A stretch of DNA of 64,000 nt from Aureivirga marina (GTDB lineage Bacteria > Bacteroidota > Bacteroidia > Flavobacteriales > Flavobacteriaceae): NCBI RefSeq assembly GCF_015767265.1, contig NZ_JADPIB010000008.1, forward strand, positions 124,001 to 188,000, read 5' to 3'. The notes below the pieces were generated by a model. That model did no database searches, was not told where the DNA came from, and saw only the letters and a list, made by a program, of their open reading frames with translations. A program made the translations under genes and the position numbers. This document shows positions 1 to 64,000 of this stretch, one piece after another. Position 1 is the first letter of the stretch; every line of letters begins with the position of its first letter.

Positions 1-358
1 CAAAAGCGATTGCAGAAGTTTTAGAATGAGAAATGGAAAGATGAATTGTTGCTGCATTTTTTTTCTCTGCAAGAATTTTTGCCTTCCGATGTAGTTTTAT
101 CAGCGGTTTTCCAAGATCATCTTGAATTACTTCCACATCTGTAAACTTCATTCCGTAACCAATTCCAGTTCCAAGTGCTTTAAAAAATGCTTCTTTTGCT
201 GCAAATCGACCTGCATAATGTGTTTCAGGAAATGCCATAGATTCACAATATTTGATTTCATCATTGGTGAAAATTTCATCAATAAAAAAATCAGATTGAC
301 TTTTATATTTAGCAATTTGTTGGGTATTTACTAAATCTGTTCCTATTCCTAATAGCAT
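1..358 (-). CDS. acpS: holo-[acyl-carrier-protein] synthase, 3' end outside window
   Basis: This enzyme transfers 4'-phosphopantetheine from CoA to the serine of apo-acyl carrier protein, the step that activates ACP for fatty acid synthesis. Reading the minus strand from the ATG at 358, the product begins with MLLGIGTDLV, the conserved AcpS N-terminus whose Asp binds Mg. It continues with GRFAAKEAFFKALGTG, which holds the catalytic Glu and Lys of the family, and then HLSISHSK near the C-terminus. About 119 codons are visible and the family is usually 120-130 residues, so only the last few residues are missing beyond base 1. It is cytoplasmic. A strong hairpin separates it from the upstream transporter gene on the same strand, so it is probably transcribed separately. 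The family assignment is firm. Confidence 0.93.
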   Translation of the reverse strand, partial: MLLGIGTDLVNTQQIAKYKSQSDFFIDEIFTNDEIKYCESMAFPETHYAGRFAAKEAFFKALGTGIGYGMKFTDVEVIQDDLGKPLIKLHRKAKILAEKKNAATIHLSISHSKTSAIAF

Positions 359-455
359 AATCTTCCCGTTTTAAATTTCTGTAAATCAAGGAGTTAATAA
401 TAAATTTACTAAAAAATAGGAGTTTTTAAAAGCAATTTTTTTAAAAGAAAAGAGA

Positions 456-500
456 AAGCTTATAAACTAAATAATTATTACTCAGTTTATAAGCTTTTTT
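456..500. terminator. intrinsic terminator, 13-bp stem
   Basis: A perfect 13-bp stem (AAGCTTATAAACT at 456-468 with AGTTTATAAGCTT at 484-496) has a 15-nt AT-rich loop. The plus side is followed by a T-run and the minus side by a TTTCTCTTTTCTTTT stretch. It lies just after the stop codon of the minus-strand peptide transporter gene, whose transcript it probably ends. Confidence 0.75.
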
Positions 501-502
501 TA

Positions 503-2041
503 TTAAACCATTAATTTTTTAATCCAAGGAGAAACACAAAATGCTATAACTCCGATGCACATTGATAATAAACCAAAGCCAGCAAAAGTAGAAACATAAC
601 CATAAAGTTGTTGAAAGTTTTCATTGATAAAATTTGAACTAGAAATTCCTGTGAAAAATTCTATAACAGAATTGAAAAATGAATTTTCTGAAGAAGTTTC
701 GACGCTAGTTGTTAATTGTGCAATTTTTCCAGCAAAAAAATGTCCGAAAAAAGAAGCAGAATACCAGATTCCGATGATGAAAGCAACCATTTTTGCTGGA
801 GATAAAGCTTCCATTTTTGAAAGCCCTATTGGAGAAAGAAATAATTCACCAACAGTTAAAACAAAATAACCTATGAATAAGAAAATCATTGGAGTTTTTG
901 CAAAAGAATCCGCAAAATGTCCTGACATTCCAAAAATTAAAAATCCTAAACCAAGTAAAAACATTCCGATTCCGAATTTTATAGCAGCATTTGGATTTAT
1001 TTTTTTTCTATCTAAATATGTCCAAAGCCAAGAAAAAGGAATTGCAAGAAGCATGATAAATCCTGAGTTTATACTATTTGTTTGTGCAGCGTTAATTCCG
1101 ATTAAATTTACATTTCTGCTTGCAAAAAGTGTTACAGAACTTCCTGCTTGTTCAAAAATTGCCCAGAATAAACTTCCTAATAAAACAAAATAAACAACTG
1201 CCCAAAGTCGTCTTTTTTCATCTTTTGAAATTTTTCTTGAAATAAGATATAAAGTAATTGCAATTAAAAGAAAAACCAAACCAACAAGATAATGTTCATA
1301 TTCATGAAAAACGATTAAAACAGCAAAAATAGGAACAATTAAAAATGATAAAATATTGATTAATTGCCCTTGTTTTATTCCAAATTTCTTTTGATTATAA
1401 ATTTCCATTTTTGGAACTTTTCCTTTTTCACCAAAAACACCAACTTTCATACCTCTATAAAACATAAAAAGTCCGAAAAGCATTCCGATTCCAGCCATTG
1501 CAAAACCAAAATGCCAGCCATAAGAAATTGCCAGCCAAGAGCAAATTAAAGGCGCAATTGCACCTCCAACATTTACTCCAAGATAAAAAATTGTAAATCC
1601 AGAATCACGTCTTTTATCACCGACTGGATATAATAATCCAACAAAAGAAGAAATATTAGGTTTAAAAAATCCATTTCCAACAATGATAATTGCGAGAGAA
1701 GTATAGAAGAAAATTGGAGTTTCAAAACTTAAAAGAAAATGTCCGATTGCCATTAAAATTCCCCCTAGCATAATTGCTTTTCGATATCCAATTATTTTAT
1801 CTGCAATCATTCCTCCAAAAAGGGGAGTTACATAAACTAAAGACATATAAGCAGCGAAAATTCCAAATGCATTATGATCTGTGAAGATTAATTTTTGTGT
1901 CATATAGAGAATCAAAAGTGCTTTCATTCCGTAGAAAGAAAAACGTTCCCAGAGTTCTGCAAAAAATAGATAAAATAAACCTTTAGGATGTCCTAAATAG
2001 GTTTCCTCCATTTCATTTTGTGTTGTAATTGTTGTTTCCAT
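503..2041 (-). CDS. proton-dependent oligopeptide transporter (POT/PTR family)
   Basis: This is a proton-coupled symporter for di- and tripeptides in the inner membrane, with the 12-14 TM segments typical of the POT family. The N-terminal signature HPKGLFYLFFAELWERFSFYG contains the conserved E-x-x-E-R-F/Y motif used in proton coupling. Downstream, the FYLGVNVGGAIAPL segment matches the second PTR2 signature. The open frame extends upstream to a TTG at 2077, giving 524 aa. I prefer the ATG at 2041 (about 512 aa, beginning METTITTQ) because related proteins start shortly before the HPKGLFYLFF segment; an ATG at 2065 is also possible. It is followed by a terminator hairpin and looks monocistronic. 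The substrate range cannot be read from sequence. Confidence 0.92.
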   Translation of the reverse strand: METTITTQNEMEETYLGHPKGLFYLFFAELWERFSFYGMKALLILYMTQKLIFTDHNAFGIFAAYMSLVYVTPLFGGMIADKIIGYRKAIMLGGILMAIGHFLLSFETPIFFYTSLAIIIVGNGFFKPNISSFVGLLYPVGDKRRDSGFTIFYLGVNVGGAIAPLICSWLAISYGWHFGFAMAGIGMLFGLFMFYRGMKVGVFGEKGKVPKMEIYNQKKFGIKQGQLINILSFLIVPIFAVLIVFHEYEHYLVGLVFLLIAITLYLISRKISKDEKRRLWAVVYFVLLGSLFWAIFEQAGSSVTLFASRNVNLIGINAAQTNSINSGFIMLLAIPFSWLWTYLDRKKINPNAAIKFGIGMFLLGLGFLIFGMSGHFADSFAKTPMIFLFIGYFVLTVGELFLSPIGLSKMEALSPAKMVAFIIGIWYSASFFGHFFAGKIAQLTTSVETSSENSFFNSVIEFFTGISSSNFINENFQQLYGYVSTFAGFGLLSMCIGVIAFCVSPWIKKLMV

Positions 2042-2198
2042 GTATTTATATTTTGAATTAAACATTGGCAAATTCAAAACACATAGAATTTATCACTAGA
2101 GAAATACTAAATAATACTAACAAATAGTTTTTTGTGGTTATTTGTGATTAGTTACAATTAATTACAATTTCTATGTAAGTATTGATTTTATGGACTTT

Positions 2199-3311
2199 TT
2201 ATTCCTTTTGAAATTCATTTTTTAAAGCTTCATCAATTTTGATGTGTTCAGGTAAAACACGTAAACGATAGGTTCCTTCTCCTAAAAAAGTGAATAAATC
2301 TTTTCTTTCCAAAGCGTTATTTTTTTCCAGATTTAAAATAGAATTGATGTTTTCAATGATTCTTGAAAGATAAGTTTGACTTTTGATTTTCCCATCAGAG
2401 CCAACAAGAATTCCTTGTTTAGTTGCATCCAAATTTTGACGATAAATGGCAAAAAGTAGAAAGTTTTTGAATTGTGTTGTTTTTGAACCAAAATCGATTA
2501 TTTCATCGTAAATATCTTTAGAAGGAATAGTGATTTTTACCAAAGACCAATCGATAAAATGAAGTGTAACTTCTTTAGAAGTCGGAGTTTGTGCAAGTTC
2601 AATTACCCAACTTGTTGCTAAAACCAAACAAACACTAATTAATGATGTTTTTGCAACAATTTTAATCAAATTAAATACAAAAATTGTATTTGGAATTTTG
2701 ATGATATCTGGAAGTTGAGAAATCAACATCATTAGTAAAGAAAGAAAAGCGATGATGCCGATTAGTTTAAGATTTCTGTGTGTAAAAGTTCTATAGAAAG
2801 TAATGATTAACCAATAAGTAATCAAAATAGAAATAAGAAAATCAGGAATTGCATTTAATTTTAAATTATTAAAAATATAAAAATCATCACCAAAAATAAA
2901 CGTAGAAAGTATTGTAATAAAAGCTAAACCTAAGATGACAAAAGAAATAATTGTTCGAATTTTAGATTTTTGAAAAAGATATTTTGGTGCATATTTAAAA
3001 TAAAACAAAGCAAAAAAGAAGCAGATATTATTTAAAGCAGAAAAAATAGAAACACCAACGGTGAATTTTTGTGCATCAATGGAGTTAAAATTCATAAAAA
3101 TTAAATTCCAAAGACCAGAAATTACCCAGACAAACATCGCAAGAGAAAGATAAAAAAGACCTTTATCTAATCTAGGTTGTTGTTCGTCTTCGATGAGTTT
3201 TGCTTTAAATTGTTTTTGAATGTGATACCAAATTGCAAGAAGTAAGCTTCCTCCGATAAAAGAAATAAAAATGTGTGCAAAAAGGTGAAAAAGTTCTACA
3301 GATAGATTCAT
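2199..3311 (-). CDS. unknown membrane protein with about seven TM segments and a C-terminal soluble domain
   Basis: I do not recognise this 370-residue protein. Hydrophobic segments cover roughly residues 8-30, 50-70, 85-105, 122-142, 155-172, 182-202 and 212-235, suggesting seven membrane helices. A soluble C-terminal region of about 130 residues follows, containing FKNFLLFAIYRQNLDATKQG and a predicted helical tail ending near RVLPEHIKIDEAL. An N-terminal 7-TM module with a cytoplasmic output domain recalls membrane sensors such as 7TMR-type proteins, but no histidine kinase, GGDEF or HTH motif is visible. It starts at an ATG and lies divergently from the Tas-like reductase gene. No operon partner is evident. 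That it is a real gene is fairly sure; its role is unknown. Confidence 0.75.
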   Translation of the reverse strand: MNLSVELFHLFAHIFISFIGGSLLLAIWYHIQKQFKAKLIEDEQQPRLDKGLFYLSLAMFVWVISGLWNLIFMNFNSIDAQKFTVGVSIFSALNNICFFFALFYFKYAPKYLFQKSKIRTIISFVILGLAFITILSTFIFGDDFYIFNNLKLNAIPDFLISILITYWLIITFYRTFTHRNLKLIGIIAFLSLLMMLISQLPDIIKIPNTIFVFNLIKIVAKTSLISVCLVLATSWVIELAQTPTSKEVTLHFIDWSLVKITIPSKDIYDEIIDFGSKTTQFKNFLLFAIYRQNLDATKQGILVGSDGKIKSQTYLSRIIENINSILNLEKNNALERKDLFTFLGEGTYRLRVLPEHIKIDEALKNEFQKE

Positions 3312-3427
3312 AACATGCGTTCTTCTTTTACAAGTATAAGGTTTTTAAATAGAAAATTTCAAAAGAAAATATTCGTACTTTTAGTTTTTTTGAAAAATAT
3401 TCGAGGGAAAATTAATATTGACAAGAC

Positions 3428-4459
3428 ATGCTATATACGAAATTACCAAATACAGAAATTGAAGTAAGTGAAATTTGTTTAGGAACGATGACTTTTGGAG
3501 AACAAAACACTTTGGAAGAAGCACATGAACAATTGAATTTTGCTTTAGATAATGGAGTAAATTTTATTGATACAGCTGAAGTTTATGCAGTTCCAACAAA
3601 ATCAGAAACATATGGAGAGACGGAGCGAATTTTAGGAACTTGGTTAAAAGAAAATCGCTCAAAAGTTGTGTTAGCTTCTAAAATTGCTGGACCGAATAGA
3701 AGTTTGGATTATATTCGACCAGATTTACGTTTTTCCAAAGAAAACTTAAAAGAAGCTCTAGAAAATAGTTTAAAAAGATTGCAAACAGATTATTTAGATA
3801 TATACCAATTACATTGGCCAGAGAGAAAGACAAATTTCTTTGGAAAAAGAGGGTTTATACAAGATAATTCGGATGTTTGGCAAGATAATTTTTCAGAAAT
3901 TATAGAAACTTTAGAAGGATTTAAAAAAGAAGGAAAAATTAGACATTTTGGAGTTTCCAATGAAACACCTTGGGGATTGATGCGTTTTTGTGAAGAAGCA
4001 AGAAAAAATGATTGGGAAAAACCGATAACGATTCAGAATCCATATTCTTTAGTAAACAGAACATTTGAAACAGGATTAGCAGAAATTTCTTATCGAGAAA
4101 ATATTGGACTTTTGGCTTATTCACCTTTAGCTTTTGGAATTTTAACAGGAAAATATTTACAAGAACAGCCAGAAAAAGCAAGATTAACACTTTATCCACA
4201 AATGAAAAGATATAGCAATCTAGAAGTTGTAAATGTGGTGAAGAAATATTCAGATTTAGCGAATGATTTTGGAATTTCATTAACACAAATGTCTTTAGCT
4301 TTTATCAGACAACAGCCTTTTGTAACAAGTACGATTATTGGAGCTACAAAAATGTTACAATTGAAAGAAAATATCGAAAGTGTTGATGTAAAATTGAGTG
4401 TAGAGCTGTTAAATGAGATAGAAAAAATTCATACTTCACAACCAAATCCGGCACCATAA
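3428..4459 (+). CDS. tas: aldo/keto reductase, Tas type
   Basis: This is an NADP(H)-dependent aldo/keto reductase of the Tas subfamily, a cytoplasmic TIM barrel that reduces carbonyl substrates. The catalytic tetrad is present: Asp48 and Tyr53 in NFIDTAEVYAVP, Lys85 in LASKIAGP and His129 in IYQLHWPE. The segment KSETYGETERILGTWL around residues 58-73 and the length of 343 aa (E. coli Tas is about 346) favour Tas over generic aldo/keto reductases. The cofactor end near residue 305 (TSTIIGATKMLQLKENI) is intact. In E. coli tas can complement a prephenate dehydrogenase defect, but the natural substrate is uncertain. It is divergent from the 7-TM gene and appears to stand alone. Confidence 0.9.
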   Translation: MLYTKLPNTEIEVSEICLGTMTFGEQNTLEEAHEQLNFALDNGVNFIDTAEVYAVPTKSETYGETERILGTWLKENRSKVVLASKIAGPNRSLDYIRPDLRFSKENLKEALENSLKRLQTDYLDIYQLHWPERKTNFFGKRGFIQDNSDVWQDNFSEIIETLEGFKKEGKIRHFGVSNETPWGLMRFCEEARKNDWEKPITIQNPYSLVNRTFETGLAEISYRENIGLLAYSPLAFGILTGKYLQEQPEKARLTLYPQMKRYSNLEVVNVVKKYSDLANDFGISLTQMSLAFIRQQPFVTSTIIGATKMLQLKENIESVDVKLSVELLNEIEKIHTSQPNPAP

Positions 4460-4815
4460 TTATTAATAATAAATTGATTTACAGAGTGTTTAACAAATAA
4501 AATGGATTTTAGGTAGCAATATTACTTTTGTAAAGTACTTATCTAAAGATTGATAGAATTGAATTAAATGGTTAAAATTATTGAATAAAAACCAAAAAAA
4601 ACGAAAATTTTAAATTGAAAATATAATTTTATTATTGTTTATTTTTTATAGTTTTACTAGGTAAATAGTTAAAAAAAAGAGATAATGTTAATTTAGGTGT
4701 AATTTTAGTTCATAAATTTTAACCGTTCTTTAACAAGAAAAATATTTTTTTTTGTGCTATTTGCAATCATAAATAAAGCAATGTAAATTCACGCAATAAA
4801 TAATCGAAAAAAATA
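4460..4815. other. intergenic region before the Bat operon
   Basis: These 356 bases are AT-rich and have no convincing ORF. They contain a TACTTTTG box at 4523-4530 that fits the Bacteroidetes -7 consensus, but no TTTG at the right distance upstream. The promoter of the Bat operon should be here. I cannot place it with confidence, and no strong terminator for the reductase gene is visible. Confidence 0.4.
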
Positions 4816-5823
4816 ATGGAAGAAAACACTACTGCATCTGTTGATATTAAGGCAATTAACGAAAAAATAGAAAAGGAAAGTGCATTTGTTGACATGCTAA
4901 TGATGGAAATGAATAAGGTGATTGTTGGTCAAAAACACATGGTGGAACGATTACTTATTGGTTTGTTAGGAAATGGACATATATTATTAGAAGGAGTTCC
5001 TGGACTTGCAAAAACATTAGCAATTAATACACTTTCAAAAGCAGTACACGGTTCTTTTAGCAGAGTTCAGTTTACACCTGATTTATTACCTGCTGATGTT
5101 GTTGGTACGATGATTTATAATATGAAAGAGAATGATTTCTCTATCAAAAAAGGACCAATTTTTGCAAATTTTGTATTAGCAGATGAGATAAACCGTGCGC
5201 CAGCGAAAGTACAATCAGCACTTTTAGAAGCGATGCAGGAGCGTCAGATTACAATTGGTGATGAAACGTTTAAATTAGACGAACCATTTTTAGTAATGGC
5301 AACACAAAACCCAGTGGAGCAAGAAGGAACTTATCCTTTACCAGAAGCGCAAGTTGACCGTTTTATGTTGAAAACAGTTATTGATTATCCAAAGTTAGAT
5401 GAAGAGCAATTAATTATGAGAAATAATTTAAATGGTTCTTTTGGAAAAGTAAATCCTGTAGTTTCTTTGGATCAAATTAATAATGCAAGAAAAGCAATTA
5501 AAGAAGTATATATGGATGAAAAAATCGAGAAATATATACTTGATATCATATTTGCAACTCGTTATCCAGAAAAATATAATTTAGGAGATTTAACTTCTTT
5601 AATCAGTTTTGGAGCTTCACCTCGTGGTAGTATTAGTTTAGCAACTGCTGCAAAATGTTATGCATTTATTAAAAGAAGAGGATATGTAATTCCTGAAGAT
5701 GTTCGTGCTGTAGTAATTGATGTATTACGTCACAGAATCGGAATTACTTATGAAGCCGAAGCAGAAAATGTTACTTCAGTAGATATTATTAATAAAATTA
5801 TCAACGAAGTAGAAGTACCATAG
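4816..5823 (+). CDS. moxR: MoxR-family AAA+ ATPase
   Basis: MoxR proteins are AAA+ ATPases thought to act as chaperones for maturation of von Willebrand A (VWA) domain proteins encoded next to them. Walker A is GVPGLAKT at residues 60-67, Walker B is FVLADE near 119-124 and sensor 1 is in ATQNP near 163-167. The segment EAMQERQITIGDE is a MoxR family hallmark. The length of 335 aa is normal. It is the first gene of the operon, followed by a DUF58 protein and several VWA/TPR proteins. This is the bat operon arrangement known from Bacteroides fragilis, where it was linked to oxygen tolerance. The product is cytoplasmic. Family assignment is firm; the physiological role is inferred from context. 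Confidence 0.95.
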   Translation: MEENTTASVDIKAINEKIEKESAFVDMLMMEMNKVIVGQKHMVERLLIGLLGNGHILLEGVPGLAKTLAINTLSKAVHGSFSRVQFTPDLLPADVVGTMIYNMKENDFSIKKGPIFANFVLADEINRAPAKVQSALLEAMQERQITIGDETFKLDEPFLVMATQNPVEQEGTYPLPEAQVDRFMLKTVIDYPKLDEEQLIMRNNLNGSFGKVNPVVSLDQINNARKAIKEVYMDEKIEKYILDIIFATRYPEKYNLGDLTSLISFGASPRGSISLATAAKCYAFIKRRGYVIPEDVRAVVIDVLRHRIGITYEAEAENVTSVDIINKIINEVEVP

Positions 5824-5852
5824 AATTTGGTTTAATGTAAAAAAAATATCTT

Positions 5853-5875
5853 GGAGAATTTCTGATTCTCCTTTC
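5853..5875 (+). terminator. intra-operon hairpin between moxR and the DUF58 gene
   Basis: GGAGAAT (5853-5859) pairs with ATTCTCC (5865-5871) over a TTCTG loop, followed by TTTCTTT. It is short and the T-run is interrupted, so it may be a partial attenuator or a processing site rather than a true end of the operon. The intergenic spacer here is 72 nt, the longest inside the Bat operon. Confidence 0.4.
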
Positions 5876-5895
5876 TTTACTTAAAACCTAAAAAA

Positions 5896-6765
5896 ATGGA
5901 TACGAAAGAAATACTTAAGAAAGTACGAAAGATTGAAATAAAAACACGTCGTTTATCAGATCATATTTTTTCTGGAGAATATCATAGTTCATTCAAAGGA
6001 AGAGGTATGACTTTTAGTGAAGTTAGAAAATATCAATTTGGAGATGATGTAAGAGCAATTGATTGGAATGTGACTGCGCGTTACAATGAACCTTATATCA
6101 AAGTTTTTGAAGAAGAGCGTGAACTTACCATGATGTTAATGGTTGATGTCAGTGGTTCAGAATTATTTGGAACAACCAAGCAATTTAAGAAAGATACAAT
6201 TACAGAAATTGCAGCTACTTTAGCTTTTTCTGCAACACAAAATAATGATAAAGTTGGGTTAATTCTTTTTTCGGATGAAATAGAGCTTTTTATTCCACCA
6301 AAAAAAGGAAAAACACATGTTTTACGTATTATTCGTGAGTTGATTGAATTTCATCCAAAAAGTAAAAAAACAGATGTTTCAGGAGCTTTAAAATATTTAT
6401 CAAATGTGATTAAGAAAAAAGCAATTGTATTTGTTTTATCTGATTTTATGGATGAAGGATATGATCAAACATTGAAAATTGTTGGAAAGAAACACGATGT
6501 TACTGGAATTCGAATTTATGATAAAAAAGAAATGGAAATTCCAAATTTAGGTATTGTTCCAATGGTAGATGCAGAAACTGGAGAAACAATGCTTGTAAAT
6601 ACATCATCTAAACGAGTTCGAACGCAATACAAAGCAAATTACTTACGAATGATTGATTATTACGATAAATCTTTTAGTAGAAGTGGCGCAGGTACAATAA
6701 GTACACGTATTGATGGAAGTTACGTAAAGAAATTATTAGGTTATTTTAAACAAAAAGGAGCATAA
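5896..6765 (+). CDS. DUF58 domain protein (Bat operon)
   Basis: This 289-residue DUF58 protein is the usual partner of MoxR. The segment SSFKGRGMTFSEVRKYQFGDDVRAIDWN near residues 30-58 is the conserved DUF58 core. A VWA-like fold follows, with VDVSGSELFG near residues 88-97 carrying the DxSxS metal-site motif, and VFVLSDFMDEG near residues 178-188. No TM segment is visible, so it is probably cytoplasmic or peripheral. It follows moxR and is spaced only 4 nt from the next gene, so co-transcription is very likely. Its biochemical activity is not established for the family; a scaffold role with the VWA proteins is inferred. Confidence 0.93.
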   Translation: MDTKEILKKVRKIEIKTRRLSDHIFSGEYHSSFKGRGMTFSEVRKYQFGDDVRAIDWNVTARYNEPYIKVFEEERELTMMLMVDVSGSELFGTTKQFKKDTITEIAATLAFSATQNNDKVGLILFSDEIELFIPPKKGKTHVLRIIRELIEFHPKSKKTDVSGALKYLSNVIKKKAIVFVLSDFMDEGYDQTLKIVGKKHDVTGIRIYDKKEMEIPNLGIVPMVDAETGETMLVNTSSKRVRTQYKANYLRMIDYYDKSFSRSGAGTISTRIDGSYVKKLLGYFKQKGA

Positions 6766-6769
6766 TATT

Positions 6770-9379
6770 TTGAAAAAATATTTACTACATATTGCTTTAT
6801 TCTTAGTATGTTTTGTTGGATTTGCACAACAAAACTATGAGATTGAAACAAAAACAGATACTACAAATATTCGTATTGGAGAGCAATTTCACTATGAAGT
6901 TTCTGTAAAAGCATCTGATAAAGCAGATTTTCCTGCTACTTTAGAAAATTTAGATAAAGTAGAGGTTATAGAGTCTTTTGATGTGGATACAATTAATGAT
7001 AGATTAATTAAAAAATATCTATTAACAAGTTTTGATAGTGGAAGATATGTGATTCCTAGACAAAAAATTCTGATTAATAATAAACCATTTTATACAGATT
7101 CTCTTTCTATTGATGTTGCAACTGTTGCTGTAGATACAACAAAGCAAAAATTATATCCAAGTAAAGGAATTTTCTTCCAAGAAGATGTTAGTATTCCGAA
7201 TAATGCTTATTTATGGTGGATTATTGGAGCGATGGTTGTCATTGCAATTGTTTTATTAATTGTTTCAACTAGAAAAAGAAGAAAAGAAAAACACTCAGAA
7301 ATTGTATTGCCTCCTTTAGAAGAAGCAATTGAAAAATTAAAAATTCTGGATGTTTCTAAAGTAAATACACAAGAAGAAGCGAAAGAATACTATAGTATGC
7401 TTACAGAAATTGTAAGAAATTATATTGGTAGAGATGTGAAAATTCCTACTTTGGAAGTAACTTCTGATGAGTTAATAACTTTACTTTCTTTACATAATAA
7501 ATCAGAAAACCTTGGAATTCCGAAGGAAACTATTGAAGGTTTACGTAAATTTTTGCAAGATGCCGATTTAGTAAAATTTGCTAAATCTAGACCATTACAA
7601 GAAGAAATGGCATCTGATAAGAATATTGCGGAAAATGTAGTAAGAAAAATTCAATCTATTGTTAATAAACCAAAACTTGACGAACAAGGAAACGTAGTTG
7701 TTGAGCAAACACCTGAAATGATTGCAAAGAAAAAAGGAAATCGTAGAATGGCAATTGCTGTTACAACTACGGTTGCTGCAATTATTATCTTAGTTGTTGG
7801 TTCTATGGTTTATTTTGGACCAAGATATGTTTTGGATACAGTTTCTAGAAATGAAAGTTTAAAATATACAGAAGGAAATTGGTATCGTTCTTCTTATGGT
7901 TATCCAGCAGTTTCAATCGAATCTCCTGTTGTTTTAAAAGCTGAAGATGTTGAATTACCACCACAAGTAAGACAGCAAATGGATATTGCAATTTTCTCAA
8001 ATGTTTCTTCAAGTGGATTTGAAATTGCTGTTACAACAACAAATTTCAAACAAGATTTACCAGAAGGTTTCACTTTAGAACAAGCGGAGAAAACAGCAAT
8101 TGAAAGATTGGAAAAAGAAGGAGCTAATTTCTTGAAAGTCGATAGTGATAAAAAGACAATTAACGGAAATGAAGCGATTATAGTAAAAGGTCATTTTACT
8201 TATACAAATCCAGAAACGGAAGAAGAACATCATAGATATTTAGACATGGCAATTTTAGGAGGTAAAAAATCTGTAGAATTTGTTCAAGTTACTTATTTAG
8301 CTTCTGATATTTATGGAGAAGATATTGCAGACAGAATTATAAACTCTATTCAATTAGAAAAGACGAAGAATAAAATTATGTTTGAAAATTTTGAGTTTAT
8401 GAATCCATCCTATTTGTGGTTATTAGTGATAATTCCACTTTTATTAGTATGGAAAATTTTTACAAGAAAAAAAGAAAGAGCAACCTTGAAAATGGGATCT
8501 TTAAAAGGATTTCAATTAGAATCTTCTTGGTTGACTAAATTATATCCGATTTTATTTCTTTTACGTGTTCTTGCAATTGCACTTTTGATTGTTGCTTTAG
8601 CAAGACCAAGAAGTGTTGATGTTAGCACAAAAAGAAAAGTAAATAAAGGAATTGATATTGTAATGGCAATTGATGTTTCTGCAAGTATGTTAGCAAAAGA
8701 TTTAAAGCCAAATCGATTAGAAGCATTAAAAAAAGTTGCAACAAATTTCGTCAATGAACGTCCGAATGACAGAATTGGAATTGTTGTTTATGCAGGAGAA
8801 AGTTATACACAAACACCAATTACTAGTGATAAAGGAATTGTTAATAATTCTATTCAAAGTATTGATTGGGGACAATTAGACGATGGAACTGCAATTGGAA
8901 TGGGATTAGGTTCCGCAGTGAATCGTTTAAAAGATAGTAAAGCAAAAAGTAAAGTAATTATTCTTCTAACAGATGGAGTGAATAATTCAGGATTTGTTGA
9001 TCCGAAAACTGCGACAGAATTAGCAAAAAATCATGGAATAAAAGTTTATACAATTGGAATTGGAACAAACGGAATGGCGCCATTTCCATATGCAAGAGAT
9101 GCAAGAGGAAAACTTTTATTTAGAAATGCTCCTGTAGAAATTGATGAAGCTTTATTGAAATTTATCGCAAAAGAAACAGATGGAGCTTATTTTAGAGCAA
9201 CAAATAATAGCAAATTACAAGCTATTTACGATGAAATTAATAAACTTGAAAAAACAGAAATAGAAGAATTCAAGTATTATAATTATGATGAAAAATATCG
9301 TTTCCTAGTGATTTTAGCAGGAATTTTGATATTCTTTGAGATGTTGTTACGATTTACTGTTTATAAAAGTTTTATTTAG
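6770..9379 (+). CDS. batA: DUF4381-like protein fused in frame to BatA (VWA domain)
   Basis: This 869-residue protein appears to join two Bat operon products. Residues 1-20 are a signal peptide. A beta-rich periplasmic part and a TM at about 148-166 follow, and then a soluble region with LTEIVRNYIGRDVKIPTLEVT, as in DUF4381-type proteins. A second TM lies at 328-348, followed by an extra domain to about residue 530. From Met537 (base 8378) the sequence MFENFEFMNPSYLWLLVIIP is a normal BatA N-terminus, with TMs near 548-563 and 592-610. The VWA MIDAS motif D635-V-S-A-S639 follows, then ILLTDGVNNSG and a C-terminal TM. No stop or frameshift separates the halves. Translation starts at a TTG, supported by GGAG at 6757-6760. 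An internal start at Met537 is possible. Confidence 0.85.
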   Translation: MKKYLLHIALFLVCFVGFAQQNYEIETKTDTTNIRIGEQFHYEVSVKASDKADFPATLENLDKVEVIESFDVDTINDRLIKKYLLTSFDSGRYVIPRQKILINNKPFYTDSLSIDVATVAVDTTKQKLYPSKGIFFQEDVSIPNNAYLWWIIGAMVVIAIVLLIVSTRKRRKEKHSEIVLPPLEEAIEKLKILDVSKVNTQEEAKEYYSMLTEIVRNYIGRDVKIPTLEVTSDELITLLSLHNKSENLGIPKETIEGLRKFLQDADLVKFAKSRPLQEEMASDKNIAENVVRKIQSIVNKPKLDEQGNVVVEQTPEMIAKKKGNRRMAIAVTTTVAAIIILVVGSMVYFGPRYVLDTVSRNESLKYTEGNWYRSSYGYPAVSIESPVVLKAEDVELPPQVRQQMDIAIFSNVSSSGFEIAVTTTNFKQDLPEGFTLEQAEKTAIERLEKEGANFLKVDSDKKTINGNEAIIVKGHFTYTNPETEEEHHRYLDMAILGGKKSVEFVQVTYLASDIYGEDIADRIINSIQLEKTKNKIMFENFEFMNPSYLWLLVIIPLLLVWKIFTRKKERATLKMGSLKGFQLESSWLTKLYPILFLLRVLAIALLIVALARPRSVDVSTKRKVNKGIDIVMAIDVSASMLAKDLKPNRLEALKKVATNFVNERPNDRIGIVVYAGESYTQTPITSDKGIVNNSIQSIDWGQLDDGTAIGMGLGSAVNRLKDSKAKSKVIILLTDGVNNSGFVDPKTATELAKNHGIKVYTIGIGTNGMAPFPYARDARGKLLFRNAPVEIDEALLKFIAKETDGAYFRATNNSKLQAIYDEINKLEKTEIEEFKYYNYDEKYRFLVILAGILIFFEMLLRFTVYKSFI

Positions 9380-9381
9380 AA

Positions 9382-10416
9382 ATGTATCAATTAGAAGAAC
9401 CAAAATATTTTATAGCATTAATAGTAATACCAATACTAATTGTAGCCTTTTTAGGAATGTATTGGTGGAAGAAAAGAACGCAAAAAAAGTTTGCAGATTC
9501 TTTTTTAATTAAAAAATTAAGTCCAGAAAAATCTACATTTAAATCGCTTTTGAAAATTGTAGTACTTTCTCTTGGACTGGCATTTTTGGTAATTGCTTTG
9601 GTAAATCCAAAAATGGGAACAAAATTAGAAACAGTAAAAAGACAAGGAGTTGATATTGTTTTTGCTTTAGATATTTCGAAAAGTATGTTGGCAGAAGATA
9701 TTGCACCAAGTAGATTACAAAAAGCAAAACAAATCATTGATAAAGTTATTAATAAACTTGGAAGTGATAGAATAGGAATTATAGTATATGCAGGAAATGC
9801 ATATCCACTTTTACCGATTACAACAGATCATGGAGCTGCGAAAATGTTTTTACAAAATGCAGAACCAAATTTAGTTTCATCACAAGGAACATCAATTAAT
9901 GATGCTTTAGAATTAGCAGAAACTTATTATAATAACGACGAACAAACAAATAAGTTTTTATTCTTAATTTCTGATGGAGAAGATCACCAAGGAGTAGACA
10001 ATGCAATCGTTGCAAATGCAGCAAAAGAAGGAATAAAACTTTATACAATAAGTGTTGGAACAGAAAAAGGTGGACCAATTCCTTTAAAAAGAAATGGAAA
10101 ACTTATAGGATATAAAAAAGACAGACAAGGAACTGTTGTAAATACAGTGATGGATCCTAAAATGTTAATGCAAATTGCAGAAGAAGGAAATGGGAAGTAT
10201 TTGAATGGAAATAATACAAATAGTACCGTTTCTGCAATTGAAGATATTTTAATTAAAGCAGAGAAAAACGAATTTGAAACAAAGCAATTTTCAGATTATA
10301 AAGATCAATTTCAATGGTTTTTAGGAATTGGATTATTCCTTTTAATGATTGATGTTTTATTATTAGAAAAGAAAACGAAGTGGATTCAAAAATTAAATTT
10401 ATTCAATGAAAAATAA
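9382..10416 (+). CDS. batB: BatB, membrane-anchored VWA domain protein
   Basis: This is a 344-residue paralogue of BatA: an N-terminal pair of TM helices (about residues 8-27 and 55-75), a periplasmic VWA domain and a C-terminal TM near 312-330. The MIDAS motif ALDISKSM near residues 92-99 and LFLISDGEDHQG near 193-204 are intact, as expected for metal-dependent protein binding. It starts 2 nt after the BatA stop and overlaps batC by 11 nt, so translation is probably coupled. VWA proteins of this operon are thought to form a complex in the inner membrane with the TPR and BatD proteins. The role in stress or oxygen tolerance comes from work on Bacteroides and is inferred here. Confidence 0.93.
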   Translation: MYQLEEPKYFIALIVIPILIVAFLGMYWWKKRTQKKFADSFLIKKLSPEKSTFKSLLKIVVLSLGLAFLVIALVNPKMGTKLETVKRQGVDIVFALDISKSMLAEDIAPSRLQKAKQIIDKVINKLGSDRIGIIVYAGNAYPLLPITTDHGAAKMFLQNAEPNLVSSQGTSINDALELAETYYNNDEQTNKFLFLISDGEDHQGVDNAIVANAAKEGIKLYTISVGTEKGGPIPLKRNGKLIGYKKDRQGTVVNTVMDPKMLMQIAEEGNGKYLNGNNTNSTVSAIEDILIKAEKNEFETKQFSDYKDQFQWFLGIGLFLLMIDVLLLEKKTKWIQKLNLFNEK

Positions 10417-11272
10417 GATATTTTTATACATATTCTGTTTGATTTCTAGCTTTGTTTTTTCGCAAGAAGATATAGAAAAATTAAAGTTAGAATCAGATGC
10501 TTTTGTGAAAGAAGGAAATGATTTATTCGAAGAAAAAAAATATGCAGATGCTGAGGTAATGTATAAAAAAGCTTTGGTAAAAAATCCAGGAAATAAGAAA
10601 GCAATTTATAATCTTGGAGATGCAATTTTTGGACAAGGAAGAACAAAAGAAGCAATTGCAAAGTTTAATTCTTTCAATAAATTAACTGATAATAAATTAG
10701 AGAAAGCAGCTTCTTTTCATAATATTGGAAATGCTTTTATGGCTGAAAAAGATTATCAAAAAGCTGTGGAAGCTTACAAGAATTCTTTACGAAATAACCC
10801 AAATGATGAAGAAACGAGATATAATCTTGCATTAGCTCAAAAATTCTTAAAAGAAAACCCTCCTCAAAATCAAAATAAAGATCAGGATCAAAACCAGAAT
10901 CAAGATCAAAACAACGAGAATAAACAAGATCAAGACGAAAATAAGAAAAACGAGGATAATAAGGACGAGAATAAGAAAGATAACGAGGATAATAAAGATA
11001 AGAAAGACGAAAACGAAAACAAGAATAAAGACGAAAAGGACGATAAAGGCGATAACGAAGAAAAAGACGAGAATAAAGACAATAAAGATCAAGAGAATAA
11101 AAACGATAATAAAGAAAATCAAGGAGAACAACAACCACAAAAAGGTCAACTTTCTCCACAACAAATGAAGCAGCTTTTGGATGCGATGAATAATGAGGAA
11201 AATAAAACTCAGAAGAAAATCAATGCGAAAAAAGCGAAAGGACAGAAAACAAATCAAGAAAAAGATTGGTAA
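10406..11272 (+). CDS. batC: BatC, TPR protein with a long charged tail
   Basis: This 288-residue protein has a signal peptide (cleavage after about residue 19, ...SSFVFSQ) and two to three TPR repeats at residues 35-150, with typical NLGDAIFGQGRTKEAIAKF and NIGNAFMAEKDYQKAVEAY units. From residue 152 to about 245 comes an extreme low-complexity stretch made almost only of Asp, Glu, Lys, Asn and Gln, followed by a short conserved-looking motif LSPQQMKQLLDAMNNEE. TPR proteins with such tails are typical of BatC. It lies between batB and batD, overlapping batB by 11 nt. The acidic/basic tail is probably disordered and periplasmic. Long open frames on the opposite strand here are an effect of the biased codons and are not genes. 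Confidence 0.9.
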   Translation: MKNKIFLYIFCLISSFVFSQEDIEKLKLESDAFVKEGNDLFEEKKYADAEVMYKKALVKNPGNKKAIYNLGDAIFGQGRTKEAIAKFNSFNKLTDNKLEKAASFHNIGNAFMAEKDYQKAVEAYKNSLRNNPNDEETRYNLALAQKFLKENPPQNQNKDQDQNQNQDQNNENKQDQDENKKNEDNKDENKKDNEDNKDKKDENENKNKDEKDDKGDNEEKDENKDNKDQENKNDNKENQGEQQPQKGQLSPQQMKQLLDAMNNEENKTQKKINAKKAKGQKTNQEKDW

Positions 11273-11277
11273 ACAAA

Positions 11278-13041
11278 ATGAATTCAAAAACGAATAAACT
11301 ATTTATATTTTTCTTTTTTGCAGTACAAATTATTCTTGCACAAGCTACTTTTAGAACAAATGTTAGTAAAAGTAAGCTTGGAGTTAATCAAAGATTTCGA
11401 ATAGAATTTGAAATAAATGCACAAGGTGGAGATAATTTTACACCACCAAATTTTTCCAATTTTACAGTTGTTGGTGGACCAAGCCAATCTGTAAATCAAT
11501 CATGGATTAATGGAAAATCGAGTTTCTCTCAGAAATATGTTTATATTCTTCAACCAAAAAAACTAGGAACATTTACAATTGGAAGTGCAACAATTGAATA
11601 TGATGGAAATGTTTTAAAATCAAATCCAGTAAAAATTTCCGTTTCTAAAGCTGTGGAAACTCCAGCAAATCCGAATGATCCAAGATATATAGCTGAGCAA
11701 AATATTCATATTGTTGCTGAGGTTTCTAATACTAAACCTTACGTTGGAGAAGCAATTACTGTTGTTTATAAACTTTATGTAAGTGATAAAATAAGCGTTA
11801 GTGATTGGAGAATCAATAATGCAATTCAATTTAATGGATTTTGGCATCAAAATTTAGATAGTAAAAATCAACAAGTTCAAAGAGGAAAATATAATGGAGA
11901 AGATTATCGATATGTGATTTTCAAAAAAGATCTTTTAATTCCTCAAAAATCTGGTAAACTTTTTATCGATCCAATTGAAATGGATGTTTCTGTCGGCGTT
12001 CCTACAGGAAGAGGAGATTTCTTTGGAAATATGATTACCAGAAATGTGGTACAACAAATTAAAACTCCAAAAAGAACCATTAATGTAAAAGAATTACCAA
12101 TTGCAGATAAACCAGAGAATTTTACTGGAGCAGTTGGAGATTTTACATATAAAATGACTACAAATAAAAGAGTTTTAAAAGCAAATGAATCTGCGGAAAT
12201 TAAAGTAGAAGTTTCTGGAAAAGGAAATTTAAAATTATTTGAATTACCAAAAATTACTACTTCTGATGAATTAGAAGTTTATACGCCAACACACGATGAA
12301 AAAGTAAGAACAACTACAACTGGATTGACAGGGAAAGTTTCTGACACATATGTTGTAGTTCCTGAATTTAAAGGAAAATATAAGATTCCTGAGACTTCTT
12401 TTACATATTTTAATCCAAAAGATAAAAAATACCATACAATTACTACAGAACCAATTTTCATCGAATCTCTTGGCGGATATGCAAATTCTGTTGCTCAAAA
12501 TCCGATTGAATCTAAGAAAGAAGATTTAGCATCAAATGAAAATAATTTCAGATATATTGGAACAAAAGCAACTTTTCACAAAGAAAATGCATCTGATTTT
12601 TATGGTTCAAAATGGTATTATATTCTAGTAATAATTCCTCTTTTAGCAATTCCAATTGGAATTATCATTGGAAATAGAAAACAAGCTCGAGCTTTAGATG
12701 TAGAAGGAAATAGATTAAGAAAAGCAGACAGATTAGCTAAAAAATATTTATCTGAAGCTAAAAAGCAATTAGGAAAAAAAGAAGAATTTTATATCGCGCT
12801 TGAAAAAGCATTACATAATTTCTTAAAAGCAAAACTTCAAGTGGAAACAACGGATATTAGTAAAGAAAAAATCGCTGAAATCTTAAAGTCTAAAAATGTG
12901 GAAACAGAAGTTATCAAAGATTTTATTTCTGTATTAGATGATTGCGATTTTGCAAGATATACGCCAACTACAGATGTGATGATGCAACAAGAATTTGAGA
13001 AAGCAAAAGCGATAATTATTAAACTTGATAAAGTGTTGTAA
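11278..13041 (+). CDS. batD: BatD, oxygen-tolerance family protein
   Basis: BatD is a large periplasmic protein anchored by a C-terminal TM. The N-terminus is a signal peptide (MNSKTNKLFIFFFFAVQIILAQ). Several beta-sandwich repeats follow, for example LGVNQRFRIEFEIN, KPYVGEAITVVYKLYV and VLKANESAEIKVEVSGKGNLKLFELP, the last being a BatD signature. A TM lies near residues 440-462, followed by a cytoplasmic helical domain (KADRLAKKYLSEAKKQLGKKEEFYIALEKALHNFL). The frame is open from a TTG at 11266 inside batC, but the ATG at 11278 gives a clean signal peptide and is preferred (587 aa). It sits 5 nt after batC and 3 nt before batE. Confidence 0.92.
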   Translation: MNSKTNKLFIFFFFAVQIILAQATFRTNVSKSKLGVNQRFRIEFEINAQGGDNFTPPNFSNFTVVGGPSQSVNQSWINGKSSFSQKYVYILQPKKLGTFTIGSATIEYDGNVLKSNPVKISVSKAVETPANPNDPRYIAEQNIHIVAEVSNTKPYVGEAITVVYKLYVSDKISVSDWRINNAIQFNGFWHQNLDSKNQQVQRGKYNGEDYRYVIFKKDLLIPQKSGKLFIDPIEMDVSVGVPTGRGDFFGNMITRNVVQQIKTPKRTINVKELPIADKPENFTGAVGDFTYKMTTNKRVLKANESAEIKVEVSGKGNLKLFELPKITTSDELEVYTPTHDEKVRTTTTGLTGKVSDTYVVVPEFKGKYKIPETSFTYFNPKDKKYHTITTEPIFIESLGGYANSVAQNPIESKKEDLASNENNFRYIGTKATFHKENASDFYGSKWYYILVIIPLLAIPIGIIIGNRKQARALDVEGNRLRKADRLAKKYLSEAKKQLGKKEEFYIALEKALHNFLKAKLQVETTDISKEKIAEILKSKNVETEVIKDFISVLDDCDFARYTPTTDVMMQQEFEKAKAIIIKLDKVL

Positions 13042-13044
13042 GAG

Positions 13045-13803
13045 ATGAAAAGAGTAATTTTATATTTGTTTATAAGTGTTATTTCTTTTGTAAATGCACA
13101 AAACCAAAATCCTGAAACACTTTTTGAACAGGCAAATTCTTTATATAAAGCTGACAAATTCAATGAAGCTGTAAAGAAATATAAAGAGATTGAAAAAGAA
13201 GGTTACATTTCGGATGTTTTGTATTATAATTTAGGAAATAGTTATTATAAATTAAACCAAATTGGACCTTCAATTTTTTATTATGAGAAAGCTTTAAAAG
13301 TGAATCCAAACAATAAAGACGCAAAAAATAATTTGATTTTTGCAAATCGTCTTGCTTTGGATAAAATTGAAGAAGTTCCAAATTCTGTCCTTGAAAATAT
13401 TTCTGATAATTTCATCATGAAGTTATCGTATAATCAATGGGCCGTATTAGCTGTTGTAATGGCTTTTGTAGGAGCTTTATTCTTTCTGATATATTATTTC
13501 TCATTTACTTCTAAAAAGAAGCTTATTTTCTTTAATATTTCAATTATTAGTCTTGTGATTTTTGGAATTAGCTTCTTCTTTGCAATTAAAAATCACGATT
13601 TGATTACAAGTGATGTGGAAGCAATTGTTTTTACAGAAAAAGTTCCTGTTAAAGAAGCTCCAAAAATGAATAGTGAAACGCTTTATGACTTACATGAAGG
13701 AACAAAAGTAAAAGTTTTAGAAATTGATGGAGAATGGAGCAAAGTCAAAATTGCAAACGGAAATGAAGGTTGGATTCAATCAGAATCGTATAGAGAATTT
13801 TAA
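13045..13803 (+). CDS. batE: BatE, TPR and SH3-like domain membrane protein
   Basis: This is the last gene of the Bat operon, 252 residues. A signal peptide (about 1-19) precedes two TPR units (residues 22-100; NLGNSYYKLNQIGPSIFYYEKAL). Two TM helices lie near 127-150 and 158-178, and a C-terminal bacterial SH3 domain (residues about 190-252; VPVKEAPKMNSETLYDLHEGTKVKV ... GWIQSESYREF) completes the protein. SH3b domains often bind cell wall or protein ligands. The arrangement TPR-TM-TM-SH3 is characteristic of BatE in Bacteroidetes. A good terminator follows, which fits the operon end. Confidence 0.9.
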   Translation: MKRVILYLFISVISFVNAQNQNPETLFEQANSLYKADKFNEAVKKYKEIEKEGYISDVLYYNLGNSYYKLNQIGPSIFYYEKALKVNPNNKDAKNNLIFANRLALDKIEEVPNSVLENISDNFIMKLSYNQWAVLAVVMAFVGALFFLIYYFSFTSKKKLIFFNISIISLVIFGISFFFAIKNHDLITSDVEAIVFTEKVPVKEAPKMNSETLYDLHEGTKVKVLEIDGEWSKVKIANGNEGWIQSESYREF

Positions 13804-13826
13804 ACAAAATTAAATATAAATACCAC

Positions 13827-13862
13827 AAACTCTTATGGATAATTTCATAAGAGTTTTTTTAT
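13827..13862 (+). terminator. terminator of the Bat operon
   Basis: AAACTCTTATG (13827-13837) pairs perfectly with CATAAGAGTTT (13846-13856) over an 8-nt loop, followed by a run of T. It lies 24 nt after the batE stop and closes the Bat operon. Confidence 0.85.
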
Positions 13863-13933
13863 TTAAGGAATCTTTTATTTGCTTTTAGTTTTATTTTAAG
13901 TATTTGAAAATCAATTATTTGTATTTTTAATAT

Positions 13934-14575
13934 ATGGAAGTAGATAAAACACTTTACAATAGGAAAGAAGAGCAAGTAAATGTTATTACACATGCAATTG
14001 GAATCGTTTTAAGTTTGTTTGCAATCTATTTTCTATACCAAAAAGCAAAACTTCATCCTGAACCAAAGTATGTCATCGCTTCGTTGATTTATGGATTTAG
14101 TTTATTGATTCTTTACATTGCTTCCACTTCCTTTCACGCTGCTAAAAATCGTGCGCTGAAACTTAAACTTAATATTTTTGATCATTCTGCAATTTTTGTA
14201 ATTATTGCCGGAACTTATACGCCTTATTGTTTATTAAGTCTAGAAAAATCCGATGGAATTTGGATGCTAATTTTTATTTGGATTGTAGCTGTTCTTGGAA
14301 TTTATTTCAAAATTGCTGTCAAAAAAAGACATGGAACTTTGTCAACTCTAATCTACATTGTTGCTGGTTGGTTTTTTCTTGTCGAGTTCAATGCGCTTGT
14401 CAATTCTATTCACAAATGGGGATTATTTTGGCTAATTCTAGGAGGAGTTTTTTATACTATTGGCGCAGTTTTTTATTCACTTCGAAAACTTCCATATAAT
14501 CACGGAGTTTTCCATGTTTTTGTGCTTTTTGGAAGCGCAAGTCATTTTATCAGTATTTATGATTATGTTTTATGA
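13934..14575 (+). CDS. hemolysin III / TrhA-like (PAQR superfamily) membrane protein
   Basis: This 213-residue, seven-TM protein belongs to the hemolysin III family, related to eukaryotic PAQR receptors. The family motifs are present: an N-terminal EEQVNVITHAIG segment, STSFHAAK near residues 62-69, NIFDHSAIF near residue 82, and the C-terminal NHGVFHVFVLFGSASHF, whose histidines form the metal site with the earlier Ser and His. Haemolytic activity of the family is doubtful; a role in membrane energetics or lipid homeostasis (TrhA) has been proposed. It stands alone, convergent with dinB. A copy of the structured repeat element lies antisense to it immediately downstream. Confidence 0.92.
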   Translation: MEVDKTLYNRKEEQVNVITHAIGIVLSLFAIYFLYQKAKLHPEPKYVIASLIYGFSLLILYIASTSFHAAKNRALKLKLNIFDHSAIFVIIAGTYTPYCLLSLEKSDGIWMLIFIWIVAVLGIYFKIAVKKRHGTLSTLIYIVAGWFFLVEFNALVNSIHKWGLFWLILGGVFYTIGAVFYSLRKLPYNHGVFHVFVLFGSASHFISIYDYVL

Positions 14576-14580
14576 TTTTT

Positions 14581-14665
14581 GGGCGCGCCTAAAGTCGGGC
14601 TTTCCGCTATATCTTTTGCTGCAAATCTGCAAGCAGCAAAAGGATGCCGCTGCAATCCCTCGCGC
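14581..14665 (-). repeat. structured repeat element, copy A (short form)
   Basis: On the minus strand this holds the invariant core AGGGATTGCAGCGGCATCC, a TTTTGCTGC/GCAGCAAAA hairpin, and GATATAGCGGAAAGCCCGAC. It is closed by GCGCG (14661-14665) pairing with CGCGC (14583-14587). Copies B and C use GCGTT/AACGC for the same helix, so the closing pairs differ in sequence but keep pairing. The accessory CCT...AGG hairpin of the other copies is missing here. It starts only 9 nt after the dinB stop codon, so it would be transcribed as part of the dinB 3' UTR. Confidence 0.8.
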
Positions 14666-14674
14666 ATTTCAACT

Positions 14675-15760
14675 TTAAAAATCAAATCGCAATTGTCGAT
14701 TTTTTGGCGGCTCTTTTTTTTCAGTGTTTAAATTTGATAAACTAATTCCAAGCAAACGAACAGAATTTTGAATTTTATCTTGATACAAAAGTTGCTTTGT
14801 CAATTCTAAAATTTCTTCTTTTGACTCTAAAAATGTTTCTAATGTTCGACTTCGAGTTTGGACAGAAAAATCGCTGTATTTTATTTTCAATGTAATTGTT
14901 TTTCCTCTTGTTTTTGATTTTTCAATTCGACGAAATAATTCTTCAGCAATCTGTTCTAACTTTTCCATCATAAAAACTTCAGAAGTTAAGTTTTCTGTGT
15001 ATGTATATTCCACAGCAATCGACTTTCGAATTCGATTTGGTTTCACTTCACTTTTTTGAATTCCACGAACAATTTGAAAATAGTGTTTCCCAGAATTTTT
15101 AAAATGTTGCTCTAAAAATTCTAAAGACTTTCCTTTTAAATCTTTTCCTGTGAAAATTCCTAAACTATACATTTTTTTAGCAGTAACTTTTCCAATTCCA
15201 AAAAACTTTTCAATTGGAAGTTCTTCTAAAAAATCATTCACTTCTTCTGGTGGAATTGTTTTTTGTCCATTTGGTTTGTTAATATCCGAAGCAATTTTTG
15301 CTAAAAATTTATTGATTGAAATTCCTGCGGATGCATTTAAACCTGTTTTTTCTTTAATTTCTTCTCGAATTTGTGTTGCGATTTTACTAGCAGATTTGAT
15401 TCCTTTTTTGTTTTCAGTTACATCTAAAAAAGCTTCATCCAAAGACAGAGGTTCTACCAAATCAGTGTATTCATGAAATATTTTTCGAATTTGTTGTGAA
15501 ATCTCACGATAACGAGGAAAACGATGTTTTACAAAAATCAAATCAGGACAAAGTTCTTTAGCTAGAGCTCCAGAAATAGCAGAACGAACACCAAATTTTC
15601 GTGCTTCGTAACTTGCAGCAGCAACAACTCCACGAATTCCTCCACCACCAACAGCAATAGGTTTTCCACGTAATTCAGGAAAATCTAATTGTTCTACAGA
15701 AGCATAAAAAGCATCCATATCAATGTGAATAATTTTTTTTATGTGTTTTTCTGTTTCCAA
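14675..15760 (-). CDS. dinB: DNA polymerase IV (Y family)
   Basis: This is an error-prone translesion DNA polymerase that extends past damaged template bases. The N-terminal HIDMDAFYASVEQ (residues 12-24) holds catalytic carboxylates, and EPLSLDEAFLDVT near residues 100-112 holds the third. The steric region VAAASYEARKFGVRS and the little-finger domain (VEYTYTENLTSE onward) are present. The C-terminus RQLRFDF resembles a beta-clamp binding motif. The length of 361 aa is normal. The start is a TTG at 15760; no ATG lies upstream of the catalytic motif, and a good promoter ends about 18 nt upstream, leaving a very short leader. It is convergent with the hemolysin III gene. Confidence 0.95.
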   Translation of the reverse strand: METEKHIKKIIHIDMDAFYASVEQLDFPELRGKPIAVGGGGIRGVVAAASYEARKFGVRSAISGALAKELCPDLIFVKHRFPRYREISQQIRKIFHEYTDLVEPLSLDEAFLDVTENKKGIKSASKIATQIREEIKEKTGLNASAGISINKFLAKIASDINKPNGQKTIPPEEVNDFLEELPIEKFFGIGKVTAKKMYSLGIFTGKDLKGKSLEFLEQHFKNSGKHYFQIVRGIQKSEVKPNRIRKSIAVEYTYTENLTSEVFMMEKLEQIAEELFRRIEKSKTRGKTITLKIKYSDFSVQTRSRTLETFLESKEEILELTKQLLYQDKIQNSVRLLGISLSNLNTEKKEPPKNRQLRFDF

Positions 15761-15777
15761 ATTTTTCTTTTGTTTTT

Positions 15778-15809
15778 CAAAGGTATTTTAGATTCTGGAA
15801 ATAAACAAA
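15778..15809 (-). promoter_or_regulatory. dinB promoter (Bacteroidetes sigma-A type)
   Basis: On the minus strand a TTTG (15809-15806) is followed after 20 nt by TACCTTTG (15785-15778), matching the TTTG-N19/21-TAnnTTTG consensus. The predicted start of transcription is only about 10 nt before the TTG start codon of dinB. Confidence 0.75.
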
Positions 15810-15921
15810 AATCCATTTTTTTATAGTAGTAGTTCAAAATAATTTCTAGAAAATAAAATTTCAAAATCATATTTAGTTAATTGTTATCGATACTTTATTG
15901 AAGAACTTATCCAAAGTTTAG

Positions 15922-16053
15922 TTGACCTATTTTTTTAATTGTAAAAATCAAGAAATTTGAAAAAAAATAGACGAGAAACTGTTTGAGCGATAGCGAGTTT
16001 TTTGAGCCTTTTTCAAATTTTGTAGATTTTAGATTAAAAAAATAAAGTCTTGA
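15922..16053. repeat. long imperfect inverted repeat with GAGCGATAGCGAG core
   Basis: Two arms of about 40 bp are near-complementary. AAATTTGAAAAA (15953-15964) pairs with TTTTTCAAATTT (16009-16020), and TATTTTTTTAAT (15928-15939) pairs with ATTAAAAAAATA (16033-16044). The arm AAAAATCAAG (15943-15952) also matches CTTGATTTTT (16049-16058). Between the arms lies a core of about 44 bp containing CTGTTTGAGCGATAGCGAG. No ORF is inside. It resembles a MITE or REP-like palindromic element. The rest of the 595-base gap (15761-16355) holds the dinB promoter and element copy B. Confidence 0.65.
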
Positions 16054-16197
16054 TTTTTTTGGTTCGTTTTTTTATCAAGAAAAAAATGAATAATCTGAAA
16101 TTTTAAAATGAAAATTATTTAGATGCATAAAAACACTTTGTTATGTAAAGATTAAATCTTGAAAAATTTATAAAGAATTATCATTTTATTTTCAAGT

Positions 16198-16223
16198 TTG
16201 GTTTTTATTTCTAGTTACTTTTG
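16198..16223 (+). promoter_or_regulatory. candidate promoter driving element copy B and the downstream gene
   Basis: TTG at 16198-16200 and TACTTTTG at 16216-16223 match the Bacteroidetes boxes, although the spacing of 15 nt is shorter than usual. The structured element begins 11 nt after the -7 box, so a transcript would start almost exactly at the element. Confidence 0.5.
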
Positions 16224-16233
16224 TACTGTAAAT

Positions 16234-16339
16234 TGCGTTAGGGATTGCAGCGGCATCCTTTTGTGGAAGAATGGAACAAAAGATATAGCGGAAAGCCCGA
16301 CCTAATTCCTGAGTGAAATCGAAGGAATAGGAAACGCCC
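16234..16339 (+). repeat. structured repeat element, copy B (5' leader position)
   Basis: The core AGGGATTGCAGCGGCATCC and GATATAGCGGAAAGCCCGACC are identical to copies A and C. The apical hairpin differs (TTTTGT/ACAAAA instead of TTTTGCTGC/GCAGCAAAA) but still pairs. The closing helix is GCGTT/AACGC, and a third hairpin CCTAATTCC/GGAATAGG is present. It ends 16 nt before the ATG of the acidic protein gene and starts just after a promoter-like box. Confidence 0.8.
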
Positions 16340-16355
16340 AAATAAACTAGAAAAA

Positions 16356-17051
16356 ATGAAAGAAATTTTAAGTAAATATGGAATTCATTCGTACGAGAAT
16401 GTGATTTTTGAATATAATCCAGTGAAATTGGATTGGTGGGGAGTTGAGGAAGAAATCATTTTTGAAGTGCAAATTTCGAAGAATGAAAGTGGATTGGAAG
16501 TTGCAATTTATTTCTTGTTTGAAAATGAAGAAGAATATGAAAGAGTTGTGGTTTTTATTTCGCAAATAGATGAAAATTTTGAGAATGTAATTGGAGCGAA
16601 TTTAGTTGCAAAAATTGTCAAAGAGAAAATCTTAAATGAGGTAAATAATTTACAATTTATTCCAGAACAAGAAGCTTATTTAATTCCAGATTTAGCTACT
16701 TCTATAAAAGTTTTTGATGCAATTATGAGTCAATTAGCAGATGTAAATCCAACCATTGCAGAAAACGGATTAGATTTAGATGATGAAGAAGATGAAGGAT
16801 TATTCTTTGAAATGTTAGCATTATATGCTTCTGAAAATGACACTTTTGATATTTCAATTTACGAAACTATGTTGCGTGCGCAATTTGAAGAAGCAGGAGA
16901 AGAGTTTATGAAATATTTGAAAATGGAAGTTTCTGTGATTGAAGAAAATAAACTTTGGGATGCATTTTTAAAAGAAACACCTTTTGCACAACAATTGAAT
17001 TTAAAAGAAGAAGATTTAATAAAAATTGCGTATCTTATAAATAGTATATAA
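16356..17051 (+). CDS. unknown acidic cytoplasmic protein
   Basis: I do not recognise this 231-residue protein. It has no signal peptide or TM segment and is strongly acidic (for example NGLDLDDEEDEGLFFEM near residues 137-153). The N-terminal half, with alternating beta-like segments (EIIFEVQISKNESGLEVAIYFLFENEEEYERVVVFISQ), suggests an alpha/beta domain, and the C-terminal half is mostly helical. Its start codon lies 16 nt after a structured repeat element and it precedes the ClC transporter gene by 16 nt on the same strand, so the two are probably co-transcribed. Whether it acts with the transporter cannot be told from sequence. Confidence 0.75.
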   Translation: MKEILSKYGIHSYENVIFEYNPVKLDWWGVEEEIIFEVQISKNESGLEVAIYFLFENEEEYERVVVFISQIDENFENVIGANLVAKIVKEKILNEVNNLQFIPEQEAYLIPDLATSIKVFDAIMSQLADVNPTIAENGLDLDDEEDEGLFFEMLALYASENDTFDISIYETMLRAQFEEAGEEFMKYLKMEVSVIEENKLWDAFLKETPFAQQLNLKEEDLIKIAYLINSI

Positions 17052-17067
17052 TGATGTGTGATTTACA

Positions 17068-18867
17068 ATGCCAGGACAGAAAAAAAATATTCTTACACGC
17101 TTTTTAATTTGGCGATATAAAAATATTTCGCAAAGAAATTTTGTCTATGCATTGAGTCTTATCATCGGATTTCTTTCTGGAATTGCTGCGGTAATTATTA
17201 AGAATTTAACGCATTTAATTAAATATATTTTAGAAGGAAATCTGGTGGTTTATTATCATCATGTTTTTTACTTTGTCTTTCCTTTAATTGGTATTTTACT
17301 GACGATTCTTGTGGTAAAATATATTTTTAAAAAGGATGTAGGATTTGGAATTCCTACTGTTCTTTATGCGATTTCTAAAAGAAAATCGATTCTTCCCAAG
17401 AAATATATGTTTTCCAATTTAATAACTGCACCATTGACAGTTGGTTTTGGTGGATCAGCTGGATTAGAAGGCCCAACTATTTTAACTGGAGCTTCTGTCG
17501 GAACACGATTGTCGAAATTATTACACATGGGACAATCGACAAGAATGTTATTGATTGGTTGTGCAGCAGCAGGAGCAATGTCTTCTATTTATAAAGCGCC
17601 AATTACAGCGATTATTTTTGCAGTAGAAGTATTTAGTTTAGATTTAACTTTAGTTTCTTTAGTTCCGCTTTTATTGGCTTCTTCGGCTGCAGTAATTACT
17701 TCTCATTTCTTTTTTGGATCTACAGTTTTATTGCATTTTCAATTAAAAGATATTTTTACGCTTAGAGATATACCATATTTTATTTTACTTGGATTTATTA
17801 CATCGTTGACTTGTATCTATTTTACAAGGATTCATTTCTTTTTGCATTCGCTTTTTGATAAAATGAAAACACAAGTCAAAAGATTGTTGATTGGAGGAAT
17901 TTCTATTGGAATTTTGGTTTTTATTATTCCACCACTTTATGGAGAAGGGTTTCAGATTATCAATAGTTTGTTGGAAGAAGATTATATGCAAGCTTTAGGT
18001 TCAAATTTATTCGATACATATTTGGATAATATTTGGGTAGTGATTAGTCTTTTAGTTGGATTGGTAATTTTTAAAGCAATTGCTACTTCTTTAACTACTG
18101 TTTCTGGTGGAGTTGGAGGAATATTTTCTCCTGTTTTATTCGTTGGAAGTGCTATTGGACAAGCTTTTTCTTTGGCTTTAAATAATATTCCATTTTTGAA
18201 TATTCAAACTTCTACAAGTAATTTTTCTTTAGTTGGAATGGCAGGAGTGATGGCAGGAATGTTACATGCACCATTAACAGCGATTTTCTTGATTGCAGAA
18301 ATCACAGGAGGATACAAACTTTTTATTCCATTAATGATTACAGCAACAATCTCTTATATCTGTACAAAATATTTTATTCCACATTCAATTTACACAATGC
18401 AGTTGGCCAAAAGAGGTGAATTAATGACACATGATAAAGATAAAAATGTGTTGATGATGATGGAGATTGAAGAATTGATTGAAAATGATTTTGTACCAGT
18501 TAATCCAGAAATGAGTTTAGGAAAAATGCTTCATGAAGCAGTGGTAAATTGTAGTCGAAATATTTTTCCAGTAATAGATGAAGAAGAAAATTTTTTAGGT
18601 GTCGTTCTTTTAGACGATATTCGCAGTATAATGTTTGAGTCAGAAATGTATGAAACTGTATTTGTTTCAGAAGTGATGCGAAATGCTCCGACAGTGATAG
18701 ATTTTGAAGAAGATTCGATGGAGAAAATTATGCAGAAATTTCAAAATACAAGTGCTTGGAATTTACCAGTTGTAAGACAAAATAAATACATGGGATTCAT
18801 TTCTAAATCAAAATTATTAACTGTTTATCGTCGAAAATTAATAGAAGTAACATCAATTAAAAATTAA
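17068..18867 (+). CDS. ClC-family chloride transporter with C-terminal CBS domains
   Basis: This is a chloride channel or H+/Cl- exchanger in the inner membrane. The selectivity-filter motifs are present: GFGIP (residues about 92-96, the GSGIP position), GSAGLEGP near 130-137 with the gating glutamate, and GGVGGIFSP near 347-355. About 450 residues of membrane domain are followed by two CBS repeats (near 465-520, MTHDKDKNVLMMM onward, and 530-590, SEVMRNAPTVIDF ... AWNLPVV), which usually bind adenine nucleotides and regulate activity. The length of 599 aa fits ClC-plus-CBS proteins. The retained gating glutamate suggests exchange rather than a simple channel, but the type cannot be settled here. 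It is probably in a transcript with the acidic protein upstream and the small membrane protein downstream. Confidence 0.93.
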   Translation: MPGQKKNILTRFLIWRYKNISQRNFVYALSLIIGFLSGIAAVIIKNLTHLIKYILEGNLVVYYHHVFYFVFPLIGILLTILVVKYIFKKDVGFGIPTVLYAISKRKSILPKKYMFSNLITAPLTVGFGGSAGLEGPTILTGASVGTRLSKLLHMGQSTRMLLIGCAAAGAMSSIYKAPITAIIFAVEVFSLDLTLVSLVPLLLASSAAVITSHFFFGSTVLLHFQLKDIFTLRDIPYFILLGFITSLTCIYFTRIHFFLHSLFDKMKTQVKRLLIGGISIGILVFIIPPLYGEGFQIINSLLEEDYMQALGSNLFDTYLDNIWVVISLLVGLVIFKAIATSLTTVSGGVGGIFSPVLFVGSAIGQAFSLALNNIPFLNIQTSTSNFSLVGMAGVMAGMLHAPLTAIFLIAEITGGYKLFIPLMITATISYICTKYFIPHSIYTMQLAKRGELMTHDKDKNVLMMMEIEELIENDFVPVNPEMSLGKMLHEAVVNCSRNIFPVIDEEENFLGVVLLDDIRSIMFESEMYETVFVSEVMRNAPTVIDFEEDSMEKIMQKFQNTSAWNLPVVRQNKYMGFISKSKLLTVYRRKLIEVTSIKN

Positions 18868-18878
18868 AACCTCAAAGA

Positions 18879-19142
18879 ATGAAGTCGATTATTTGGATTT
18901 TAACCTTACTATTTGCCATAGGTTTAGCGGTTGGGTTTGCAATGCAACATTATGGAATAGAAAAAAGTGATGTAGTTATTGGAATTTCTATGCTAGGAAT
19001 TGCATTTATTTTGATACCTTTATTCCTTTATTATAGATACCAAGGAAAAGATTTAACTAAGTACAGTTTTAGACATAACCCCAATCCGGAAGATTTAGAT
19101 AAAAAAGAAGAAGGAAATTCTTCATCAAAGGAAAATGAATAA
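18879..19142 (+). CDS. small two-TM membrane protein
   Basis: This 87-residue protein has two hydrophobic helices (about residues 3-21 and 32-52) and a charged tail (YRYQGKDLTKYSFRHNPNPEDLDKKEEG) that ends in Ser/Lys/Glu residues. It starts 11 nt after the ClC gene, so it is probably in the same operon. I do not recognise a named family. The clean start, the spacing and the amphipathic layout support a real gene. No function can be assigned. Confidence 0.7.
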   Translation: MKSIIWILTLLFAIGLAVGFAMQHYGIEKSDVVIGISMLGIAFILIPLFLYYRYQGKDLTKYSFRHNPNPEDLDKKEEGNSSSKENE

Positions 19143-19205
19143 CAATAATTTGATATTTATGTAAATAAGTATTAAATTGACTATTAATAATTTATAAATT
19201 TTAAA

Positions 19206-19400
19206 ATGACAGGTACAGTTAAATTTTTTAATGAGTCTAAAGGATTTGGATTTATTACTTCTGACACAACGGGAAAAGACATTTTCGTTCACATTACAGG
19301 TTTAAAAAGAGGTACTTCTTTAGAAGGAGGCGAAAAAGTAAGTTACGATGAAAGCGAAGGACGCAAAGGAGTGGTAGCAGTTAATGTTGCTATCATCTAA
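19206..19400 (+). CDS. cspA: cold shock domain protein
   Basis: This is a 64-residue single cold-shock domain that binds single-stranded RNA and DNA. RNP1 is KGFGFI (residues 12-17) and RNP2 is DIFVH (residues 26-30). The protein begins MTGTVKFFNESKGFGFI, as in Csp proteins. Proteins of this family melt RNA structure and can act as transcription antiterminators. It is preceded by a 63-nt gap with no clear -7 box and followed by a terminator, so it may have its own transcript. The exact paralogue name is uncertain. Confidence 0.93.
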   Translation: MTGTVKFFNESKGFGFITSDTTGKDIFVHITGLKRGTSLEGGEKVSYDESEGRKGVVAVNVAII

Positions 19401-19423
19401 CCATATATATTTAAACAGTAATG

Positions 19424-19455
19424 AAAGCTCTTAGATTATTCTAGGAGCTTTTTTT
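19424..19455 (+). terminator. terminator of the cold shock gene
   Basis: AAAGCTC-T-TAG (19424-19434) pairs with CTA-G-GAGCTTT over a short AT loop and is followed by a T-run to 19455. It lies 24 nt after the csp stop codon. Confidence 0.8.
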
Positions 19456-19471
19456 ATGAATTTATATTAAT

Positions 19472-19508
19472 AAAAAAAGCCTGATTTCAAGTGAAAATCA
19501 GGCTTTTT
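19472..19508 (-). terminator. bidirectional terminator after sdhB
   Basis: AAAAAGCCTGATTT (19474-19487) pairs perfectly with AAATCAGGCTTTTT (19495-19508) over a 7-nt loop. T-runs flank it on both strands. On the minus strand it follows the sdhB stop by about 30 nt and ends the sdhCAB transcript. Confidence 0.88.
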
Positions 19509-19536
19509 AGTATTTTAAAAATCAATTAATAAGTGA

Positions 19537-20277
19537 TTAAACACTAGCTTTAATTAATTCTCTATTCATCCTTGCAATGTTTTCTAAAGAAATTCCTTTA
19601 GGACACTCTACTTCACAAGCACCTGTGTTTGTACAGTTTCCAAATCCTTCTTCATCCATTTGTTTTACCATGTTTTGAACACGTTCAGAAGCTTCAATTT
19701 GTCCTTGTGGTAATAAAGCATATTGAGATACTTTAGCACCTACAAATAGCATTGCAGAAGCATTTTTACATGTTGCAACACAAGCTCCACATCCGATACA
19801 AGTTGCAGCATCCATAGATAAATCTGCATCTTCTTTAGAAATTAAAGTTGCATTAGCATCTTGTGTGTTTCCTGATGTATTTACTGAAATATATCCTCCA
19901 GCTTGTTGAATTCTTTCAAAAGCAGTACGATCTACAACTAAATCTTTGATTACAGGGAAAGCTTTAGCTCTGAAAGGTTCGATATAAATAGTATCTCCAT
20001 CGTTAAACATTCTCATGTGTAACTGACAAGTTGTAACTCCTCTATCTGGACCATGAGCTTCACCATTAATAAACATAGAACACATTCCACAAATACCTTC
20101 ACGACAATCGTGATCAAATGCAACAGGTTCTTCTCCTTTATTAACTAATTGCTCGTTTAATACATCCATCATTTCTAGGAATGACATATGTTCCGAAATA
20201 TCAGTCACTTTATATTCTACCATTTGACCCTCAGCTTGAGAGTTTTTTTGGCGCCATATTTTTAGTGTAAGATTCAT
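19537..20277 (-). CDS. sdhB: succinate dehydrogenase/fumarate reductase iron-sulfur subunit
   Basis: This subunit passes electrons from the flavoprotein to the membrane quinone site through three iron-sulfur clusters. The [2Fe-2S] ligands lie in [16 protein letters not shown] with a later Cys in TTCQLHM. The [4Fe-4S] motif is [11 protein letters not shown], and the last cluster lies in [26 protein letters not shown]. The length of 246 aa is normal. It is the third gene of sdhCAB, 7 nt after sdhA. The variant with [19 protein letters not shown] is the type B enzyme shared by Bacteroidetes and epsilonproteobacteria, so it could run as fumarate reductase as well. A strong terminator follows. Confidence 0.95.
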
Positions 20278-20284
20278 AATAATA

Positions 20285-22291
20285 CTATTTATATGAACGA
20301 GTTTTTAATTCAATATCTTTAAATTCTAATTGCTCTTTGTGAAGAACAGCTTCGCTTGGTTGTCCAGTGAATTCCCATGCAGAAACATAAGCAAAGTTTA
20401 CATCATCACGTTTTGCTTCTCCATCTTCAGTTACATATTCTTCACGGAAATGACCTCCACAAGATTCTTTACGTTCGTAAGCATCACGAGCAAATAATTC
20501 TCCTAATTCTAAGAAGTCAGCAACTCTTCCTGCCTTTTCTAATTCAGGATTCATTTCATGACCATCACCAGGAACTTTTACGTTTTTCCAGAAATCTTCT
20601 CTTAATTCTTTGATTTCTTTCATCGCTTCATCTAAACCTTTAGCGTTACGTGCCATTCCTACTTTATCCCACATGATTTTTCCTAATTTCTTGTGGTAAT
20701 AATCAACTGAATGTGCTCCATCATTGTTTAAGAAGAAATCGATTCTATCACGAACAGCTTTTTCAGCTTCTTCGAATTCTCTTGTTTGTGTAGAAATTTC
20801 ACCTGTACGAATATCATCAGATAAATAATCTCCGATTGTATAAGGAAGTACAAAATAACCATCTGCTAAACCTTGCATTAAGGCAGAAGCTCCAAGTCTG
20901 TTTGCTCCGTGATCAGAGAAGTTTGCTTCTCCAATTGCGTATAATCCTTCTACAGTTGTCATTAAGTTATAATCAACCCAAAGTCCTCCCATTGTATAGT
21001 GAGTTGCAGGGTAAATCATCATTGGAGTTTCATATGGGTTGTCATCAACAATTTTCTCATACATTTGGAATAAGTTACCGTATTTTTCTTCTACGATTTT
21101 CTTTCCTAATTCAACGATTTTTGCATGAGATGGATTGTGAATTCCATGGATATTAGCTTGCTCTTTTCCATAACGTACAATTGCAGATTGGAAATCTAAA
21201 TAAACAGCTTCACCAGTTTTATTTACTCCATAACCAGCATCACATCGCTCTTTTGCTGCTCTTGAGGCAACATCACGAGGTACTAAGTTTCCGAATGCTG
21301 GATATCTTCTTTCTAAGTAATAATCTCTATCTTCTTCTGCAATTTCAGTAGGTTTTAACCTTTTTTCACGAATTGCATGAACATCTTCCATTTTCTTTGG
21401 TACCCAAATTCTACCATCATTACGTAATGACTCAGACATTAACGTCAATTTTGATTGGTAATCTCCTGATCTAGGAATACAAGTTGGGTGAATTTGTGTA
21501 AAACATGGGTTTGCAAAGTAAGCTCCTTTTTTGTGAGCTTTCCAAGCTGCTGTAGCATTAGAACCCATTGCATTTGTAGATAAGAAATAAACATTTCCAT
21601 ATCCTCCAGATGCAATAACAACTGCGTGAGCAGAATGTCTTTCGATTTCTCCAGTTACAAGGTTTCTTGCAATAATTCCACGAGCTTTTCCATCAACAAG
21701 AACAACATCTAACATTTCATGTCTGTTGTGCATCTCGATTTTACCACGAGCAATTTGACGGTTCATTGCAGAATATGCACCTAATAAAAGCTGTTGTCCA
21801 GTTTGTCCTTTTGCGTAGAAAGTTCTTGATACTAATACTCCTCCGAAAGATCTGTTATCTAATAATCCTCCATAATCACGAGCAAATGGTACACCTTGAG
21901 CTACACATTGGTCAATAATATTTGCAGAAACTTCTGCTAAACGATATACGTTAGCTTCACGAGAACGGTAATCTCCTCCTTTTACAGTATCATAAAATAA
22001 TCTGTAGCTAGAATCACCATCTCCTTGATAGTTTTTTGCTGCGTTGATTCCCCCTTGTGCTGCAATAGAGTGCGCTCTACGAGGTGAATCTTGGTAAGCA
22101 AATGCTTTTACATTGTATCCTAATTCAGCTAAAGTTGCAGAAGCAGAACCTCCAGCTAAACCTGTTCCAATTACAATAACATCAATATTTCTTTTATTGG
22201 CAGGGTTTACCAAATCGATCTTATCTTTATGATGTATCCACTTATCCTTCAATGGTACACCAGTAGGTACTTTTGAATTTAACTTTGTCAT
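20285..22291 (-). CDS. sdhA: succinate dehydrogenase/fumarate reductase flavoprotein subunit
   Basis: This is the catalytic subunit, oxidising succinate to fumarate. The FAD dinucleotide fold GTGLAGGSA starts at residue 42. His74 in [11 protein letters not shown] is the residue expected to carry covalent FAD, and the active-site segment with [12 protein letters not shown] is intact, as is the [20 protein letters not shown] region. At 668 residues it is the long form seen in type B enzymes of Bacteroidetes, rather than the roughly 590-residue proteobacterial form. It lies between sdhC (12 nt upstream) and sdhB (7 nt downstream). It acts in the TCA cycle and respiratory chain on the cytoplasmic face of the inner membrane. 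Confidence 0.96.
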
Positions 22292-22303
22292 AATACCTTA
22301 TCG

Positions 22304-22960
22304 TTATAGAGAATTAATATAATGAAAAACTGCAATAAACATGTATCCTACAGGAACTGCAATTGCATAAATATTTCCAAGTTTTTTAATAGCTGGTGTA
22401 TATTTTCTATTGTTAAAACCAACTGACTGGAATGCTGATTGGAATCCGTGTAATAAATGTAATGCTAAGAAAACAAAAGCAACTACATAAATTAAAACAT
22501 ACACAGGATTAGCGAATTTAGCAACAACCATTTCGTATGAATCTAAATGCTCATGCGTGATATAGTGTGCTTTGATTGTTGGAAAAAAGAAGTCAACCAT
22601 GTGTAAACAGATGAATAATAAAATCATAACACCTGTAATAATCATATTTCTTGACATCCATGAAGCATTAGCTGCTGCGTTGTTTTTTGCATACTTTACA
22701 CTTCTAGCTCCTTTATTTTTTGCATCTAAGTACATTCCCATGATTAAATGGTAAATGATACCAAAGAAAAGTACAGGTTGCAATGCGTATTGTACAAACG
22801 GATTTGTTCCCATGAAATCTGAAGCATCATTGAAAGCTTGTTTGTTGAATACAGATAAAAAGTTAATTAAGAAATGTTGTAGTAAGAAAAACAACAGAAA
22901 AAAACCAGAAAGTGCCATAAACACTTTTCGTCCTACTGAAGAAGAATAAAATCTGCTCAT
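22304..22960 (-). CDS. sdhC: succinate dehydrogenase cytochrome b subunit (type B, five TM)
   Basis: This is the membrane anchor with quinone and haem sites, 218 residues and five TM helices near residues 10-30, 55-75, 100-122, 148-170 and 195-215. Candidate haem-ligand histidines are in QHFLINF (residue about 24), IYHLIMG, CLHMVDFF, ALHLLHGF and FHYINSL. A single five-TM cytochrome b with two haems is the type B arrangement, as in Bacillus and Wolinella, so no sdhD is expected and none is present. It is the first gene of the operon; a -7 box lies 28 nt upstream. Confidence 0.93.
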   Translation of the reverse strand: MSRFYSSSVGRKVFMALSGFFLLFFLLQHFLINFLSVFNKQAFNDASDFMGTNPFVQYALQPVLFFGIIYHLIMGMYLDAKNKGARSVKYAKNNAAANASWMSRNMIITGVMILLFICLHMVDFFFPTIKAHYITHEHLDSYEMVVAKFANPVYVLIYVVAFVFLALHLLHGFQSAFQSVGFNNRKYTPAIKKLGNIYAIAVPVGYMFIAVFHYINSL

Positions 22961-22987
22961 TTTTGTTTATTATGTTTTTACAAGAAA

Positions 22988-22995
22988 CAAAGATA
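22988..22995 (-). promoter_or_regulatory. -7 box of the sdhCAB promoter
   Basis: TATCTTTG on the minus strand (22995-22988) fits TAnnTTTG. A TTG at 23022-23020 lies 24 nt upstream, slightly far. A palindrome GCTATTTATAGC (23009-23020) overlaps the spacer and could be a regulator site, though no regulator can be named. The rest of the gap to 23189 is AT-rich with nothing else recognised. Confidence 0.5.
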
Positions 22996-23189
22996 AGACA
23001 TCTACTTTGCTATTTATAGCAATTTTTATATTTTACACTTATTTAGAATGATTATAAAAAAGAAAATTTACTTCCAATTTAATAACTATAATTCCCAAAT
23101 AGTAAATCTTTTATGTCAAAATCTAAAACTTATTAAGAATTTGACATTTTTAATTCTTTCTGATTTTAATTCTATTTTTGAACTGTTTT

Positions 23190-23885
23190 TTAAGAGATAA
23201 TATTTAAATATCTTTCTTTCAGTAATTTATTAGAGTGTTTTGGAATTTCTCTGAAAATAATATCAAATAAAATAAATGAAATTGTATAAATCAATGAAAC
23301 AATAAATACTTGAAAAAGATTCTTAAATTCACTAACTTCTGTGAAAATTGTAAACATATAAATCATATTCAATGTAAATGAAGTATATTGATTATTTCCT
23401 TTTAAAACTTCTTTTAACAACCATTTTTTAGATTTTTGAAATTGAAATTTATCTCTAATAATTTTAATTAAAAACATCACTCCAAAAAATACCAAGAAAA
23501 CTATATTAATCATTTGTAAGTCAAAAGTTTCTTTAAAATGAAACAATAAACTGAAAATGAAAACAAAAATAAACAGTGATTTCATGATTCTTGGAAAGGT
23601 AAAATATTTTAAAAACCATTTCCATAACAGTTTACCATATTCTTTTTGTAATCTTCTTTGATTTTCATCAATCAATTTTTGAAATCCTGAAAGTCCAAAC
23701 TTCTTAAATGCATTTCTGAAAGCTTTATTAAAATCCATATTTTCATCTTCTTCTAATTGCATTTCAATGTCATTTGCTAAATGATCTACAATTTCAATTT
23801 GCACATCAAAATATGGTACTTTTCCTTGTTTTTCCACAAATTCATACAACACATCAATTTGTTCTTTTGTCAATTCTTTTTTCAT
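23190..23885 (-). CDS. membrane protein with PadR-associated N-terminal domain, paralogue 1
   Basis: This 231-residue protein has an N-terminal helical domain of about 75 residues (LTKEQIDVLYEFVEKQG ... VQIEIVDHLANDIEMQLEEDE ... AFRNAFKKFGLSGF), followed by four hydrophobic segments near 92-110, 120-138, 165-185 and 195-215. It is clearly paralogous to the adjacent upstream gene, especially in the VDHLANDIE/VDHMANDIE and F-K-K-F-G motifs. Such short helical domains ahead of TM segments resemble the DUF1700 or permease-prefix domains that accompany PadR regulators. It is 7 nt downstream of its paralogue. The function is unknown; a membrane-stress or envelope role is only a guess. Confidence 0.8.
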   Translation of the reverse strand: MKKELTKEQIDVLYEFVEKQGKVPYFDVQIEIVDHLANDIEMQLEEDENMDFNKAFRNAFKKFGLSGFQKLIDENQRRLQKEYGKLLWKWFLKYFTFPRIMKSLFIFVFIFSLLFHFKETFDLQMINIVFLVFFGVMFLIKIIRDKFQFQKSKKWLLKEVLKGNNQYTSFTLNMIYMFTIFTEVSEFKNLFQVFIVSLIYTISFILFDIIFREIPKHSNKLLKERYLNIIS

Positions 23886-23892
23886 AGTTTTT

Positions 23893-24606
23893 TTATTTTA
23901 TTAATCGATAATATGGATATTTTTTCTTTAAAATTTCATCTTCTTTTTTTGGAATTTCAAAACTCAAAATATACTTAATTAGAACAAAAAGAAAAGTAAA
24001 AACTGTAAAACCAATGGTAAGATAAATATTAGAAGAAGTATGATTCAGTTTAGCCAAACCTTCTGAATCTAAAAAGATTTGTACCATCGGAATAGTTCCT
24101 AAAACTCCAGTTTCAAAGAACTTTAATCTGAAAATAATCTCTTGAAAAAGTAATTTTTTCTTTCCTTTCTTTTTAAAACGATTATACTTAAAAATTTGAA
24201 GAATCGTATAGATTGCATAAACAAAATAAATAATTGCAAAAGCCCGAAAAATTATTGAAAATGAAATGTTTTGAAAGGTTAAAAACAAACAACTCAATAG
24301 AAATAGGGATTGGAAAATTTTTGGAAATTTAAAATGATTAAAAAATACTTTTGAAGCAATTTTAAAATATTCTTTAAACATAAATTTTCGTCTTTGTTCT
24401 ACAATTTCTGAAAATCCTAAAACTCCAAACTTTTTAAATGCTTTTTCTCTTGCTTCATCAAAAGTTAATTTCGGATTTTCCTCCAAAATTTGCTCAATAT
24501 CATTTGCCATATGATCTACTAATTCCAGTTGTAAATCGTAATATTCGACATAATGTTTTTCTGTAAATTCAAATAAATTTTCAATCTCTTTTTCTGTCAA
24601 TTTCAT
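23893..24606 (-). CDS. membrane protein with PadR-associated N-terminal domain, paralogue 2
   Basis: This is a 237-residue paralogue of the following gene, with the same layout: N-terminal helical domain (LTEKEIENLFEFTEKH ... LQLELVDHMANDIEQILEENP ... REKAFKKFGVLGFSEI) and four hydrophobic segments near 95-110, 115-135, 165-185 and 197-217. It starts 1 nt after the PadR stop codon, so the three genes surely form one transcript. The tandem copies probably arose by duplication. A shared start-of-operon operator suggests PadR controls both. I cannot assign a biochemical function. Confidence 0.8.
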   Translation of the reverse strand: MKLTEKEIENLFEFTEKHYVEYYDLQLELVDHMANDIEQILEENPKLTFDEAREKAFKKFGVLGFSEIVEQRRKFMFKEYFKIASKVFFNHFKFPKIFQSLFLLSCLFLTFQNISFSIIFRAFAIIYFVYAIYTILQIFKYNRFKKKGKKKLLFQEIIFRLKFFETGVLGTIPMVQIFLDSEGLAKLNHTSSNIYLTIGFTVFTFLFVLIKYILSFEIPKKEDEILKKKYPYYRLIK

Positions 24607-24607
24607 A

Positions 24608-24940
24608 TTAAGTCAATTTTGTTTTTAATAAGATTTCCATATTTTGAATAAAAGAAGCTAAATCACTCAATCGATTTACTGTTTCTTTCGTTCCTTTTTC
24701 TGTCAATTTATAGTATTTTCTTGGTCTGTTCCCAATCATTTGCACTTCAGATTCCAATAATTCTTCAGATTCTAATTTGTGTAAAGCTGGATATAATGCT
24801 CCTTCTGTAATTTTTAAATCTCCTTGCGTAATTTCCTTTACTTTTTGTGTGATTTCATAACCATACATTTTTCCTTCACTTTCTAAGAGTTTCAAAATAA
24901 TGGTTTGTAAAGAGCCTTTATATAATTTTTGATTTGACAT
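24608..24940 (-). CDS. PadR family transcriptional regulator
   Basis: This is a winged-helix repressor of about 110 residues. The PadR pattern is clear: MSNQKLYKGSLQTIILKLL, GKMYGYEITQKVKE (the helix-turn-helix start), LKITEGALYPALHKLESEELLE (recognition helix and wing) and RPRKYYKLTEKG. The frame is open to a TTG at 24958, but the ATG at 24940 gives the standard PadR N-terminus, so I use it. It heads an operon with two paralogous membrane proteins and lies just downstream of three TATACATAA-type half-sites, so autoregulation is likely. PadR proteins usually respond to small molecules or envelope stress; the ligand here is unknown. Confidence 0.92.
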   Translation of the reverse strand: MSNQKLYKGSLQTIILKLLESEGKMYGYEITQKVKEITQGDLKITEGALYPALHKLESEELLESEVQMIGNRPRKYYKLTEKGTKETVNRLSDLASFIQNMEILLKTKLT

Positions 24941-24959
24941 GGTTTTTCTTTTGTTCAAA

Positions 24960-24997
24960 TATACATAATTTTCTTATACATAAAAATCTTATGTATA
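24960..24997. promoter_or_regulatory. probable PadR operator with three half-sites
   Basis: TATACATAA occurs at 24960-24968 and again at 24975-24983, exactly 15 bp apart. The inverted half-site TTATGTATA lies at 24989-24997. The last two form a perfect 9-bp palindrome with a 5-bp spacer, of the ATGT/ACAT type known for PadR binding sites. It lies between the padR start and the trpS promoter. Confidence 0.7.
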
Positions 24998-25014
24998 TGA
25001 ATTTAAAAATTCAC

Positions 25015-25046
25015 TTGAAAAATTGAAAACTTATTATGTATTTTTG
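25015..25046 (+). promoter_or_regulatory. trpS promoter
   Basis: TTG at 25015-25017 and TATTTTTG at 25039-25046 are separated by 21 nt, fitting the Bacteroidetes consensus. Transcription would start about 15 nt before the trpS ATG. The spacer shows no T-box or leader structure. Confidence 0.65.
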
Positions 25047-25067
25047 TTTTTATTAAAATAATAAGAA

Positions 25068-26036
25068 ATGTCAAGAATATTAACAGGAGTTCAGAGTACA
25101 GGAACGCCACATTTAGGTAACATTTTAGGAGCAATTATGCCAGCAATTGAAATGGCAAATGATCCAAAAAATGAATCTTTTTTGTTTATTGCAGATATGC
25201 ACTCTTTAACACAAATCAAAGATGGAGAAACTTTACGTCAAAACACTTATAGCACTGCTGCTACTTGGCTTGCTTTTGGTTTAGACACAGAAAAAACAGT
25301 TTTCTATCGTCAGAGTGATATCCCAGAAACGACTGAACTTACTTGGTATTTAAGCTGTTTCTTTCCATATCAAAGATTAACTTTAGCACATTCTTTCAAA
25401 GATAAAGCAGATAGATTGGAAGATGTAAATGCAGGACTTTTTACTTATCCAATGTTAATGGCTGCGGATATTCTTTTATACGATGCTGAAATTGTTCCAG
25501 TAGGAAAGGATCAATTACAACATTTAGAAATGACACGTGATGTTGCTTCTCGTTTTAATCATAAAATGGGAGAAACATTTGTACTTCCTGAAGCAAAAAT
25601 TCAAGAAAGTACAATGTATGTTCCAGGAACAGATGGTGGAAAAATGAGTAAATCTAAAGGAAACATCATTGATATTTTCTTACCAGAAAAGAAACTGCGT
25701 AAACAAATTATGAAAATTGAAACAGATAGTACTCCTTTAGAAGATCCTAAAAATCCTGATACTTGTAATCTTTTTGCTCTTTATAAATTAGTTGCTTCTG
25801 AAGAACAAATTGCAGAAATGAGAGGAAATTATGAAGGAGGAAATTACGGTTTTGGTCATGCAAAACAAGCTTTCTACGAATTGATTTTAGAAAAATTTGA
25901 AGAGCCTCGTAAGAAGTATAATTACTTCATGGAAAATCTTGAAGAATTAGATAAAGTTCTTGCTGTTGGAGCTGAAAAAGCAAAAGAAGTTGCTTCGGAA
26001 GTTTTAAAAAGAACTAGAACAAAAGTAGGATATTAG
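25068..26036 (+). CDS. trpS: tryptophanyl-tRNA synthetase
   Basis: This class I aminoacyl-tRNA synthetase charges tRNA-Trp. The HIGH-equivalent is TGTPHLGN at about residues 11-18 and the KMSKS signature is GGKMSKSKGN near residues 190-199. The tryptophan-pocket segment MLMAADILLYDAEIVPVGKDQLQHLEMTRD is intact. The length of 322 aa is normal for bacterial TrpRS. It stands alone with its own promoter and is followed by a bidirectional terminator shared with queD. Confidence 0.97.
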   Translation: MSRILTGVQSTGTPHLGNILGAIMPAIEMANDPKNESFLFIADMHSLTQIKDGETLRQNTYSTAATWLAFGLDTEKTVFYRQSDIPETTELTWYLSCFFPYQRLTLAHSFKDKADRLEDVNAGLFTYPMLMAADILLYDAEIVPVGKDQLQHLEMTRDVASRFNHKMGETFVLPEAKIQESTMYVPGTDGGKMSKSKGNIIDIFLPEKKLRKQIMKIETDSTPLEDPKNPDTCNLFALYKLVASEEQIAEMRGNYEGGNYGFGHAKQAFYELILEKFEEPRKKYNYFMENLEELDKVLAVGAEKAKEVASEVLKRTRTKVGY

Positions 26037-26055
26037 AAAAATCCATATAAATATT

Positions 26056-26095
26056 AAAAACCCAATTCTGTTATTTTAGAATTGGGTTTTTTTAT
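26056..26095. terminator. bidirectional terminator between trpS and queD
   Basis: AAAAACCCAATTCT (26056-26069) pairs perfectly with AGAATTGGGTTTTT (26078-26091) over an 8-nt loop, with T-runs on both strands. It serves the convergent trpS and queD genes. Confidence 0.9.
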
Positions 26096-26112
26096 TGTTT
26101 ATTTCAATATTT

Positions 26113-26565
26113 TTATTCTTGATCTGAAGCAAACCACTCTGCATGAGAAGTTCCAGTTTCTTGTAATTTTAAAGAATGAAGTTTGATGTTTTCTGGTAAT
26201 TTTGATTTAATTTTCTCTGCAAAATCAATCAACATCATTTCACTTGTTGGTTGATAATCTACCAAACGAACATCATGTCCTCTTGCTTTTAATTCATTTG
26301 CAAGTTCAATATGTGGGGTATTTTTATTAAAAACAGTTGCATGATCGAATTTGTCAACAATTTCTTGTTTCACGATTTTTTTCAAATCTCCAAAATCGAT
26401 TACCATTCCACATTTTACATTATCCATATCTGTAATTGGCTTTCCAATTACTGTAACAGATAATTTATAGCTATGTCCATGTACATTCTTACATTTTCCA
26501 TCATAACCAAATAAAGCATGCCCTGCTTCAAAATCAAACTGCTTTGTAATTCGAATTGTACTCAT
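26113..26565 (-). CDS. queD: 6-carboxytetrahydropterin synthase (QueD/PTPS family)
   Basis: This enzyme converts dihydroneopterin triphosphate to 6-carboxy-tetrahydropterin, an early step of queuosine synthesis. The zinc ligands His16, His29 and His31 lie in FEAGHALFG and KNVHGHSYK, and the catalytic Cys25 is in GKCKNVHGH. The motif VIDFGDLK near residues 55-62 and the late Glu in LQETGTSHAEW are conserved. At 150 residues it is slightly longer than E. coli QueD. It is the last gene of a run with a small membrane protein, a crotonase and a MATE exporter (spacings of 2-3 nt). A pyruvoyl-tetrahydropterin synthase activity is a less likely alternative. Confidence 0.92.
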   Translation of the reverse strand: MSTIRITKQFDFEAGHALFGYDGKCKNVHGHSYKLSVTVIGKPITDMDNVKCGMVIDFGDLKKIVKQEIVDKFDHATVFNKNTPHIELANELKARGHDVRLVDYQPTSEMMLIDFAEKIKSKLPENIKLHSLKLQETGTSHAEWFASDQE

Positions 26566-26567
26566 AA

Positions 26568-26753
26568 TTATTTATCTAGGTCTTTTCTTTTCTTCATTAA
26601 ATAATAAATGACGTATGCAAAGATAATCAATATTACATAAGGAATATAAGCACCAATTGTAACTCCAATTTCATATCTTGAATCTGGAGCGTTTTTTATT
26701 TTCTCTTCAATTTTTGGAACTTCTTGTAGTAAAGTGATGATTGTTGCTAACAT
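26568..26753 (-). CDS. small single-TM membrane protein
   Basis: This 61-residue protein has a charged N-terminal helix (LQEVPKIEEKIKNAPDSRYE) and one TM near residues 32-52 (IGAYIPYVILIIFAYVIYYLM), followed by the basic tail KKRKDLDK, which suggests a cytoplasmic C-terminus. It lies 2 nt from queD and 3 nt from the crotonase gene, inside one operon, which supports its reality. No family is recognised and no function is proposed. Confidence 0.65.
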   Translation of the reverse strand: MLATIITLLQEVPKIEEKIKNAPDSRYEIGVTIGAYIPYVILIIFAYVIYYLMKKRKDLDK

Positions 26754-26756
26754 GTT

Positions 26757-27512
26757 TTATTTTTTAAATTTTGAAAGTGCTTCTTTCGTGAAATTAGAAA
26801 GGACTAATTTACCACTTATTTCGGCTCTTTCCGCTAATAAACTATCCCAATTTTCTGTATTTTTCCAAAGTACTTTTTTCAAATCTGCTAATGCTTCTGG
26901 ATTATAATTTGTAAATCGTTCTGCAAATTTTTGTACAGAAATATCCATTGTTTCAATCGATTCAAAAACTTCTTGAAATAATCCTTTTTCTGCTGCCCAT
27001 TTTGCATTCCTCCAATTTGATGCATCTAAAGAAAGCTCTGAAGTTGCTGCTAATCCGATTTTTCTTTCTACAGCTGGCTCAATTACAAAAGGTCCAATTC
27101 CAATTGTGATTTCTGAAAGTTTAATTGAAGCAGCATCTGTTGCAAAAGCATAATCACAAGCAGCAGCCAATCCAACTCCACCACCTACAGTTTTTCCTTG
27201 AATTCTTCCAATAATAATTTTAGAACATTTACGCATTGCATTAATTACATTCGCAAATCCCATGAAGAATTTTCCTCCATCTTCTAAATTATCAATTGCT
27301 AAAAGCTCATCAAAAGATGCTCCTGCACAAAAAGCTTTTTCTTTTGCACTTTTTAAAACAATTACATTGATTTCTTCATTTTTATCTAATTGATTAAATG
27401 TTTCCGCCAATTCTGCAAGTAAATAACTTGGAAAAGAATTACTCGCTGGGTGAAAAAATGTAACTGCTGCTATTTTATTTTCAATTATTGTTTCAATCGT
27501 ACCTTGATTCAT
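26757..27512 (-). CDS. enoyl-CoA hydratase/isomerase (crotonase) family protein
   Basis: This 251-residue crotonase-fold protein acts on acyl-CoA thioesters. The oxyanion-hole motifs are seen in EKAFCAGASFDELL (residues about 58-71) and GKTVGGGVGLAAACDYAFA (near 105-123). The first catalytic Glu of true enoyl-CoA hydratases (in GGGCELA) is replaced by Gly in GGGVGLA. The second Glu, in LSEITIGIGPFVIEP, is kept. The activity may therefore be isomerase or methylglutaconyl-CoA hydratase-like, as in related Bacteroidetes proteins, rather than standard hydration. It overlaps the MATE gene by 4 nt (ATGA), so translation is coupled, though no metabolic link to the exporter is clear. Confidence 0.85.
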   Translation of the reverse strand: MNQGTIETIIENKIAAVTFFHPASNSFPSYLLAELAETFNQLDKNEEINVIVLKSAKEKAFCAGASFDELLAIDNLEDGGKFFMGFANVINAMRKCSKIIIGRIQGKTVGGGVGLAAACDYAFATDAASIKLSEITIGIGPFVIEPAVERKIGLAATSELSLDASNWRNAKWAAEKGLFQEVFESIETMDISVQKFAERFTNYNPEALADLKKVLWKNTENWDSLLAERAEISGKLVLSNFTKEALSKFKK

Positions 27513-28855
27513 TCGTTGGTTATATTTTGGGTTAAAATTTTTGTTTTGAATTTCCAGATTAAAATTCCTGCTCTAAACAACATCCAAACCGTGAAAGCTA
27601 ACCAAATTCCATACAATTCATATTGGAAATAATCTCCTAATAAAAGTGTCGGAACAAATCCAATAAATGTTGCAATTATTAAAGTATTTCTTAAAGTTGT
27701 AGCATCCGCCATTCCTTTAAAAATTCCATCAAAAACAAAAGCAATTGCATTTAATGGTTGCATTAAAATTACAATCCAAAAAACATCATAAAACAATTTT
27801 AAGACATCTTTTTCATCAGTAAACATTTCACCAATTGGTTTGTAAAGAGCGAAAAATAGAACTGCTAAAATAATAGAAATTACAATAGCATATTTACTTA
27901 TAATTCTACTTAATTCTGCCAATCCATTAAAATTTCCTTGACCTAGTAATTTTCCAGAAACAATATTTCCAACACTGGAATAGCCATCAATAAAAAAGGC
28001 GAAAAATAACCAAATCTGAAAAGCAATTGTTTGTGCTGCAATATGCGCTTCTCCATAACTTGTTGCATAAGCATTTGCCATGTAAAGTGCAACATTTAAA
28101 GACAAAGCTCTTAAGAATAAATTGATAGTGATGATTACAATTTGTTTTACTTCTTTGTGTAAAGGAAAAATTAATTTTAATCGAAATGGTGTTTTCCAAA
28201 GCATGAAAAAGAAAGCTAAAATAGACATTGTAATTTGAGCAATTACACTTGCAATTGCAGCTCCTTCAATGTGCATTGGTTCAATAAATCCTTCTACACC
28301 AAAAACCAATAAATAATCTAAACCAACATTTAAAACAGCTCCAATAATACTGATAACCATTGGCCAAAAGGTGTTTTGTAACCCTCTGAAAACTCCGAAA
28401 ATAGAGAAAGTTAAAAGTGTAAAAGGTAAACCAATTGCTCGAATATTATAATATTGAATAGTATAATTTAAAAGTAATCCTTCTGCATTATACATTCGAA
28501 AAATAGATTCTGCAAAAGTGATGGAAATGACATAAACGATTAAACTTAAAATCAGATTTATCGATAAAACTTGTGCAGGAAGAATATGAATTTCTTCTAA
28601 TTTTTCTGCACCATAATATCTTGCAATCGTTGCTGAAATTGCTGAACGAGATTGTGCTAAAATCCAAATTAAAGCAGAAATCAACGAACCTGCAATTCCG
28701 ACAGCAGCTAAAGATTCGGTCGAATTTATTTTGATATTTCCAACAATTGCTGTGTCTGTAATAGATAAAAGAGGTTCTACAATTCCAGCGATAATTGCAG
28801 GAATTGCCAATGCATTTATTTGTTTAAATGTGATAACAGGTTTTTTTGTTGTCAT
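27509..28855 (-). CDS. MATE family efflux transporter
   Basis: This is a 448-residue multidrug and toxic-compound extrusion (MATE) exporter with twelve predicted TM helices. The N-terminal half contains LAIPAIIAGIVEPLLSITDTAIVG, with the Asp of the cation site in the SITDTA segment, and SRSAISATIARYYGA. The second half repeats the pattern, with SVGNIVSGKLLGQGN. It probably uses a Na+ or H+ gradient; the DinF-like subgroup is a plausible placement. It is the first gene of the MATE-crotonase-small protein-queD run. The substrate is unknown. Confidence 0.92.
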   Translation of the reverse strand: MTTKKPVITFKQINALAIPAIIAGIVEPLLSITDTAIVGNIKINSTESLAAVGIAGSLISALIWILAQSRSAISATIARYYGAEKLEEIHILPAQVLSINLILSLIVYVISITFAESIFRMYNAEGLLLNYTIQYYNIRAIGLPFTLLTFSIFGVFRGLQNTFWPMVISIIGAVLNVGLDYLLVFGVEGFIEPMHIEGAAIASVIAQITMSILAFFFMLWKTPFRLKLIFPLHKEVKQIVIITINLFLRALSLNVALYMANAYATSYGEAHIAAQTIAFQIWLFFAFFIDGYSSVGNIVSGKLLGQGNFNGLAELSRIISKYAIVISIILAVLFFALYKPIGEMFTDEKDVLKLFYDVFWIVILMQPLNAIAFVFDGIFKGMADATTLRNTLIIATFIGFVPTLLLGDYFQYELYGIWLAFTVWMLFRAGILIWKFKTKILTQNITNE

Positions 28856-28878
28856 GGAATGACTTTTTGAAAAGAGAA

Positions 28879-29337
28879 TTAATCATTCAAAATTTCTAGA
28901 CTTTCTCCTAACTTTTCTTTATTAAAACCCAATGTAAGTTCAGTTAAAACTAAATGATTTTTGAAATTAGAGTTTAAAGAATGTAAAGATTTATCATCAT
29001 CAAGGATTAAAAAATTCTCTATATTATTTTCTTTAATAAATTGTTCGATTTCTTCTTTTCGAGATTTACAATTTGGATATTCAGGAACAAAACCTTGAAT
29101 TGTTTGGACAATATTTCTATGTGCAAAAATTGTATTAAATTCTTCTAAAGTTTTTACAGTTCTTCTAGTAGAACTTAACCAAATTTCAAAAGGATACTGT
29201 TGTAAAAGTTGATTTAAATTTTGGACACATTTAGAATTAAATCTAGAATAATTATCTGAATCCATTTCATCTTGTTTCCATGGAGGAGTTGTAATCAAAA
29301 CTCCATCCAAATCTAAAATCAAAATTTTACACTCCAT
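28879..29337 (-). CDS. HAD-superfamily domain protein
   Basis: This 152-residue protein shows HAD motif I as ILDLDGVL (nucleophile Asp9, Asp11). A motif II-like Ser is in WLSSTRR near residue 55, and a late acidic motif FLILDDDKSL lies near residues 108-117. The cap is minimal. The arrangement resembles HAD domains of the Swiss-army-knife type associated with RNA repair proteins, but here it stands alone. A small-molecule or nucleic-acid phosphatase activity is possible; the substrate cannot be inferred. It lies 11 nt downstream of the epimerase gene and upstream of the MATE gene on the same strand. Confidence 0.75.
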   Translation of the reverse strand: MECKILILDLDGVLITTPPWKQDEMDSDNYSRFNSKCVQNLNQLLQQYPFEIWLSSTRRTVKTLEEFNTIFAHRNIVQTIQGFVPEYPNCKSRKEEIEQFIKENNIENFLILDDDKSLHSLNSNFKNHLVLTELTLGFNKEKLGESLEILND

Positions 29338-29348
29338 TAATTCTTGAA

Positions 29349-30362
29349 TTATTTATCTCGATTAAAATCTATGCAAATTTCGGAAATTGTTGTTGAAATT
29401 GGCTCAAAATCAAAGGATAATTCTTGTTTTATTTTATCAGAGCTATAATAAGTCTTAGAATGTGCAGATTTTACAGATTGTTCTGTTAAAAGAGGTTTTC
29501 CGTTTGTAAGTAAACAGCGAATTTTATCAAAAATAGCCATAAATTTCATGCTGCTCTCAGAAACATTTTTATATGGTTTTTTCTTTTTAAAGTTTTCTGC
29601 GATAGAAAAGAACAAGTCTTTGAAAGAAATATTTTCAGAAACTAAAACGAATCTTTCATTTTTTATATCTGATTTCATCAACTGAATCATTGCTTTTACG
29701 GTGTCTTTCACTCCAACAAATCCAGTGATTCCTTCTGTGTAATATGGAAATCCTTTATAAACTTTGGAAAAAATATCTCCTGTTCCAGTTTTCCAAAAAC
29801 CAGATCCAAGAATAACTCCTGGATTTACAATTACAGCATTTAATCCTTCTTGTGTTCCCCGCCAAACTTCCATTTCAGCACCATATTTGGAAATTGCATA
29901 ACCATAATTTTTTTCTTCAGGATTCCAATCGCAGGATTCATCTAAGAAATCTTGATTTACTTTTTTACTCAAAGTCGCTACAGAACTGACATAACAAAGT
30001 TTTTTTACATGAAAATCGATACAGAAATTTACAATATTCATGGTTCCTTGAATATTTGCTTGACGCATTTTTTTATAATCTTTTGGATTGAAAGAAACCA
30101 ATGCAGCAGCGTGATAAACTTCTGTCATTTTGTGTTTTTGGAAAAGTTCTTCTAAAGAAATGGTATCTTCAATATCTGCTTTTTCCCAAATGATTTTTTT
30201 GAAAAGTGAATTTGTATTTTCAGTATAGTAAGAAAAAACATTTTCTACAGCTTTTAATTTTGATTCATTTCTATAAATCGCAATTATTTGTTCGTTTTCA
30301 AGCGCTAGATGATATAATAAATGCGCTCCAACCATTCCTGTGCCTCCTGTAACTAAAATCAT
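29349..30362 (-). CDS. NAD-dependent epimerase/dehydratase (extended SDR)
   Basis: This is an extended short-chain dehydrogenase. The Rossmann motif TGGTGMVG starts at residue 4, directly after the preferred start MILVTGG. The catalytic Tyr and Lys are in YGYAISKYGAE and the Ser region is VSSVATL. The segment VNPGVILGSG is typical of the 3-beta-HSD/dihydroflavonol reductase-like group. The frame extends to 30431, but the first 23 codons add no recognisable sequence, so I start at the ATG at 30362 (337 aa). Substrates may be a nucleotide sugar or a ketone. It is divergent from tyrS. Confidence 0.88.
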   Translation of the reverse strand: MILVTGGTGMVGAHLLYHLALENEQIIAIYRNESKLKAVENVFSYYTENTNSLFKKIIWEKADIEDTISLEELFQKHKMTEVYHAAALVSFNPKDYKKMRQANIQGTMNIVNFCIDFHVKKLCYVSSVATLSKKVNQDFLDESCDWNPEEKNYGYAISKYGAEMEVWRGTQEGLNAVIVNPGVILGSGFWKTGTGDIFSKVYKGFPYYTEGITGFVGVKDTVKAMIQLMKSDIKNERFVLVSENISFKDLFFSIAENFKKKKPYKNVSESSMKFMAIFDKIRCLLTNGKPLLTEQSVKSAHSKTYYSSDKIKQELSFDFEPISTTISEICIDFNRDK

Positions 30363-30415
30363 GCAACGAAAGTAAAGAATTATTCTAGAATGATACTTAA
30401 ATATAAATGGATTTT

Positions 30416-30423
30416 TATCTTTG
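30416..30423 (+). promoter_or_regulatory. -7 box candidate upstream of tyrS leader
   Basis: TATCTTTG fits TAnnTTTG, but no TTTG is at the right distance. A transcript from here would carry the structured element copy C in its 5' leader before tyrS. Confidence 0.35.
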
Positions 30424-30476
30424 CTATACAATTTAAGAAATCTATTTGAATTTTATTTCTATTTCATTGAAATGAA

Positions 30477-30586
30477 TGCGTTAGGGATTGCAGCGGCATC
30501 CTTTTGCTGCTTGCAGATTTGCAGCAAAAGATATAGCGGAAAGCCCGACCTGATTCCTGAGGAAACCGAAGGAGAAGGAAACGCCC
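30477..30586 (+). repeat. structured repeat element, copy C (tyrS leader)
   Basis: This copy has the closing helix GCGTT/AACGC, the invariant 5' core AGGGATTGCAGCGGCATCC, the apical hairpin TTTTGCTGC/GCAGCAAAA (identical to copy A) and the invariant 3' core GATATAGCGGAAAGCCCGACC. Its accessory hairpin is CCTGATTCCT...AGGAGAAGG. It lies 44 nt before the tyrS ATG in sense orientation. Confidence 0.8.
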
Positions 30587-30630
30587 AAATATAGATTCTA
30601 CTAATTTTTGAATTTAATTTTTATATAAAT

Positions 30631-31923
30631 ATGAATACTAACTTTGTTGAAGAATTACGTTGGAGGGGAATGTTGCACGACATCATGCCTGATACGGAAG
30701 AGCTTCTAACTAAAGGAGTAACTACAGGTTATATTGGTTTTGATCCTACTGCGGAATCATTGCATATCGGAAGTTTAATTCCGATTATCATTTTGATGCA
30801 TTTCCAGAAGGCAGGACATAAACCTTTAGCTTTAGTTGGAGGAGCGACTGGGATGATTGGTGACCCTTCAGGGAAGTCTAATGAGAGAAATTTATTAGAC
30901 GAAGAAACATTAAATCGTAATGTTGCAGGTTTAAAGAGAACTTTAGAGCGCTTTTTAGATTTTAATAGTGATGCAGAAAATGCTGCGGAACTTGTAAACA
31001 ATTATGATTGGATGAAAGATATTTCACTTATTGATTTTGTTAGAGATATCGGAAAACATTTAACTGTAAATTATATGATGGCGAAAGATTCGGTAAAGAA
31101 ACGATTAGGTTCTGAGTCGAATGTAGGAATGTCATTTACAGAATTTACTTATCAATTATTCCAAGGTTACGACTTCTATTATTTATATAAAGAGAAAAAT
31201 TGTTTGCTTCAAATGGGAGGTTCTGATCAGTGGGGAAATATCACTACTGGAACAGAATTAATCCGTAGAAAAGCACAAGGAAAAGCATATGCATTAACTT
31301 GTCCTTTGATTACAAAAGCAGACGGAACAAAGTTCGGAAAATCAGAAGGAGGAAACGTTTGGTTAGATAAAGAATTAACTTCACCTTATAAATTCTACCA
31401 ATTCTGGTTAAATGCTTCTGATGAAGATGCAGAAAATTATATCAAGAAATTTACTTTCTTAGATAGAGAAACAATTGAAAAATTAATTGAAGAGCATAAG
31501 GAAGCTCCACATTTAAGAATTTTACAAAAGAAAATCGGAGAGGAAGTAACTTGTATGGTGCATTCTAGAGAAGATTATGAAAATGCTTTAAAAGCTTCAG
31601 GAATCTTATTTGGAAAAGCAACTTCAGAAGAGTTAAATTCACTTGGAGAGCAAACATTCTTAGATGTATTTAGTGGAGTTCCTCAAGCAGAAGTTTCAAA
31701 AGAAGCTATCGAATCTGGAATTGATATTGTTGCAGCATTTGCAGAAAACGGATTTTTAAAATCGAATAAAGAAGTTCGTAGAGCTTTAAAAGAGAATTCA
31801 ATTTCAGTTAATAAAGAAAAGGTAGGTGAAGATTTTGTTATTGAAACAAAAGATTTAATTGCTGATAAATATGTGCTTTTACAAAGAGGTAGAAGAAATT
31901 ATTTCTTATTAAAAGTAGTTTAA
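30631..31923 (+). CDS. tyrS: tyrosyl-tRNA synthetase
   Basis: This class I synthetase charges tRNA-Tyr. The HIGH-type motif lies in [12 protein letters not shown] (about residues 38-49), the tyrosine-binding region includes [22 protein letters not shown], and the KMSKS equivalent is KFGKSEGGN near residues 232-240. A C-terminal S4-like RNA-binding domain follows (about 350-430; [23 protein letters not shown]). The length of 430 aa is normal. It has its own terminator. The leader contains a structured repeat, not a recognisable T-box, and T-boxes are in any case mainly a Firmicutes feature. Confidence 0.97.
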
Positions 31924-31945
31924 TATTTTCTTTTATAAAACATTA

Positions 31946-31978
31946 AAAACAGCTAATAGATTTATTAGCTGTTTTTTT
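31946..31978 (+). terminator. tyrS terminator
   Basis: AAAACAGCTAATA (31946-31958) pairs with TATTAGCTGTTTT (31963-31975) over a GATT tetraloop, then T-run. It follows the tyrS stop by 23 nt. Confidence 0.88.
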
Positions 31979-32002
31979 ATGTCTGTTTGTGAACATTTTT
32001 TA

Positions 32003-32010
32003 TAGATTTG
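32003..32010 (+). promoter_or_regulatory. -7 box upstream of the OmpA/TSP3 gene
   Basis: TAGATTTG fits TAnnTTTG and lies 25 nt before the ATG. A TTTG at 31986-31989 is only 13 nt upstream, too close for the usual spacing, so only the -7 box is supported. Confidence 0.45.
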
Positions 32011-32035
32011 AGGAAAATTTCAAAAGAGTAAAAAA

Positions 32036-33436
32036 ATGAAAAAGAACAAATGGGTTTTAAAAGCTTTAATAGCTTTTACATTTTTGCTATGTATAAAAGA
32101 GGTATCTGCTCAAAATTCAAAATACAGATGGTATTTATCAGCAGGTTATAATGCGATTGATTTTAATTCTGCGGGTTCTACAGGAAATGGTAGATTTAAT
32201 CAGTTTTTTAACACAAAACATTACAATTTTCATCCTACATCTTTTCGAGTGAATTTATCATATTATTTAAAATATGGAATTATTCCAGAAGTTGATATGT
32301 CATTAAATTCGATAGATAGATTTGGTTCTGAAAAAGTTCAAGGACAAGATGTTCCTTATTTATCATTTACTGGAGGAGCGAAATATGGATTAAGTCATAT
32401 TTTTGGAAAAGAGGGATTTTTTGGAAAAAATGGTTGGTTTGATCCTTATTTAGGATTAAAAATCGGTATGGCAGGAATGGATAATAAGACAAGTTTCTTA
32501 TATGATGGTGAAGCAGGATTTAATATTTGGATTTTTGAACAATACGGATTAAATATTCAGACAGAATATAAACGTACAGCAAATCAAGATAAAGTTTTAA
32601 GACACTTTCAACATAGTATAGGAATTGCATATCGTTTTGGTCCTTCTGATAAAGATAAAGATGGAGTAAAAGATAAAGACGATAAATGTCCATTAATTAA
32701 AGGAGAAAAAAGATTTAATGGGTGTCCAGATTCAGATGGTGATGGAGTTCCAGATAGAAATGATGGTTGTCCTTTAGAAAAAGGAGATAAGAGAAATGGA
32801 GGATGTCCAGATTCGGATGGAGATGGAGTTGTAGACAAGAAAGATAAATGTCCAAAATTAAAAGGAGATAAAAAAGCAAAAGGATGCCCAGATAAAGATA
32901 ACGATGGAGTTTTAGATGCAGAAGATGGTTGTCCAGAAAAAGCTGGTTCAAAAGAAAACGGAGGATGTCCGTTTGTAGATTCAGATGGTGATGGAGTTCA
33001 AGATAAAGATGATAAATGTCCAAATAAAGCTGGAGTTGCAGAAGAAGGAGGATGTCCAAAAGAAATTATTTCGCAAGAAGCTTTAAATAAACTTCAATTG
33101 GCTGCAAAATCGATTAAGTTTGATTTAGATAAAGATCAATTTATTCCAAGAAAATCAAAAGAATTAGATGAAATTATAACATGGATGAAGCATTATAAAG
33201 AAGCAAGATTTCTAATTCAAGGAAATACGGATAATTTAGGTTCGGCTTCTTACAACATGAAATTATCTTTAAATAGAGCAGAAGGAGTAAAACAATTTTT
33301 GGTAGAAAATGGTATTGAAGAAAGTAGATTAGAAGTAAAAGGATTTGGAGAAACAAAGCCAATTGCACCAAATACTACAAGAAAAGGAAGAGCTGAAAAT
33401 AGAAGAGTAGAATTTATTATTTTGAATTTAGAATAA
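32036..33436 (+). CDS. OmpA-family outer membrane protein with thrombospondin type 3 repeats
   Basis: This 466-residue outer membrane protein has a signal peptide (about 1-25, ending EVSAQ) and an N-terminal beta-barrel of about 180 residues (YRWYLSAGYNAIDF ... IGIAYRFG). Five calcium-binding TSP3 repeats follow near residues 202-345 (for example DSDGDGVPDRNDGCP and DSDGDGVQDKDDKCP). A C-terminal OmpA domain (about 350-466) anchors to peptidoglycan, with NTDNLGSASYNMKLSLNRAEGVKQFL and RAENRRVEFIIL. Such proteins are abundant in flavobacterial outer membranes and link the membrane to the cell wall. The repeats give a local DNA repeat pattern at about 32645-33060, which is coding and not a CRISPR array. 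Confidence 0.93.
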   Translation: MKKNKWVLKALIAFTFLLCIKEVSAQNSKYRWYLSAGYNAIDFNSAGSTGNGRFNQFFNTKHYNFHPTSFRVNLSYYLKYGIIPEVDMSLNSIDRFGSEKVQGQDVPYLSFTGGAKYGLSHIFGKEGFFGKNGWFDPYLGLKIGMAGMDNKTSFLYDGEAGFNIWIFEQYGLNIQTEYKRTANQDKVLRHFQHSIGIAYRFGPSDKDKDGVKDKDDKCPLIKGEKRFNGCPDSDGDGVPDRNDGCPLEKGDKRNGGCPDSDGDGVVDKKDKCPKLKGDKKAKGCPDKDNDGVLDAEDGCPEKAGSKENGGCPFVDSDGDGVQDKDDKCPNKAGVAEEGGCPKEIISQEALNKLQLAAKSIKFDLDKDQFIPRKSKELDEIITWMKHYKEARFLIQGNTDNLGSASYNMKLSLNRAEGVKQFLVENGIEESRLEVKGFGETKPIAPNTTRKGRAENRRVEFIILNLE

Positions 33437-33454
33437 TAAAAAAACATAATTTTA

Positions 33455-33490
33455 AAAAGCCATAGAGTTGAATACTTTATGGCTTTTTTT
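33455..33490 (+). terminator. terminator of the OmpA/TSP3 gene
   Basis: AAAAGCCATA (33455-33464) pairs with TATGGCTTTT (33478-33487) and is followed by Ts. It starts 18 nt after the stop codon. Confidence 0.82.
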
Positions 33491-33609
33491 GTTTTTATTA
33501 CTTTAATTCTTATGATAAATTAAATAAAACTCTATCATAATATTAACGGAAATCACTAATAGAATTAAGTAATTTTAAAAGATGAATTTTAATTATTAAT
33601 GATTTAAAG

Positions 33610-34266
33610 ATGATGATGAGAGGGATAATTACAATTTTTTTAGCATTCATTTCAGTGATTTCATATTCACAAAATGCGATAACGACAGATGGGAAACAAG
33701 TATTTTTAAAAAGTGATGGAACTTGGGAATATGTGAATAATTCTTCTAATGGAATTAATTATACTAATTTGAATGATGAAGAATTTTATGTTGCTGAAGA
33801 TGCAACTTTTTTAGTGAAAAGTATAAAGAATCCAGAATTAGGTTTTTATATTAATCCAAAGATTTGGGCTTTTGAAATTAATGATAATCCAGATCAAATT
33901 TCAGAATATATATGGAAAACAAAGATTAATAACACAGATGTTTTCGGAACTTTTTTAGCAACAGAAGATGGCCTTTCTTTAGAAGAATTGAAGAAAAATG
34001 TTTTAGAAGAAATTCGAGTTGTAGATAATGAAGCTGAGGTTGTGATAGAGGAACATCGAGTGGTGAATGGAAATAAAGTTTTATATATGAAAGTAAATGG
34101 TGATTTGATGGATATTCATTTTGCTGTTTATGTATATTTATTTTCGAATGGAAAAGATAATTTTATTGCAGAAATTCATACTTCAAAGAATTTTAATGAT
34201 TACAAAGCAACAGATAAAATTATCGATATGCTTAATAATGTAACTTATGTGAATTATAAAAATTGA
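33610..34266 (+). CDS. unknown secreted protein
   Basis: This 218-residue protein has a signal peptide (about 1-20, ending VISYSQ), then the motif TTDGKQVFLKSDGTWEY near residues 25-41, a short pattern seen in many secreted flavobacterial proteins. The rest is an alpha/beta domain with alternating strands (NPELGFYINPKIWAFEINDN ... VVIEEHRVVNGNKVLYMKVNGDLMDIHFAVYVYLF). No TM, lipobox or sorting domain is visible, so it is probably periplasmic. Three Met codons in a row make the start uncertain by one or two residues. No function is assigned. Confidence 0.75.
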   Translation: MMMRGIITIFLAFISVISYSQNAITTDGKQVFLKSDGTWEYVNNSSNGINYTNLNDEEFYVAEDATFLVKSIKNPELGFYINPKIWAFEINDNPDQISEYIWKTKINNTDVFGTFLATEDGLSLEELKKNVLEEIRVVDNEAEVVIEEHRVVNGNKVLYMKVNGDLMDIHFAVYVYLFSNGKDNFIAEIHTSKNFNDYKATDKIIDMLNNVTYVNYKN

Positions 34267-34349
34267 TGGTATTTTTCATTGTAAAATTGCTTACATAAAA
34301 TTATCTTTTTTATAAGTTATATATAAAGTAGTTATGCTAATCAAAATTG

Positions 34350-34357
34350 TATATTTG
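34350..34357 (+). promoter_or_regulatory. -7 box upstream of the phosphorylase-like gene
   Basis: TATATTTG fits the TAnnTTTG consensus and lies 20 nt before the ATG at 34378. No clear TTTG is at the expected -33 position. Confidence 0.5.
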
Positions 34358-34377
34358 TACCAATTTAAACTACTAAA

Positions 34378-36078
34378 ATGAGGAAGCCAATGGATAAGAA
34401 GAAAATAAAAGAAAGAACAAGAGCGCAAGAATCATCAGGAGCAATTGAACGTATTTATATTACAATGCGTCACCTGTTCAATAGAGGATTTTATAAGCCA
34501 ATGGGAGTTTCTGGAGAAACATTAAGACAATCATTATTAATGTTGAGACCAGAAATTTATGGTTCTATTGCTGAAGAAAAAGTGGAATTAGACGGTCTTA
34601 TTTATGTTATTGAAAGGCTTCCAGAAGGAATTGAAGAGTGTAGATATATCAATTTAACAGCAGATGAAGGATATTCTAAATCACACTTTAAAACAATTAT
34701 TCCACCAAAAAGAAGAAGAAATTGTTACAGAATTGATGTTGATCAGATGAATATTGAAGTGACAAGAGGACGTTCTGAGATTTATGATATCTTGACACAC
34801 TTGACATTTTTATTTATTGAATCACACAAAATTTGTAATAGAGTAATCATTGATAATGGTGAAAAAACAACTCGTGAGTGGCAGAAATTAGAGAATATTG
34901 TTTTAAATAATATTCAAATTAGCCAAAAAGAAAGAGAAGTTATTTTAGCATTATTAGGAATTATTTTAGGTAGAACTTTTGAAGAAACTTTAAAAATTCA
35001 TTCAGCTTTAGCAACAGAAGATAATCCAGATAGATTTTTCCATTTAATTTATTGGTTAGGATATTTAGGAATTAGAGAAGTTGTGCACAATGAGAAGAGA
35101 GCAATTTCTTTTAGTCCTGTGATGCGTGAGCGAATTGGACATCATATTTACGGTGAAATTTGGGCAGATAATATCAAAGAAACTTTAAAAGACAATGATT
35201 TATTAGAAAGACCAATTCACATTATCAGTGCAAATATGCATAGTGTAATGAATTGTTTATATGCAAAAAGTGTTTTAACAAAAGAAGCAAAGCAAAACGA
35301 AGGAATTAAATTATTCGAATTGTTAAGCTTAAAAGAAAGTGAGCATCTTTCTAAAAAAGTGAAAGAATATGCAGCTAAAAAAGGATTGATTTATTTGAAA
35401 GATAGTTCTGGAACAAATATTAATGTTCAAATTATCGACACTTCAAAAATCGATTTTAAAAACACAGATTTCAAGTTGAAAAACTCATTAAAAGAAGGAG
35501 AAAATCCAGTTATTATTGTAATGGATTATGCTTTTGGTGAGCAAGCTTACGAAACAATGGACGAATTATTGAAGCCTTATTATTGTGAAAATGAAAACAT
35601 CCATTATTTAGATGTAAAATCAGTTTCAATTATGGGGAAAGCTGGAATTTTAGTTGGAGGAAAAGGAGATATTATGATTCCTTCTTCACATATTTTCGAA
35701 GGAACAGCTGATAATTATCCATTTGAAAATGAATTAAAGAAAGAAGATTTAGAAGGATTTGGATTAGGAGTTTATGATGGAGCGATGGTTTCTGTTTTAG
35801 GAACTTCTCTTCAGAATAAAGATATTTTAGAATTTTTCTTTAAATCAACTTGGAAAGTGATTGGATTAGAAATGGAAGGAGCACATTATCAAAAAGCGAT
35901 TCAAGCAGCTTCTAAAATCCGTCATACAATTTCTAAAGATGTAAAAGTAAGATACGCTTATTATGCTTCGGATAATCCATTAGAGACAGGAAGCACTTTA
36001 GCTTCTGGAGGATTAGGAACAACTGGAGTGACACCAACTTATGCAATTACTCAGAAAATTTTAGAACAGATTTTATAA
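34378..36078 (+). CDS. two-domain protein with nucleoside-phosphorylase-like C-terminus
   Basis: This 566-residue cytoplasmic protein has an N-terminal part of about 250 residues that I do not recognise (ERIYITMRHLFNRGFYKP ... QKEREVILALLGIILGR). The C-terminal part resembles the purine nucleoside phosphorylase/MTA-SAH nucleosidase fold: NPVIIVMDYAFGEQAYE, then GKAGILVGGKGDIMIPSSH near residues 420-438 and VIGLEMEGAHYQKAI near 500-514. The last matches the EMEGA motif that contacts the ribose in that superfamily. I believe this corresponds to the Bacteroidetes family DUF6909, but I could not check. It is monocistronic, with a -7 box upstream and a terminator downstream. The activity could be nucleosidase, phosphorylase or a binding role. 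Confidence 0.75.
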   Translation: MRKPMDKKKIKERTRAQESSGAIERIYITMRHLFNRGFYKPMGVSGETLRQSLLMLRPEIYGSIAEEKVELDGLIYVIERLPEGIEECRYINLTADEGYSKSHFKTIIPPKRRRNCYRIDVDQMNIEVTRGRSEIYDILTHLTFLFIESHKICNRVIIDNGEKTTREWQKLENIVLNNIQISQKEREVILALLGIILGRTFEETLKIHSALATEDNPDRFFHLIYWLGYLGIREVVHNEKRAISFSPVMRERIGHHIYGEIWADNIKETLKDNDLLERPIHIISANMHSVMNCLYAKSVLTKEAKQNEGIKLFELLSLKESEHLSKKVKEYAAKKGLIYLKDSSGTNINVQIIDTSKIDFKNTDFKLKNSLKEGENPVIIVMDYAFGEQAYETMDELLKPYYCENENIHYLDVKSVSIMGKAGILVGGKGDIMIPSSHIFEGTADNYPFENELKKEDLEGFGLGVYDGAMVSVLGTSLQNKDILEFFFKSTWKVIGLEMEGAHYQKAIQAASKIRHTISKDVKVRYAYYASDNPLETGSTLASGGLGTTGVTPTYAITQKILEQIL

Positions 36079-36100
36079 TTTTATTTTAAAATAAAGAAAG

Positions 36101-36142
36101 AATCCTAAGCAGTTTTAATCCAAAAATTGTTTAGGATTTTTT
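36101..36142 (+). terminator. probable terminator after the phosphorylase-like gene
   Basis: AATCCTAA (36101-36108) pairs with TTAGGATT (36131-36138), with a few further pairs inside and T-rich sequence after. It lies 22 nt after the stop codon. Confidence 0.65.
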
Positions 36143-36163
36143 GATTTAAACAGAACTGAAAAG

Positions 36164-36193
36164 TTGTAAAAGCTAAAAATCCGTATATCTTTG
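36164..36193 (+). promoter_or_regulatory. plsC promoter
   Basis: TTG (36164-36166), 19-nt spacer, TATCTTTG (36186-36193): a full match to the Bacteroidetes consensus. The ATG is 25 nt downstream. Confidence 0.72.
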
Positions 36194-36217
36194 AAATAAA
36201 TATGAAATAAAAAGGGA

Positions 36218-36946
36218 ATGAAATTATTTAAAAACATTTTAATCATCATTTGGAGAATTTGGTTTTATACTATTTTTATTGTGACAATTTTAGTTGCATT
36301 ACCAATTCTTTTAATAACGACTTCGAAAGAATCGTTGTATCCTTCTTTTTTCAAAATTGCTAAATATTGGGCGAAAACCATTATACTGTTGATGGGATTC
36401 CATGTAGAAGCAAATCATAAATTGTTATTAGAAAAAGATCAAAGTTATATTTTTATTGCAAATCATACTTCGATAATTGACATCATGATTATGTTGAGTA
36501 TTGTTCCAAATCCGTTTGTTTTTATTGGAAAAGCAGAGTTAGCAAAGTTTCCTATTTTCGGATACTTTTATAAAAGAACAAATATTCTGGTTGATCGTTC
36601 GGATATGAAAAGTAGAAAAAAAGCTTTTGAAGACGCACAGAAAAAAATTGAAATGGGAAGAAGTATTTGTATTTTTCCTGAAGGAATGGTTCCTGATGAT
36701 GAAAGTATTGTACTTGCACCATTTAAAAAAGGAGCTTTTAATATTGCTATCGATCATAAAATTCCAATTGTTCCAATGGTTTTTTTTGATTGTAAAAAGA
36801 GATTTTCTTATACCTTCTGTAGTGGAAAACCAGGTAAATTAAGAGTGAAAATTTTGCCATTTATTGAAACGAACAATTTAGACAGTGAAGACAAGAAAAT
36901 GTTGAAGAATCAGGCTTATGATATCATTTACAATGAATTAAAATAA
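36218..36946 (+). CDS. plsC: 1-acyl-sn-glycerol-3-phosphate acyltransferase
   Basis: This inner-membrane enzyme adds the second acyl chain to lysophosphatidic acid, giving phosphatidic acid for phospholipid synthesis. The catalytic HX4D is in ANHTSIIDIMIM near residues 79-90, the glycerol-phosphate motif IFPEGMVPDD lies near residues 148-157, and an N-terminal TM spans about residues 8-30. The motif PIVPMVFFDCKKRF follows. The length of 242 aa is normal. It has its own promoter and no adjacent operon partner. The acyl donor (ACP or CoA) cannot be read. Confidence 0.92.
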   Translation: MKLFKNILIIIWRIWFYTIFIVTILVALPILLITTSKESLYPSFFKIAKYWAKTIILLMGFHVEANHKLLLEKDQSYIFIANHTSIIDIMIMLSIVPNPFVFIGKAELAKFPIFGYFYKRTNILVDRSDMKSRKKAFEDAQKKIEMGRSICIFPEGMVPDDESIVLAPFKKGAFNIAIDHKIPIVPMVFFDCKKRFSYTFCSGKPGKLRVKILPFIETNNLDSEDKKMLKNQAYDIIYNELK

Positions 36947-37081
36947 TCTGATTTTTTTATTAAAATTTTATCATAAAATTATTTTCAATTCTGTAATTTC
37001 CATTTAAAATAATTAATACAAAAAAAGCGTTACCAAAAAATACATGATAGTAAATTTGATAGCGACGAAAATTAGAATTTT

Positions 37082-37513
37082 ATGAAGAAAGTACTTATTT
37101 TATTTGCTTTCCTTTTTTCAGCTACTGTTTTTTCACAAACAGCTTATAATGGAGGAGGAGATCAAAAAATTTCCGCAGGAGTTAACCCTTTAGGAAATAG
37201 AAATTCTTTAAAACTTACTTATGATTACGGTTTAAGTGAACCTTTTTCAATTGGAGGAGGATTGTCTTTAATTACGGGAGGGAAATATAAAGAAGATTTT
37301 TATATCTACGCTCGTGGAGATTTTCACTTTGCAAGTTATTTAGAAATTCCTAGACAATGGGATTTATACACTGGAGTAGAATTAGGAGCAATTGGATCAG
37401 AAACATTTAATATCGGATTCCATATTGCTGCTAGATATGCTGTAACAAATACAATTGCCGTATTTACCGAATTAGGCTCAAATGGAGCAATTGGTGTTTC
37501 TTTTAATTTATAA
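37082..37513 (+). CDS. small outer membrane beta-barrel protein
   Basis: This 143-residue protein has a signal peptide (about 1-18, ending ATVFSQ) and then alternating amphipathic strands rich in Gly and aromatics (NSLKLTYDYGLSEPFSIGGGLSLITGG ... GFHIAARYAVTNTIAVFTELGSNGAIGVSFNL), ending in Leu after Phe-Asn. That pattern suggests an eight-strand barrel in the outer membrane, possibly DUF6646, which I could not verify. A TAAATTTG box at 37051-37058 may be its -7 region. It is convergent with the next gene and shares a bidirectional terminator. Confidence 0.78.
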   Translation: MKKVLILFAFLFSATVFSQTAYNGGGDQKISAGVNPLGNRNSLKLTYDYGLSEPFSIGGGLSLITGGKYKEDFYIYARGDFHFASYLEIPRQWDLYTGVELGAIGSETFNIGFHIAARYAVTNTIAVFTELGSNGAIGVSFNL

Positions 37514-37520
37514 CACCAAA

Positions 37521-37557
37521 AAAAAGAGTCATTTTTATAAAAATGACTCTTTTTTTA
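37521..37557. terminator. bidirectional terminator
   Basis: AAAAAGAGTCATTTTT pairs with AAAAATGACTCTTTTT across 37521-37554, almost without a loop, with flanking T-runs on both strands. It separates the convergent barrel gene and the DUF6263-like gene. Confidence 0.88.
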
Positions 37558-38478
37558 TTATTCAGTTACTTTAGAATTTGTTGTCGTTGTAATTGGAATT
37601 TTCATCACAATTTCACCGTCTTTTGTATATTTTACATCTGTTTCTCCACTTAATTTTTGTACTGCTGTCATTTCACTTACCCAACCAGTTTTTGCATCTA
37701 ATTTGATTGTTGCTTCGTAAGTTCCAGCTAAATTAGGTCTAACAAATACTCCACTTGAAAGAATAAATTCATCGCTTTCAGCAGTTTTTAATTCTCCTTT
37801 TGCATCAATTGTATTTAATTCTTTAGTAATATTTGCTAATGTGTATGTGATATTTATATCAATATCAGAAGTTGTTTTTAAAACTTGGCTTTTTGACCAA
37901 GAATCTCCTTTTCTTGTTTTATTTTCTGGATAAATTCCTAAAGAAAGCTGTAAATTTCCTTTAATTTGATCTTTTCCAAAATTACTTTCTAAAGAAGATT
38001 TTAATGTGCTTTTTTCAATTTCTGTAAACTCTCCTTTTCCAAGAACTCTATCAATAATTCCTTCTAAATTGTTAACTGAAATAATTTTTCCTTTTTTACT
38101 AATTTGAATTTGGAAACTTTCTTTTTTTAATAAATTATAAAACTTAGAATTTGGATCGATAGGATTTTCAGTTTCCGAAGAAAAAGTAACATTTCCTTGA
38201 GGTGTTTTTATTTCTGATGATAAATTATCAAAACTACATTCAATGCTATAAATTCCTTTCGCTTCATCTATAACTTTATAAGCCATTTTTGTAGAAGCAA
38301 TAACATCAATTTTGATTTCAGTTCCTTGAACATTTTGAGAAATATTCGTAGTTATTTCAGAATTTTGATAATACGTTTTACCTTTTTCTAGGTTTAATTC
38401 AAGATTTACTTTTTGAGCAAAAGTTGAAAGAGAAATTAGGAAAATTCCTAATAAAAATAGGACTTTTTTCATATTCAT
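37558..38478 (-). CDS. secreted DUF6263-like protein
   Basis: This 306-residue protein has a signal peptide (start at 38478, or at the ATG 38472 giving MKKVLFLLG, with cleavage near STFAQ). The mature part is a beta-rich single domain containing LNLEKGKTYYQNSEITTNI and KKGKIISVNNLEGIIDRVL, then a long series of strands with GDSWSKSQVLKTTSDIDINITYTL and TIKLDAKTGWVSEMTAVQKL. The layout resembles DUF6263, a periplasmic family of unknown role in Bacteroidetes; the name is from memory. It is preceded by a TAACTTTG -7 box (38526-38519 on the minus strand). Confidence 0.75.
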   Translation of the reverse strand: MNMKKVLFLLGIFLISLSTFAQKVNLELNLEKGKTYYQNSEITTNISQNVQGTEIKIDVIASTKMAYKVIDEAKGIYSIECSFDNLSSEIKTPQGNVTFSSETENPIDPNSKFYNLLKKESFQIQISKKGKIISVNNLEGIIDRVLGKGEFTEIEKSTLKSSLESNFGKDQIKGNLQLSLGIYPENKTRKGDSWSKSQVLKTTSDIDINITYTLANITKELNTIDAKGELKTAESDEFILSSGVFVRPNLAGTYEATIKLDAKTGWVSEMTAVQKLSGETDVKYTKDGEIVMKIPITTTTNSKVTE

Positions 38479-38518
38479 ATTTTCGTTAAAAATTAATAAT
38501 TACTTTAATTATGCAAAC

Positions 38519-38526
38519 CAAAGTTA
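38519..38526 (-). promoter_or_regulatory. -7 box upstream of the DUF6263-like gene
   Basis: TAACTTTG on the minus strand fits TAnnTTTG and lies about 40 nt before the start codon. No -33 box is evident. Confidence 0.45.
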
Positions 38527-38544
38527 TGCTTTTTAAAATAAAAA

Positions 38545-38571
38545 AAGCTATTTCTTTTAGAGGAAATAGCT
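38545..38571 (-). terminator. terminator after the TonB-dependent receptor gene
   Basis: AAGCTATTTC (38545-38554) pairs with GAAATAGCTT (38562-38571). On the minus strand the hairpin is followed by a run of T opposite 38538-38546. It lies 31 nt after the receptor stop codon and ends the porZ-recO-receptor transcript. Confidence 0.8.
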
Positions 38572-38601
38572 TCATAAATTTTTATGTGAAAATCTTTCTT
38601 T

Positions 38602-41070
38602 TTAAATATTTAAATGTGCGCTAAAAACAAAGTTTCGACCAGGTGAACTCACACCAGAAGCAAATTCTTTATAATGTACATCGAAGATATTTTCGATATT
38701 AAATTGTAAATCTAAATTTTTAGTCAATTTATATTTTGAGTAAAAATTAAATGTTGTCCAACTTGGAGCACCATAATATTTATCAATATCATCTTCTGCA
38801 TCCGCATTAACGATTGGAGTTTGTTCTACATTGTCAATTCCTTCAATTAAATTATAATCTGAAATTTCTTTTTTAGCATTAAATCTGCAATTTAAAGAAG
38901 TATCTAATTTTCCATTATTATAACCAAAACCAATATTTCCGAAAAGCGGTGGAATGGAAGATAAAGGCGTGTCTGTATCGTATGTTTTTCCTTTTGTATA
39001 AGTTAAAGAAGCATTTGTGTTCCAGTTTCCTTTAACAATTCCTTCTAAAGTGATGGTTCCACCTGTGATGAAAGCAGTTCCTTTATTCACATTTGCATAA
39101 GTTACAACGTCCTCATCATCATATAAAATAGTAGGAGTTCCATTAATTGAAAAATCTTCTCTAGTGATGTAATCATCTAACAAAGTATAATAAACATTTG
39201 CTCCAAGAGTGATAGATTTCTTTTTTAAATGTGTTAATAAACCTACTTCTCCAGTATAAGCATATTCTGGTTTTAAATTCACATTTGGAACACTTACACG
39301 ACCTGATTTTTCTCTAATTTTTCCAACATCATCTACATTTGGAGATCTAAATCCAGAAGAAACTCTACTATTGATTTGCAAGTTTTCTTTAGGTTTATAA
39401 ACATATCCAACAGTTGCAGTTAGAGCACCATTTTTAAGTGTGATATCATTATCTGGTAATTGGATATAAGTTTCATCATCCCATTTTGCAGTTAAACGAG
39501 TTCCTGTGTAGCGAACACCAGTGTTTAATGTAGATTTTTGATTAAAATCTTTTCTATAATCTAAATATAAAGCTGCTGTAGAATATGAACTTCCACCATC
39601 AGGATATCTAGATTGTACAACAAAATTATCACCAAACCCAATAATTGAGTTTCCTAAAACTTCTAATGTTTTTCCGTAAGAATCTGAATCTACATCATTA
39701 TAAGTTAATTCAAATCCATAAGCTAAATTTTGTTCTTTTGAATTAAAAAGAGGAATGAAAAAATCTCCATTTAAGCTAAAAACATCTACATTTTCATCTC
39801 TATAAGATCTTTTTAAACTCGTAAATTTTCTTTGAACTCTTGATTCTTGAATATTTTGATAAGCTAAAGTGATAATTCCACTTTTCATATATTCTTTTTC
39901 AGGTGTAATTTCAAATTGTAAAGCAGAAAGAAAACGTTTTTGAGGTCCGTAATACCATTCTGCAAATTTTAAATCTCCATCTTTATATTCCGTTAATTTA
40001 TCGAAACGAGGAATATCAGAAGATTCAGAATACTGAATATTTAAGGTCACATTTGTTCTTTCAGAAAAAGGAACAAAGACTTTTTGAAGAAAATCAGTTT
40101 GAGAATATCCTGTGTTTTTTTGCACATTTGGATCGGAATTAATTGCAGCATTTGAGTTATAAAAAGAATCCGTATTATCAGAATATTCAAATACTTTTCC
40201 CCAATCATCAAATCCATGATTTCTTTGTTTTCCCATTTTTAAATCTCCAAATTTACTATGTGTAAAACTTGTGAAAGTGGCAAAATTCTTTTGTCGAAAT
40301 TCGAAATTTGCATGATTTGTAAATTCATCATTTACGGAACCATATCTAGAAAAAACACCTAGATTAAATTTTGGAGTTGTTGATGTTTTCGGTTTTTTCG
40401 TGTAATAATGAACAACACCACCTAAAGCATCAGATCCGTAAAGTACGGAAGAAGGACCGAATAAAATTTCTGTTCTTTCTAAAACAGAAGGAGCAACAGT
40501 GATTGAATTCTGTAAATGTCCAGTTCTATAAATTGCATTGTTTAAACGAACACCATCAACAACAAGTAAAACTCTATTAGCTTCTAACCCACGAATTACA
40601 GGGCTTCCTCCACCAAATTGTGATTTTTGAACTTTTACACCAGGTAATTTATCTAATAAATCCGCAGTAGATTGTGGTGTTAATCTCTCAATTTCATATT
40701 TTGTTGCAACAACAACTTGCTCGGCAACTTCATCTCTACTTAATTTTCCTCTAGAAGCAGATAAAATAATTTCATTTAATTGCTCTGATTTTTTATTTAG
40801 AAATATAGCTGGATTATGTAAGTTGATTTCCTTTTTTTGAATTTGAAAATCTTTAAAATTTAAATGGTTGAAATAAAGTGTATCCGTTTTTTTAAATTCA
40901 CTAATATCTGCGTACCCTTTTTCATTTGTATACACATAAATAGTTCCATCAGTATTATAGATATCTACATGTTCAATTGGAGTTAATGTTCCTGACTCAT
41001 AAACTCTTATTTTCTGAGCAAAAACAGATATTTGAATAAAAAATAAAATAAATAATAATCTTAATTTCAT
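38602..41070 (-). CDS. TonB-dependent receptor, haem/haemoglobin-receptor-like
   Basis: This 822-residue outer membrane receptor has a signal peptide (1-18) and a carboxypeptidase-regulatory-like domain (about 19-95; RVYESGTLTPIEHVDIYNTDGTIYV). The plug follows (about 105-225; STADLLDKLPGVKVQKSQFGGGSPVIRGLEANRVLLVVDGVRLNN ... GPSSVLYGSDALGGVVHYYTKK), then a 22-strand barrel ending in FVFSAHLNI with the C-terminal Phe-rich strand. The GGGSPVIRGLEANRVLLVVDG plug with RTGHLQNS resembles the haem and haemoglobin receptor group, so iron or haem uptake is likely but not proven. It overlaps recO by 4 nt (ATGA), so translation is coupled to a DNA-repair gene. Confidence 0.9.
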   Translation of the reverse strand: MKLRLLFILFFIQISVFAQKIRVYESGTLTPIEHVDIYNTDGTIYVYTNEKGYADISEFKKTDTLYFNHLNFKDFQIQKKEINLHNPAIFLNKKSEQLNEIILSASRGKLSRDEVAEQVVVATKYEIERLTPQSTADLLDKLPGVKVQKSQFGGGSPVIRGLEANRVLLVVDGVRLNNAIYRTGHLQNSITVAPSVLERTEILFGPSSVLYGSDALGGVVHYYTKKPKTSTTPKFNLGVFSRYGSVNDEFTNHANFEFRQKNFATFTSFTHSKFGDLKMGKQRNHGFDDWGKVFEYSDNTDSFYNSNAAINSDPNVQKNTGYSQTDFLQKVFVPFSERTNVTLNIQYSESSDIPRFDKLTEYKDGDLKFAEWYYGPQKRFLSALQFEITPEKEYMKSGIITLAYQNIQESRVQRKFTSLKRSYRDENVDVFSLNGDFFIPLFNSKEQNLAYGFELTYNDVDSDSYGKTLEVLGNSIIGFGDNFVVQSRYPDGGSSYSTAALYLDYRKDFNQKSTLNTGVRYTGTRLTAKWDDETYIQLPDNDITLKNGALTATVGYVYKPKENLQINSRVSSGFRSPNVDDVGKIREKSGRVSVPNVNLKPEYAYTGEVGLLTHLKKKSITLGANVYYTLLDDYITREDFSINGTPTILYDDEDVVTYANVNKGTAFITGGTITLEGIVKGNWNTNASLTYTKGKTYDTDTPLSSIPPLFGNIGFGYNNGKLDTSLNCRFNAKKEISDYNLIEGIDNVEQTPIVNADAEDDIDKYYGAPSWTTFNFYSKYKLTKNLDLQFNIENIFDVHYKEFASGVSSPGRNFVFSAHLNI

Positions 41071-41783
41071 AGAAAAACAGATTTTAAAATATCTATAGAT
41101 TTGGGTTTTCTAAAATTAGCAATATGAAACTCATAAAATTGAAGCAAAGTATCTAAAATCATTTGTCTTTCTTTATTTGAGAAAAATTGCATAGATTCTG
41201 CATCAAATTTTGTGCCTATAGTTTTTTTAAACAGTGTTAAATTTTCAGCTTCAATACATTCATTATCAAACTGGTTAACAAAAATTCCTTCTTTTAAATG
41301 AAAATAAGGTTTATCATTTTCTGTAAAATCAGGATAAAATCCTAAATATTTTGTCAAAGTTGCTAAAAAAACTAAATGAAAGTTGGTTGTTCTTTCTTGA
41401 GTATCAAACCATAGCAATGCATTTTTAATATAATCAAAAAGAGGTGAATTTTTCTCTTCTTCCTTTAAAGAATAAAGTAGTGTTTCTGCTAAAAAAATAG
41501 CAATAGATTGTTTTATAATTGTAGAATGAATTGAAGAATAATGATATACATTATTAATCTCTTTTATAAAATGAATATCTCCATTTTTAGAGTTTGTAGT
41601 TACAATATCAATTATGGAAAGTGGCTGAAAATATGCAGCTTTTAATTTTCCTTTTTTATTTCCTAAAACTCCTTTTAAAAGGTAAGTCTGATTACCAAAG
41701 TTCTCTGTATAACATTTGACAATCAGACTTGTTTCTTTATGCTTTATAGCTTGTAAAACTATCGCTTCCGTTTTTGTATTCAT
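41067..41783 (-). CDS. recO: DNA repair protein RecO
   Basis: RecO mediates loading of RecA on SSB-coated single-stranded DNA in the RecFOR pathway. The N-terminal OB-fold is seen in TKTEAIVLQAIKHKETSLIVKCYTENFGNQTYLLKGV, and the helical C-terminal domain in LAETLLYSLKEEEKNSPLFDYIKNAL and LVFLATLTKYLGFYPDF. No zinc-finger cysteines are seen, which is normal for this lineage. The frame opens at a TTG (41786), but the ATG at 41783 gives the standard start (238 aa). It sits 4 nt after porZ and overlaps the receptor gene by 4 nt. recA is about 13 kb away. Confidence 0.92.
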   Translation of the reverse strand: MNTKTEAIVLQAIKHKETSLIVKCYTENFGNQTYLLKGVLGNKKGKLKAAYFQPLSIIDIVTTNSKNGDIHFIKEINNVYHYSSIHSTIIKQSIAIFLAETLLYSLKEEEKNSPLFDYIKNALLWFDTQERTTNFHLVFLATLTKYLGFYPDFTENDKPYFHLKEGIFVNQFDNECIEAENLTLFKKTIGTKFDAESMQFFSNKERQMILDTLLQFYEFHIANFRKPKSIDILKSVFL

Positions 41784-41787
41784 CAAC

Positions 41788-44070
41788 TTAATTTACAATC
41801 GCAATTTTAGTTGTTTGAGTCTCACTTTTATCTTCAGTTGTTAACAATACAACATAAATTCCAGATGCAACTTTTCTTCCTGCTAAGTTTCTTTTATCCC
41901 AGATGATTTTTCCTCCATTTACAGATTCTCCTTCTTCTGCGTTTGCTTCGAAAACTAAATGTCCAGCCATATCAAGAATTTTCACATTTGTACCTTTTGG
42001 TAAATGTGTACCATATCTTCCGTCAATTGTAATAGTTTCATGATTTTTTGTTGCTGGATTAGGATAAGCATAAACTTCTCCTAAATGATCTGAATAAGGA
42101 ACAACATTACTATTATAAGCAACAATTCCTCTATCTGTTAAGAAATAAACTTTTCCGTTTGATTGGTCAATCTTGATTTTTAAAATTGTATTTGAAGGTA
42201 AAGGAGAATTGTCTTTATTGAAAATATGTAAAGTTTCTTCACCAGATGAATTCGTATTTAAAGCACCTCCAGTTTTTGAACCAAACCATTTATTGTCAGA
42301 ACCATCAATTGCAATTGTATTAATTACTTGATCTCCCATCAATTTTTTAGGAATACCTTCATCTAAAATAATAACAGGCTCTGCTTGATAGTTTGTAACA
42401 TTTAAAATACCAGGAGTATTTCTATATACAACTAAACCAAGAGAAGTTCCAATCCAAATTGTATTATCAGAATCAATCGCAATTGTTCTTACGTTTGAAT
42501 GAGGTAAATTACCTCTAGAGCTGCTCGTAGAAAAATTTCTGATAATTCCTTCATCTGCATTAAAAGCAGTTAAACCAACATTTCTTGATCCGACCCAAAC
42601 AGTATTTGCTTCATCAACTAATAATTCATTTAATCCCATATTAGAATTTAAAACAGGAACTTCATAACTTGTCCATTCTCCATCAGTTGAATATTTATGG
42701 ATATTTCTTACATTCCAAGAATTTGAAACCCATAAATTTCCTTGTTTATCAAAACTCTTTCCGTCTACTCTAATTTCTCTATAACTAGGTGTTAAACTTT
42801 CTAAACTTGAATTTGAATCGTTCCAAATTTGAATTGGTTCATCATTTTCTGTAACAAGAAGACCTTCTCCCCAAGAGCTATAATAAACAATATCAGAATT
42901 ATTAGGGTCGATAGTGATATTTACTAAATCTCTCATACTTAGACTTGGATCATATGGTTTGTTAATCCAATTTTCTCCATTAAAATGACTATAACCTCTT
43001 TGTAATTCTCTAGGTGTAAAAATTTTATCATATCCTCCATAAACGCACCAAATTTCATTGTTTTGTGCTTCTAATGAGAAAATTTCATTTGAATTTGGTC
43101 CAGTAGGATGAATTTCTTGTATTTGACTTGTATTAATAACTGGAGCTTTTAAAATTCCATGATTAATAGTTGAGATATAAAAATTTTCATTAATTACTTC
43201 AGCATTATGAACATTAAAATAAACTTCATTTGATCCAGAATTTATTCCAGTAACATTAAATAAAAGAGAATTATAAATTATTACAGCAAAAGGAATAGAG
43301 ACTACTAAGAATTGTTGATTAGAACTAATATCAACTATACCCGCAGGATTAGATAATCTAGAAACTAAATTTTCTCCTATTAATTCTAAAACTTCTGTCT
43401 CTTTAGAAAGGAAAATTCTATCTTGAAAATTTGTGATTCCATTAAAATTTCCGTTATCAAGCTTCTCCCAGTTATTAGAATCAATTAAGAAATTATTTGT
43501 TAAATCAGCTCTAAATAATCCATCAGAAGTTGCTGCATAAATCAAATTACCAACAATTTCTGTTTTATTCACTTTTACTTCTGTAGAATTTGTATTGATA
43601 AAGAAAGTAGAACCATATTCTAATTTTTCAAGATTGTATTCTACGATTCCAAAAGAAGTTGATAAATAAAGCTTGTTTCCAAATTGATTTATATGATTAA
43701 TACTTTTTTCTCCAATAAAATTGAAGTTTAAAAGATCTTTAGCAATATGAATTCTTTTATCTTTTTCGATGATTTCTAATAAACCATTCTCATGACCAAG
43801 TACAATTCTATCTAAATTGATATCGTAATAAATCGATGAAATAAGATCTCCTGATAATCCATTTACAGAAGAAATTTTTTCATAAGTATCACCTAGTTCA
43901 TCATAAATAAAAACAGCATTATCCGAAATAGCATAAATTTTGTGTTGTACTTTTACAAAATCTTTGACATTATTATAAGAATAAAATTCTTCCCACTCAT
44001 CACTATAATCTACCTGAGCAAAGGAAGTATAAAATGTAGTGAATAAGAATAGTAATAAAAGTTTTTTCAT
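41788..44070 (-). CDS. porZ: PorZ-like T9SS-associated beta-propeller protein
   Basis: This 760-residue secreted protein has a signal peptide (1-18) and two beta-propeller blocks made of repeats such as NVKDFVKVQHKIYAISDNAVFIYDE and TIWIGTSLGLVVYRNTPG, similar to two-component regulator propellers. It ends in a T9SS C-terminal sorting domain (about 680-760; VYAYPNPATKNHETITIDGRYG ... GRKVASGIYVVLLTTEDKSETQTTKIAIVN). That architecture and its place next to recO fit PorZ, a surface protein needed for T9SS cargo attachment in Porphyromonas. It begins the porZ-recO-receptor operon, with a -7 box at 44093-44100. Confidence 0.82.
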   Translation of the reverse strand: MKKLLLLFLFTTFYTSFAQVDYSDEWEEFYSYNNVKDFVKVQHKIYAISDNAVFIYDELGDTYEKISSVNGLSGDLISSIYYDINLDRIVLGHENGLLEIIEKDKRIHIAKDLLNFNFIGEKSINHINQFGNKLYLSTSFGIVEYNLEKLEYGSTFFINTNSTEVKVNKTEIVGNLIYAATSDGLFRADLTNNFLIDSNNWEKLDNGNFNGITNFQDRIFLSKETEVLELIGENLVSRLSNPAGIVDISSNQQFLVVSIPFAVIIYNSLLFNVTGINSGSNEVYFNVHNAEVINENFYISTINHGILKAPVINTSQIQEIHPTGPNSNEIFSLEAQNNEIWCVYGGYDKIFTPRELQRGYSHFNGENWINKPYDPSLSMRDLVNITIDPNNSDIVYYSSWGEGLLVTENDEPIQIWNDSNSSLESLTPSYREIRVDGKSFDKQGNLWVSNSWNVRNIHKYSTDGEWTSYEVPVLNSNMGLNELLVDEANTVWVGSRNVGLTAFNADEGIIRNFSTSSSRGNLPHSNVRTIAIDSDNTIWIGTSLGLVVYRNTPGILNVTNYQAEPVIILDEGIPKKLMGDQVINTIAIDGSDNKWFGSKTGGALNTNSSGEETLHIFNKDNSPLPSNTILKIKIDQSNGKVYFLTDRGIVAYNSNVVPYSDHLGEVYAYPNPATKNHETITIDGRYGTHLPKGTNVKILDMAGHLVFEANAEEGESVNGGKIIWDKRNLAGRKVASGIYVVLLTTEDKSETQTTKIAIVN

Positions 44071-44092
44071 TTTTAAGTGTATGGATTTTTGT

Positions 44093-44100
44093 CAAATATA
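44093..44100 (-). promoter_or_regulatory. -7 box of the porZ-recO-receptor operon
   Basis: TATATTTG on the minus strand (44100-44093), 22 nt before the porZ ATG, fits TAnnTTTG. No TTTG is found at the usual distance. Confidence 0.5.
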
Positions 44101-44157
44101 TCTATAATAAACGTAATGAAGAAAAGTATTATTTTTAGTCCTCTAAAATAAATTAAA

Positions 44158-44634
44158 ATGCAAGAAATAGAACGTAAATTCTTAATAAAAAATGAGAGTT
44201 TTAAAGAAGAAGCTTACAAAAAGGAATATATTAAGCAAGCTTTTTTAAATTCAGATAAAAATAGAACGGTTCGAATTCGTTTAAAAGATGATTCCGCTTT
44301 TTTAACGATAAAAGGAATTTCGAATAAAGAAGGAACAACAAGATTTGAATGGGAAAAGGAAATTTCTGTGGAAGAAGCACAGTCTTTATTTTTAATTTGT
44401 GAAAAAGGAGAAATTGAAAAATTTAGATATTTAGTGAAAATGAATAATCATATTTATGAAGTAGATGAATTTTTAGGTGAAAATAAAGGATTAATTGTTG
44501 CAGAAATTGAATTAAATTCTGAAGAAGAAGCTTTTGAAAAACCAAATTGGCTAGGTGAAGAAGTAACAGGAGATATTAAATATTATAATTCTTGTTTGAG
44601 TAAAAATCCTTTTAAAAATTGGGAAAATCAATAA
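44158..44634 (+). CDS. CYTH domain protein (triphosphate tunnel metalloenzyme)
   Basis: This 158-residue protein begins MQEIERKFLI, the ExExK motif that binds triphosphate and metal in the CYTH/TTM superfamily. Basic strands RTVRIRLKDDSAFLTIKG and the acidic strand YEVDEFLGENKGLIVAEIEL complete the eight-strand tunnel, with GDIKYYNSCLSKNP at the end. Bacterial single-domain members are often inorganic triphosphatases. Adenylate cyclase (class IV) or thiamine-triphosphatase activity is a less likely alternative. It is divergent from porZ and convergent with the MFS gene, sharing a hairpin with it. Confidence 0.9.
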   Translation: MQEIERKFLIKNESFKEEAYKKEYIKQAFLNSDKNRTVRIRLKDDSAFLTIKGISNKEGTTRFEWEKEISVEEAQSLFLICEKGEIEKFRYLVKMNNHIYEVDEFLGENKGLIVAEIELNSEEEAFEKPNWLGEEVTGDIKYYNSCLSKNPFKNWENQ

Positions 44635-44648
44635 TTTAAAATAAAAAA

Positions 44649-44674
44649 CCGAAGTATTCCTAAAAATACTTCGG
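44649..44674. terminator. terminator between CYTH and MFS genes
   Basis: CCGAAGTATT (44649-44658) pairs with AATACTTCGG (44665-44674). The minus side is followed by TTTTTTAT, so it ends the MFS transcript; the plus side has only a weak T-run. Confidence 0.75.
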
Positions 44675-44682
44675 TATAAAAA

Positions 44683-45993
44683 TTAGGCCACAGACTTTGC
44701 CAATTTATTTTTTTCAGTTATCACTTCCATTTTTGTTTGTTGTTCAATATCCAATTCTCTTTTTAAAATAAAACCAAGAAAAACAGAGATTAGAAGTAAT
44801 AAAGACATTAAGTACCAATTTGCTTCAAAACCATAGTTTTCTACCATAAAACTTCCAAGTTTCCCACTGATAATATGTGCAGCAGAAAAAGCCATTGTGT
44901 ACATTGCCATATATTTTCCTTCTTTTCCTTTAGTAGCTCTGTCCATCGCTATTTTATTTGTAAAAGGGAAAGAGAACATTTCTCCAAATGTGATTAAAAT
45001 CATTGAGATTACTAAAATCATCAATGCGTGACCAAAGTTGAAGATTAAAAAACTAAAAAGCATCATTCCTAAACTTAAGATTGTCATTTTTACTTTTGAA
45101 ATTAATTTTTTCTCGATATAATGGATTAATGGCATTTCTAATAAAAAGATTAACATTCCATTTAAAGACATAAACAATCCGATTTCCCATTCTTCTAATT
45201 GATAAGCATTTCTATAATACAAAGGAAGAATTGAAAAAAGTTGTAAAAATGTGATTGCCATTAAAAAGACAATTAATATTAATAGACCAAATAAAATGAT
45301 ATTTCTACGGTTTTCACTTTTTGTTTTTGGAATATATACTTCTGATTCAGCTGTTTCTTCTATACTATTTCTTCTTTTCTTTGGATTTAATTTTGTGAAT
45401 AATAAAGACACAGCAAGAATACAAGTTATTCCATCTACCCAGAATAATCCATTATAATCTAAAGCTGCAATGATGATTCCTCCTAAAAAAGGACCAAAAG
45501 AAAATCCAAGATTAATTGCTAAACGAATTAAAGTTAAAGAACGAGTTTGGTTTTCTGGTTTGCTATAAGCCTTCATGGAAACAAACATTGCTGGACGGAA
45601 AGTATCCGCAATAACAATTGTTAGAAATATTCCTGTACAAAAGCCATAGAATGTATCTACATATTGGAGAAAAATGAACGAAATTCCTGTAAGAAATAAA
45701 CTTCCGACCATTACTTTATAATAACCAATCCTGTCTGTAAGTTTCCCACCAATCCAGGAACCAACAAAGGATCCAATTCCAAAAAAGACCATGACTGTTC
45801 CCACTTGTGAAAGAGAAAACCTCAAATCTTCTTGTAAATAAAGTGTCAAGAACGGTAAAACCATTGTTCCTGCTCGGTTAATAAAAGTAATAAAAGCTAG
45901 CCACCAAATTTCTTTTGATAAGCCTTTGTACGTATTTAAATACATTTCTGATGCATTACGTACTTTTCCTGTTAAAGAATTCAATAATAACAT
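44683..45993 (-). CDS. MFS transporter, drug:H+ antiporter-like
   Basis: This 436-residue major facilitator has twelve TM helices. The N-terminal half contains FITFINRAGTMVLPFLTLYLQE, then the loop 2-3 motif GSWIGGKLTDRIGYYKVM (a G-x-L-x-D-R-x-G-x-x-K type motif A). Antiporter motif C-like LGFSFGPFLGGIIIA in TM5 suggests export of small molecules. A charged loop with KLNPKKRRNSIEETAESE divides the halves. The 5' leader contains a promoter, a 28-codon ORF and an intrinsic terminator just before the start, pointing to attenuation. A role as an exporter of a ribosome-targeting compound is an inference from that leader, not from the protein itself. Confidence 0.9.
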   Translation of the reverse strand: MLLLNSLTGKVRNASEMYLNTYKGLSKEIWWLAFITFINRAGTMVLPFLTLYLQEDLRFSLSQVGTVMVFFGIGSFVGSWIGGKLTDRIGYYKVMVGSLFLTGISFIFLQYVDTFYGFCTGIFLTIVIADTFRPAMFVSMKAYSKPENQTRSLTLIRLAINLGFSFGPFLGGIIIAALDYNGLFWVDGITCILAVSLLFTKLNPKKRRNSIEETAESEVYIPKTKSENRRNIILFGLLILIVFLMAITFLQLFSILPLYYRNAYQLEEWEIGLFMSLNGMLIFLLEMPLIHYIEKKLISKVKMTILSLGMMLFSFLIFNFGHALMILVISMILITFGEMFSFPFTNKIAMDRATKGKEGKYMAMYTMAFSAAHIISGKLGSFMVENYGFEANWYLMSLLLLISVFLGFILKRELDIEQQTKMEVITEKNKLAKSVA

Positions 45994-46014
45994 TTTTCCA
46001 TAGATTAAATTTAA

Positions 46015-46053
46015 TTCAACAAAAAAAGCCCAGCATATACATATGCTGGGCTT
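46015..46053 (-). terminator. leader terminator upstream of the MFS gene
   Basis: On the minus strand AAGCCCAGCATAT pairs with ATATGCTGGGCTT (46053-46026), followed by TTTTTTT. It is a strong intrinsic terminator, placed only about 30 nt upstream of the MFS start codon and downstream of a promoter and short ORF. It would stop transcription before the gene unless prevented. Confidence 0.88.
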
Positions 46054-46080
46054 ATACCTTAAAAATTTTATAGAATATTT

Positions 46081-46167
46081 TTAATTTATATACACAGCGT
46101 GCCTATACAGTTGTCTCTTCTTTGAGACCTGTTTCGTAATGCACACGTATGTAATAAATAAATTCAT
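46081..46167 (-). CDS. candidate 28-residue leader peptide for the MFS gene
   Basis: An ATG at 46167 opens a 28-codon frame ending in TAA at 46081, starting about 18 nt after the predicted transcription start. The peptide starts MNLFITYVCITKQ and continues with VSKKRQLYRHAVYIN. Lys16-Lys17-Arg18 fits the basic-x-basic pattern at which macrolide-bound ribosomes are known to stall. The frame overlaps the 5' parts of two alternative hairpins, and an intrinsic terminator follows 28 nt after the stop. Position and design match leader peptides of inducible antibiotic-resistance genes. Whether it is translated is not shown. Confidence 0.65.
   Translation of the reverse strand: MNLFITYVCITKQVSKKRQLYRHAVYIN
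46087..46150 (-). promoter_or_regulatory. alternative hairpins of the MFS attenuator
   Basis: On the minus strand, segment 1 ATACGTGTGC (46150-46141) can pair with segment 2 GCACGCTGTGTAT (46102-46090, 3-nt bulge), enclosing a GTCTC/GAGAC hairpin (46113-46128). Alternatively, GCTGTGTATATA in segment 2 (46098-46087) can pair with TATAAGCCCAGC (46056-46045), with two single mismatches. That pairing hides the 5' arm of the terminator. This is the 1:2 versus 2:3 versus 3:4 logic of an attenuator. Confidence 0.6.
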
Positions 46168-46189
46168 TTGTTCTCGTTAGTTTGCCCTG

Positions 46190-46219
46190 CAAATATATTT
46201 TAAATATTTCAAAACCAAA
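46190..46219 (-). promoter_or_regulatory. promoter of the MFS leader transcript
   Basis: TTTG (46219-46216), 18-nt spacer and TATATTTG (46197-46190) on the minus strand match the Bacteroidetes consensus. The predicted transcript starts near 46185, about 190 nt before the MFS start codon. The rest of the 45994-46547 gap, 46220-46547, is AT-rich with no further feature recognised. Confidence 0.72.
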
Positions 46220-46547
46220 TAATTAATTGATGTAAATAATGTTTTTTTAACATTTAAAGCAATTTTAATTACTAGCAGAAGTAATTTTTATAAAAATTAA
46301 AGTTTGATTATCAATTATTTATTGTGCAAATCTACAGATAAATCTCTTTAGAAAATATAGTTTAATATTGAATAAAATTATACTTGAATAGGTCAATTTA
46401 ATAGTGAAAAAAGAATAAAAGATGAAAATTTTGTTTAGTTTTCCTAAAGAATTATTAAATAATTTGCAATTAAATTCATAAAGGAATAATTAAGTCTATA
46501 TTTATTTGGTATAAAATTTGAAAATACTTAGAAAAACAAATGAGATC

Positions 46548-47483
46548 ATGAGAGCTATAAAATACTTTTTCGGATTATTTTTCATCTTAATAACAGCAAG
46601 TTCGTGTGTTGTAGATGATGATTTTTATAGAGATGGGCCAAACCCTGGAATTACTTTGGATGAACTTTTAAATACCTATTCTATTTGGTATGTAGATTAC
46701 GATAGAACAGAAGGTCCTGATAATATTCCATTTCTTTCAAAAGCATTTACAATTTCATTTCAGAATGGAAGACTATATGCAAATAACAATTTAGTTGGAA
46801 TTGGACAAACAGGAAATGGACTTGGAGTTCAAATAGGTTATTATGATGCTTATGGAGAAACTTTAGAAGTTTTTCATGATTTAGATGGAAGATATGATTT
46901 CTATGTAGATCAGTTGGCAAATAATAGAATTCGATTAGTTAGTAAAAATTATGATGTTTCTTATTATTTAATCGGATACCATAGAAGTGATTTTGATTAC
47001 AATAGATTATTCTATGATAATATTGAATATTTTTTACAGGAATATAGAGCTTGGGAGAAGACATATACCTCACAATTAGGAGCTTTAAATGAATTTGATA
47101 ATGAGAATTTCTTAAGGTTTACACCAGAAAATTTAACAACATTTTATTCTTCTCAAGATCCTGTTGGTACAGATATTGATTTAATACAATGGGATTACGA
47201 AGGTAATTATGAAGTTTTTGACGTTCAGGGATACGATGATTTAAAGATTTTACGTTTAGACTATGATTTCTTTAACGATAATGAAGAATTTGAACTTACA
47301 GTTATTAACGATAGTACAATTTCTCTTTATCATGTAGAATCAGGAACAACGTATCATTTCCAAGGAAGACAGTTTATTCCATTCTTGCGAGAAAATAATT
47401 CGAATGCAAGGGAAATTAAAAAGGAAAGAGAACGTTTTAAAGTAGAAAGAAAGATGAAAACTCGAAAGAGTTCTGAAAAATAA
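46548..47483 (+). CDS. unknown lipoprotein
   Basis: This product of about 311 residues has a lipoprotein signal (MRAIKYFFGLFFILITASSC, with the lipobox TASSC and the mature Cys followed by VVDDD). The acidic residues after Cys do not match a typical surface-export signal with certainty. The mature part is rich in Asp, Tyr and Asn with many short strands (YDAYGETLEVFHDLDGRYDFYVDQL and LIQWDYEGNYEVFDVQGYDDLKIL), and the tail is very basic (NSNAREIKKERERFKVERKMKTRKSSEK). The frame is open from a TTG at 46518, but the ATG at 46548 gives a clean lipoprotein signal. No family is recognised. Confidence 0.78.
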   Translation: MRAIKYFFGLFFILITASSCVVDDDFYRDGPNPGITLDELLNTYSIWYVDYDRTEGPDNIPFLSKAFTISFQNGRLYANNNLVGIGQTGNGLGVQIGYYDAYGETLEVFHDLDGRYDFYVDQLANNRIRLVSKNYDVSYYLIGYHRSDFDYNRLFYDNIEYFLQEYRAWEKTYTSQLGALNEFDNENFLRFTPENLTTFYSSQDPVGTDIDLIQWDYEGNYEVFDVQGYDDLKILRLDYDFFNDNEEFELTVINDSTISLYHVESGTTYHFQGRQFIPFLRENNSNAREIKKERERFKVERKMKTRKSSEK

Positions 47484-47530
47484 AGTTTGGTTAGTTGATT
47501 TTTGGTTGGTTATGTGAAGACATAACCGTT

Positions 47531-47560
47531 AAAACCGCCCTAAGAAATAGGGCGGTTTTT
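47531..47560. terminator. bidirectional terminator
   Basis: AAAACCGCCCTA (47531-47542) pairs perfectly with TAGGGCGGTTTT (47548-47559) over an AGAAA loop, with T-runs on both sides. It is unusually GC-rich for this region and separates the convergent lipoprotein and T9SS cargo genes. Confidence 0.92.
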
Positions 47561-47565
47561 TCATT

Positions 47566-50376
47566 TTAAAGTTTTATGATTTTTTGCTCAAATTGAGTGT
47601 CAGAATCATTCAATTGAAGAATGTAAGTCCCTTTTTCTAAATTTTGGACTTTTACTTGAATATCTTTTCCAGAAATTTCTTGTTGTTCTAAAACTACTTT
47701 TCCTTGTAAATCAATTACTCTTAAAGAAGCTTTATTTAAAGAAATTAAAGAATGAATATTAAATACATCATTTACTGGGTTAGGATACACAGAAATATTC
47801 TTTTTAGAAATTTCATTTTCATCAATACCGATAATTACTGGATTTTCTGTTTTAAATTCACCAACAAATAATCCACTTCCATGTGTTGAAGCTAAAATTT
47901 TGTTATCAGATTCTCTTAAGTCTAAATCTACAACTTTTACTTCACTCATTCCATTATAAGAATGTGACCAAGTTGGATTTGGATCTAGGAAGTTTTCTGT
48001 TCTCCAAACTCCAAGTTCCGTTCCAATGATAACTTCATTTTCTAGTGTTCCTGTAGGAGTTGTAGTATCTTCTAAAGGATTTTGTAAAATACATTTTACA
48101 GGAATATCAGGTAAACCATTTCCTTCTTTATCTTCCCAAGTTTCCCCACCATTTGATGTATAGAAAATATTACTTACTCCATAATTGTGAATAGTAATTA
48201 AAATATGATCTTCTGATTTTCCAAATTCAATATCAGAAATACTTCCTAAGAAATCACCAATTTCATCAAACTGTTGATTGTTTTCATTAGCATTAAATAT
48301 TTTTACAAGTTTTCCATTTTCTGTTCCAACAAATAATTTTGAACTTTCAGTTGTATAAGGAGAAACTTTAAAAGCAGTTGGATTTCCTGAAATAAGACTT
48401 GTATAAATACTTGATTTTACTGCGGAAGTAGTTCCTAAAATATATCGATTGATTAAATAAGAATATTCACCACTATCTACATTTAAGAAAGAAGCGTTTG
48501 AATAAAGAACATCTAAATTATGATCTAAAGCTGCATTGTTGATAAAATCTCCATCTTCTGTAGCTTCTAAATAATAATCTCCACCATTTTGTAAGTTTTT
48601 ATACCTAAAAGAATTATAAGTATAAGAATCGATGTAATAATCTCCATCTTTTTGAATTACACAAAAAGCTCCATCTCCTCCACGAATAGCATCGGATTGC
48701 GTATTTCCACTATTTAATAGATGTGTTCCATTATCTTGTGTTCCACCAATTGTAAAATAATTACTACCAGATTGACTGATTGTACCATGATAGAATTGTG
48801 TAGTATTATATCCTTTATTTCTTGCAGAAATTGTAACAGAACTTTCTGCGTTTTCTAAATTTGCAGCATAATAAACTCCACCATCATTTCCGAAGATCGC
48901 TTTGTTTGGATTTGTTGGATGAAATACTATTGCATGTTGATCAGCATGAACAAGAGAACATGGTAAAGATTGTAGATTATTATTATTTGACCATTTAGAA
49001 ATTTGTCTCCAAGAACTTGTTGAAACAACACCATCTGAAGCTCTAAATAAATCAATTCCTCCTACATAAATAATATTATCATTTGTTGGATCAAGTTCTA
49101 CAACTAAATTATAGAAAGCTTGATTTCTGGTAAAATCATTTGTAGGAATTCCTGCATCAGCATCAATTGGTAATGGTAAAGGAGTGATTGTAGAAAATTT
49201 ATTATTTGTTTTATATAATGAAACAGGATTGATTTCATTCATATTTTCACATAAAGCTAAAAGATGAGAAGGATTGCTTTTAGAAGCAGCCAATTCAACT
49301 CTGTTAGCATTAGGTAAAGTAACTTTTAAATCCCAATCAGTTCCATTTGAAGAATTAAAAACTCTTCCAGCTCCACCATTAATTCCTGGTAAATTAATAG
49401 TACTTATCCAAATAGAGTTATCACTTCCAATTTCTATGTCATTTGGAATGTAATAATAGGTACTAGATCCAAAGTTATGCGCCATGTTATCAGATTCAAT
49501 TCTTTCCCATGTAACGCCTGAGTCTACTGATTTATATAAACCAGTGTTCTGTAATCCTAAGAAATCTAATTGTTCTCCAGAAGCACTATGATATGCTGCT
49601 CCAACTCCCATATAAAGTTCAGTAGAACCATTTACAACTCTAGGAGTAATTTTTGTGATAAAATAATTTCCAGACTTAAATAAATATTGATCATTTATTA
49701 ATTGATCTTCTGCACTGATTTGGAAATCTATAGCAGACCATGTTTGACCACCATCTGTTGAACGATAAAGTCCATTTCCTGTGGCTGCTCCGTTTGTATA
49801 TTGTTCACCAGTTCCTACATATAAAATTTGAGGATTTGTAGGATCAGCAACGATACAAGAAACATTTAAATTTGGAATTCCTTGAATTCGAACCCATGGA
49901 GAGGTTGGATTGGAAATTTGGTTGTTTTTCCAAAGTCCTCCACTAACACTTCCAGAAAATACTTTTTCACCAGAAATATCGTTTGGATCAAATAATAAAG
50001 CTCGAGTTCTTCCTCCAACATCTTTAGGACCAATAAATAACCAACTATTCGTATTTGATTGACCAGGAACAATTCCTGTAGCTACTTGCTCACGAAGTAA
50101 ATTTCGAGTATCAATAACATTTTCTGGAGTAGGTCTTCCTGTGCTTGGGTCAAAAGTTAATTCCCACTCTCTTTCATAATACTTGTTTGGAGGTAATTGG
50201 TTTTGTTTTCGCTCTTTTTTCGAAAGTTGTAAAGATTTTTTAAAGGGGCTGTTTTTTAAGTATGCTGAATGTTTGTCCTTTAAATCAGGAGAATCATTCG
50301 AATCATTTGTGAATGAAATCATACTCACAGCCAATGCAAGACTGGTTGCACTAACTATTAGTAATTTTTTTTTCAT
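47566..50376 (-). CDS. large T9SS-secreted protein with sialidase/BNR-like propeller repeats
   Basis: This 936-residue secreted protein begins with a signal peptide and a short Lys-rich prodomain. WLFIGPKDVGGRTRALLFDPND near residue 110 starts a VPS10/BNR-type propeller with Asp-box-like repeats: GLYRSTDGGQTWSAID, GLYKSVDSGVTWERIE, FYTSNGGETWEDKEG and LGVWRTENFLDPNPTWSH. The last 75 residues are a type A T9SS sorting domain (VYPNPVNDVFNIHSL ... SLRVIDLQGKVVLEQQEI ... LEKGTYILQL). It is therefore exported across the outer membrane by T9SS. Binding to or action on glycans is possible, but Asp boxes also occur in non-enzymes. A -7 box TATATTTG lies at 50424-50417. Confidence 0.88.
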   Translation of the reverse strand: MKKKLLIVSATSLALAVSMISFTNDSNDSPDLKDKHSAYLKNSPFKKSLQLSKKERKQNQLPPNKYYEREWELTFDPSTGRPTPENVIDTRNLLREQVATGIVPGQSNTNSWLFIGPKDVGGRTRALLFDPNDISGEKVFSGSVSGGLWKNNQISNPTSPWVRIQGIPNLNVSCIVADPTNPQILYVGTGEQYTNGAATGNGLYRSTDGGQTWSAIDFQISAEDQLINDQYLFKSGNYFITKITPRVVNGSTELYMGVGAAYHSASGEQLDFLGLQNTGLYKSVDSGVTWERIESDNMAHNFGSSTYYYIPNDIEIGSDNSIWISTINLPGINGGAGRVFNSSNGTDWDLKVTLPNANRVELAASKSNPSHLLALCENMNEINPVSLYKTNNKFSTITPLPLPIDADAGIPTNDFTRNQAFYNLVVELDPTNDNIIYVGGIDLFRASDGVVSTSSWRQISKWSNNNNLQSLPCSLVHADQHAIVFHPTNPNKAIFGNDGGVYYAANLENAESSVTISARNKGYNTTQFYHGTISQSGSNYFTIGGTQDNGTHLLNSGNTQSDAIRGGDGAFCVIQKDGDYYIDSYTYNSFRYKNLQNGGDYYLEATEDGDFINNAALDHNLDVLYSNASFLNVDSGEYSYLINRYILGTTSAVKSSIYTSLISGNPTAFKVSPYTTESSKLFVGTENGKLVKIFNANENNQQFDEIGDFLGSISDIEFGKSEDHILITIHNYGVSNIFYTSNGGETWEDKEGNGLPDIPVKCILQNPLEDTTTPTGTLENEVIIGTELGVWRTENFLDPNPTWSHSYNGMSEVKVVDLDLRESDNKILASTHGSGLFVGEFKTENPVIIGIDENEISKKNISVYPNPVNDVFNIHSLISLNKASLRVIDLQGKVVLEQQEISGKDIQVKVQNLEKGTYILQLNDSDTQFEQKIIKL

Positions 50377-50907
50377 GGCTTAATGTATGTAATTGATTTC
50401 AGTAATTTTATGAACACAAATATATAGTTATATTATTTTTTTAACACTATAAAATTGATATTAAAAAAAATAACTACAATAATTATCAACTGTATTTTTT
50501 ATTAACATTTTTAATTGAAAGCTAATATTAATATTAATAAAAAAAGTTAAAGTCTGTTTTAATATTTAATTTATGAAAGTTATTTACCATAATTTTTAAA
50601 ATATTTGAAGTTAAATATTGTGAAAAAAACGCAAAACTTCTTACCAAATTTATTAAATTAAATTTAAGAATTCAATACAAATTTGTTAAGATTTGCTTTC
50701 GAGTATTAATAATTTATAGTTTTAAATGGTTTTAAATATGAATATTAATAAAAATGAATCTATTTTTTGACTAAGAATTAATTATTAAGAGTTGCTTTAC
50801 TAGAATTCTCTAAAATTTTAAAGGTTTTATTTGAGAAGTTAAAACTCTAAACTATCAATGGTACTGAAAAAACTACTACCTTTGATTTTCGATTAAATAC
50901 ACCGAAA
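50377..50907. other. AT-rich divergent intergenic region with two -7 boxes
   Basis: These 531 bases lack a convincing gene. On the minus strand a TATATTTG box (50424-50417) could serve the T9SS cargo gene. On the plus strand TACCTTTG (50877-50884) lies 24 nt before the HupE-like gene. Neither has a clear -33 TTTG. Between them the sequence is mostly A and T runs, and I see nothing else. Confidence 0.5.
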
Positions 50908-51492
50908 ATGAATGATTTTATATTTTTCTTAAATGAAGGAATAAATCATGTGTTAGATATTAATGCGTATGACCATGTTTTATTTCTAATAGCCTTAGCT
51001 GTTATATTTAGTTTTAAAGAATGGAAGAAAGCAGTAAGCTTAATTTCTTTATTTACATTAGGGCATACAATTACATTATTATTGGCAGCTTATAAAATAG
51101 TTGCTTTTCCTTCTGAAATTATTGAATTTCTAATTCCTGTTACTATTTTAATTACATGTGTTTTTAATCTTTTTTATAGAAAGAAAGAAAAAACATTTTT
51201 ACAAGAAAATCTTAACTTGATTTTTGCTTTAGTTTTTGGATTGGTTCACGGATTAGGTTTTTCAAGTTATTTTAAAATGTTGATTGGTGGAACAGAGAAC
51301 AAGCTTTGGCCATTATTGGAATTTGCACTTGGAATAGAATTTGCTCAAATCATTATCATTTTCGCAATATTTAGTATAGAAGCAGTTTTAGCAAAATATG
51401 CTAAACTACCAAAAAGAGAATGGGTTTTAATAACTTCTTCAATGGTTGCAGGAGTTGTATTTCCAATTCTGATGGAAAATAAAATTTGGTAA
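50908..51492 (+). CDS. HupE/UreJ-like membrane protein
   Basis: This 194-residue membrane protein has six or seven predicted TM helices. The N-terminal signature GINHVLDINAYDHVLFLIAL and the conserved FTLGHTITLLLAA and LVFGLVHGLGFSSYF match the HupE/UreJ family, whose His and Asp residues are thought to bind metals such as nickel. The family is linked to hydrogenase and urease loci elsewhere, but no such genes are in this window, so the metal role is uncertain. It is followed 33 nt later by the dCMP deaminase gene and may be in the same transcript. Confidence 0.85.
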   Translation: MNDFIFFLNEGINHVLDINAYDHVLFLIALAVIFSFKEWKKAVSLISLFTLGHTITLLLAAYKIVAFPSEIIEFLIPVTILITCVFNLFYRKKEKTFLQENLNLIFALVFGLVHGLGFSSYFKMLIGGTENKLWPLLEFALGIEFAQIIIIFAIFSIEAVLAKYAKLPKREWVLITSSMVAGVVFPILMENKIW

Positions 51493-51525
51493 AACAGAAA
51501 TAAAATAAGTAAATTACTATAAATA

Positions 51526-51945
51526 ATGACGCAAAAACAATTAAGGTATCATGAGGCTTACATGCGAATGGCGACTGAATGGGCAAAATTATCTCATTGT
51601 GAAAGAAAGAAAGTAGGAGCGTTAATAGTAAAAGATAGAATGATTATTTCGGATGGTTACAATGGTACACCTACGAATTTTGAAAATTGTTGCGAAGATG
51701 AAGAAGGAAATACCAAATGGTACGTACTTCATGCGGAAGCTAATGCAATTTTAAAAGTAGCAAATTCAACACAAGCATGTAAAGGTGCTACGCTTTATAT
51801 TACATTATCTCCATGCAAAGAATGCAGTAAATTAATTCATCAATCTGGAATAACAAGAGTAATTTATAAGGAAAAATATAAAGACGATTCTGGAATAGAT
51901 TTTCTAGAGAAAGCCGGAGTCGAACTCATCCATTTAGAAATTTAA
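51526..51945 (+). CDS. dCMP deaminase family protein
   Basis: This 139-residue zinc deaminase has the motif HAEANAI near residues 69-75, with the zinc His and catalytic Glu. PCKEC near residues 92-96 supplies two zinc cysteines. KVGALIVKDRMIISDGYNGTPTNFENCCED is the N-terminal signature of deoxycytidylate deaminases (ComEB group), which make dUMP for thymidylate synthesis. It starts 33 nt after the HupE-like gene and ends 4 nt before the Ctp protease gene, so they are probably co-transcribed. A cytidine or guanine deaminase role is less likely. Confidence 0.92.
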   Translation: MTQKQLRYHEAYMRMATEWAKLSHCERKKVGALIVKDRMIISDGYNGTPTNFENCCEDEEGNTKWYVLHAEANAILKVANSTQACKGATLYITLSPCKECSKLIHQSGITRVIYKEKYKDDSGIDFLEKAGVELIHLEI

Positions 51946-51949
51946 AAAA

Positions 51950-53527
51950 ATGAAAAATAAAGTCAATTTACCTCTTTTTATCGGACTTGGAATTGCTTTT
52001 GGAATTCTGATAGGAAGCACTTTTAATTATAAAGATAGTGCTATTGTGTTTTCTACGAGTAAAACTGGGAATGAAGCTAAAATCAAGCGTCTGATTGATT
52101 ATATTCAATATGAATATGTCGATGAGGTAGATACAGACAGCTTACTAGATGAAGCAATTGAAAATATGTTGGAAAAGTTGGATCCGCATTCTGTATATAT
52201 TCCAAAAGAAAATCTTGCACAAGTTACAGAAAGAATGCAAGGAAACTTTGTAGGAGTTGGAATTCAATTTCGAATGTATAAAGATACTTTAATGGTTGTA
52301 AGAACTATTGAAGATGGTCCGAGTGAAAAAGCTGGAATTTTAGCTGGAGATCGCTTTTTGGTTGCTAATAATGATACACTTTATGGAAAAAAATACTCAA
52401 GTTTTGATATCATGAAATCTTTGAAAGGAATTCCTGATTCAGAAATTGATTTATTAGTATATCGTAAATCTACTGGTGAAAAAATCAATATTCCTGTTAC
52501 AAGAGGAAAAGTGAATATCAAAAGTATTCCTGTAGCTTATATGCTTAACGATTCTGTTGGATATATTAAAATGGAACGTTTTGCAAATACAACATATGAT
52601 GAGTTTAAAGAATCTTTAGACAATTTAAAATCAAAGGGAATGAATACGATGGTTTTAGATTTGAGAGATAATTCTGGAGGATATTTACATATTGCAAATC
52701 AAATCATCGACGAGTTTCTAGAAAAAGGAAAATTAATTGTGTATACAAAGAATAAAAAAGGAGCAATTAATAAATCTTTCGCAGAAAAAGAAGGAGCTTT
52801 TGAAGATGGAACTCTTTATGTTTTAATCAATGAAAATTCAGCATCTGCAAGTGAAATTGTTGCAGGTGCTTTGCAAGATAATGATAAAGGAATTATTGTT
52901 GGAAGACGCTCTTTTGGAAAAGGTTTAGTACAACAAGAAATGAAGCTTGGAGATGGTTCTGCTGTTCGTTTGACAACTTCTAGATATTATACACCTACAG
53001 GAAGATCAATTCAACGTCCTTATGGTGAAGAATCAGAAAATTACTATAAAGATTATTTTGAAAGAGTTGAAAATGGAGAATTATTAAGTGCAGATAGTAT
53101 TAAAACTGTAGATTCTTTAATGTTTAAAACTCCAAAAGGAAAAATCGTTTATGGTGGAGGTGGAATTGTTCCTGATGTTTTTGTTCCAATTGATACAACT
53201 TCTTATGTGAGCGGTGTTTTTGTGACAGATTTAAATAATTTTGTGTTTGAATATGTAGACAATAACAGAAAAAAATTAAAAGATTGGGATGTTGATACTT
53301 TTGTAAAAGAGTTTGATAAAGACAATAAAGTTTTACATCAATATTTGAAAAAAGTAAACTTAGATAAAAATATTTCTAAAAAAGATAAAGTAATAATTCA
53401 TCGTTATTTAAAATCATTGATTGCACAAAATCTATTCGATGATTTAGGATATTATAAAGTTCAAGAATCTTCAGATAAGATGATTTCTAAAATTTTTGAA
53501 TTAGAAAATAAGAAGAATGACAAATAA
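51950..53527 (+). CDS. carboxy-terminal processing peptidase (S41 family)
   Basis: This 525-residue periplasmic protease has a membrane anchor (about 7-25). A PDZ domain follows (about 95-185, with GVGIQFRMYKDTLMVVRTIEDGPSEKAGILAGDRFL), then the S41 core. The Ser-Lys dyad is Ser299 in ENSASASEI and Lys324 in SFGKGLVQ, spaced 25 residues as in Prc/CtpA. DLRDNSGGYL near 238-247 is conserved. Family members cut C-termini of envelope proteins and regulate cell-wall hydrolases. It ends inside the start of lpxH (11-nt overlap), so translation may be coupled. Confidence 0.93.
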   Translation: MKNKVNLPLFIGLGIAFGILIGSTFNYKDSAIVFSTSKTGNEAKIKRLIDYIQYEYVDEVDTDSLLDEAIENMLEKLDPHSVYIPKENLAQVTERMQGNFVGVGIQFRMYKDTLMVVRTIEDGPSEKAGILAGDRFLVANNDTLYGKKYSSFDIMKSLKGIPDSEIDLLVYRKSTGEKINIPVTRGKVNIKSIPVAYMLNDSVGYIKMERFANTTYDEFKESLDNLKSKGMNTMVLDLRDNSGGYLHIANQIIDEFLEKGKLIVYTKNKKGAINKSFAEKEGAFEDGTLYVLINENSASASEIVAGALQDNDKGIIVGRRSFGKGLVQQEMKLGDGSAVRLTTSRYYTPTGRSIQRPYGEESENYYKDYFERVENGELLSADSIKTVDSLMFKTPKGKIVYGGGGIVPDVFVPIDTTSYVSGVFVTDLNNFVFEYVDNNRKKLKDWDVDTFVKEFDKDNKVLHQYLKKVNLDKNISKKDKVIIHRYLKSLIAQNLFDDLGYYKVQESSDKMISKIFELENKKNDK

Positions 53528-54266
53528 GAAAATATATTTTGCTTCTGATCAACATTTAGGAGCGCCAACACCAGAATTGAGTAGAGAAAGGGAGGTAAAG
53601 TTTGTCAAGTGGCTAGATTCTATTAAAGAAGATGCGGAAGCGATTTTTTTATTAGGTGATTTATTTGATTTTTGGTTTGAATATAAAACTGTTGTTCCAA
53701 AAGGATTTGTTCGAACTTTAGGAAAACTTGCCGAGATTAGAGATCGCGGAATTCCAATATATTTTTTTGTAGGGAATCATGATTTATGGATGGGAGATTA
53801 TTTTGAAAAAGAATTAAATATTCCTGTATATCATAAAAGAAAAGAATTTACATTACAAGGAAAGTCATTTTTGATTGGTCATGGTGATGGATTAGGACCA
53901 GGAGATAAAGGTTATAAGCGAATGAAAAAAGTATTTATAAATCCTTTTTCTAAATGGTTATATCGTTGGTTACATCCAGATATTGGTGTTCGTTTGGCGC
54001 AATATCTTTCAGTGAAAAATAAATTGATTTCTGGTGATGAAGATGTGAAGTTTTTAGGAGAAGATAAAGAATGGTTAGTTCAATATTGTAAGCGAAAATT
54101 AGAAACAAAACATTATGATTATTTCGTTTTTGGACATCGACATTTTCCGATGGAAATTAAATTGAATGAAACTTCAACTTATATAAATACAGGAGATTGG
54201 GTTTCTTATTTTACTTATGCTGTTTTAGAAAATGGTAAAATGAGATTAGAAAAAATAGAAAATTAA
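53517..54266 (+). CDS. lpxH: UDP-2,3-diacylglucosamine diphosphatase
   Basis: This metallophosphoesterase hydrolyses UDP-2,3-diacylglucosamine to lipid X in lipid A synthesis. The motifs are in order: SDQHLGAP with Asp11 and His13, GDLFDFWFEY near 43-52, GNHDLWMGDYF near 82-92, GHGDGLGPGDKGYKRM near 120-135 and FGHRHFP near 205-211. At 249 residues it is normal for Bacteroidetes LpxH-like enzymes. It overlaps the Ctp gene by 11 nt and is followed by a terminator, so it ends the HupE-deaminase-Ctp-LpxH run. It is peripheral to the inner membrane. Confidence 0.9.
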   Translation: MTNKKIYFASDQHLGAPTPELSREREVKFVKWLDSIKEDAEAIFLLGDLFDFWFEYKTVVPKGFVRTLGKLAEIRDRGIPIYFFVGNHDLWMGDYFEKELNIPVYHKRKEFTLQGKSFLIGHGDGLGPGDKGYKRMKKVFINPFSKWLYRWLHPDIGVRLAQYLSVKNKLISGDEDVKFLGEDKEWLVQYCKRKLETKHYDYFVFGHRHFPMEIKLNETSTYINTGDWVSYFTYAVLENGKMRLEKIEN

Positions 54267-54375
54267 TTTTTGAGAAATCTTTTAAAAATTTAGAATTTAA
54301 GCAAATTAAAAAACTTAAGTTTTAAATTGTTTTATTCTTAAAAGAAGAACGAAATAATTAGATTAAAATAAATCA

Positions 54376-54416
54376 AAATAGTAGAATTTTAACATAAGAT
54401 TCTACTATTTTTTTTA
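54376..54416 (+). terminator. lpxH terminator
   Basis: AAATAGTAGAAT (54376-54387) pairs perfectly with ATTCTACTATTT (54399-54410) over an 11-nt loop, then a run of T. It lies upstream of recA and separates the two. Confidence 0.85.
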
Positions 54417-54467
54417 CCCATTTTTTTGTACTTTAGCTTCAAATTTTAAAAAAATATTTTAAAGCTT

Positions 54468-55511
54468 ATGGCGACTAAAGACATAGAAAAAGAAAAAGAG
54501 GCAAAATTAAAAGCATTACAATTAACACTAGATAAACTAGATAAAACATATGGAAAAGGTTCGGTTATGAAGCTTGGAGATGTTGCTGTAGAAGATGTAG
54601 ATGTGATTCCTTCTGGATCATTAGGTGTTGATTTAGCATTAGGAGTTGGAGGATATCCAAAAGGAAGAATTGTGGAAATTTACGGACCAGAATCTTCAGG
54701 AAAAACAACTTTAACGATTCATGCTATTGCTGAAGCTCAAAAGCAAGGTGGAATTGCTGCATTTATTGATGCAGAGCATGCTTTTGATCGTTTTTATGCT
54801 CAAAAATTAGGAGTAGATGTTGATAACTTAATTATTTCGCAACCAGATCACGGAGAGCAAGCTTTAGAGATCGCTGATAATTTAATTCGTTCTGGAGCGA
54901 TTGATATTGTTGTAATTGATTCTGTTGCTGCTTTAACTCCAAAAAGCGAGATTGAAGGAGAAATGGGAGATTCTAAAATGGGATTACAAGCTCGTTTAAT
55001 GTCTCAAGCATTAAGAAAATTAACGGGAACAATTAATAAAACAAATTGTACAGTGATTTTCATTAACCAATTACGTGAAAAGATTGGTGTAATGTTCGGA
55101 AATCCTGAAACAACAACAGGAGGTAATGCATTAAAATTTTATGCTTCTGTGCGTCTTGATATTCGTAGAAAGACACAAATTAAAGATGGAGATAAAGTAA
55201 TTGGAAATAGCACAAAAATTAAAGTTGTGAAGAACAAAGTTGCTCCTCCATTCCAAACAGCTGAATTTGATATTATGTACGGAGAAGGAGTTTCTAAAGT
55301 TGGAGAAATTCTTGATTTAGGTGTTGAATATGGAATTATTAAGAAAAGTGGTTCATGGTTCAGTTATGGTGATTCTAAATTAGGTCAAGGTCGTGATGCT
55401 GTGAAACGTATTATTAAAGATAATCCAGAATTAGCAGAAGAATTAGAAAACAAAATTGTAGCAGAAATTAAAGGAATTCCTGTGGAAGAGTTACAAGAAC
55501 CAAACGCATAA
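54468..55511 (+). CDS. recA: recombinase A
   Basis: RecA forms filaments on single-stranded DNA, drives homologous pairing and triggers SOS-type cleavage. Walker A is GPESSGKT at residues 73-80, Walker B-like VIDSVAAL lies near 144-151 and the L2 region is in [26 protein letters not shown]. The length of 347 aa and the acidic C-terminus (ELQEPNA end) are normal. A TACTTTAG near 54429-54436 is a weak -7 candidate. No LexA-type palindrome could be recognised, so SOS control is not shown. Confidence 0.98.
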
Positions 55512-55540
55512 ATTTCATTTAATTTTTCAAAAAATATTGG

Positions 55541-55574
55541 AAGAGGGGTAATCTAAGATTATTCCTCTTTTTTT
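55541..55574 (+). terminator. recA terminator
   Basis: AAGAGGGGTAATC (55541-55553) pairs with GATTATTCCTCTT (55557-55569), with two G-U pairs and a TAA triloop, followed by a T-run. It starts 30 nt after the recA stop. Confidence 0.87.
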
Positions 55575-55720
55575 ATAATTAATGAAGAAGTTAGAGTAGT
55601 TTGTTGAAGATAATTTAATAAAAAGATAATTTTTATATAATTAATTTTTTTTATACTTTGGTATTACAAAAAACTTTTTTTCAATTACTTAACTAAAAAA
55701 CTAACATCTGAATTATTACT

Positions 55721-56107
55721 ATGAATGAAAAATTAACTTTCGTTTTAAGGTTATTTCTGTCTTTAACTCTGATCTTTTTAGGAGTTAATCATTTTTCCAA
55801 TTTTATAAGTTTAGAGGTCTTCAATCTTGAAGCAATTAATATTTTAGGAATAAAATATTTTCCTGAAATAGTAAGTATATGTCAAATAATAGGAGGTGGG
55901 TTGATATTATTTAAAAAATGGCAAATTATCACATTAATTTTGTTGATGCCTCTTTCTATAAATACTATGTTTTTCTATTTGAAATTAGATCCGCAGACCT
56001 ATGGATTGGAAGCTATTGTAGCAGTTCTTAATTTTGTTTTTATTTATCACTATTGGGATAAAATTGAAGTATTTTTTAAAACAAAATTGAAATTAAAAAA
56101 TTTGTGA
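55721..56107 (+). CDS. DoxX-like small membrane protein
   Basis: This 128-residue, four-TM protein (helices near 7-25, 43-62, 67-88 and 94-112) resembles the DoxX family: an early FLGVNHFSNF, a central IGGGLILFKKWQIITLILLMPLSINTMFFYL and a basic tail (KIEVFFKTKLKLKNL). DoxX-like proteins are common but mostly uncharacterised; some are linked to redox or quinone functions. It has no obvious operon partner. The assignment rests on overall pattern rather than a sharp motif, so it is moderate. Confidence 0.65.
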   Translation: MNEKLTFVLRLFLSLTLIFLGVNHFSNFISLEVFNLEAINILGIKYFPEIVSICQIIGGGLILFKKWQIITLILLMPLSINTMFFYLKLDPQTYGLEAIVAVLNFVFIYHYWDKIEVFFKTKLKLKNL

Positions 56108-56197
56108 GAATATATAAAAGCCAAAGGCTCCAATTAAGTATAAAATTATCATGGTAAGTTTGATTATAATTTATCGTTATTAAAAATATTTAATGGA

Positions 56198-56253
56198 AAG
56201 TTTAAATGATGCTTCTGCCAATAATAATGATTGACAGAAGCATACGTAAACTT
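56198..56253. terminator. large hairpin between DoxX-like and pspA genes
   Basis: AAGTTTA (56198-56204) pairs with TAAACTT (56247-56253), and ATGCTTCTG (56209-56217) with CAGAAGCAT (56235-56243). It lies between convergent genes, so a terminator role for pspA is plausible, but no strong T-run follows on the minus strand. Confidence 0.45.
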
Positions 56254-56268
56254 AAACTAATCTATAAT

Positions 56269-56988
56269 CTACAATTTGTTTGTATCGTCGTTCATACCTA
56301 ACTGAGATTTTAATTTCTCTAAGTCAGATTCAGCTGAAGTATTTGTTGTATTTAATGCTTTTTCAATTTCATCATCTACACTTTTACTTTCATTAGCCAT
56401 ATCACCATAAGCTTCCGCTAAAGCTTCTTCTTGTGCAACTTTTTCCTTCATTTTTTCTAGCATTCCAACTGTACTAGATGTATCAATTGAAGCTAATTGT
56501 TTATTTAAGTTTTTCGTTGCGTCAGTAACTTTAACTCTGGCTTTTAATGTTTTTAATTCATTTTCCCATTTGCTTAAGTTGCTCTTAATTGTTTGAACGT
56601 TTGCCTCTAATTGTGAGATTGACTTTTCAAACTTAACAACTTCTTCTTTTGATCTAGCAGCATTCTGAACAGCAGCATCTTTCTTGATTAATGCTTCTTT
56701 TGCAAGTCTGTCAGCATCTTCCATAGACATTTGTCCATTTTGAGCTTTTTTCAACAATAACATTGCTTTACTTTGATAATCATTTGCAATGCTTTCTTGA
56801 TCTTGCATTTCTTTTCTAGAACGGATTGTCATTGCTTTAACTTGTGCTAAAGCTTCCATACTTTTTGCTAAATCATTTTTTAAATCACGGATACCTTGTT
56901 CCGTCATTTTTATTGGGTTTTCTAATTTATCTATTGCAGAGTTTGCTTCTGCTTCACCTATTTTAAATAATCTTCTAAATATATTCAT
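56269..56988 (-). CDS. pspA: PspA/IM30 (Vipp1-like) family protein
   Basis: This 239-residue, almost wholly helical protein starts MNIFRRLFKIGEAEANSAIDKLENP, a standard PspA N-terminus with an amphipathic membrane-binding helix. Long coiled coils follow (about 25-210; KMTEQGIRDLKNDLAKSMEALAQVKA ... SQLEANVQTIKSNLSKWENELKTLKARVKV). The family forms ESCRT-III-like rings that protect or repair the cell membrane under envelope stress. It follows a YbjN-like gene by 28 nt in one transcript. No PspF or PspB/C genes are present, so control differs from the E. coli psp system. Confidence 0.93.
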   Translation of the reverse strand: MNIFRRLFKIGEAEANSAIDKLENPIKMTEQGIRDLKNDLAKSMEALAQVKAMTIRSRKEMQDQESIANDYQSKAMLLLKKAQNGQMSMEDADRLAKEALIKKDAAVQNAARSKEEVVKFEKSISQLEANVQTIKSNLSKWENELKTLKARVKVTDATKNLNKQLASIDTSSTVGMLEKMKEKVAQEEALAEAYGDMANESKSVDDEIEKALNTTNTSAESDLEKLKSQLGMNDDTNKL

Positions 56989-57016
56989 CGTTTTTTCTTT
57001 TATAGTCTTAATCTAA

Positions 57017-57412
57017 TTAGTATTTCACAAATTCTAAGATTTGCTTTGAGTATTCACTAAGTAATAAACTTAATGAGTTTAATGAACCTTCTAATTCATT
57101 CAAATCTAAATTTTCTAATTGAAGTGTGTCTCTAAAAATTACCTTTCTACCTGTTTGATCTAATGCAAAAGCTCCATGAATAATATCTCTATTTTTTCTT
57201 AAAAGCTCTTGGTATACATCTACCGAAGGATTATTAATTTCAAAAATAAACTGCTCTAAAATTAATATCGGAGCAGCTACACCTACGATTAAATTCGCAA
57301 TTCCTTCTTCTTCTTTTGCAATTGTAATAATTCCTTCTTCTTGATTCTCATATGTTATGTCAAAATCTAATTCTAACAAATATGATTTAATAATTTCAAA
57401 ATGATCTTTCAT
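57017..57412 (-). CDS. YbjN-like small acidic protein
   Basis: This 131-residue acidic protein resembles YbjN or type III chaperone-fold proteins: KSYLLELDFDITYENQEEGIITIAKEEEGIANLIVGV, then LILEQFIFEINN, and HGAFALDQTGRKVIFRDTLQLENLDLNELEGSLNSL. The alpha-beta-alpha fold with a long hydrophobic final helix is typical. It is encoded just upstream of pspA, from a promoter 177-207 nt upstream. Partnership with PspA in membrane-stress response is inferred from the operon, since genes of this type often accompany pspA in Bacteroidetes. Confidence 0.75.
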   Translation of the reverse strand: MKDHFEIIKSYLLELDFDITYENQEEGIITIAKEEEGIANLIVGVAAPILILEQFIFEINNPSVDVYQELLRKNRDIIHGAFALDQTGRKVIFRDTLQLENLDLNELEGSLNSLSLLLSEYSKQILEFVKY

Positions 57413-57588
57413 CGGTTTTTAATAGTTAGTTTGTTTACTTCAATATTACAAAATTGATTTGTTAATACTTTTTCTTTTCTTTTAAAAATTTGACTTTTTC
57501 TTTTTGTTTGCAATAAATATTAGCAATTATTCCCAGTTTTCGGTTTTTAAAGCTTCAACTATTGACTTTTTCTTTCTTTTCAATGATT

Positions 57589-57619
57589 CAAAGGTACACA
57601 TAATTTTAGTATATGCAAA
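57589..57619 (-). promoter_or_regulatory. promoter of the YbjN-like/pspA operon
   Basis: TTTG (57619-57616), 19-nt spacer and TACCTTTG (57596-57589) on the minus strand form a full consensus. It gives a 5' UTR of about 170 nt, long for this genome. The rest of the 413-nt gap (57413-57825) is AT-rich, and I see no gene in it. Confidence 0.75.
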
Positions 57620-57825
57620 TAAAATTTGCAAATAATATTAAATAAGCTATTTTTTTTAGTTATTAAAATTGACGTAATTGAATATAAAGGCTACTTAATC
57701 AATGGTTTATAAACTTTTTCTTTTTTTGTTAATAAATTGCTAAATTTATTAGTATTTATAAATAATCACTAATTTTATTATTCATTAGAAATATATTCTA
57801 TATTATTGCTCAAAATTTCGACAGA

Positions 57826-58584
57826 ATGACATACTTTGGTAAGAACATAAAGAAAATAAGAGGTGTAAAAAATCTAAGTCAGCAAGCATTTGCTGATTTA
57901 TTTGATTTAAAAAGAGGGACACTAGGCGCATATGAAGAAGGACGATCAGAACCTAAAATCGATACTTTATTAAGAATAACAAAACATTTTCAAATAACTT
58001 TAGAAGATATACTGACTCGAGAATTGAAAGTAAATGAACTTTTACAGTTTAAAGACGATTTACTTTTTCAATCAAAAGTTTCTTGGGATGAAAATTTTAC
58101 CCAAATTCCTTGTATCACAAAAAGTCAATTGAAAAATTATCCAAGTTATCATAGCAAACCACATTATATTAAAGACCTTCCAACAATTACAATTCCATCT
58201 AATAGTTCAAAAGATTTGAGAGCTTTGGTGATTTCATCTTTAGAGATGAATAATTATGGTAAAGGTTTCTCTCCTAAAGATGTTGTGATTGGTGAAGAAA
58301 TGTCTATAGAGAAAATGATTTCTTCGGATAAACAATTTTTAGGGTTTATCGTTTTAGAAGATGAAATTCTTTTTAGAAATATTTTAATTCAAGATGAAAA
58401 AATAATTTTAAGAGCATTTCATCCAAGTGTAGACGAAATGGAAGTGGAAAAAGAACAAATTTTAGAAGCTTGGAAAATAATTCATGCTTTTTACTATAAA
58501 TTACCAGAAATAGAAAGTCCATTTGAAAATAAATTATCAATTTTGGAGAGTGAATTGAAAGCGCTAAAGCAAAAACTAAAATGA
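57826..58584 (+). CDS. XRE-family transcriptional regulator
   Basis: This 252-residue regulator has an N-terminal helix-turn-helix (residues about 5-62; IKKIRGVKNLSQQAFADLFDLKRGTLGAYEEGRSEPKIDTLLRI). A C-terminal region of about 150 residues resembles a degenerate S24/LexA-like sensing domain (DKQFLGFIVLEDEILFRNILIQDEKIILRAFHPSVDEMEVEKEQILEAWKI). A Lys for a Ser-Lys dyad is not clearly placed, so self-cleavage is doubtful. It overlaps the Nudix gene by 4 nt (ATGA), so the two are translationally coupled. A TATTATTG near 57800-57815 is a weak -7 candidate. Confidence 0.85.
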   Translation: MTYFGKNIKKIRGVKNLSQQAFADLFDLKRGTLGAYEEGRSEPKIDTLLRITKHFQITLEDILTRELKVNELLQFKDDLLFQSKVSWDENFTQIPCITKSQLKNYPSYHSKPHYIKDLPTITIPSNSSKDLRALVISSLEMNNYGKGFSPKDVVIGEEMSIEKMISSDKQFLGFIVLEDEILFRNILIQDEKIILRAFHPSVDEMEVEKEQILEAWKIIHAFYYKLPEIESPFENKLSILESELKALKQKLK

Positions 58585-59258
58585 GACAAAATATAAGTGT
58601 AGCAGTTGATGCAATTGTTTTTGGATATATTGAAAATTCTTTACAATTATTATTAATTGAAAGAAAAACGGAACCTTTCAAAAATTGTTGGGCAATTCCT
58701 GGTGGGTTTGTAACAGACAATGAGTCTTTGGAAGAAGCTGTAAGTAGAGAATTAAAAGAGGAAACAAATCTAGATATGCAATATTTAGAGCAGCTTTATA
58801 CTTACGGAAATCCAGACAGAGATCCTAGAGGACATGTAATTTCAATTGCTTACTTTGCAATCGTAAAACCTGATAATTTTGAAATCAAAGCAGATACAGA
58901 TGCTAAGGAAGCAAAATGGTTTCCTATAAATGATCTTCCTGATTTGGCTTTTGATCATGCTAAAATTATTGCAGATGCAAAAGAAAGATTACAAAATAAA
59001 TTATCTTATCAACCAATTGGTTTTGAACTATTGAATGATAAATTCCTTTTTTCTGATTTAGAAAAACTTTATATGACAATTTTGGAAAAAAATATTGATA
59101 GAAGAAATTTTAGGAAAAAGATTTTAAGCTTTAATATTTTAGAAGAATTAGACGAAAAAGTGAGTGAAGGAAGAGGAAGACCCGCTAGTTTATTTTCTTT
59201 TAAAAGAGAAAAATATTTTGAACTGCTAGATAAAGGTTTTGTTTTTGAAATAAAATAA
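58581..59258 (+). CDS. Nudix hydrolase with C-terminal winged-helix-like region
   Basis: This 225-residue Nudix protein has the box GFVTDNESLEEAVSRELKEETNL near residues 44-66. It fits Gx5Ex7REUxEExGU except for Asn in place of the last Gly. The N-terminus SVAVDAIVFGYIENSLQLLLIERK and the C-terminal helical part (DLEKLYMTILEKNIDRRNFRKKIL ... GRGRPASLFSFKREKYFEL) are like those of NrtR-type regulators and related ADP-sugar hydrolases. NrtR controls NAD or sugar metabolism genes. Coupling to an XRE regulator suggests a sensing role, but the ligand is unknown. A terminator follows. Confidence 0.85.
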   Translation: MRQNISVAVDAIVFGYIENSLQLLLIERKTEPFKNCWAIPGGFVTDNESLEEAVSRELKEETNLDMQYLEQLYTYGNPDRDPRGHVISIAYFAIVKPDNFEIKADTDAKEAKWFPINDLPDLAFDHAKIIADAKERLQNKLSYQPIGFELLNDKFLFSDLEKLYMTILEKNIDRRNFRKKILSFNILEELDEKVSEGRGRPASLFSFKREKYFELLDKGFVFEIK

Positions 59259-59266
59259 AAATATAG

Positions 59267-59300
59267 AAAGTGATTTATGATTCGTAAATCACTTTTTTTA
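59267..59300 (+). terminator. terminator after the Nudix gene
   Basis: AAAGTGATTTA (59267-59277) pairs with TAAATCACTTT (59285-59295), followed by a run of T. It starts 9 nt after the stop codon. Confidence 0.86.
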
Positions 59301-59330
59301 TTTGAAAAAGATAGAATTATATGTTTTAAA

Positions 59331-59338
59331 TATATTTG
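59331..59338 (+). promoter_or_regulatory. -7 box upstream of tex
   Basis: TATATTTG fits TAnnTTTG and lies 22 nt before the tex ATG. The nearest TTTG (59301-59304) is 26 nt upstream, longer than the usual spacing. Confidence 0.45.
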
Positions 59339-59359
59339 TAACTACTAAAAAAATAAGAA

Positions 59360-61483
59360 ATGCTAGTTACACAATATATAAGTAAACAGCTAAGCAATAT
59401 TTCTGAGAAAAGTATCGAAAATACAATTGCTTTGCTTAATGATGATTGTACAGTTCCTTTTATCGCTAGATATAGAAAGGAAATGACAGGAAATTTAGAT
59501 GAAGTTGAAATTGCATCAATTGTAAAATGGAAGAAACAATTTGAAGAAATTGAAAAACGTAAAAAAACCATTTTAAAAGCAATAGAAGAGCAAGGAAGTT
59601 TAACTTCAGAAATTGAAGAAAAAATTGCTAAAACTTATGATTTAACGATTCTTGAAGATATTTATCTACCTTTTAAAAAGAAAAGAAAAACAAAAGCAAG
59701 TGTAGCAAAAGAAAAAGGTTTAGAGCCTTTGGCTAAAATTATGGCTTCTCAAAAAGCAACAGATATTGAATCGATTGCTTTTAAATATTTAAATGATGAT
59801 GTCAATTCTGTAGAAGAAGCTTTAGAAGGAGCAAGGCATATAATTGCAGAATGGATGAGCGAAAATTCAGCAATTAGAAATAATTTGAGAAGAACATTTT
59901 CAAAAACTTCTTTTTTAGAAACTAAAAAGGTAAAAAATATTGAAAATGAAGAAGAAGCTCAAAAATTTAAAGATTATTTTGACTGGTCAGAACCAATTCA
60001 AAAATGTCCATCACATAGACTTTTAGCTATTTTAAGAGCAGAAAATAAAGGATTTATCAAGCTTAAAAATGAAATTGACAGAGAAAAAGGAGTGGATTTA
60101 ATTCTTGATAAATTTTCTCGTTCAAATCATGTTGACAAACAAATATATTTAGCTGCTGAAGATTCTTATAAACGTTTACTTGCACCCTCCATTTCAAATG
60201 AAACTTTAGTTTCTGCAAAAGAAAAAGCAGATGACACTGCAATTAAAGTTTTTGCTAAAAATTTAAAACAACTTTTACTTGGTGCTCCATTAGGTGAAAA
60301 AAATATTCTTGCGATTGATCCTGGATATCGAACAGGTTGTAAAATTGTTTGTCTAAATAAACAAGGAGATTTAGTTCATAATGAAACTATTTATCCACAT
60401 GCGCCTCAAAAACAAACAACACAAGCAATGAAAAAAATTAATTCATTGATTAGTGCTTATAAAATTGAAGCAATTGCAATTGGAAACGGAACAGCATCTA
60501 GAGAAACAGAAGCTTTTATTAAAAGAATTCGTTTCCAAAAAGAAGTACAAGTTTTTATTGTGAATGAAGCTGGAGCCTCTATTTATTCTGCTTCAAAAAT
60601 TGCTCGTGAAGAGTTTCCTTCTTTTGATGTGACTGTTCGTGGAGCTGTAAGTATTGGAAGAAGATTGGCAGATCCTTTGGCTGAATTAGTGAAAATTGAA
60701 CCAAAATCAATTGGAGTTGGACAATACCAACACGATGTGGATCAGACCAAGCTGAAAGAAGAATTAGATTCAACAGTTTTTACTTGTGTGAATAGTGTTG
60801 GTGTAAATATAAATACAGCAAGTAAATCTCTTTTAAGTTATGTTTCGGGAATTGGAGAAAAATTAGCAGAAAATATTGTTGAATATCGAAAAGAGAATGG
60901 TGCTTTTTCTTCAAGAAATGAGATTAAAAAAGTAAAAAGATTAGGAGCAAAAGCATATGAGCAAAGTGCAGCTTTTCTTCGAATTAAAAATGCAAAAAAT
61001 CCTTTAGATGATTCTGCTGTACATCCTGAAAGTTATCCAATTGTGGAAAAAATGGCAAAATCTTTAAAAGTTTCTTTGGATGATTTAATAGGAAATAAAG
61101 AGTTGATTTCTGAAATAAAAATAAATGATTTTGTAACGAATAAAGTAGGGATTCCAACTTTAGAAGATATTGTAAAAGAATTAGAAAAACCTGGATTGGA
61201 TCCTCGTAAAAAAGCCAAAGTTTTTGAGTTTGATGCGTCAATTAAATCTATAAATGATTTAAGAGAAGGACAAATCTTACCAGGAATTGTAAATAACATC
61301 ACAAATTTTGGTTGTTTTGTGGATATTGGAATCAAAGAAAGTGGATTAGTTCATATTTCAAATTTGAGTAACACTTTTGTTAGTGATATCAATGAAATCG
61401 TGAATTTGCATCAACAAGTGAAAGTGAAAGTATTAGAAATAGATTTGGTAAGAAAAAGAATTCAGCTATCGATGAATTTTTAA
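59360..61483 (+). CDS. tex: Tex-family transcription accessory protein
   Basis: Tex binds nucleic acids and is needed for expression of certain genes, with functional links to transcription and RNA decay. Its domains are in order: an N-terminal helical region with VPFIARYRKEMTGNLDEVEIASI, then the YqgF/RNase H-like fold (ILAIDPGYRTGCKIVCLNKQGDLV, near residues 315-338), helix-hairpin-helix motifs (SVGVNINTASKSLLSYVSGIGEKLAENIVEYRKENG) and a C-terminal S1 domain (near 640-707; GQILPGIVNNITNFGCFVDIGIKESGLVHISNLS). The length of 707 aa is close to the usual 720-770. It starts about 100 nt after the Nudix gene and is monocistronic. Confidence 0.95.
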   Translation: MLVTQYISKQLSNISEKSIENTIALLNDDCTVPFIARYRKEMTGNLDEVEIASIVKWKKQFEEIEKRKKTILKAIEEQGSLTSEIEEKIAKTYDLTILEDIYLPFKKKRKTKASVAKEKGLEPLAKIMASQKATDIESIAFKYLNDDVNSVEEALEGARHIIAEWMSENSAIRNNLRRTFSKTSFLETKKVKNIENEEEAQKFKDYFDWSEPIQKCPSHRLLAILRAENKGFIKLKNEIDREKGVDLILDKFSRSNHVDKQIYLAAEDSYKRLLAPSISNETLVSAKEKADDTAIKVFAKNLKQLLLGAPLGEKNILAIDPGYRTGCKIVCLNKQGDLVHNETIYPHAPQKQTTQAMKKINSLISAYKIEAIAIGNGTASRETEAFIKRIRFQKEVQVFIVNEAGASIYSASKIAREEFPSFDVTVRGAVSIGRRLADPLAELVKIEPKSIGVGQYQHDVDQTKLKEELDSTVFTCVNSVGVNINTASKSLLSYVSGIGEKLAENIVEYRKENGAFSSRNEIKKVKRLGAKAYEQSAAFLRIKNAKNPLDDSAVHPESYPIVEKMAKSLKVSLDDLIGNKELISEIKINDFVTNKVGIPTLEDIVKELEKPGLDPRKKAKVFEFDASIKSINDLREGQILPGIVNNITNFGCFVDIGIKESGLVHISNLSNTFVSDINEIVNLHQQVKVKVLEIDLVRKRIQLSMNF

Positions 61484-61504
61484 CTGTTTACGTTTATCAA
61501 AAAT

Positions 61505-61745
61505 AAGTTAACGTTCACAAAAAAAAAGAATAATTATATGAAATACTTTCTATCTTCGAATTCGGAAATTATAGAGGTATAAATATTTTTATTCAACCCC
61601 TTTTAATAGCTTACTTAAATTTTATCGAATTATATTTCGGTGTTATCAAAAAAGCTAACTTTCATCGCCCCCCGTTTGATTCGAAATCAAAATTGTATGA
61701 AGTTAGCTTTTTTTCTTTTTTACCCTACTTCCTAAACGTTAACTT
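61505..61745. repeat. block flanked by 11-bp inverted repeats
   Basis: AAGTTAACGTT (61505-61515) is repeated in inverted form as AACGTTAACTT (61735-61745), enclosing 219 bp that include the hairpin RNA candidate. No direct target duplication is visible at the ends. It lies in the 346-nt gap between tex and tatA. The block could be a small non-autonomous element or two regulator sites. Confidence 0.45.
61648..61720 (+). ncRNA. candidate small hairpin RNA between tex and tatA
   Basis: AAAAAAGCTAACTT-T-CAT (61648-61665) pairs with ATGAAGTTAGCTTTTTT (61697-61713), followed by a T-run. Inside is a second hairpin TTTGATT/AATCAAA (61675-61691), preceded by an unpaired CGCCCCCCG, which is striking in this AT-rich DNA. 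TATATTTC (61631-61638) upstream is one mismatch from a -7 box. It could be a terminator of tex with a long arm, or an independent sRNA of about 75 nt. Confidence 0.45.
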
Positions 61746-61800
61746 TTTAATAATAGTATTTCTTTCCTTTAAATTAAGAGCATTTAATTATTTTTTCGCT

Positions 61801-61808
61801 TATCTTTG
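61801..61808 (+). promoter_or_regulatory. -7 box of the tatA promoter
   Basis: TATCTTTG fits TAnnTTTG and lies 22 nt before the tatA ATG. No clear TTTG is found 19-21 nt upstream. Confidence 0.5.
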
Positions 61809-61829
61809 CAGATGTAAATCAGAATAATC

Positions 61830-62111
61830 ATGCATTTATTTATTAGTGGTCCAGAAATTTTTGTTATTCTACTAATTGTAGTGATGCTTTTTGGTGCAGA
61901 TAAAATTCCAGAAATTGCTAGAGGTTTAGGAAAAGGTATTCGCCAAGTAAAAGATGCTACAAATGATATTAAAAGAGAAATAACAGATAGCGCAGACCAA
62001 AACGAATTCACAAAACAAGGAAGAGACCTTTCAAATGATATCACGAAAGAAATTAATAAAGTAAAAGATGATATTGATGATATGACTGGTCCGATAAAAC
62101 GTAACTTTTAA
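61830..62111 (+). CDS. tatA: Sec-independent protein translocase TatA/E subunit
   Basis: TatA forms the pore-like part of the twin-arginine translocase that exports folded proteins. This 93-residue protein has one TM (residues about 8-22, [15 protein letters not shown]), then the amphipathic helix [26 protein letters not shown] with the conserved Gly-Lys-Gly region, and a charged tail. The glutamate in the GPEIF segment and [16 protein letters not shown] are classic TatA/E features. It overlaps the PAP2 gene by one base (TAATG), so translation is coupled. tatC is not in the window. Confidence 0.93.
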
Positions 62112-62671
62112 TGCTTGATTCAATTCTTCAGTTAGATAGAAAAATCTTAATATTTTTAAATAATTTAGGAACAGAAAAGTGGGATGCTTTTTGGTGGTTT
62201 ATTACAGAACAAAAACATTGGATTCCATTTATTCTTTTTTTATTATTTCTAATCTATAGAAAAATTGGATGGAAAAAAGCTCTTGTCGTTTTATTAGTTG
62301 GAGGTGCTTTAGGAGGAATTTCAAATGAAATTGTAGATTTATTTAAAGAATCTATTCAAAGACTTAGACCTAATAATGATGATACAATCAATCAATTAAT
62401 CAGAGTTTTAAAAAATCCTAGAAGTTATAGCTTCTTGTCTGGTCATGCTACAACTTCAACAGCATTGACAACTTATTTATTTTTACACTTAAGAAAATAT
62501 TACAAATACGCATTTCTAGCTTTTATTTGGCCGATTTTATTCGCTTATAGTAGAATTTATCTTGGAGTTCATTTTCCAACAGATATTATTGTAGGAATGT
62601 TTATGGGAGTAATCTTTGGAATTTTATTCTTCAGACTATCGAAGTTTTTCTTTACAAAAATAAAAGAGTAA
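62111..62671 (+). CDS. PAP2-family phosphatase
   Basis: This 186-residue membrane phosphatase has five or six TM helices and all three PAP2 motifs: KESIQRLRP (residues about 78-86), SFLSGHATTS (near 112-121) and SRIYLGVHFPTDII (near 146-159), the last two holding the catalytic His pair. It may dephosphorylate undecaprenyl pyrophosphate or phosphatidic acid-type lipids on the periplasmic side. It is coupled to tatA by a TAATG overlap and ends 14 nt before the convergent O-methyltransferase gene, within a hairpin that spans both stops. Confidence 0.9.
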   Translation: MLDSILQLDRKILIFLNNLGTEKWDAFWWFITEQKHWIPFILFLLFLIYRKIGWKKALVVLLVGGALGGISNEIVDLFKESIQRLRPNNDDTINQLIRVLKNPRSYSFLSGHATTSTALTTYLFLHLRKYYKYAFLAFIWPILFAYSRIYLGVHFPTDIIVGMFMGVIFGILFFRLSKFFFTKIKE

Positions 62672-62697
62672 AGCAGTTCCGAAAACTACTTTACTCT
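62665..62697 (-). terminator. hairpin spanning two convergent stop codons
   Basis: AGAGTAAAG (62665-62673) pairs with CTTTACTCT (62689-62697), with inner AGTT/AACT pairs. On the minus strand it is followed by TTTTATTTTTG. It contains the last codons of both the PAP2 and O-methyltransferase genes, so it can terminate at least the minus transcript. Confidence 0.6.
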
Positions 62698-63327
62698 ACT
62701 TATTGTAAGTCCATCGCGAATTGGCATTAAAACCGTTTCTATACGAGGATCTTCCTTTAATAATTTATTATACTCTAAAAGTGCTGGTGTGTCCTTGTCT
62801 TTTTTATTAATTTCTTCCACAACCTTTCCACTCCAAAGTACATTATCAGATAAAATTACCCCACCTTTATTCATTTTATCAATTACTAATTCAAAGTAAT
62901 TAGGATAATTTACCTTATCAGCATCAATGAAAACTAAATCGAATTTATCCTCAATAGTTGGAATAATTTCTATTGCATTTCCAATATGCTGCTTAATTTG
63001 ATTTTTGAACTCTGATTTATCAAAATAATTTCTAGAGAAATCTTCAAGTTCTTCATTTTTGTCAATAGTATGTAAAATACCATTTTCTTGTAATCCTTCT
63101 GCCAAGCATAAAGTAGAATAACCTGTATATGTTCCAATCTCTAAAATTCTCTTAGGAGAAATTAATTTGGAAAGCATAGACAATAATCTACCCTGAAAAT
63201 GTCCGCTTAACATTCTCGGATTTAGAACTTTTTGCCAAGTTTCTTTGGTAAGTTCTTTTAATAATTCAGGTTCATCTTCAGTATGTTTCACAACATACTG
63301 ATCTAGTTCTTCTGATATAAAATTCAT
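62686..63327 (-). CDS. class I SAM-dependent O-methyltransferase
   Basis: This 213-residue enzyme of the caffeoyl-CoA/catechol O-methyltransferase group methylates hydroxyl groups of small aromatic or other substrates. The SAM motif RILEIGTYTGYSTLCLAEGL lies near residues 58-77. DLVFIDADKVNYPNYFELVI near 130-149 holds the metal-binding Asp residues, and GGVILSDNVLWSGKVV near 156-171 completes the site. The N-terminal EPELLKELTKETWQKV helps substrate binding. It is the first of a short minus-strand run with the candidate anti-sigma and sigma genes upstream (spacing of 11 nt). Confidence 0.9.
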   Translation of the reverse strand: MNFISEELDQYVVKHTEDEPELLKELTKETWQKVLNPRMLSGHFQGRLLSMLSKLISPKRILEIGTYTGYSTLCLAEGLQENGILHTIDKNEELEDFSRNYFDKSEFKNQIKQHIGNAIEIIPTIEDKFDLVFIDADKVNYPNYFELVIDKMNKGGVILSDNVLWSGKVVEEINKKDKDTPALLEYNKLLKEDPRIETVLMPIRDGLTISRVK

Positions 63328-63338
63328 TTCGTATTTTG

Positions 63339-63605
63339 TTAAGAATTTTTCTCCAATAATTCATGAAACTTCTTAGAAATTTCATCCTTATCATCCATAG
63401 ACATCTTTTGCTTGTTTTCACTCAAGCTACATGTCGATTTAAAAATATCCGTCAACTTCGCATTTTGTGCCGAATATCTTTTACAAAACTTACAAAATAG
63501 GACATGAAAATTTAACTTTAATTTTTCACTAAATGTGGCTTCACCGTACTGACTCTTATCACAAATCATAGTAGCCTCATCACACGTTAGTTTAAATTTT
63601 CCCAT
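63339..63605 (-). CDS. candidate anti-sigma factor (short cysteine-rich protein)
   Basis: This 88-residue protein has no TM segment. The segment KLTCDEATMICDKSQYGEATFSEKLKLNFHVLFCKFCKRYSAQN contains a His followed by Cys-x-x-Cys (HVLFCKFC), like the ZAS-type zinc site of anti-sigma factors. The N-terminal helical segment with CDEATMI also resembles that group. It lies 8 nt downstream of an ECF sigma factor gene, the usual place for an anti-sigma factor. A soluble, membrane-free form would be unusual but known. The assignment rests on this motif and context. Confidence 0.6.
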   Translation of the reverse strand: MGKFKLTCDEATMICDKSQYGEATFSEKLKLNFHVLFCKFCKRYSAQNAKLTDIFKSTCSLSENKQKMSMDDKDEISKKFHELLEKNS

Positions 63606-63613
63606 TTTTTAAA

Positions 63614-64000
63614 TTAATTTTTAAACCAATTTTTCTCCATACACCTTCTTAATTGAGTTCTGGCTCTATGTATCATCACCCATAAATTTGACGAAGTAAT
63701 ATCTAATTCCTTACATATTTCTTCTGTTTCAAATTGCTGTATCGTTTTCATTCTGAAAACAACAGCATATTTTTCAGGTAAATTATTGATACATTTCTCT
63801 AGTGTATCTTTGAGTTCATCGTTTTCGATGTTCTTTTCAGCTTCATTTTCCCACATTTGTGGAACTCTCTCCTCAATCCATCGTCCTTCATTTTCCCCGT
63901 CATCATAGAAAGAAAGTTTAATTTCTGCTTGACCTTTAGCTGAATTTATTTTTCTATAATAATCAATTATTTTTCTTTTTAAAATTGATACAAGCCAAGT
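63614..64000 (-). CDS. ECF sigma factor, 5' end outside window
   Basis: The visible 128 residues hold the end of region 2 (TWLVSILKRKIIDYYRKI) and all of region 4 (ECINNLPEKYAVVFRMKTIQQFETEEICKELDITSSNLWVMIHRARTQLRRCME, in slightly adapted form), the -35-binding helix-turn-helix of extracytoplasmic-function sigma factors. The frame runs in from beyond base 64000, so about 50-60 N-terminal residues are missing, and an internal ATG at 63856 is not the true start. It lies upstream of the candidate anti-sigma gene (8 nt) and O-methyltransferase, suggesting a three-gene transcript. Confidence 0.88.
   Translation of the reverse strand, partial: TWLVSILKRKIIDYYRKINSAKGQAEIKLSFYDDGENEGRWIEERVPQMWENEAEKNIENDELKDTLEKCINNLPEKYAVVFRMKTIQQFETEEICKELDITSSNLWVMIHRARTQLRRCMEKNWFKN

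Follow-up and report, generated by a model that had tools for sequence, protein, structure and literature searches.

A predicted ribosome-mediated transcription attenuator upstream of a DHA1-type drug exporter gene in Aureivirga marina and other Flavobacteriaceae

The leader upstream of an MFS transporter gene of Aureivirga marina is very probably a ribosome-mediated transcription attenuator of a DHA1-type drug exporter. It was read as such from its architecture, its conservation across the family Flavobacteriaceae, the selection on its ORF, the co-evolution of both alternative pairings and the switching between them computed by folding. Read most economically, it would sense inhibitors that target the ribosome, whether of a single class or of more than one.

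The leader and the MFS gene were located on the minus strand of the window, i.e. the whole stretch of 64,000 nt that was analysed from the 3.93 Mb Aureivirga genome. The features of the locus, with the evidence for each, were as follows:

46190 to 46219, minus strand: Bacteroidota-type promoter consisting of TTTG (46219-46216), 18 nt and TATATTTG (46197-46190); sequence
46081 to 46167, minus strand: putative leader ORF of 28 codons, MNLFITYVCITKQVSKKRQLYRHAVYIN, stop TAA; frame conserved in 117 leaders, 5' part with a pN/pS of 0.56, in-frame shortage of acidic residues
46137 to 46153, minus strand: arm 1, the 5' strand of the predicted anti-antiterminator, within the ORF; minimum-energy fold and 1:2 swap test
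46107 to 46132, minus strand: smaller hairpin AGGTCTC...GAGAC...CTGT inside the loop closed by the 1:2 stem; minimum-energy fold
46077 to 46105, minus strand: arm 2 (46105-46091 with arm 1, 46098-46077 with arm 3), including the stop codon; folds with and without a ribosome, co-evolution with both partners
46045 to 46066, minus strand: arm 3, the 3' strand of the predicted antiterminator, shared from 46053 on with the terminator as its 5' strand; folding, swap test (p = 5e-19), pair counts with controls
46019 to 46053, minus strand: intrinsic terminator AAGCCCAGCATATGTATATGCTGGGCTT and U tract; sequence, covarying terminator in all leaders
44683 to 45993, minus strand: putatively regulated gene, MFS transporter of the DHA1 (drug:H+ antiporter) type, 436 aa; Pfam MFS_1 (9e-54), motifs A and C
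44648 to 44675, minus strand: terminator 3' of the MFS gene, in keeping with a single-gene transcription unit

The promoter, the 28-codon ORF and the strong terminator before the MFS start had been described in an initial annotation of the DNA, and all were present. The terminator hairpin (46053-46026) contained 12 pairs, 6 of them G-C, was followed by the U tract and stood just 5' of the MFS gene, 27 nt after the stop codon of the leader ORF. The pairing of an early ORF segment with a later one, also proposed there, was borne out as the 1:2 hairpin of 46153-46137 with 46105-46091. The alternative 2:3 pairing of the later segment with the 5' arm of the terminator agreed exactly with that description, joining 46098-46087 with 46056-46045 in 10 pairs with two mismatches; the annotation had missed 8 further A-U pairs (46084-46077 with 46066-46059) by which the antiterminator was extended. 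The fold energy of the leader was -49.7 kcal/mol, compared with -30.7 +/- 3.7 kcal/mol for shuffled sequences (z = -5.1).

The MFS protein carried the MFS_1 domain together with motif A (GKLTDRIGYYK) and motif C (G...GP..GG), which place it among the DHA1 drug:H+ antiporters, and the antiporter motif C was seen in 30 of 30 MFS orthologues. Its closest relatives in the PDB were YajR, VMAT and NorA. By these features the protein is a drug:H+ antiporter by type, and a role in export is predicted.

Several other elements were observed in the window. An out-of-frame ATG was located 8 bases 5' of the MFS start and opened a 6-codon ORF, MEKCYY (46001 to 45981, minus strand), overlapping the MFS start codon; this ORF was not conserved as such, because its frame stays open longer in the sister species. 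A divergent ORF with a lipoprotein-like N-terminus (46518-47483, plus strand) gave no match in Pfam or NCBIfam. Three Flavo-1 RNA motifs (RF01705) scored above the gathering threshold at 14589-14678 (minus strand), 16230-16306 (plus strand) and 30475-30554 (plus strand).

The effect of a ribosome was computed by sliding-ribosome folding, in which the RNA to the end of arm 3 was folded with a ribosome placed at each codon. The 5' strand of the terminator was sequestered with a probability of 0.76-0.80 when the P site was at least 13 codons before the stop, the range at 13-16 codons being 0.78-0.80, and of 0.08-0.17 when it was within 9 codons of the stop. Early-stall sequestration fell to 0.44 when the upstream sequence was shuffled. 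In the Aureivirga leader, an antiterminator of -12.7 kcal/mol formed for ribosome positions from codon 12 to codon 18 and was no longer present at codon 20. The position of the ribosome decided between the two structures in the computed folding, and the model predicts that the outcome changes sharply some 12 codons ahead of the stop, an earlier stall giving the antiterminator and a later one the terminator. The region before this point is referred to below as the ON zone.

In the computed Aureivirga leader without a ribosome, the pairing of arm 2 with arm 1 already had a probability of 0.99 when arm 3 had yet to be made; therefore, the default state is predicted to be OFF. Family-wide, arm 2 was bound upstream at 0.66 without a ribosome, and the terminator strand was sequestered at 0.61 on average at equilibrium, which makes the modelled no-ribosome state ambiguous at equilibrium across the family. 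Due to this weaker default, untranslated leaders may be ON or OFF depending on the species. The earlier proposal that either completed translation or none would lead to termination was upheld for Aureivirga, but its no-ribosome half was thermodynamically ambiguous in most relatives, though the 1:2 hairpin was usually predicted to form first.

We proposed the following mechanism. RNA polymerase would begin at the TATATTTG promoter and transcribe the 28-codon ORF first. A ribosome finishing the ORF would cover arm 2 and leave arm 3 free to pair with arm 4 as the terminator, so that the pump would stay OFF. A ribosome stalled no closer than about 10-12 codons to the stop would instead cover or disrupt arm 1; arm 2 and arm 3 would then form the antiterminator, and the polymerase would enter the MFS gene (ON). 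When no ribosome is present, arm 1 would occupy arm 2, allowing the terminator to form, which is clear in the Aureivirga model and less so in relatives. Translation of the ORF, termination and read-through on stalling are the steps that we infer here. The signal would most likely be a ribosome inhibitor, plausibly a substrate of the pump, with stalling likely at the conserved stretch Lys-Gln-x-(Ser/Thr)-Ser immediately 5' of the switch point.

A comparison of leaders of orthologous MFS genes across Flavobacteriaceae, which the initial annotation had suggested as a check, revealed a conserved ORF and co-evolution of both pairings. The sample consisted of the upstream regions of 130 MFS orthologues in the family, and the leader architecture was found in 115 of them; these and two regions from MAGs (L036 and L038) made up a set of 117 leaders. 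The ORFs of this set had 16-30 codons and mostly began about 20 nt 3' of a TAnnTTTG promoter, and the terminator stood shortly 5' of the MFS start. From TAnnTTTG to ATG the Aureivirga leader measured 22 nt, and most orthologous leaders fell between about 17 and 24 nt. Two further regions (L092 and L079), read by eye, had an apparent GTG or TTG start replacing ATG. The sole congener in the comparison set was Aureivirga sp. CE67 (G033; contig NZ_JADOTV010000005.1); the leader of the sister species was 79% identical to that of Aureivirga marina, and SKKR was also kept there.

A strict automated detector was positive for 106 of the 130 family regions (27/30 and 79/100). It returned 0/123 for control terminators from the same loci, 0/34 for orthologues of the large genus g127 (probably Flavobacterium) and 0/43 for relatives outside Flavobacteriaceae; furthermore, 33 of the 34 MFS upstream regions of g127 lacked a terminator-like hairpin. 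From the counts by group it follows that the leader is old within the family and was probably lost in g127.

The g127 loci (L183, L187, L189, L192, L198 and L232-L260) carried the MFS orthologue without leader or terminator; in one of them, L189, the MFS start codon was about 20 nt 3' of the promoter element TAACTTTG. The pump of this genus may be unregulated or regulated differently. Outside the family, a by-eye reading of locus L184 gave a 25-codon ORF (MSNYKTKYTVVCDPWDCCRKSYLNL), a terminator and a possible GTCGGAA/TTCCGAC antiterminator. This locus failed the automated test and was not counted; its sequence suggests that the leader might extend beyond Flavobacteriaceae.

A covariance model (R1) was built from 74 leaders and searched against 396 genomes of the order. 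It gave 16 strong matches (E < 1e-5), all 16 preceding the orthologous MFS gene. The model consists mostly of the terminator: matches with E above about 5e-5 were other terminators, none of those inspected preceding an MFS orthologue, and no further leader-controlled gene came from it.

The leader ORF was examined for signs of coding. A short ORF, presumably translated, lay between the promoter and the terminator in the 117 leaders. The distance from the stop in the ATG frame to the terminator was 26 +/- 4.7 nt, and it was 15-35 nt in 111 of the 117; a stop at 15-35 nt occurred in just 4/117 and 6/117 leaders in the other two frames. Among 26 non-overlapping pairs of relatives, pN/pS in the part of the ORF preceding the last 12 codons was 0.56 (p = 1.6e-4), and in those 12 codons it was 0.90 (not significant). 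By this sequence comparison, the first part of the leader peptide is under purifying selection and the last 12 codons are not, RNA pairing being dominant there. Acidic residues in the ON zone numbered 5/900 in frame versus 82/1662 in the other frames (p = 6e-11).

The composition of the ON zone was skewed in other respects. A set of 69 divergent leaders had almost no codons for Asp, Glu, Ala, Gly or Pro in this zone (21/900), and Thr was three times as frequent there as in the other frames. This skew may reflect requirements of the nascent chain. The bases 5' of the leader start codon were mostly A-rich, in keeping, by analogy, with the preference of Flavobacterium johnsoniae, in which A at -3 favours initiation (PMC6847099). 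The frame, selection and composition of the ORF suggest that it is translated.

The alternative pairings were assessed by swap tests, in which the pairing energy of a leader's own arms was compared with that of arms taken from other leaders. Own partners were better than foreign ones by 2.85 kcal/mol for the 2:3 pairing (p = 5e-19) and by 4.3 kcal/mol for the 1:2 pairing (p = 4e-19). The control pairings of arm 1 with arm 3 and of arm 1 with the spacer, needed by no model, were null (p = 0.88). The leaders share ancestry, so the p-values overstate independence and are not to be taken literally; the control pairings, which were null in these very leaders, are more reliable. In alignment A2, 86% of the cells of the 2:3 core were paired, and its covariation was 0.223 versus 0.168 +/- 0.011 after shuffling, dropping to 0.006-0.08 when the core was slid by 1-3 columns.

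The terminator covaried in all leaders, and with the co-evolving 2:3 pairing it formed a terminator and an antiterminator that are mutually exclusive. RNAalifold on alignment A1 gave the terminator only, because the alternative pairings conflict, and swap tests, pair counts and sliding-ribosome folding were used instead. The core of the initial annotation, by which an early stall would cause read-through and finished translation would cause termination, gained strong support from the conservation, the coding selection, the co-evolving pairings and the position-by-position folding.

The signal itself was considered next to the composition of the peptide. The antibiotic link is suggested by the type of exporter, the peptides having no conserved known arrest motif, and any assignment of an inhibitor class or a pump substrate is a guess. 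A set of 69 peptides sharing less than 50% identity showed enrichment of Lys at 5 codons, and of Gln at 3-4 codons, ahead of the switch point, and of Ser/Thr at positions -1 to +1. It is possible that the leader is a general translation-stress sensor with no dedicated arrest motif, in which the pump would be turned on whenever elongation or initiation slows, whether through one of many drug classes or through another stress, as proposed for toiL of E. coli. Such a sensor would agree with the width of the ON zone, which takes in every position further than about 12 codons from the stop, with a peptide variable apart from KQ and S/T, with a no-ribosome state that is not clearly OFF in many relatives and with the precedent of a multi-class uORF sensor (PMC12121999). 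However, the N-terminal purifying selection, K/Q/S/T at fixed places and the near-lack of acidic residues argue for a nascent-chain requirement. Arrest of the phenicol or oxazolidinone type, which requires Ala, Ser or Thr as the penultimate residue, is rather unlikely. Ser/Thr were enriched at the last ON positions, with 29/69 at the boundary versus a background of 21% (p = 1e-4), and this fits the A/S/T rule for chloramphenicol that is cited in PMC12121999, as a lead only; but these are common residues, and Ala was nearly missing from the ON zone (0.4%).

The initial annotation had named Lys16-Lys17-Arg18 as a basic-x-basic motif of macrolide-dependent stalling. With Lys17 in the P site, the ribosome would stand 12 codons short of the stop and remain within the Aureivirga ON zone, and the motif is among the residues retained in the sister species. 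Macrolide-specific arrest at this site is nevertheless improbable, since a basic-x-basic motif was present in the ON zone of 21 of 114 distinct leader peptides, a count below the 33.5 +/- 4.0 of shuffled peptides. As a property of the family, the motif was rejected: it was depleted in the ON zone, and the features conserved in its place were Lys-Gln, Ser/Thr at the switch point and the scarcity of acidic residues. A charged-tRNA attenuator such as those of biosynthetic operons would follow the identical 1:2, 2:3 and 3:4 logic, and leaders of this type were reported in Flavobacterium psychrophilum (PMC9723704). Of 117 leaders, 114 had one or more Thr in the ON zone and 85 had two or more, but K, V, I, Q and Y were nearly as universal, runs of a single residue were not found, and the regulated gene encodes an exporter with drug-antiporter motifs, not a biosynthetic enzyme. 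Amino-acid sensing is accordingly given very little probability; it was rejected on an ON zone that held neither a dominant residue nor a codon run. A ligand-binding riboswitch, to which the ORF would be incidental, could account for a structured leader with conserved pairing, but no conserved binding-core sequence was found beyond the ORF and the switch, and the gathering threshold of Rfam was not reached. It was rejected as the main reading because the frame, the stop position and the N-terminal residues of the ORF, and also its start codon, were conserved, and it is hardly credible.

Searches for a known counterpart gave no match of the leader region above the gathering score of Rfam, loose thresholds returning only far sub-threshold matches to the terminator region, and the papers searched yielded neither a description of this leader nor expression measurements for the MFS gene. 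The proposed sensor of ribosome-targeting inhibitors may belong to a previously undescribed, family-wide class of antibiotic-sensing arrest peptides in Bacteroidota, although this is put forward tentatively. Such a class would have its own acid-free Lys-Gln-x-(Ser/Thr)-Ser nascent-chain code and provide intrinsic inducible drug export in much of Flavobacteriaceae, with loss in one large genus. Inducible resistance via stalled ribosomes is best known from Firmicutes; the ribosomes of Bacteroidota initiate without Shine-Dalgarno pairing, and transcription-translation coupling is little studied there. If true, the proposal would add a chromosomal, ancient and widely conserved case of inducible resistance in Bacteroidota, and it predicts a gene that a large environmental family turns on when ribosomes are hit. 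It would also make some 100 naturally occurring versions of an uncharacterised arrest peptide available, and an inducing drug would give a simple test of the pump substrate.

Several described systems resemble parts of the Aureivirga-type leader. In Flavobacterium psychrophilum, of the same family, leader-peptide attenuation was proposed for amino-acid operons, and the 'efflux' mentioned there was not tied to attenuation (PMC9723704); those operons are biosynthetic, and g127, probably Flavobacterium, lacks an Aureivirga-type leader. The tetQ leader of Bacteroides belongs to the same phylum and is antibiotic-responsive, as is predicted here, but its control is reported at the translation of a ribosome-protection gene (PMC5418344), whereas transcription attenuation of an exporter is proposed for Aureivirga. 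The toiL-topAI leader of Escherichia coli has a uORF sensing ribosomes stalled by several drug classes (PMC12121999), and a stall-sensing uORF is predicted here too; its output differs, being translation initiation and Rho termination in a toxin-antitoxin operon rather than an intrinsic terminator before an exporter gene. In the mef/mel (mefA-msrD) system of Streptococcus, as listed in the review PMC5418344, a transcription attenuator likewise precedes an MFS efflux gene, but the peptide is macrolide-specific and the operon mobile, whereas the present gene is chromosomal, family-wide and without a conserved macrolide motif. In bmrB-bmrCD of Bacillus subtilis, a translated leader ORF, alternative stem-loops and a terminator precede a multidrug exporter that is induced by ribosome-targeting antibiotics (PMC4191407). 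That system has a 53-codon leader with a GTG start and an ABC exporter and occurs in Firmicutes, whereas the Aureivirga-type leader, put at 22-29 codons for this comparison, has an unrelated peptide, an MFS exporter and a host among Bacteroidota without Shine-Dalgarno, its induction being a prediction. The two share no evident common leader sequence or gene family; the logic of a leader ORF, exclusive stem-loops, a terminator and an exporter, here predicted from the sequence, is the same in both.
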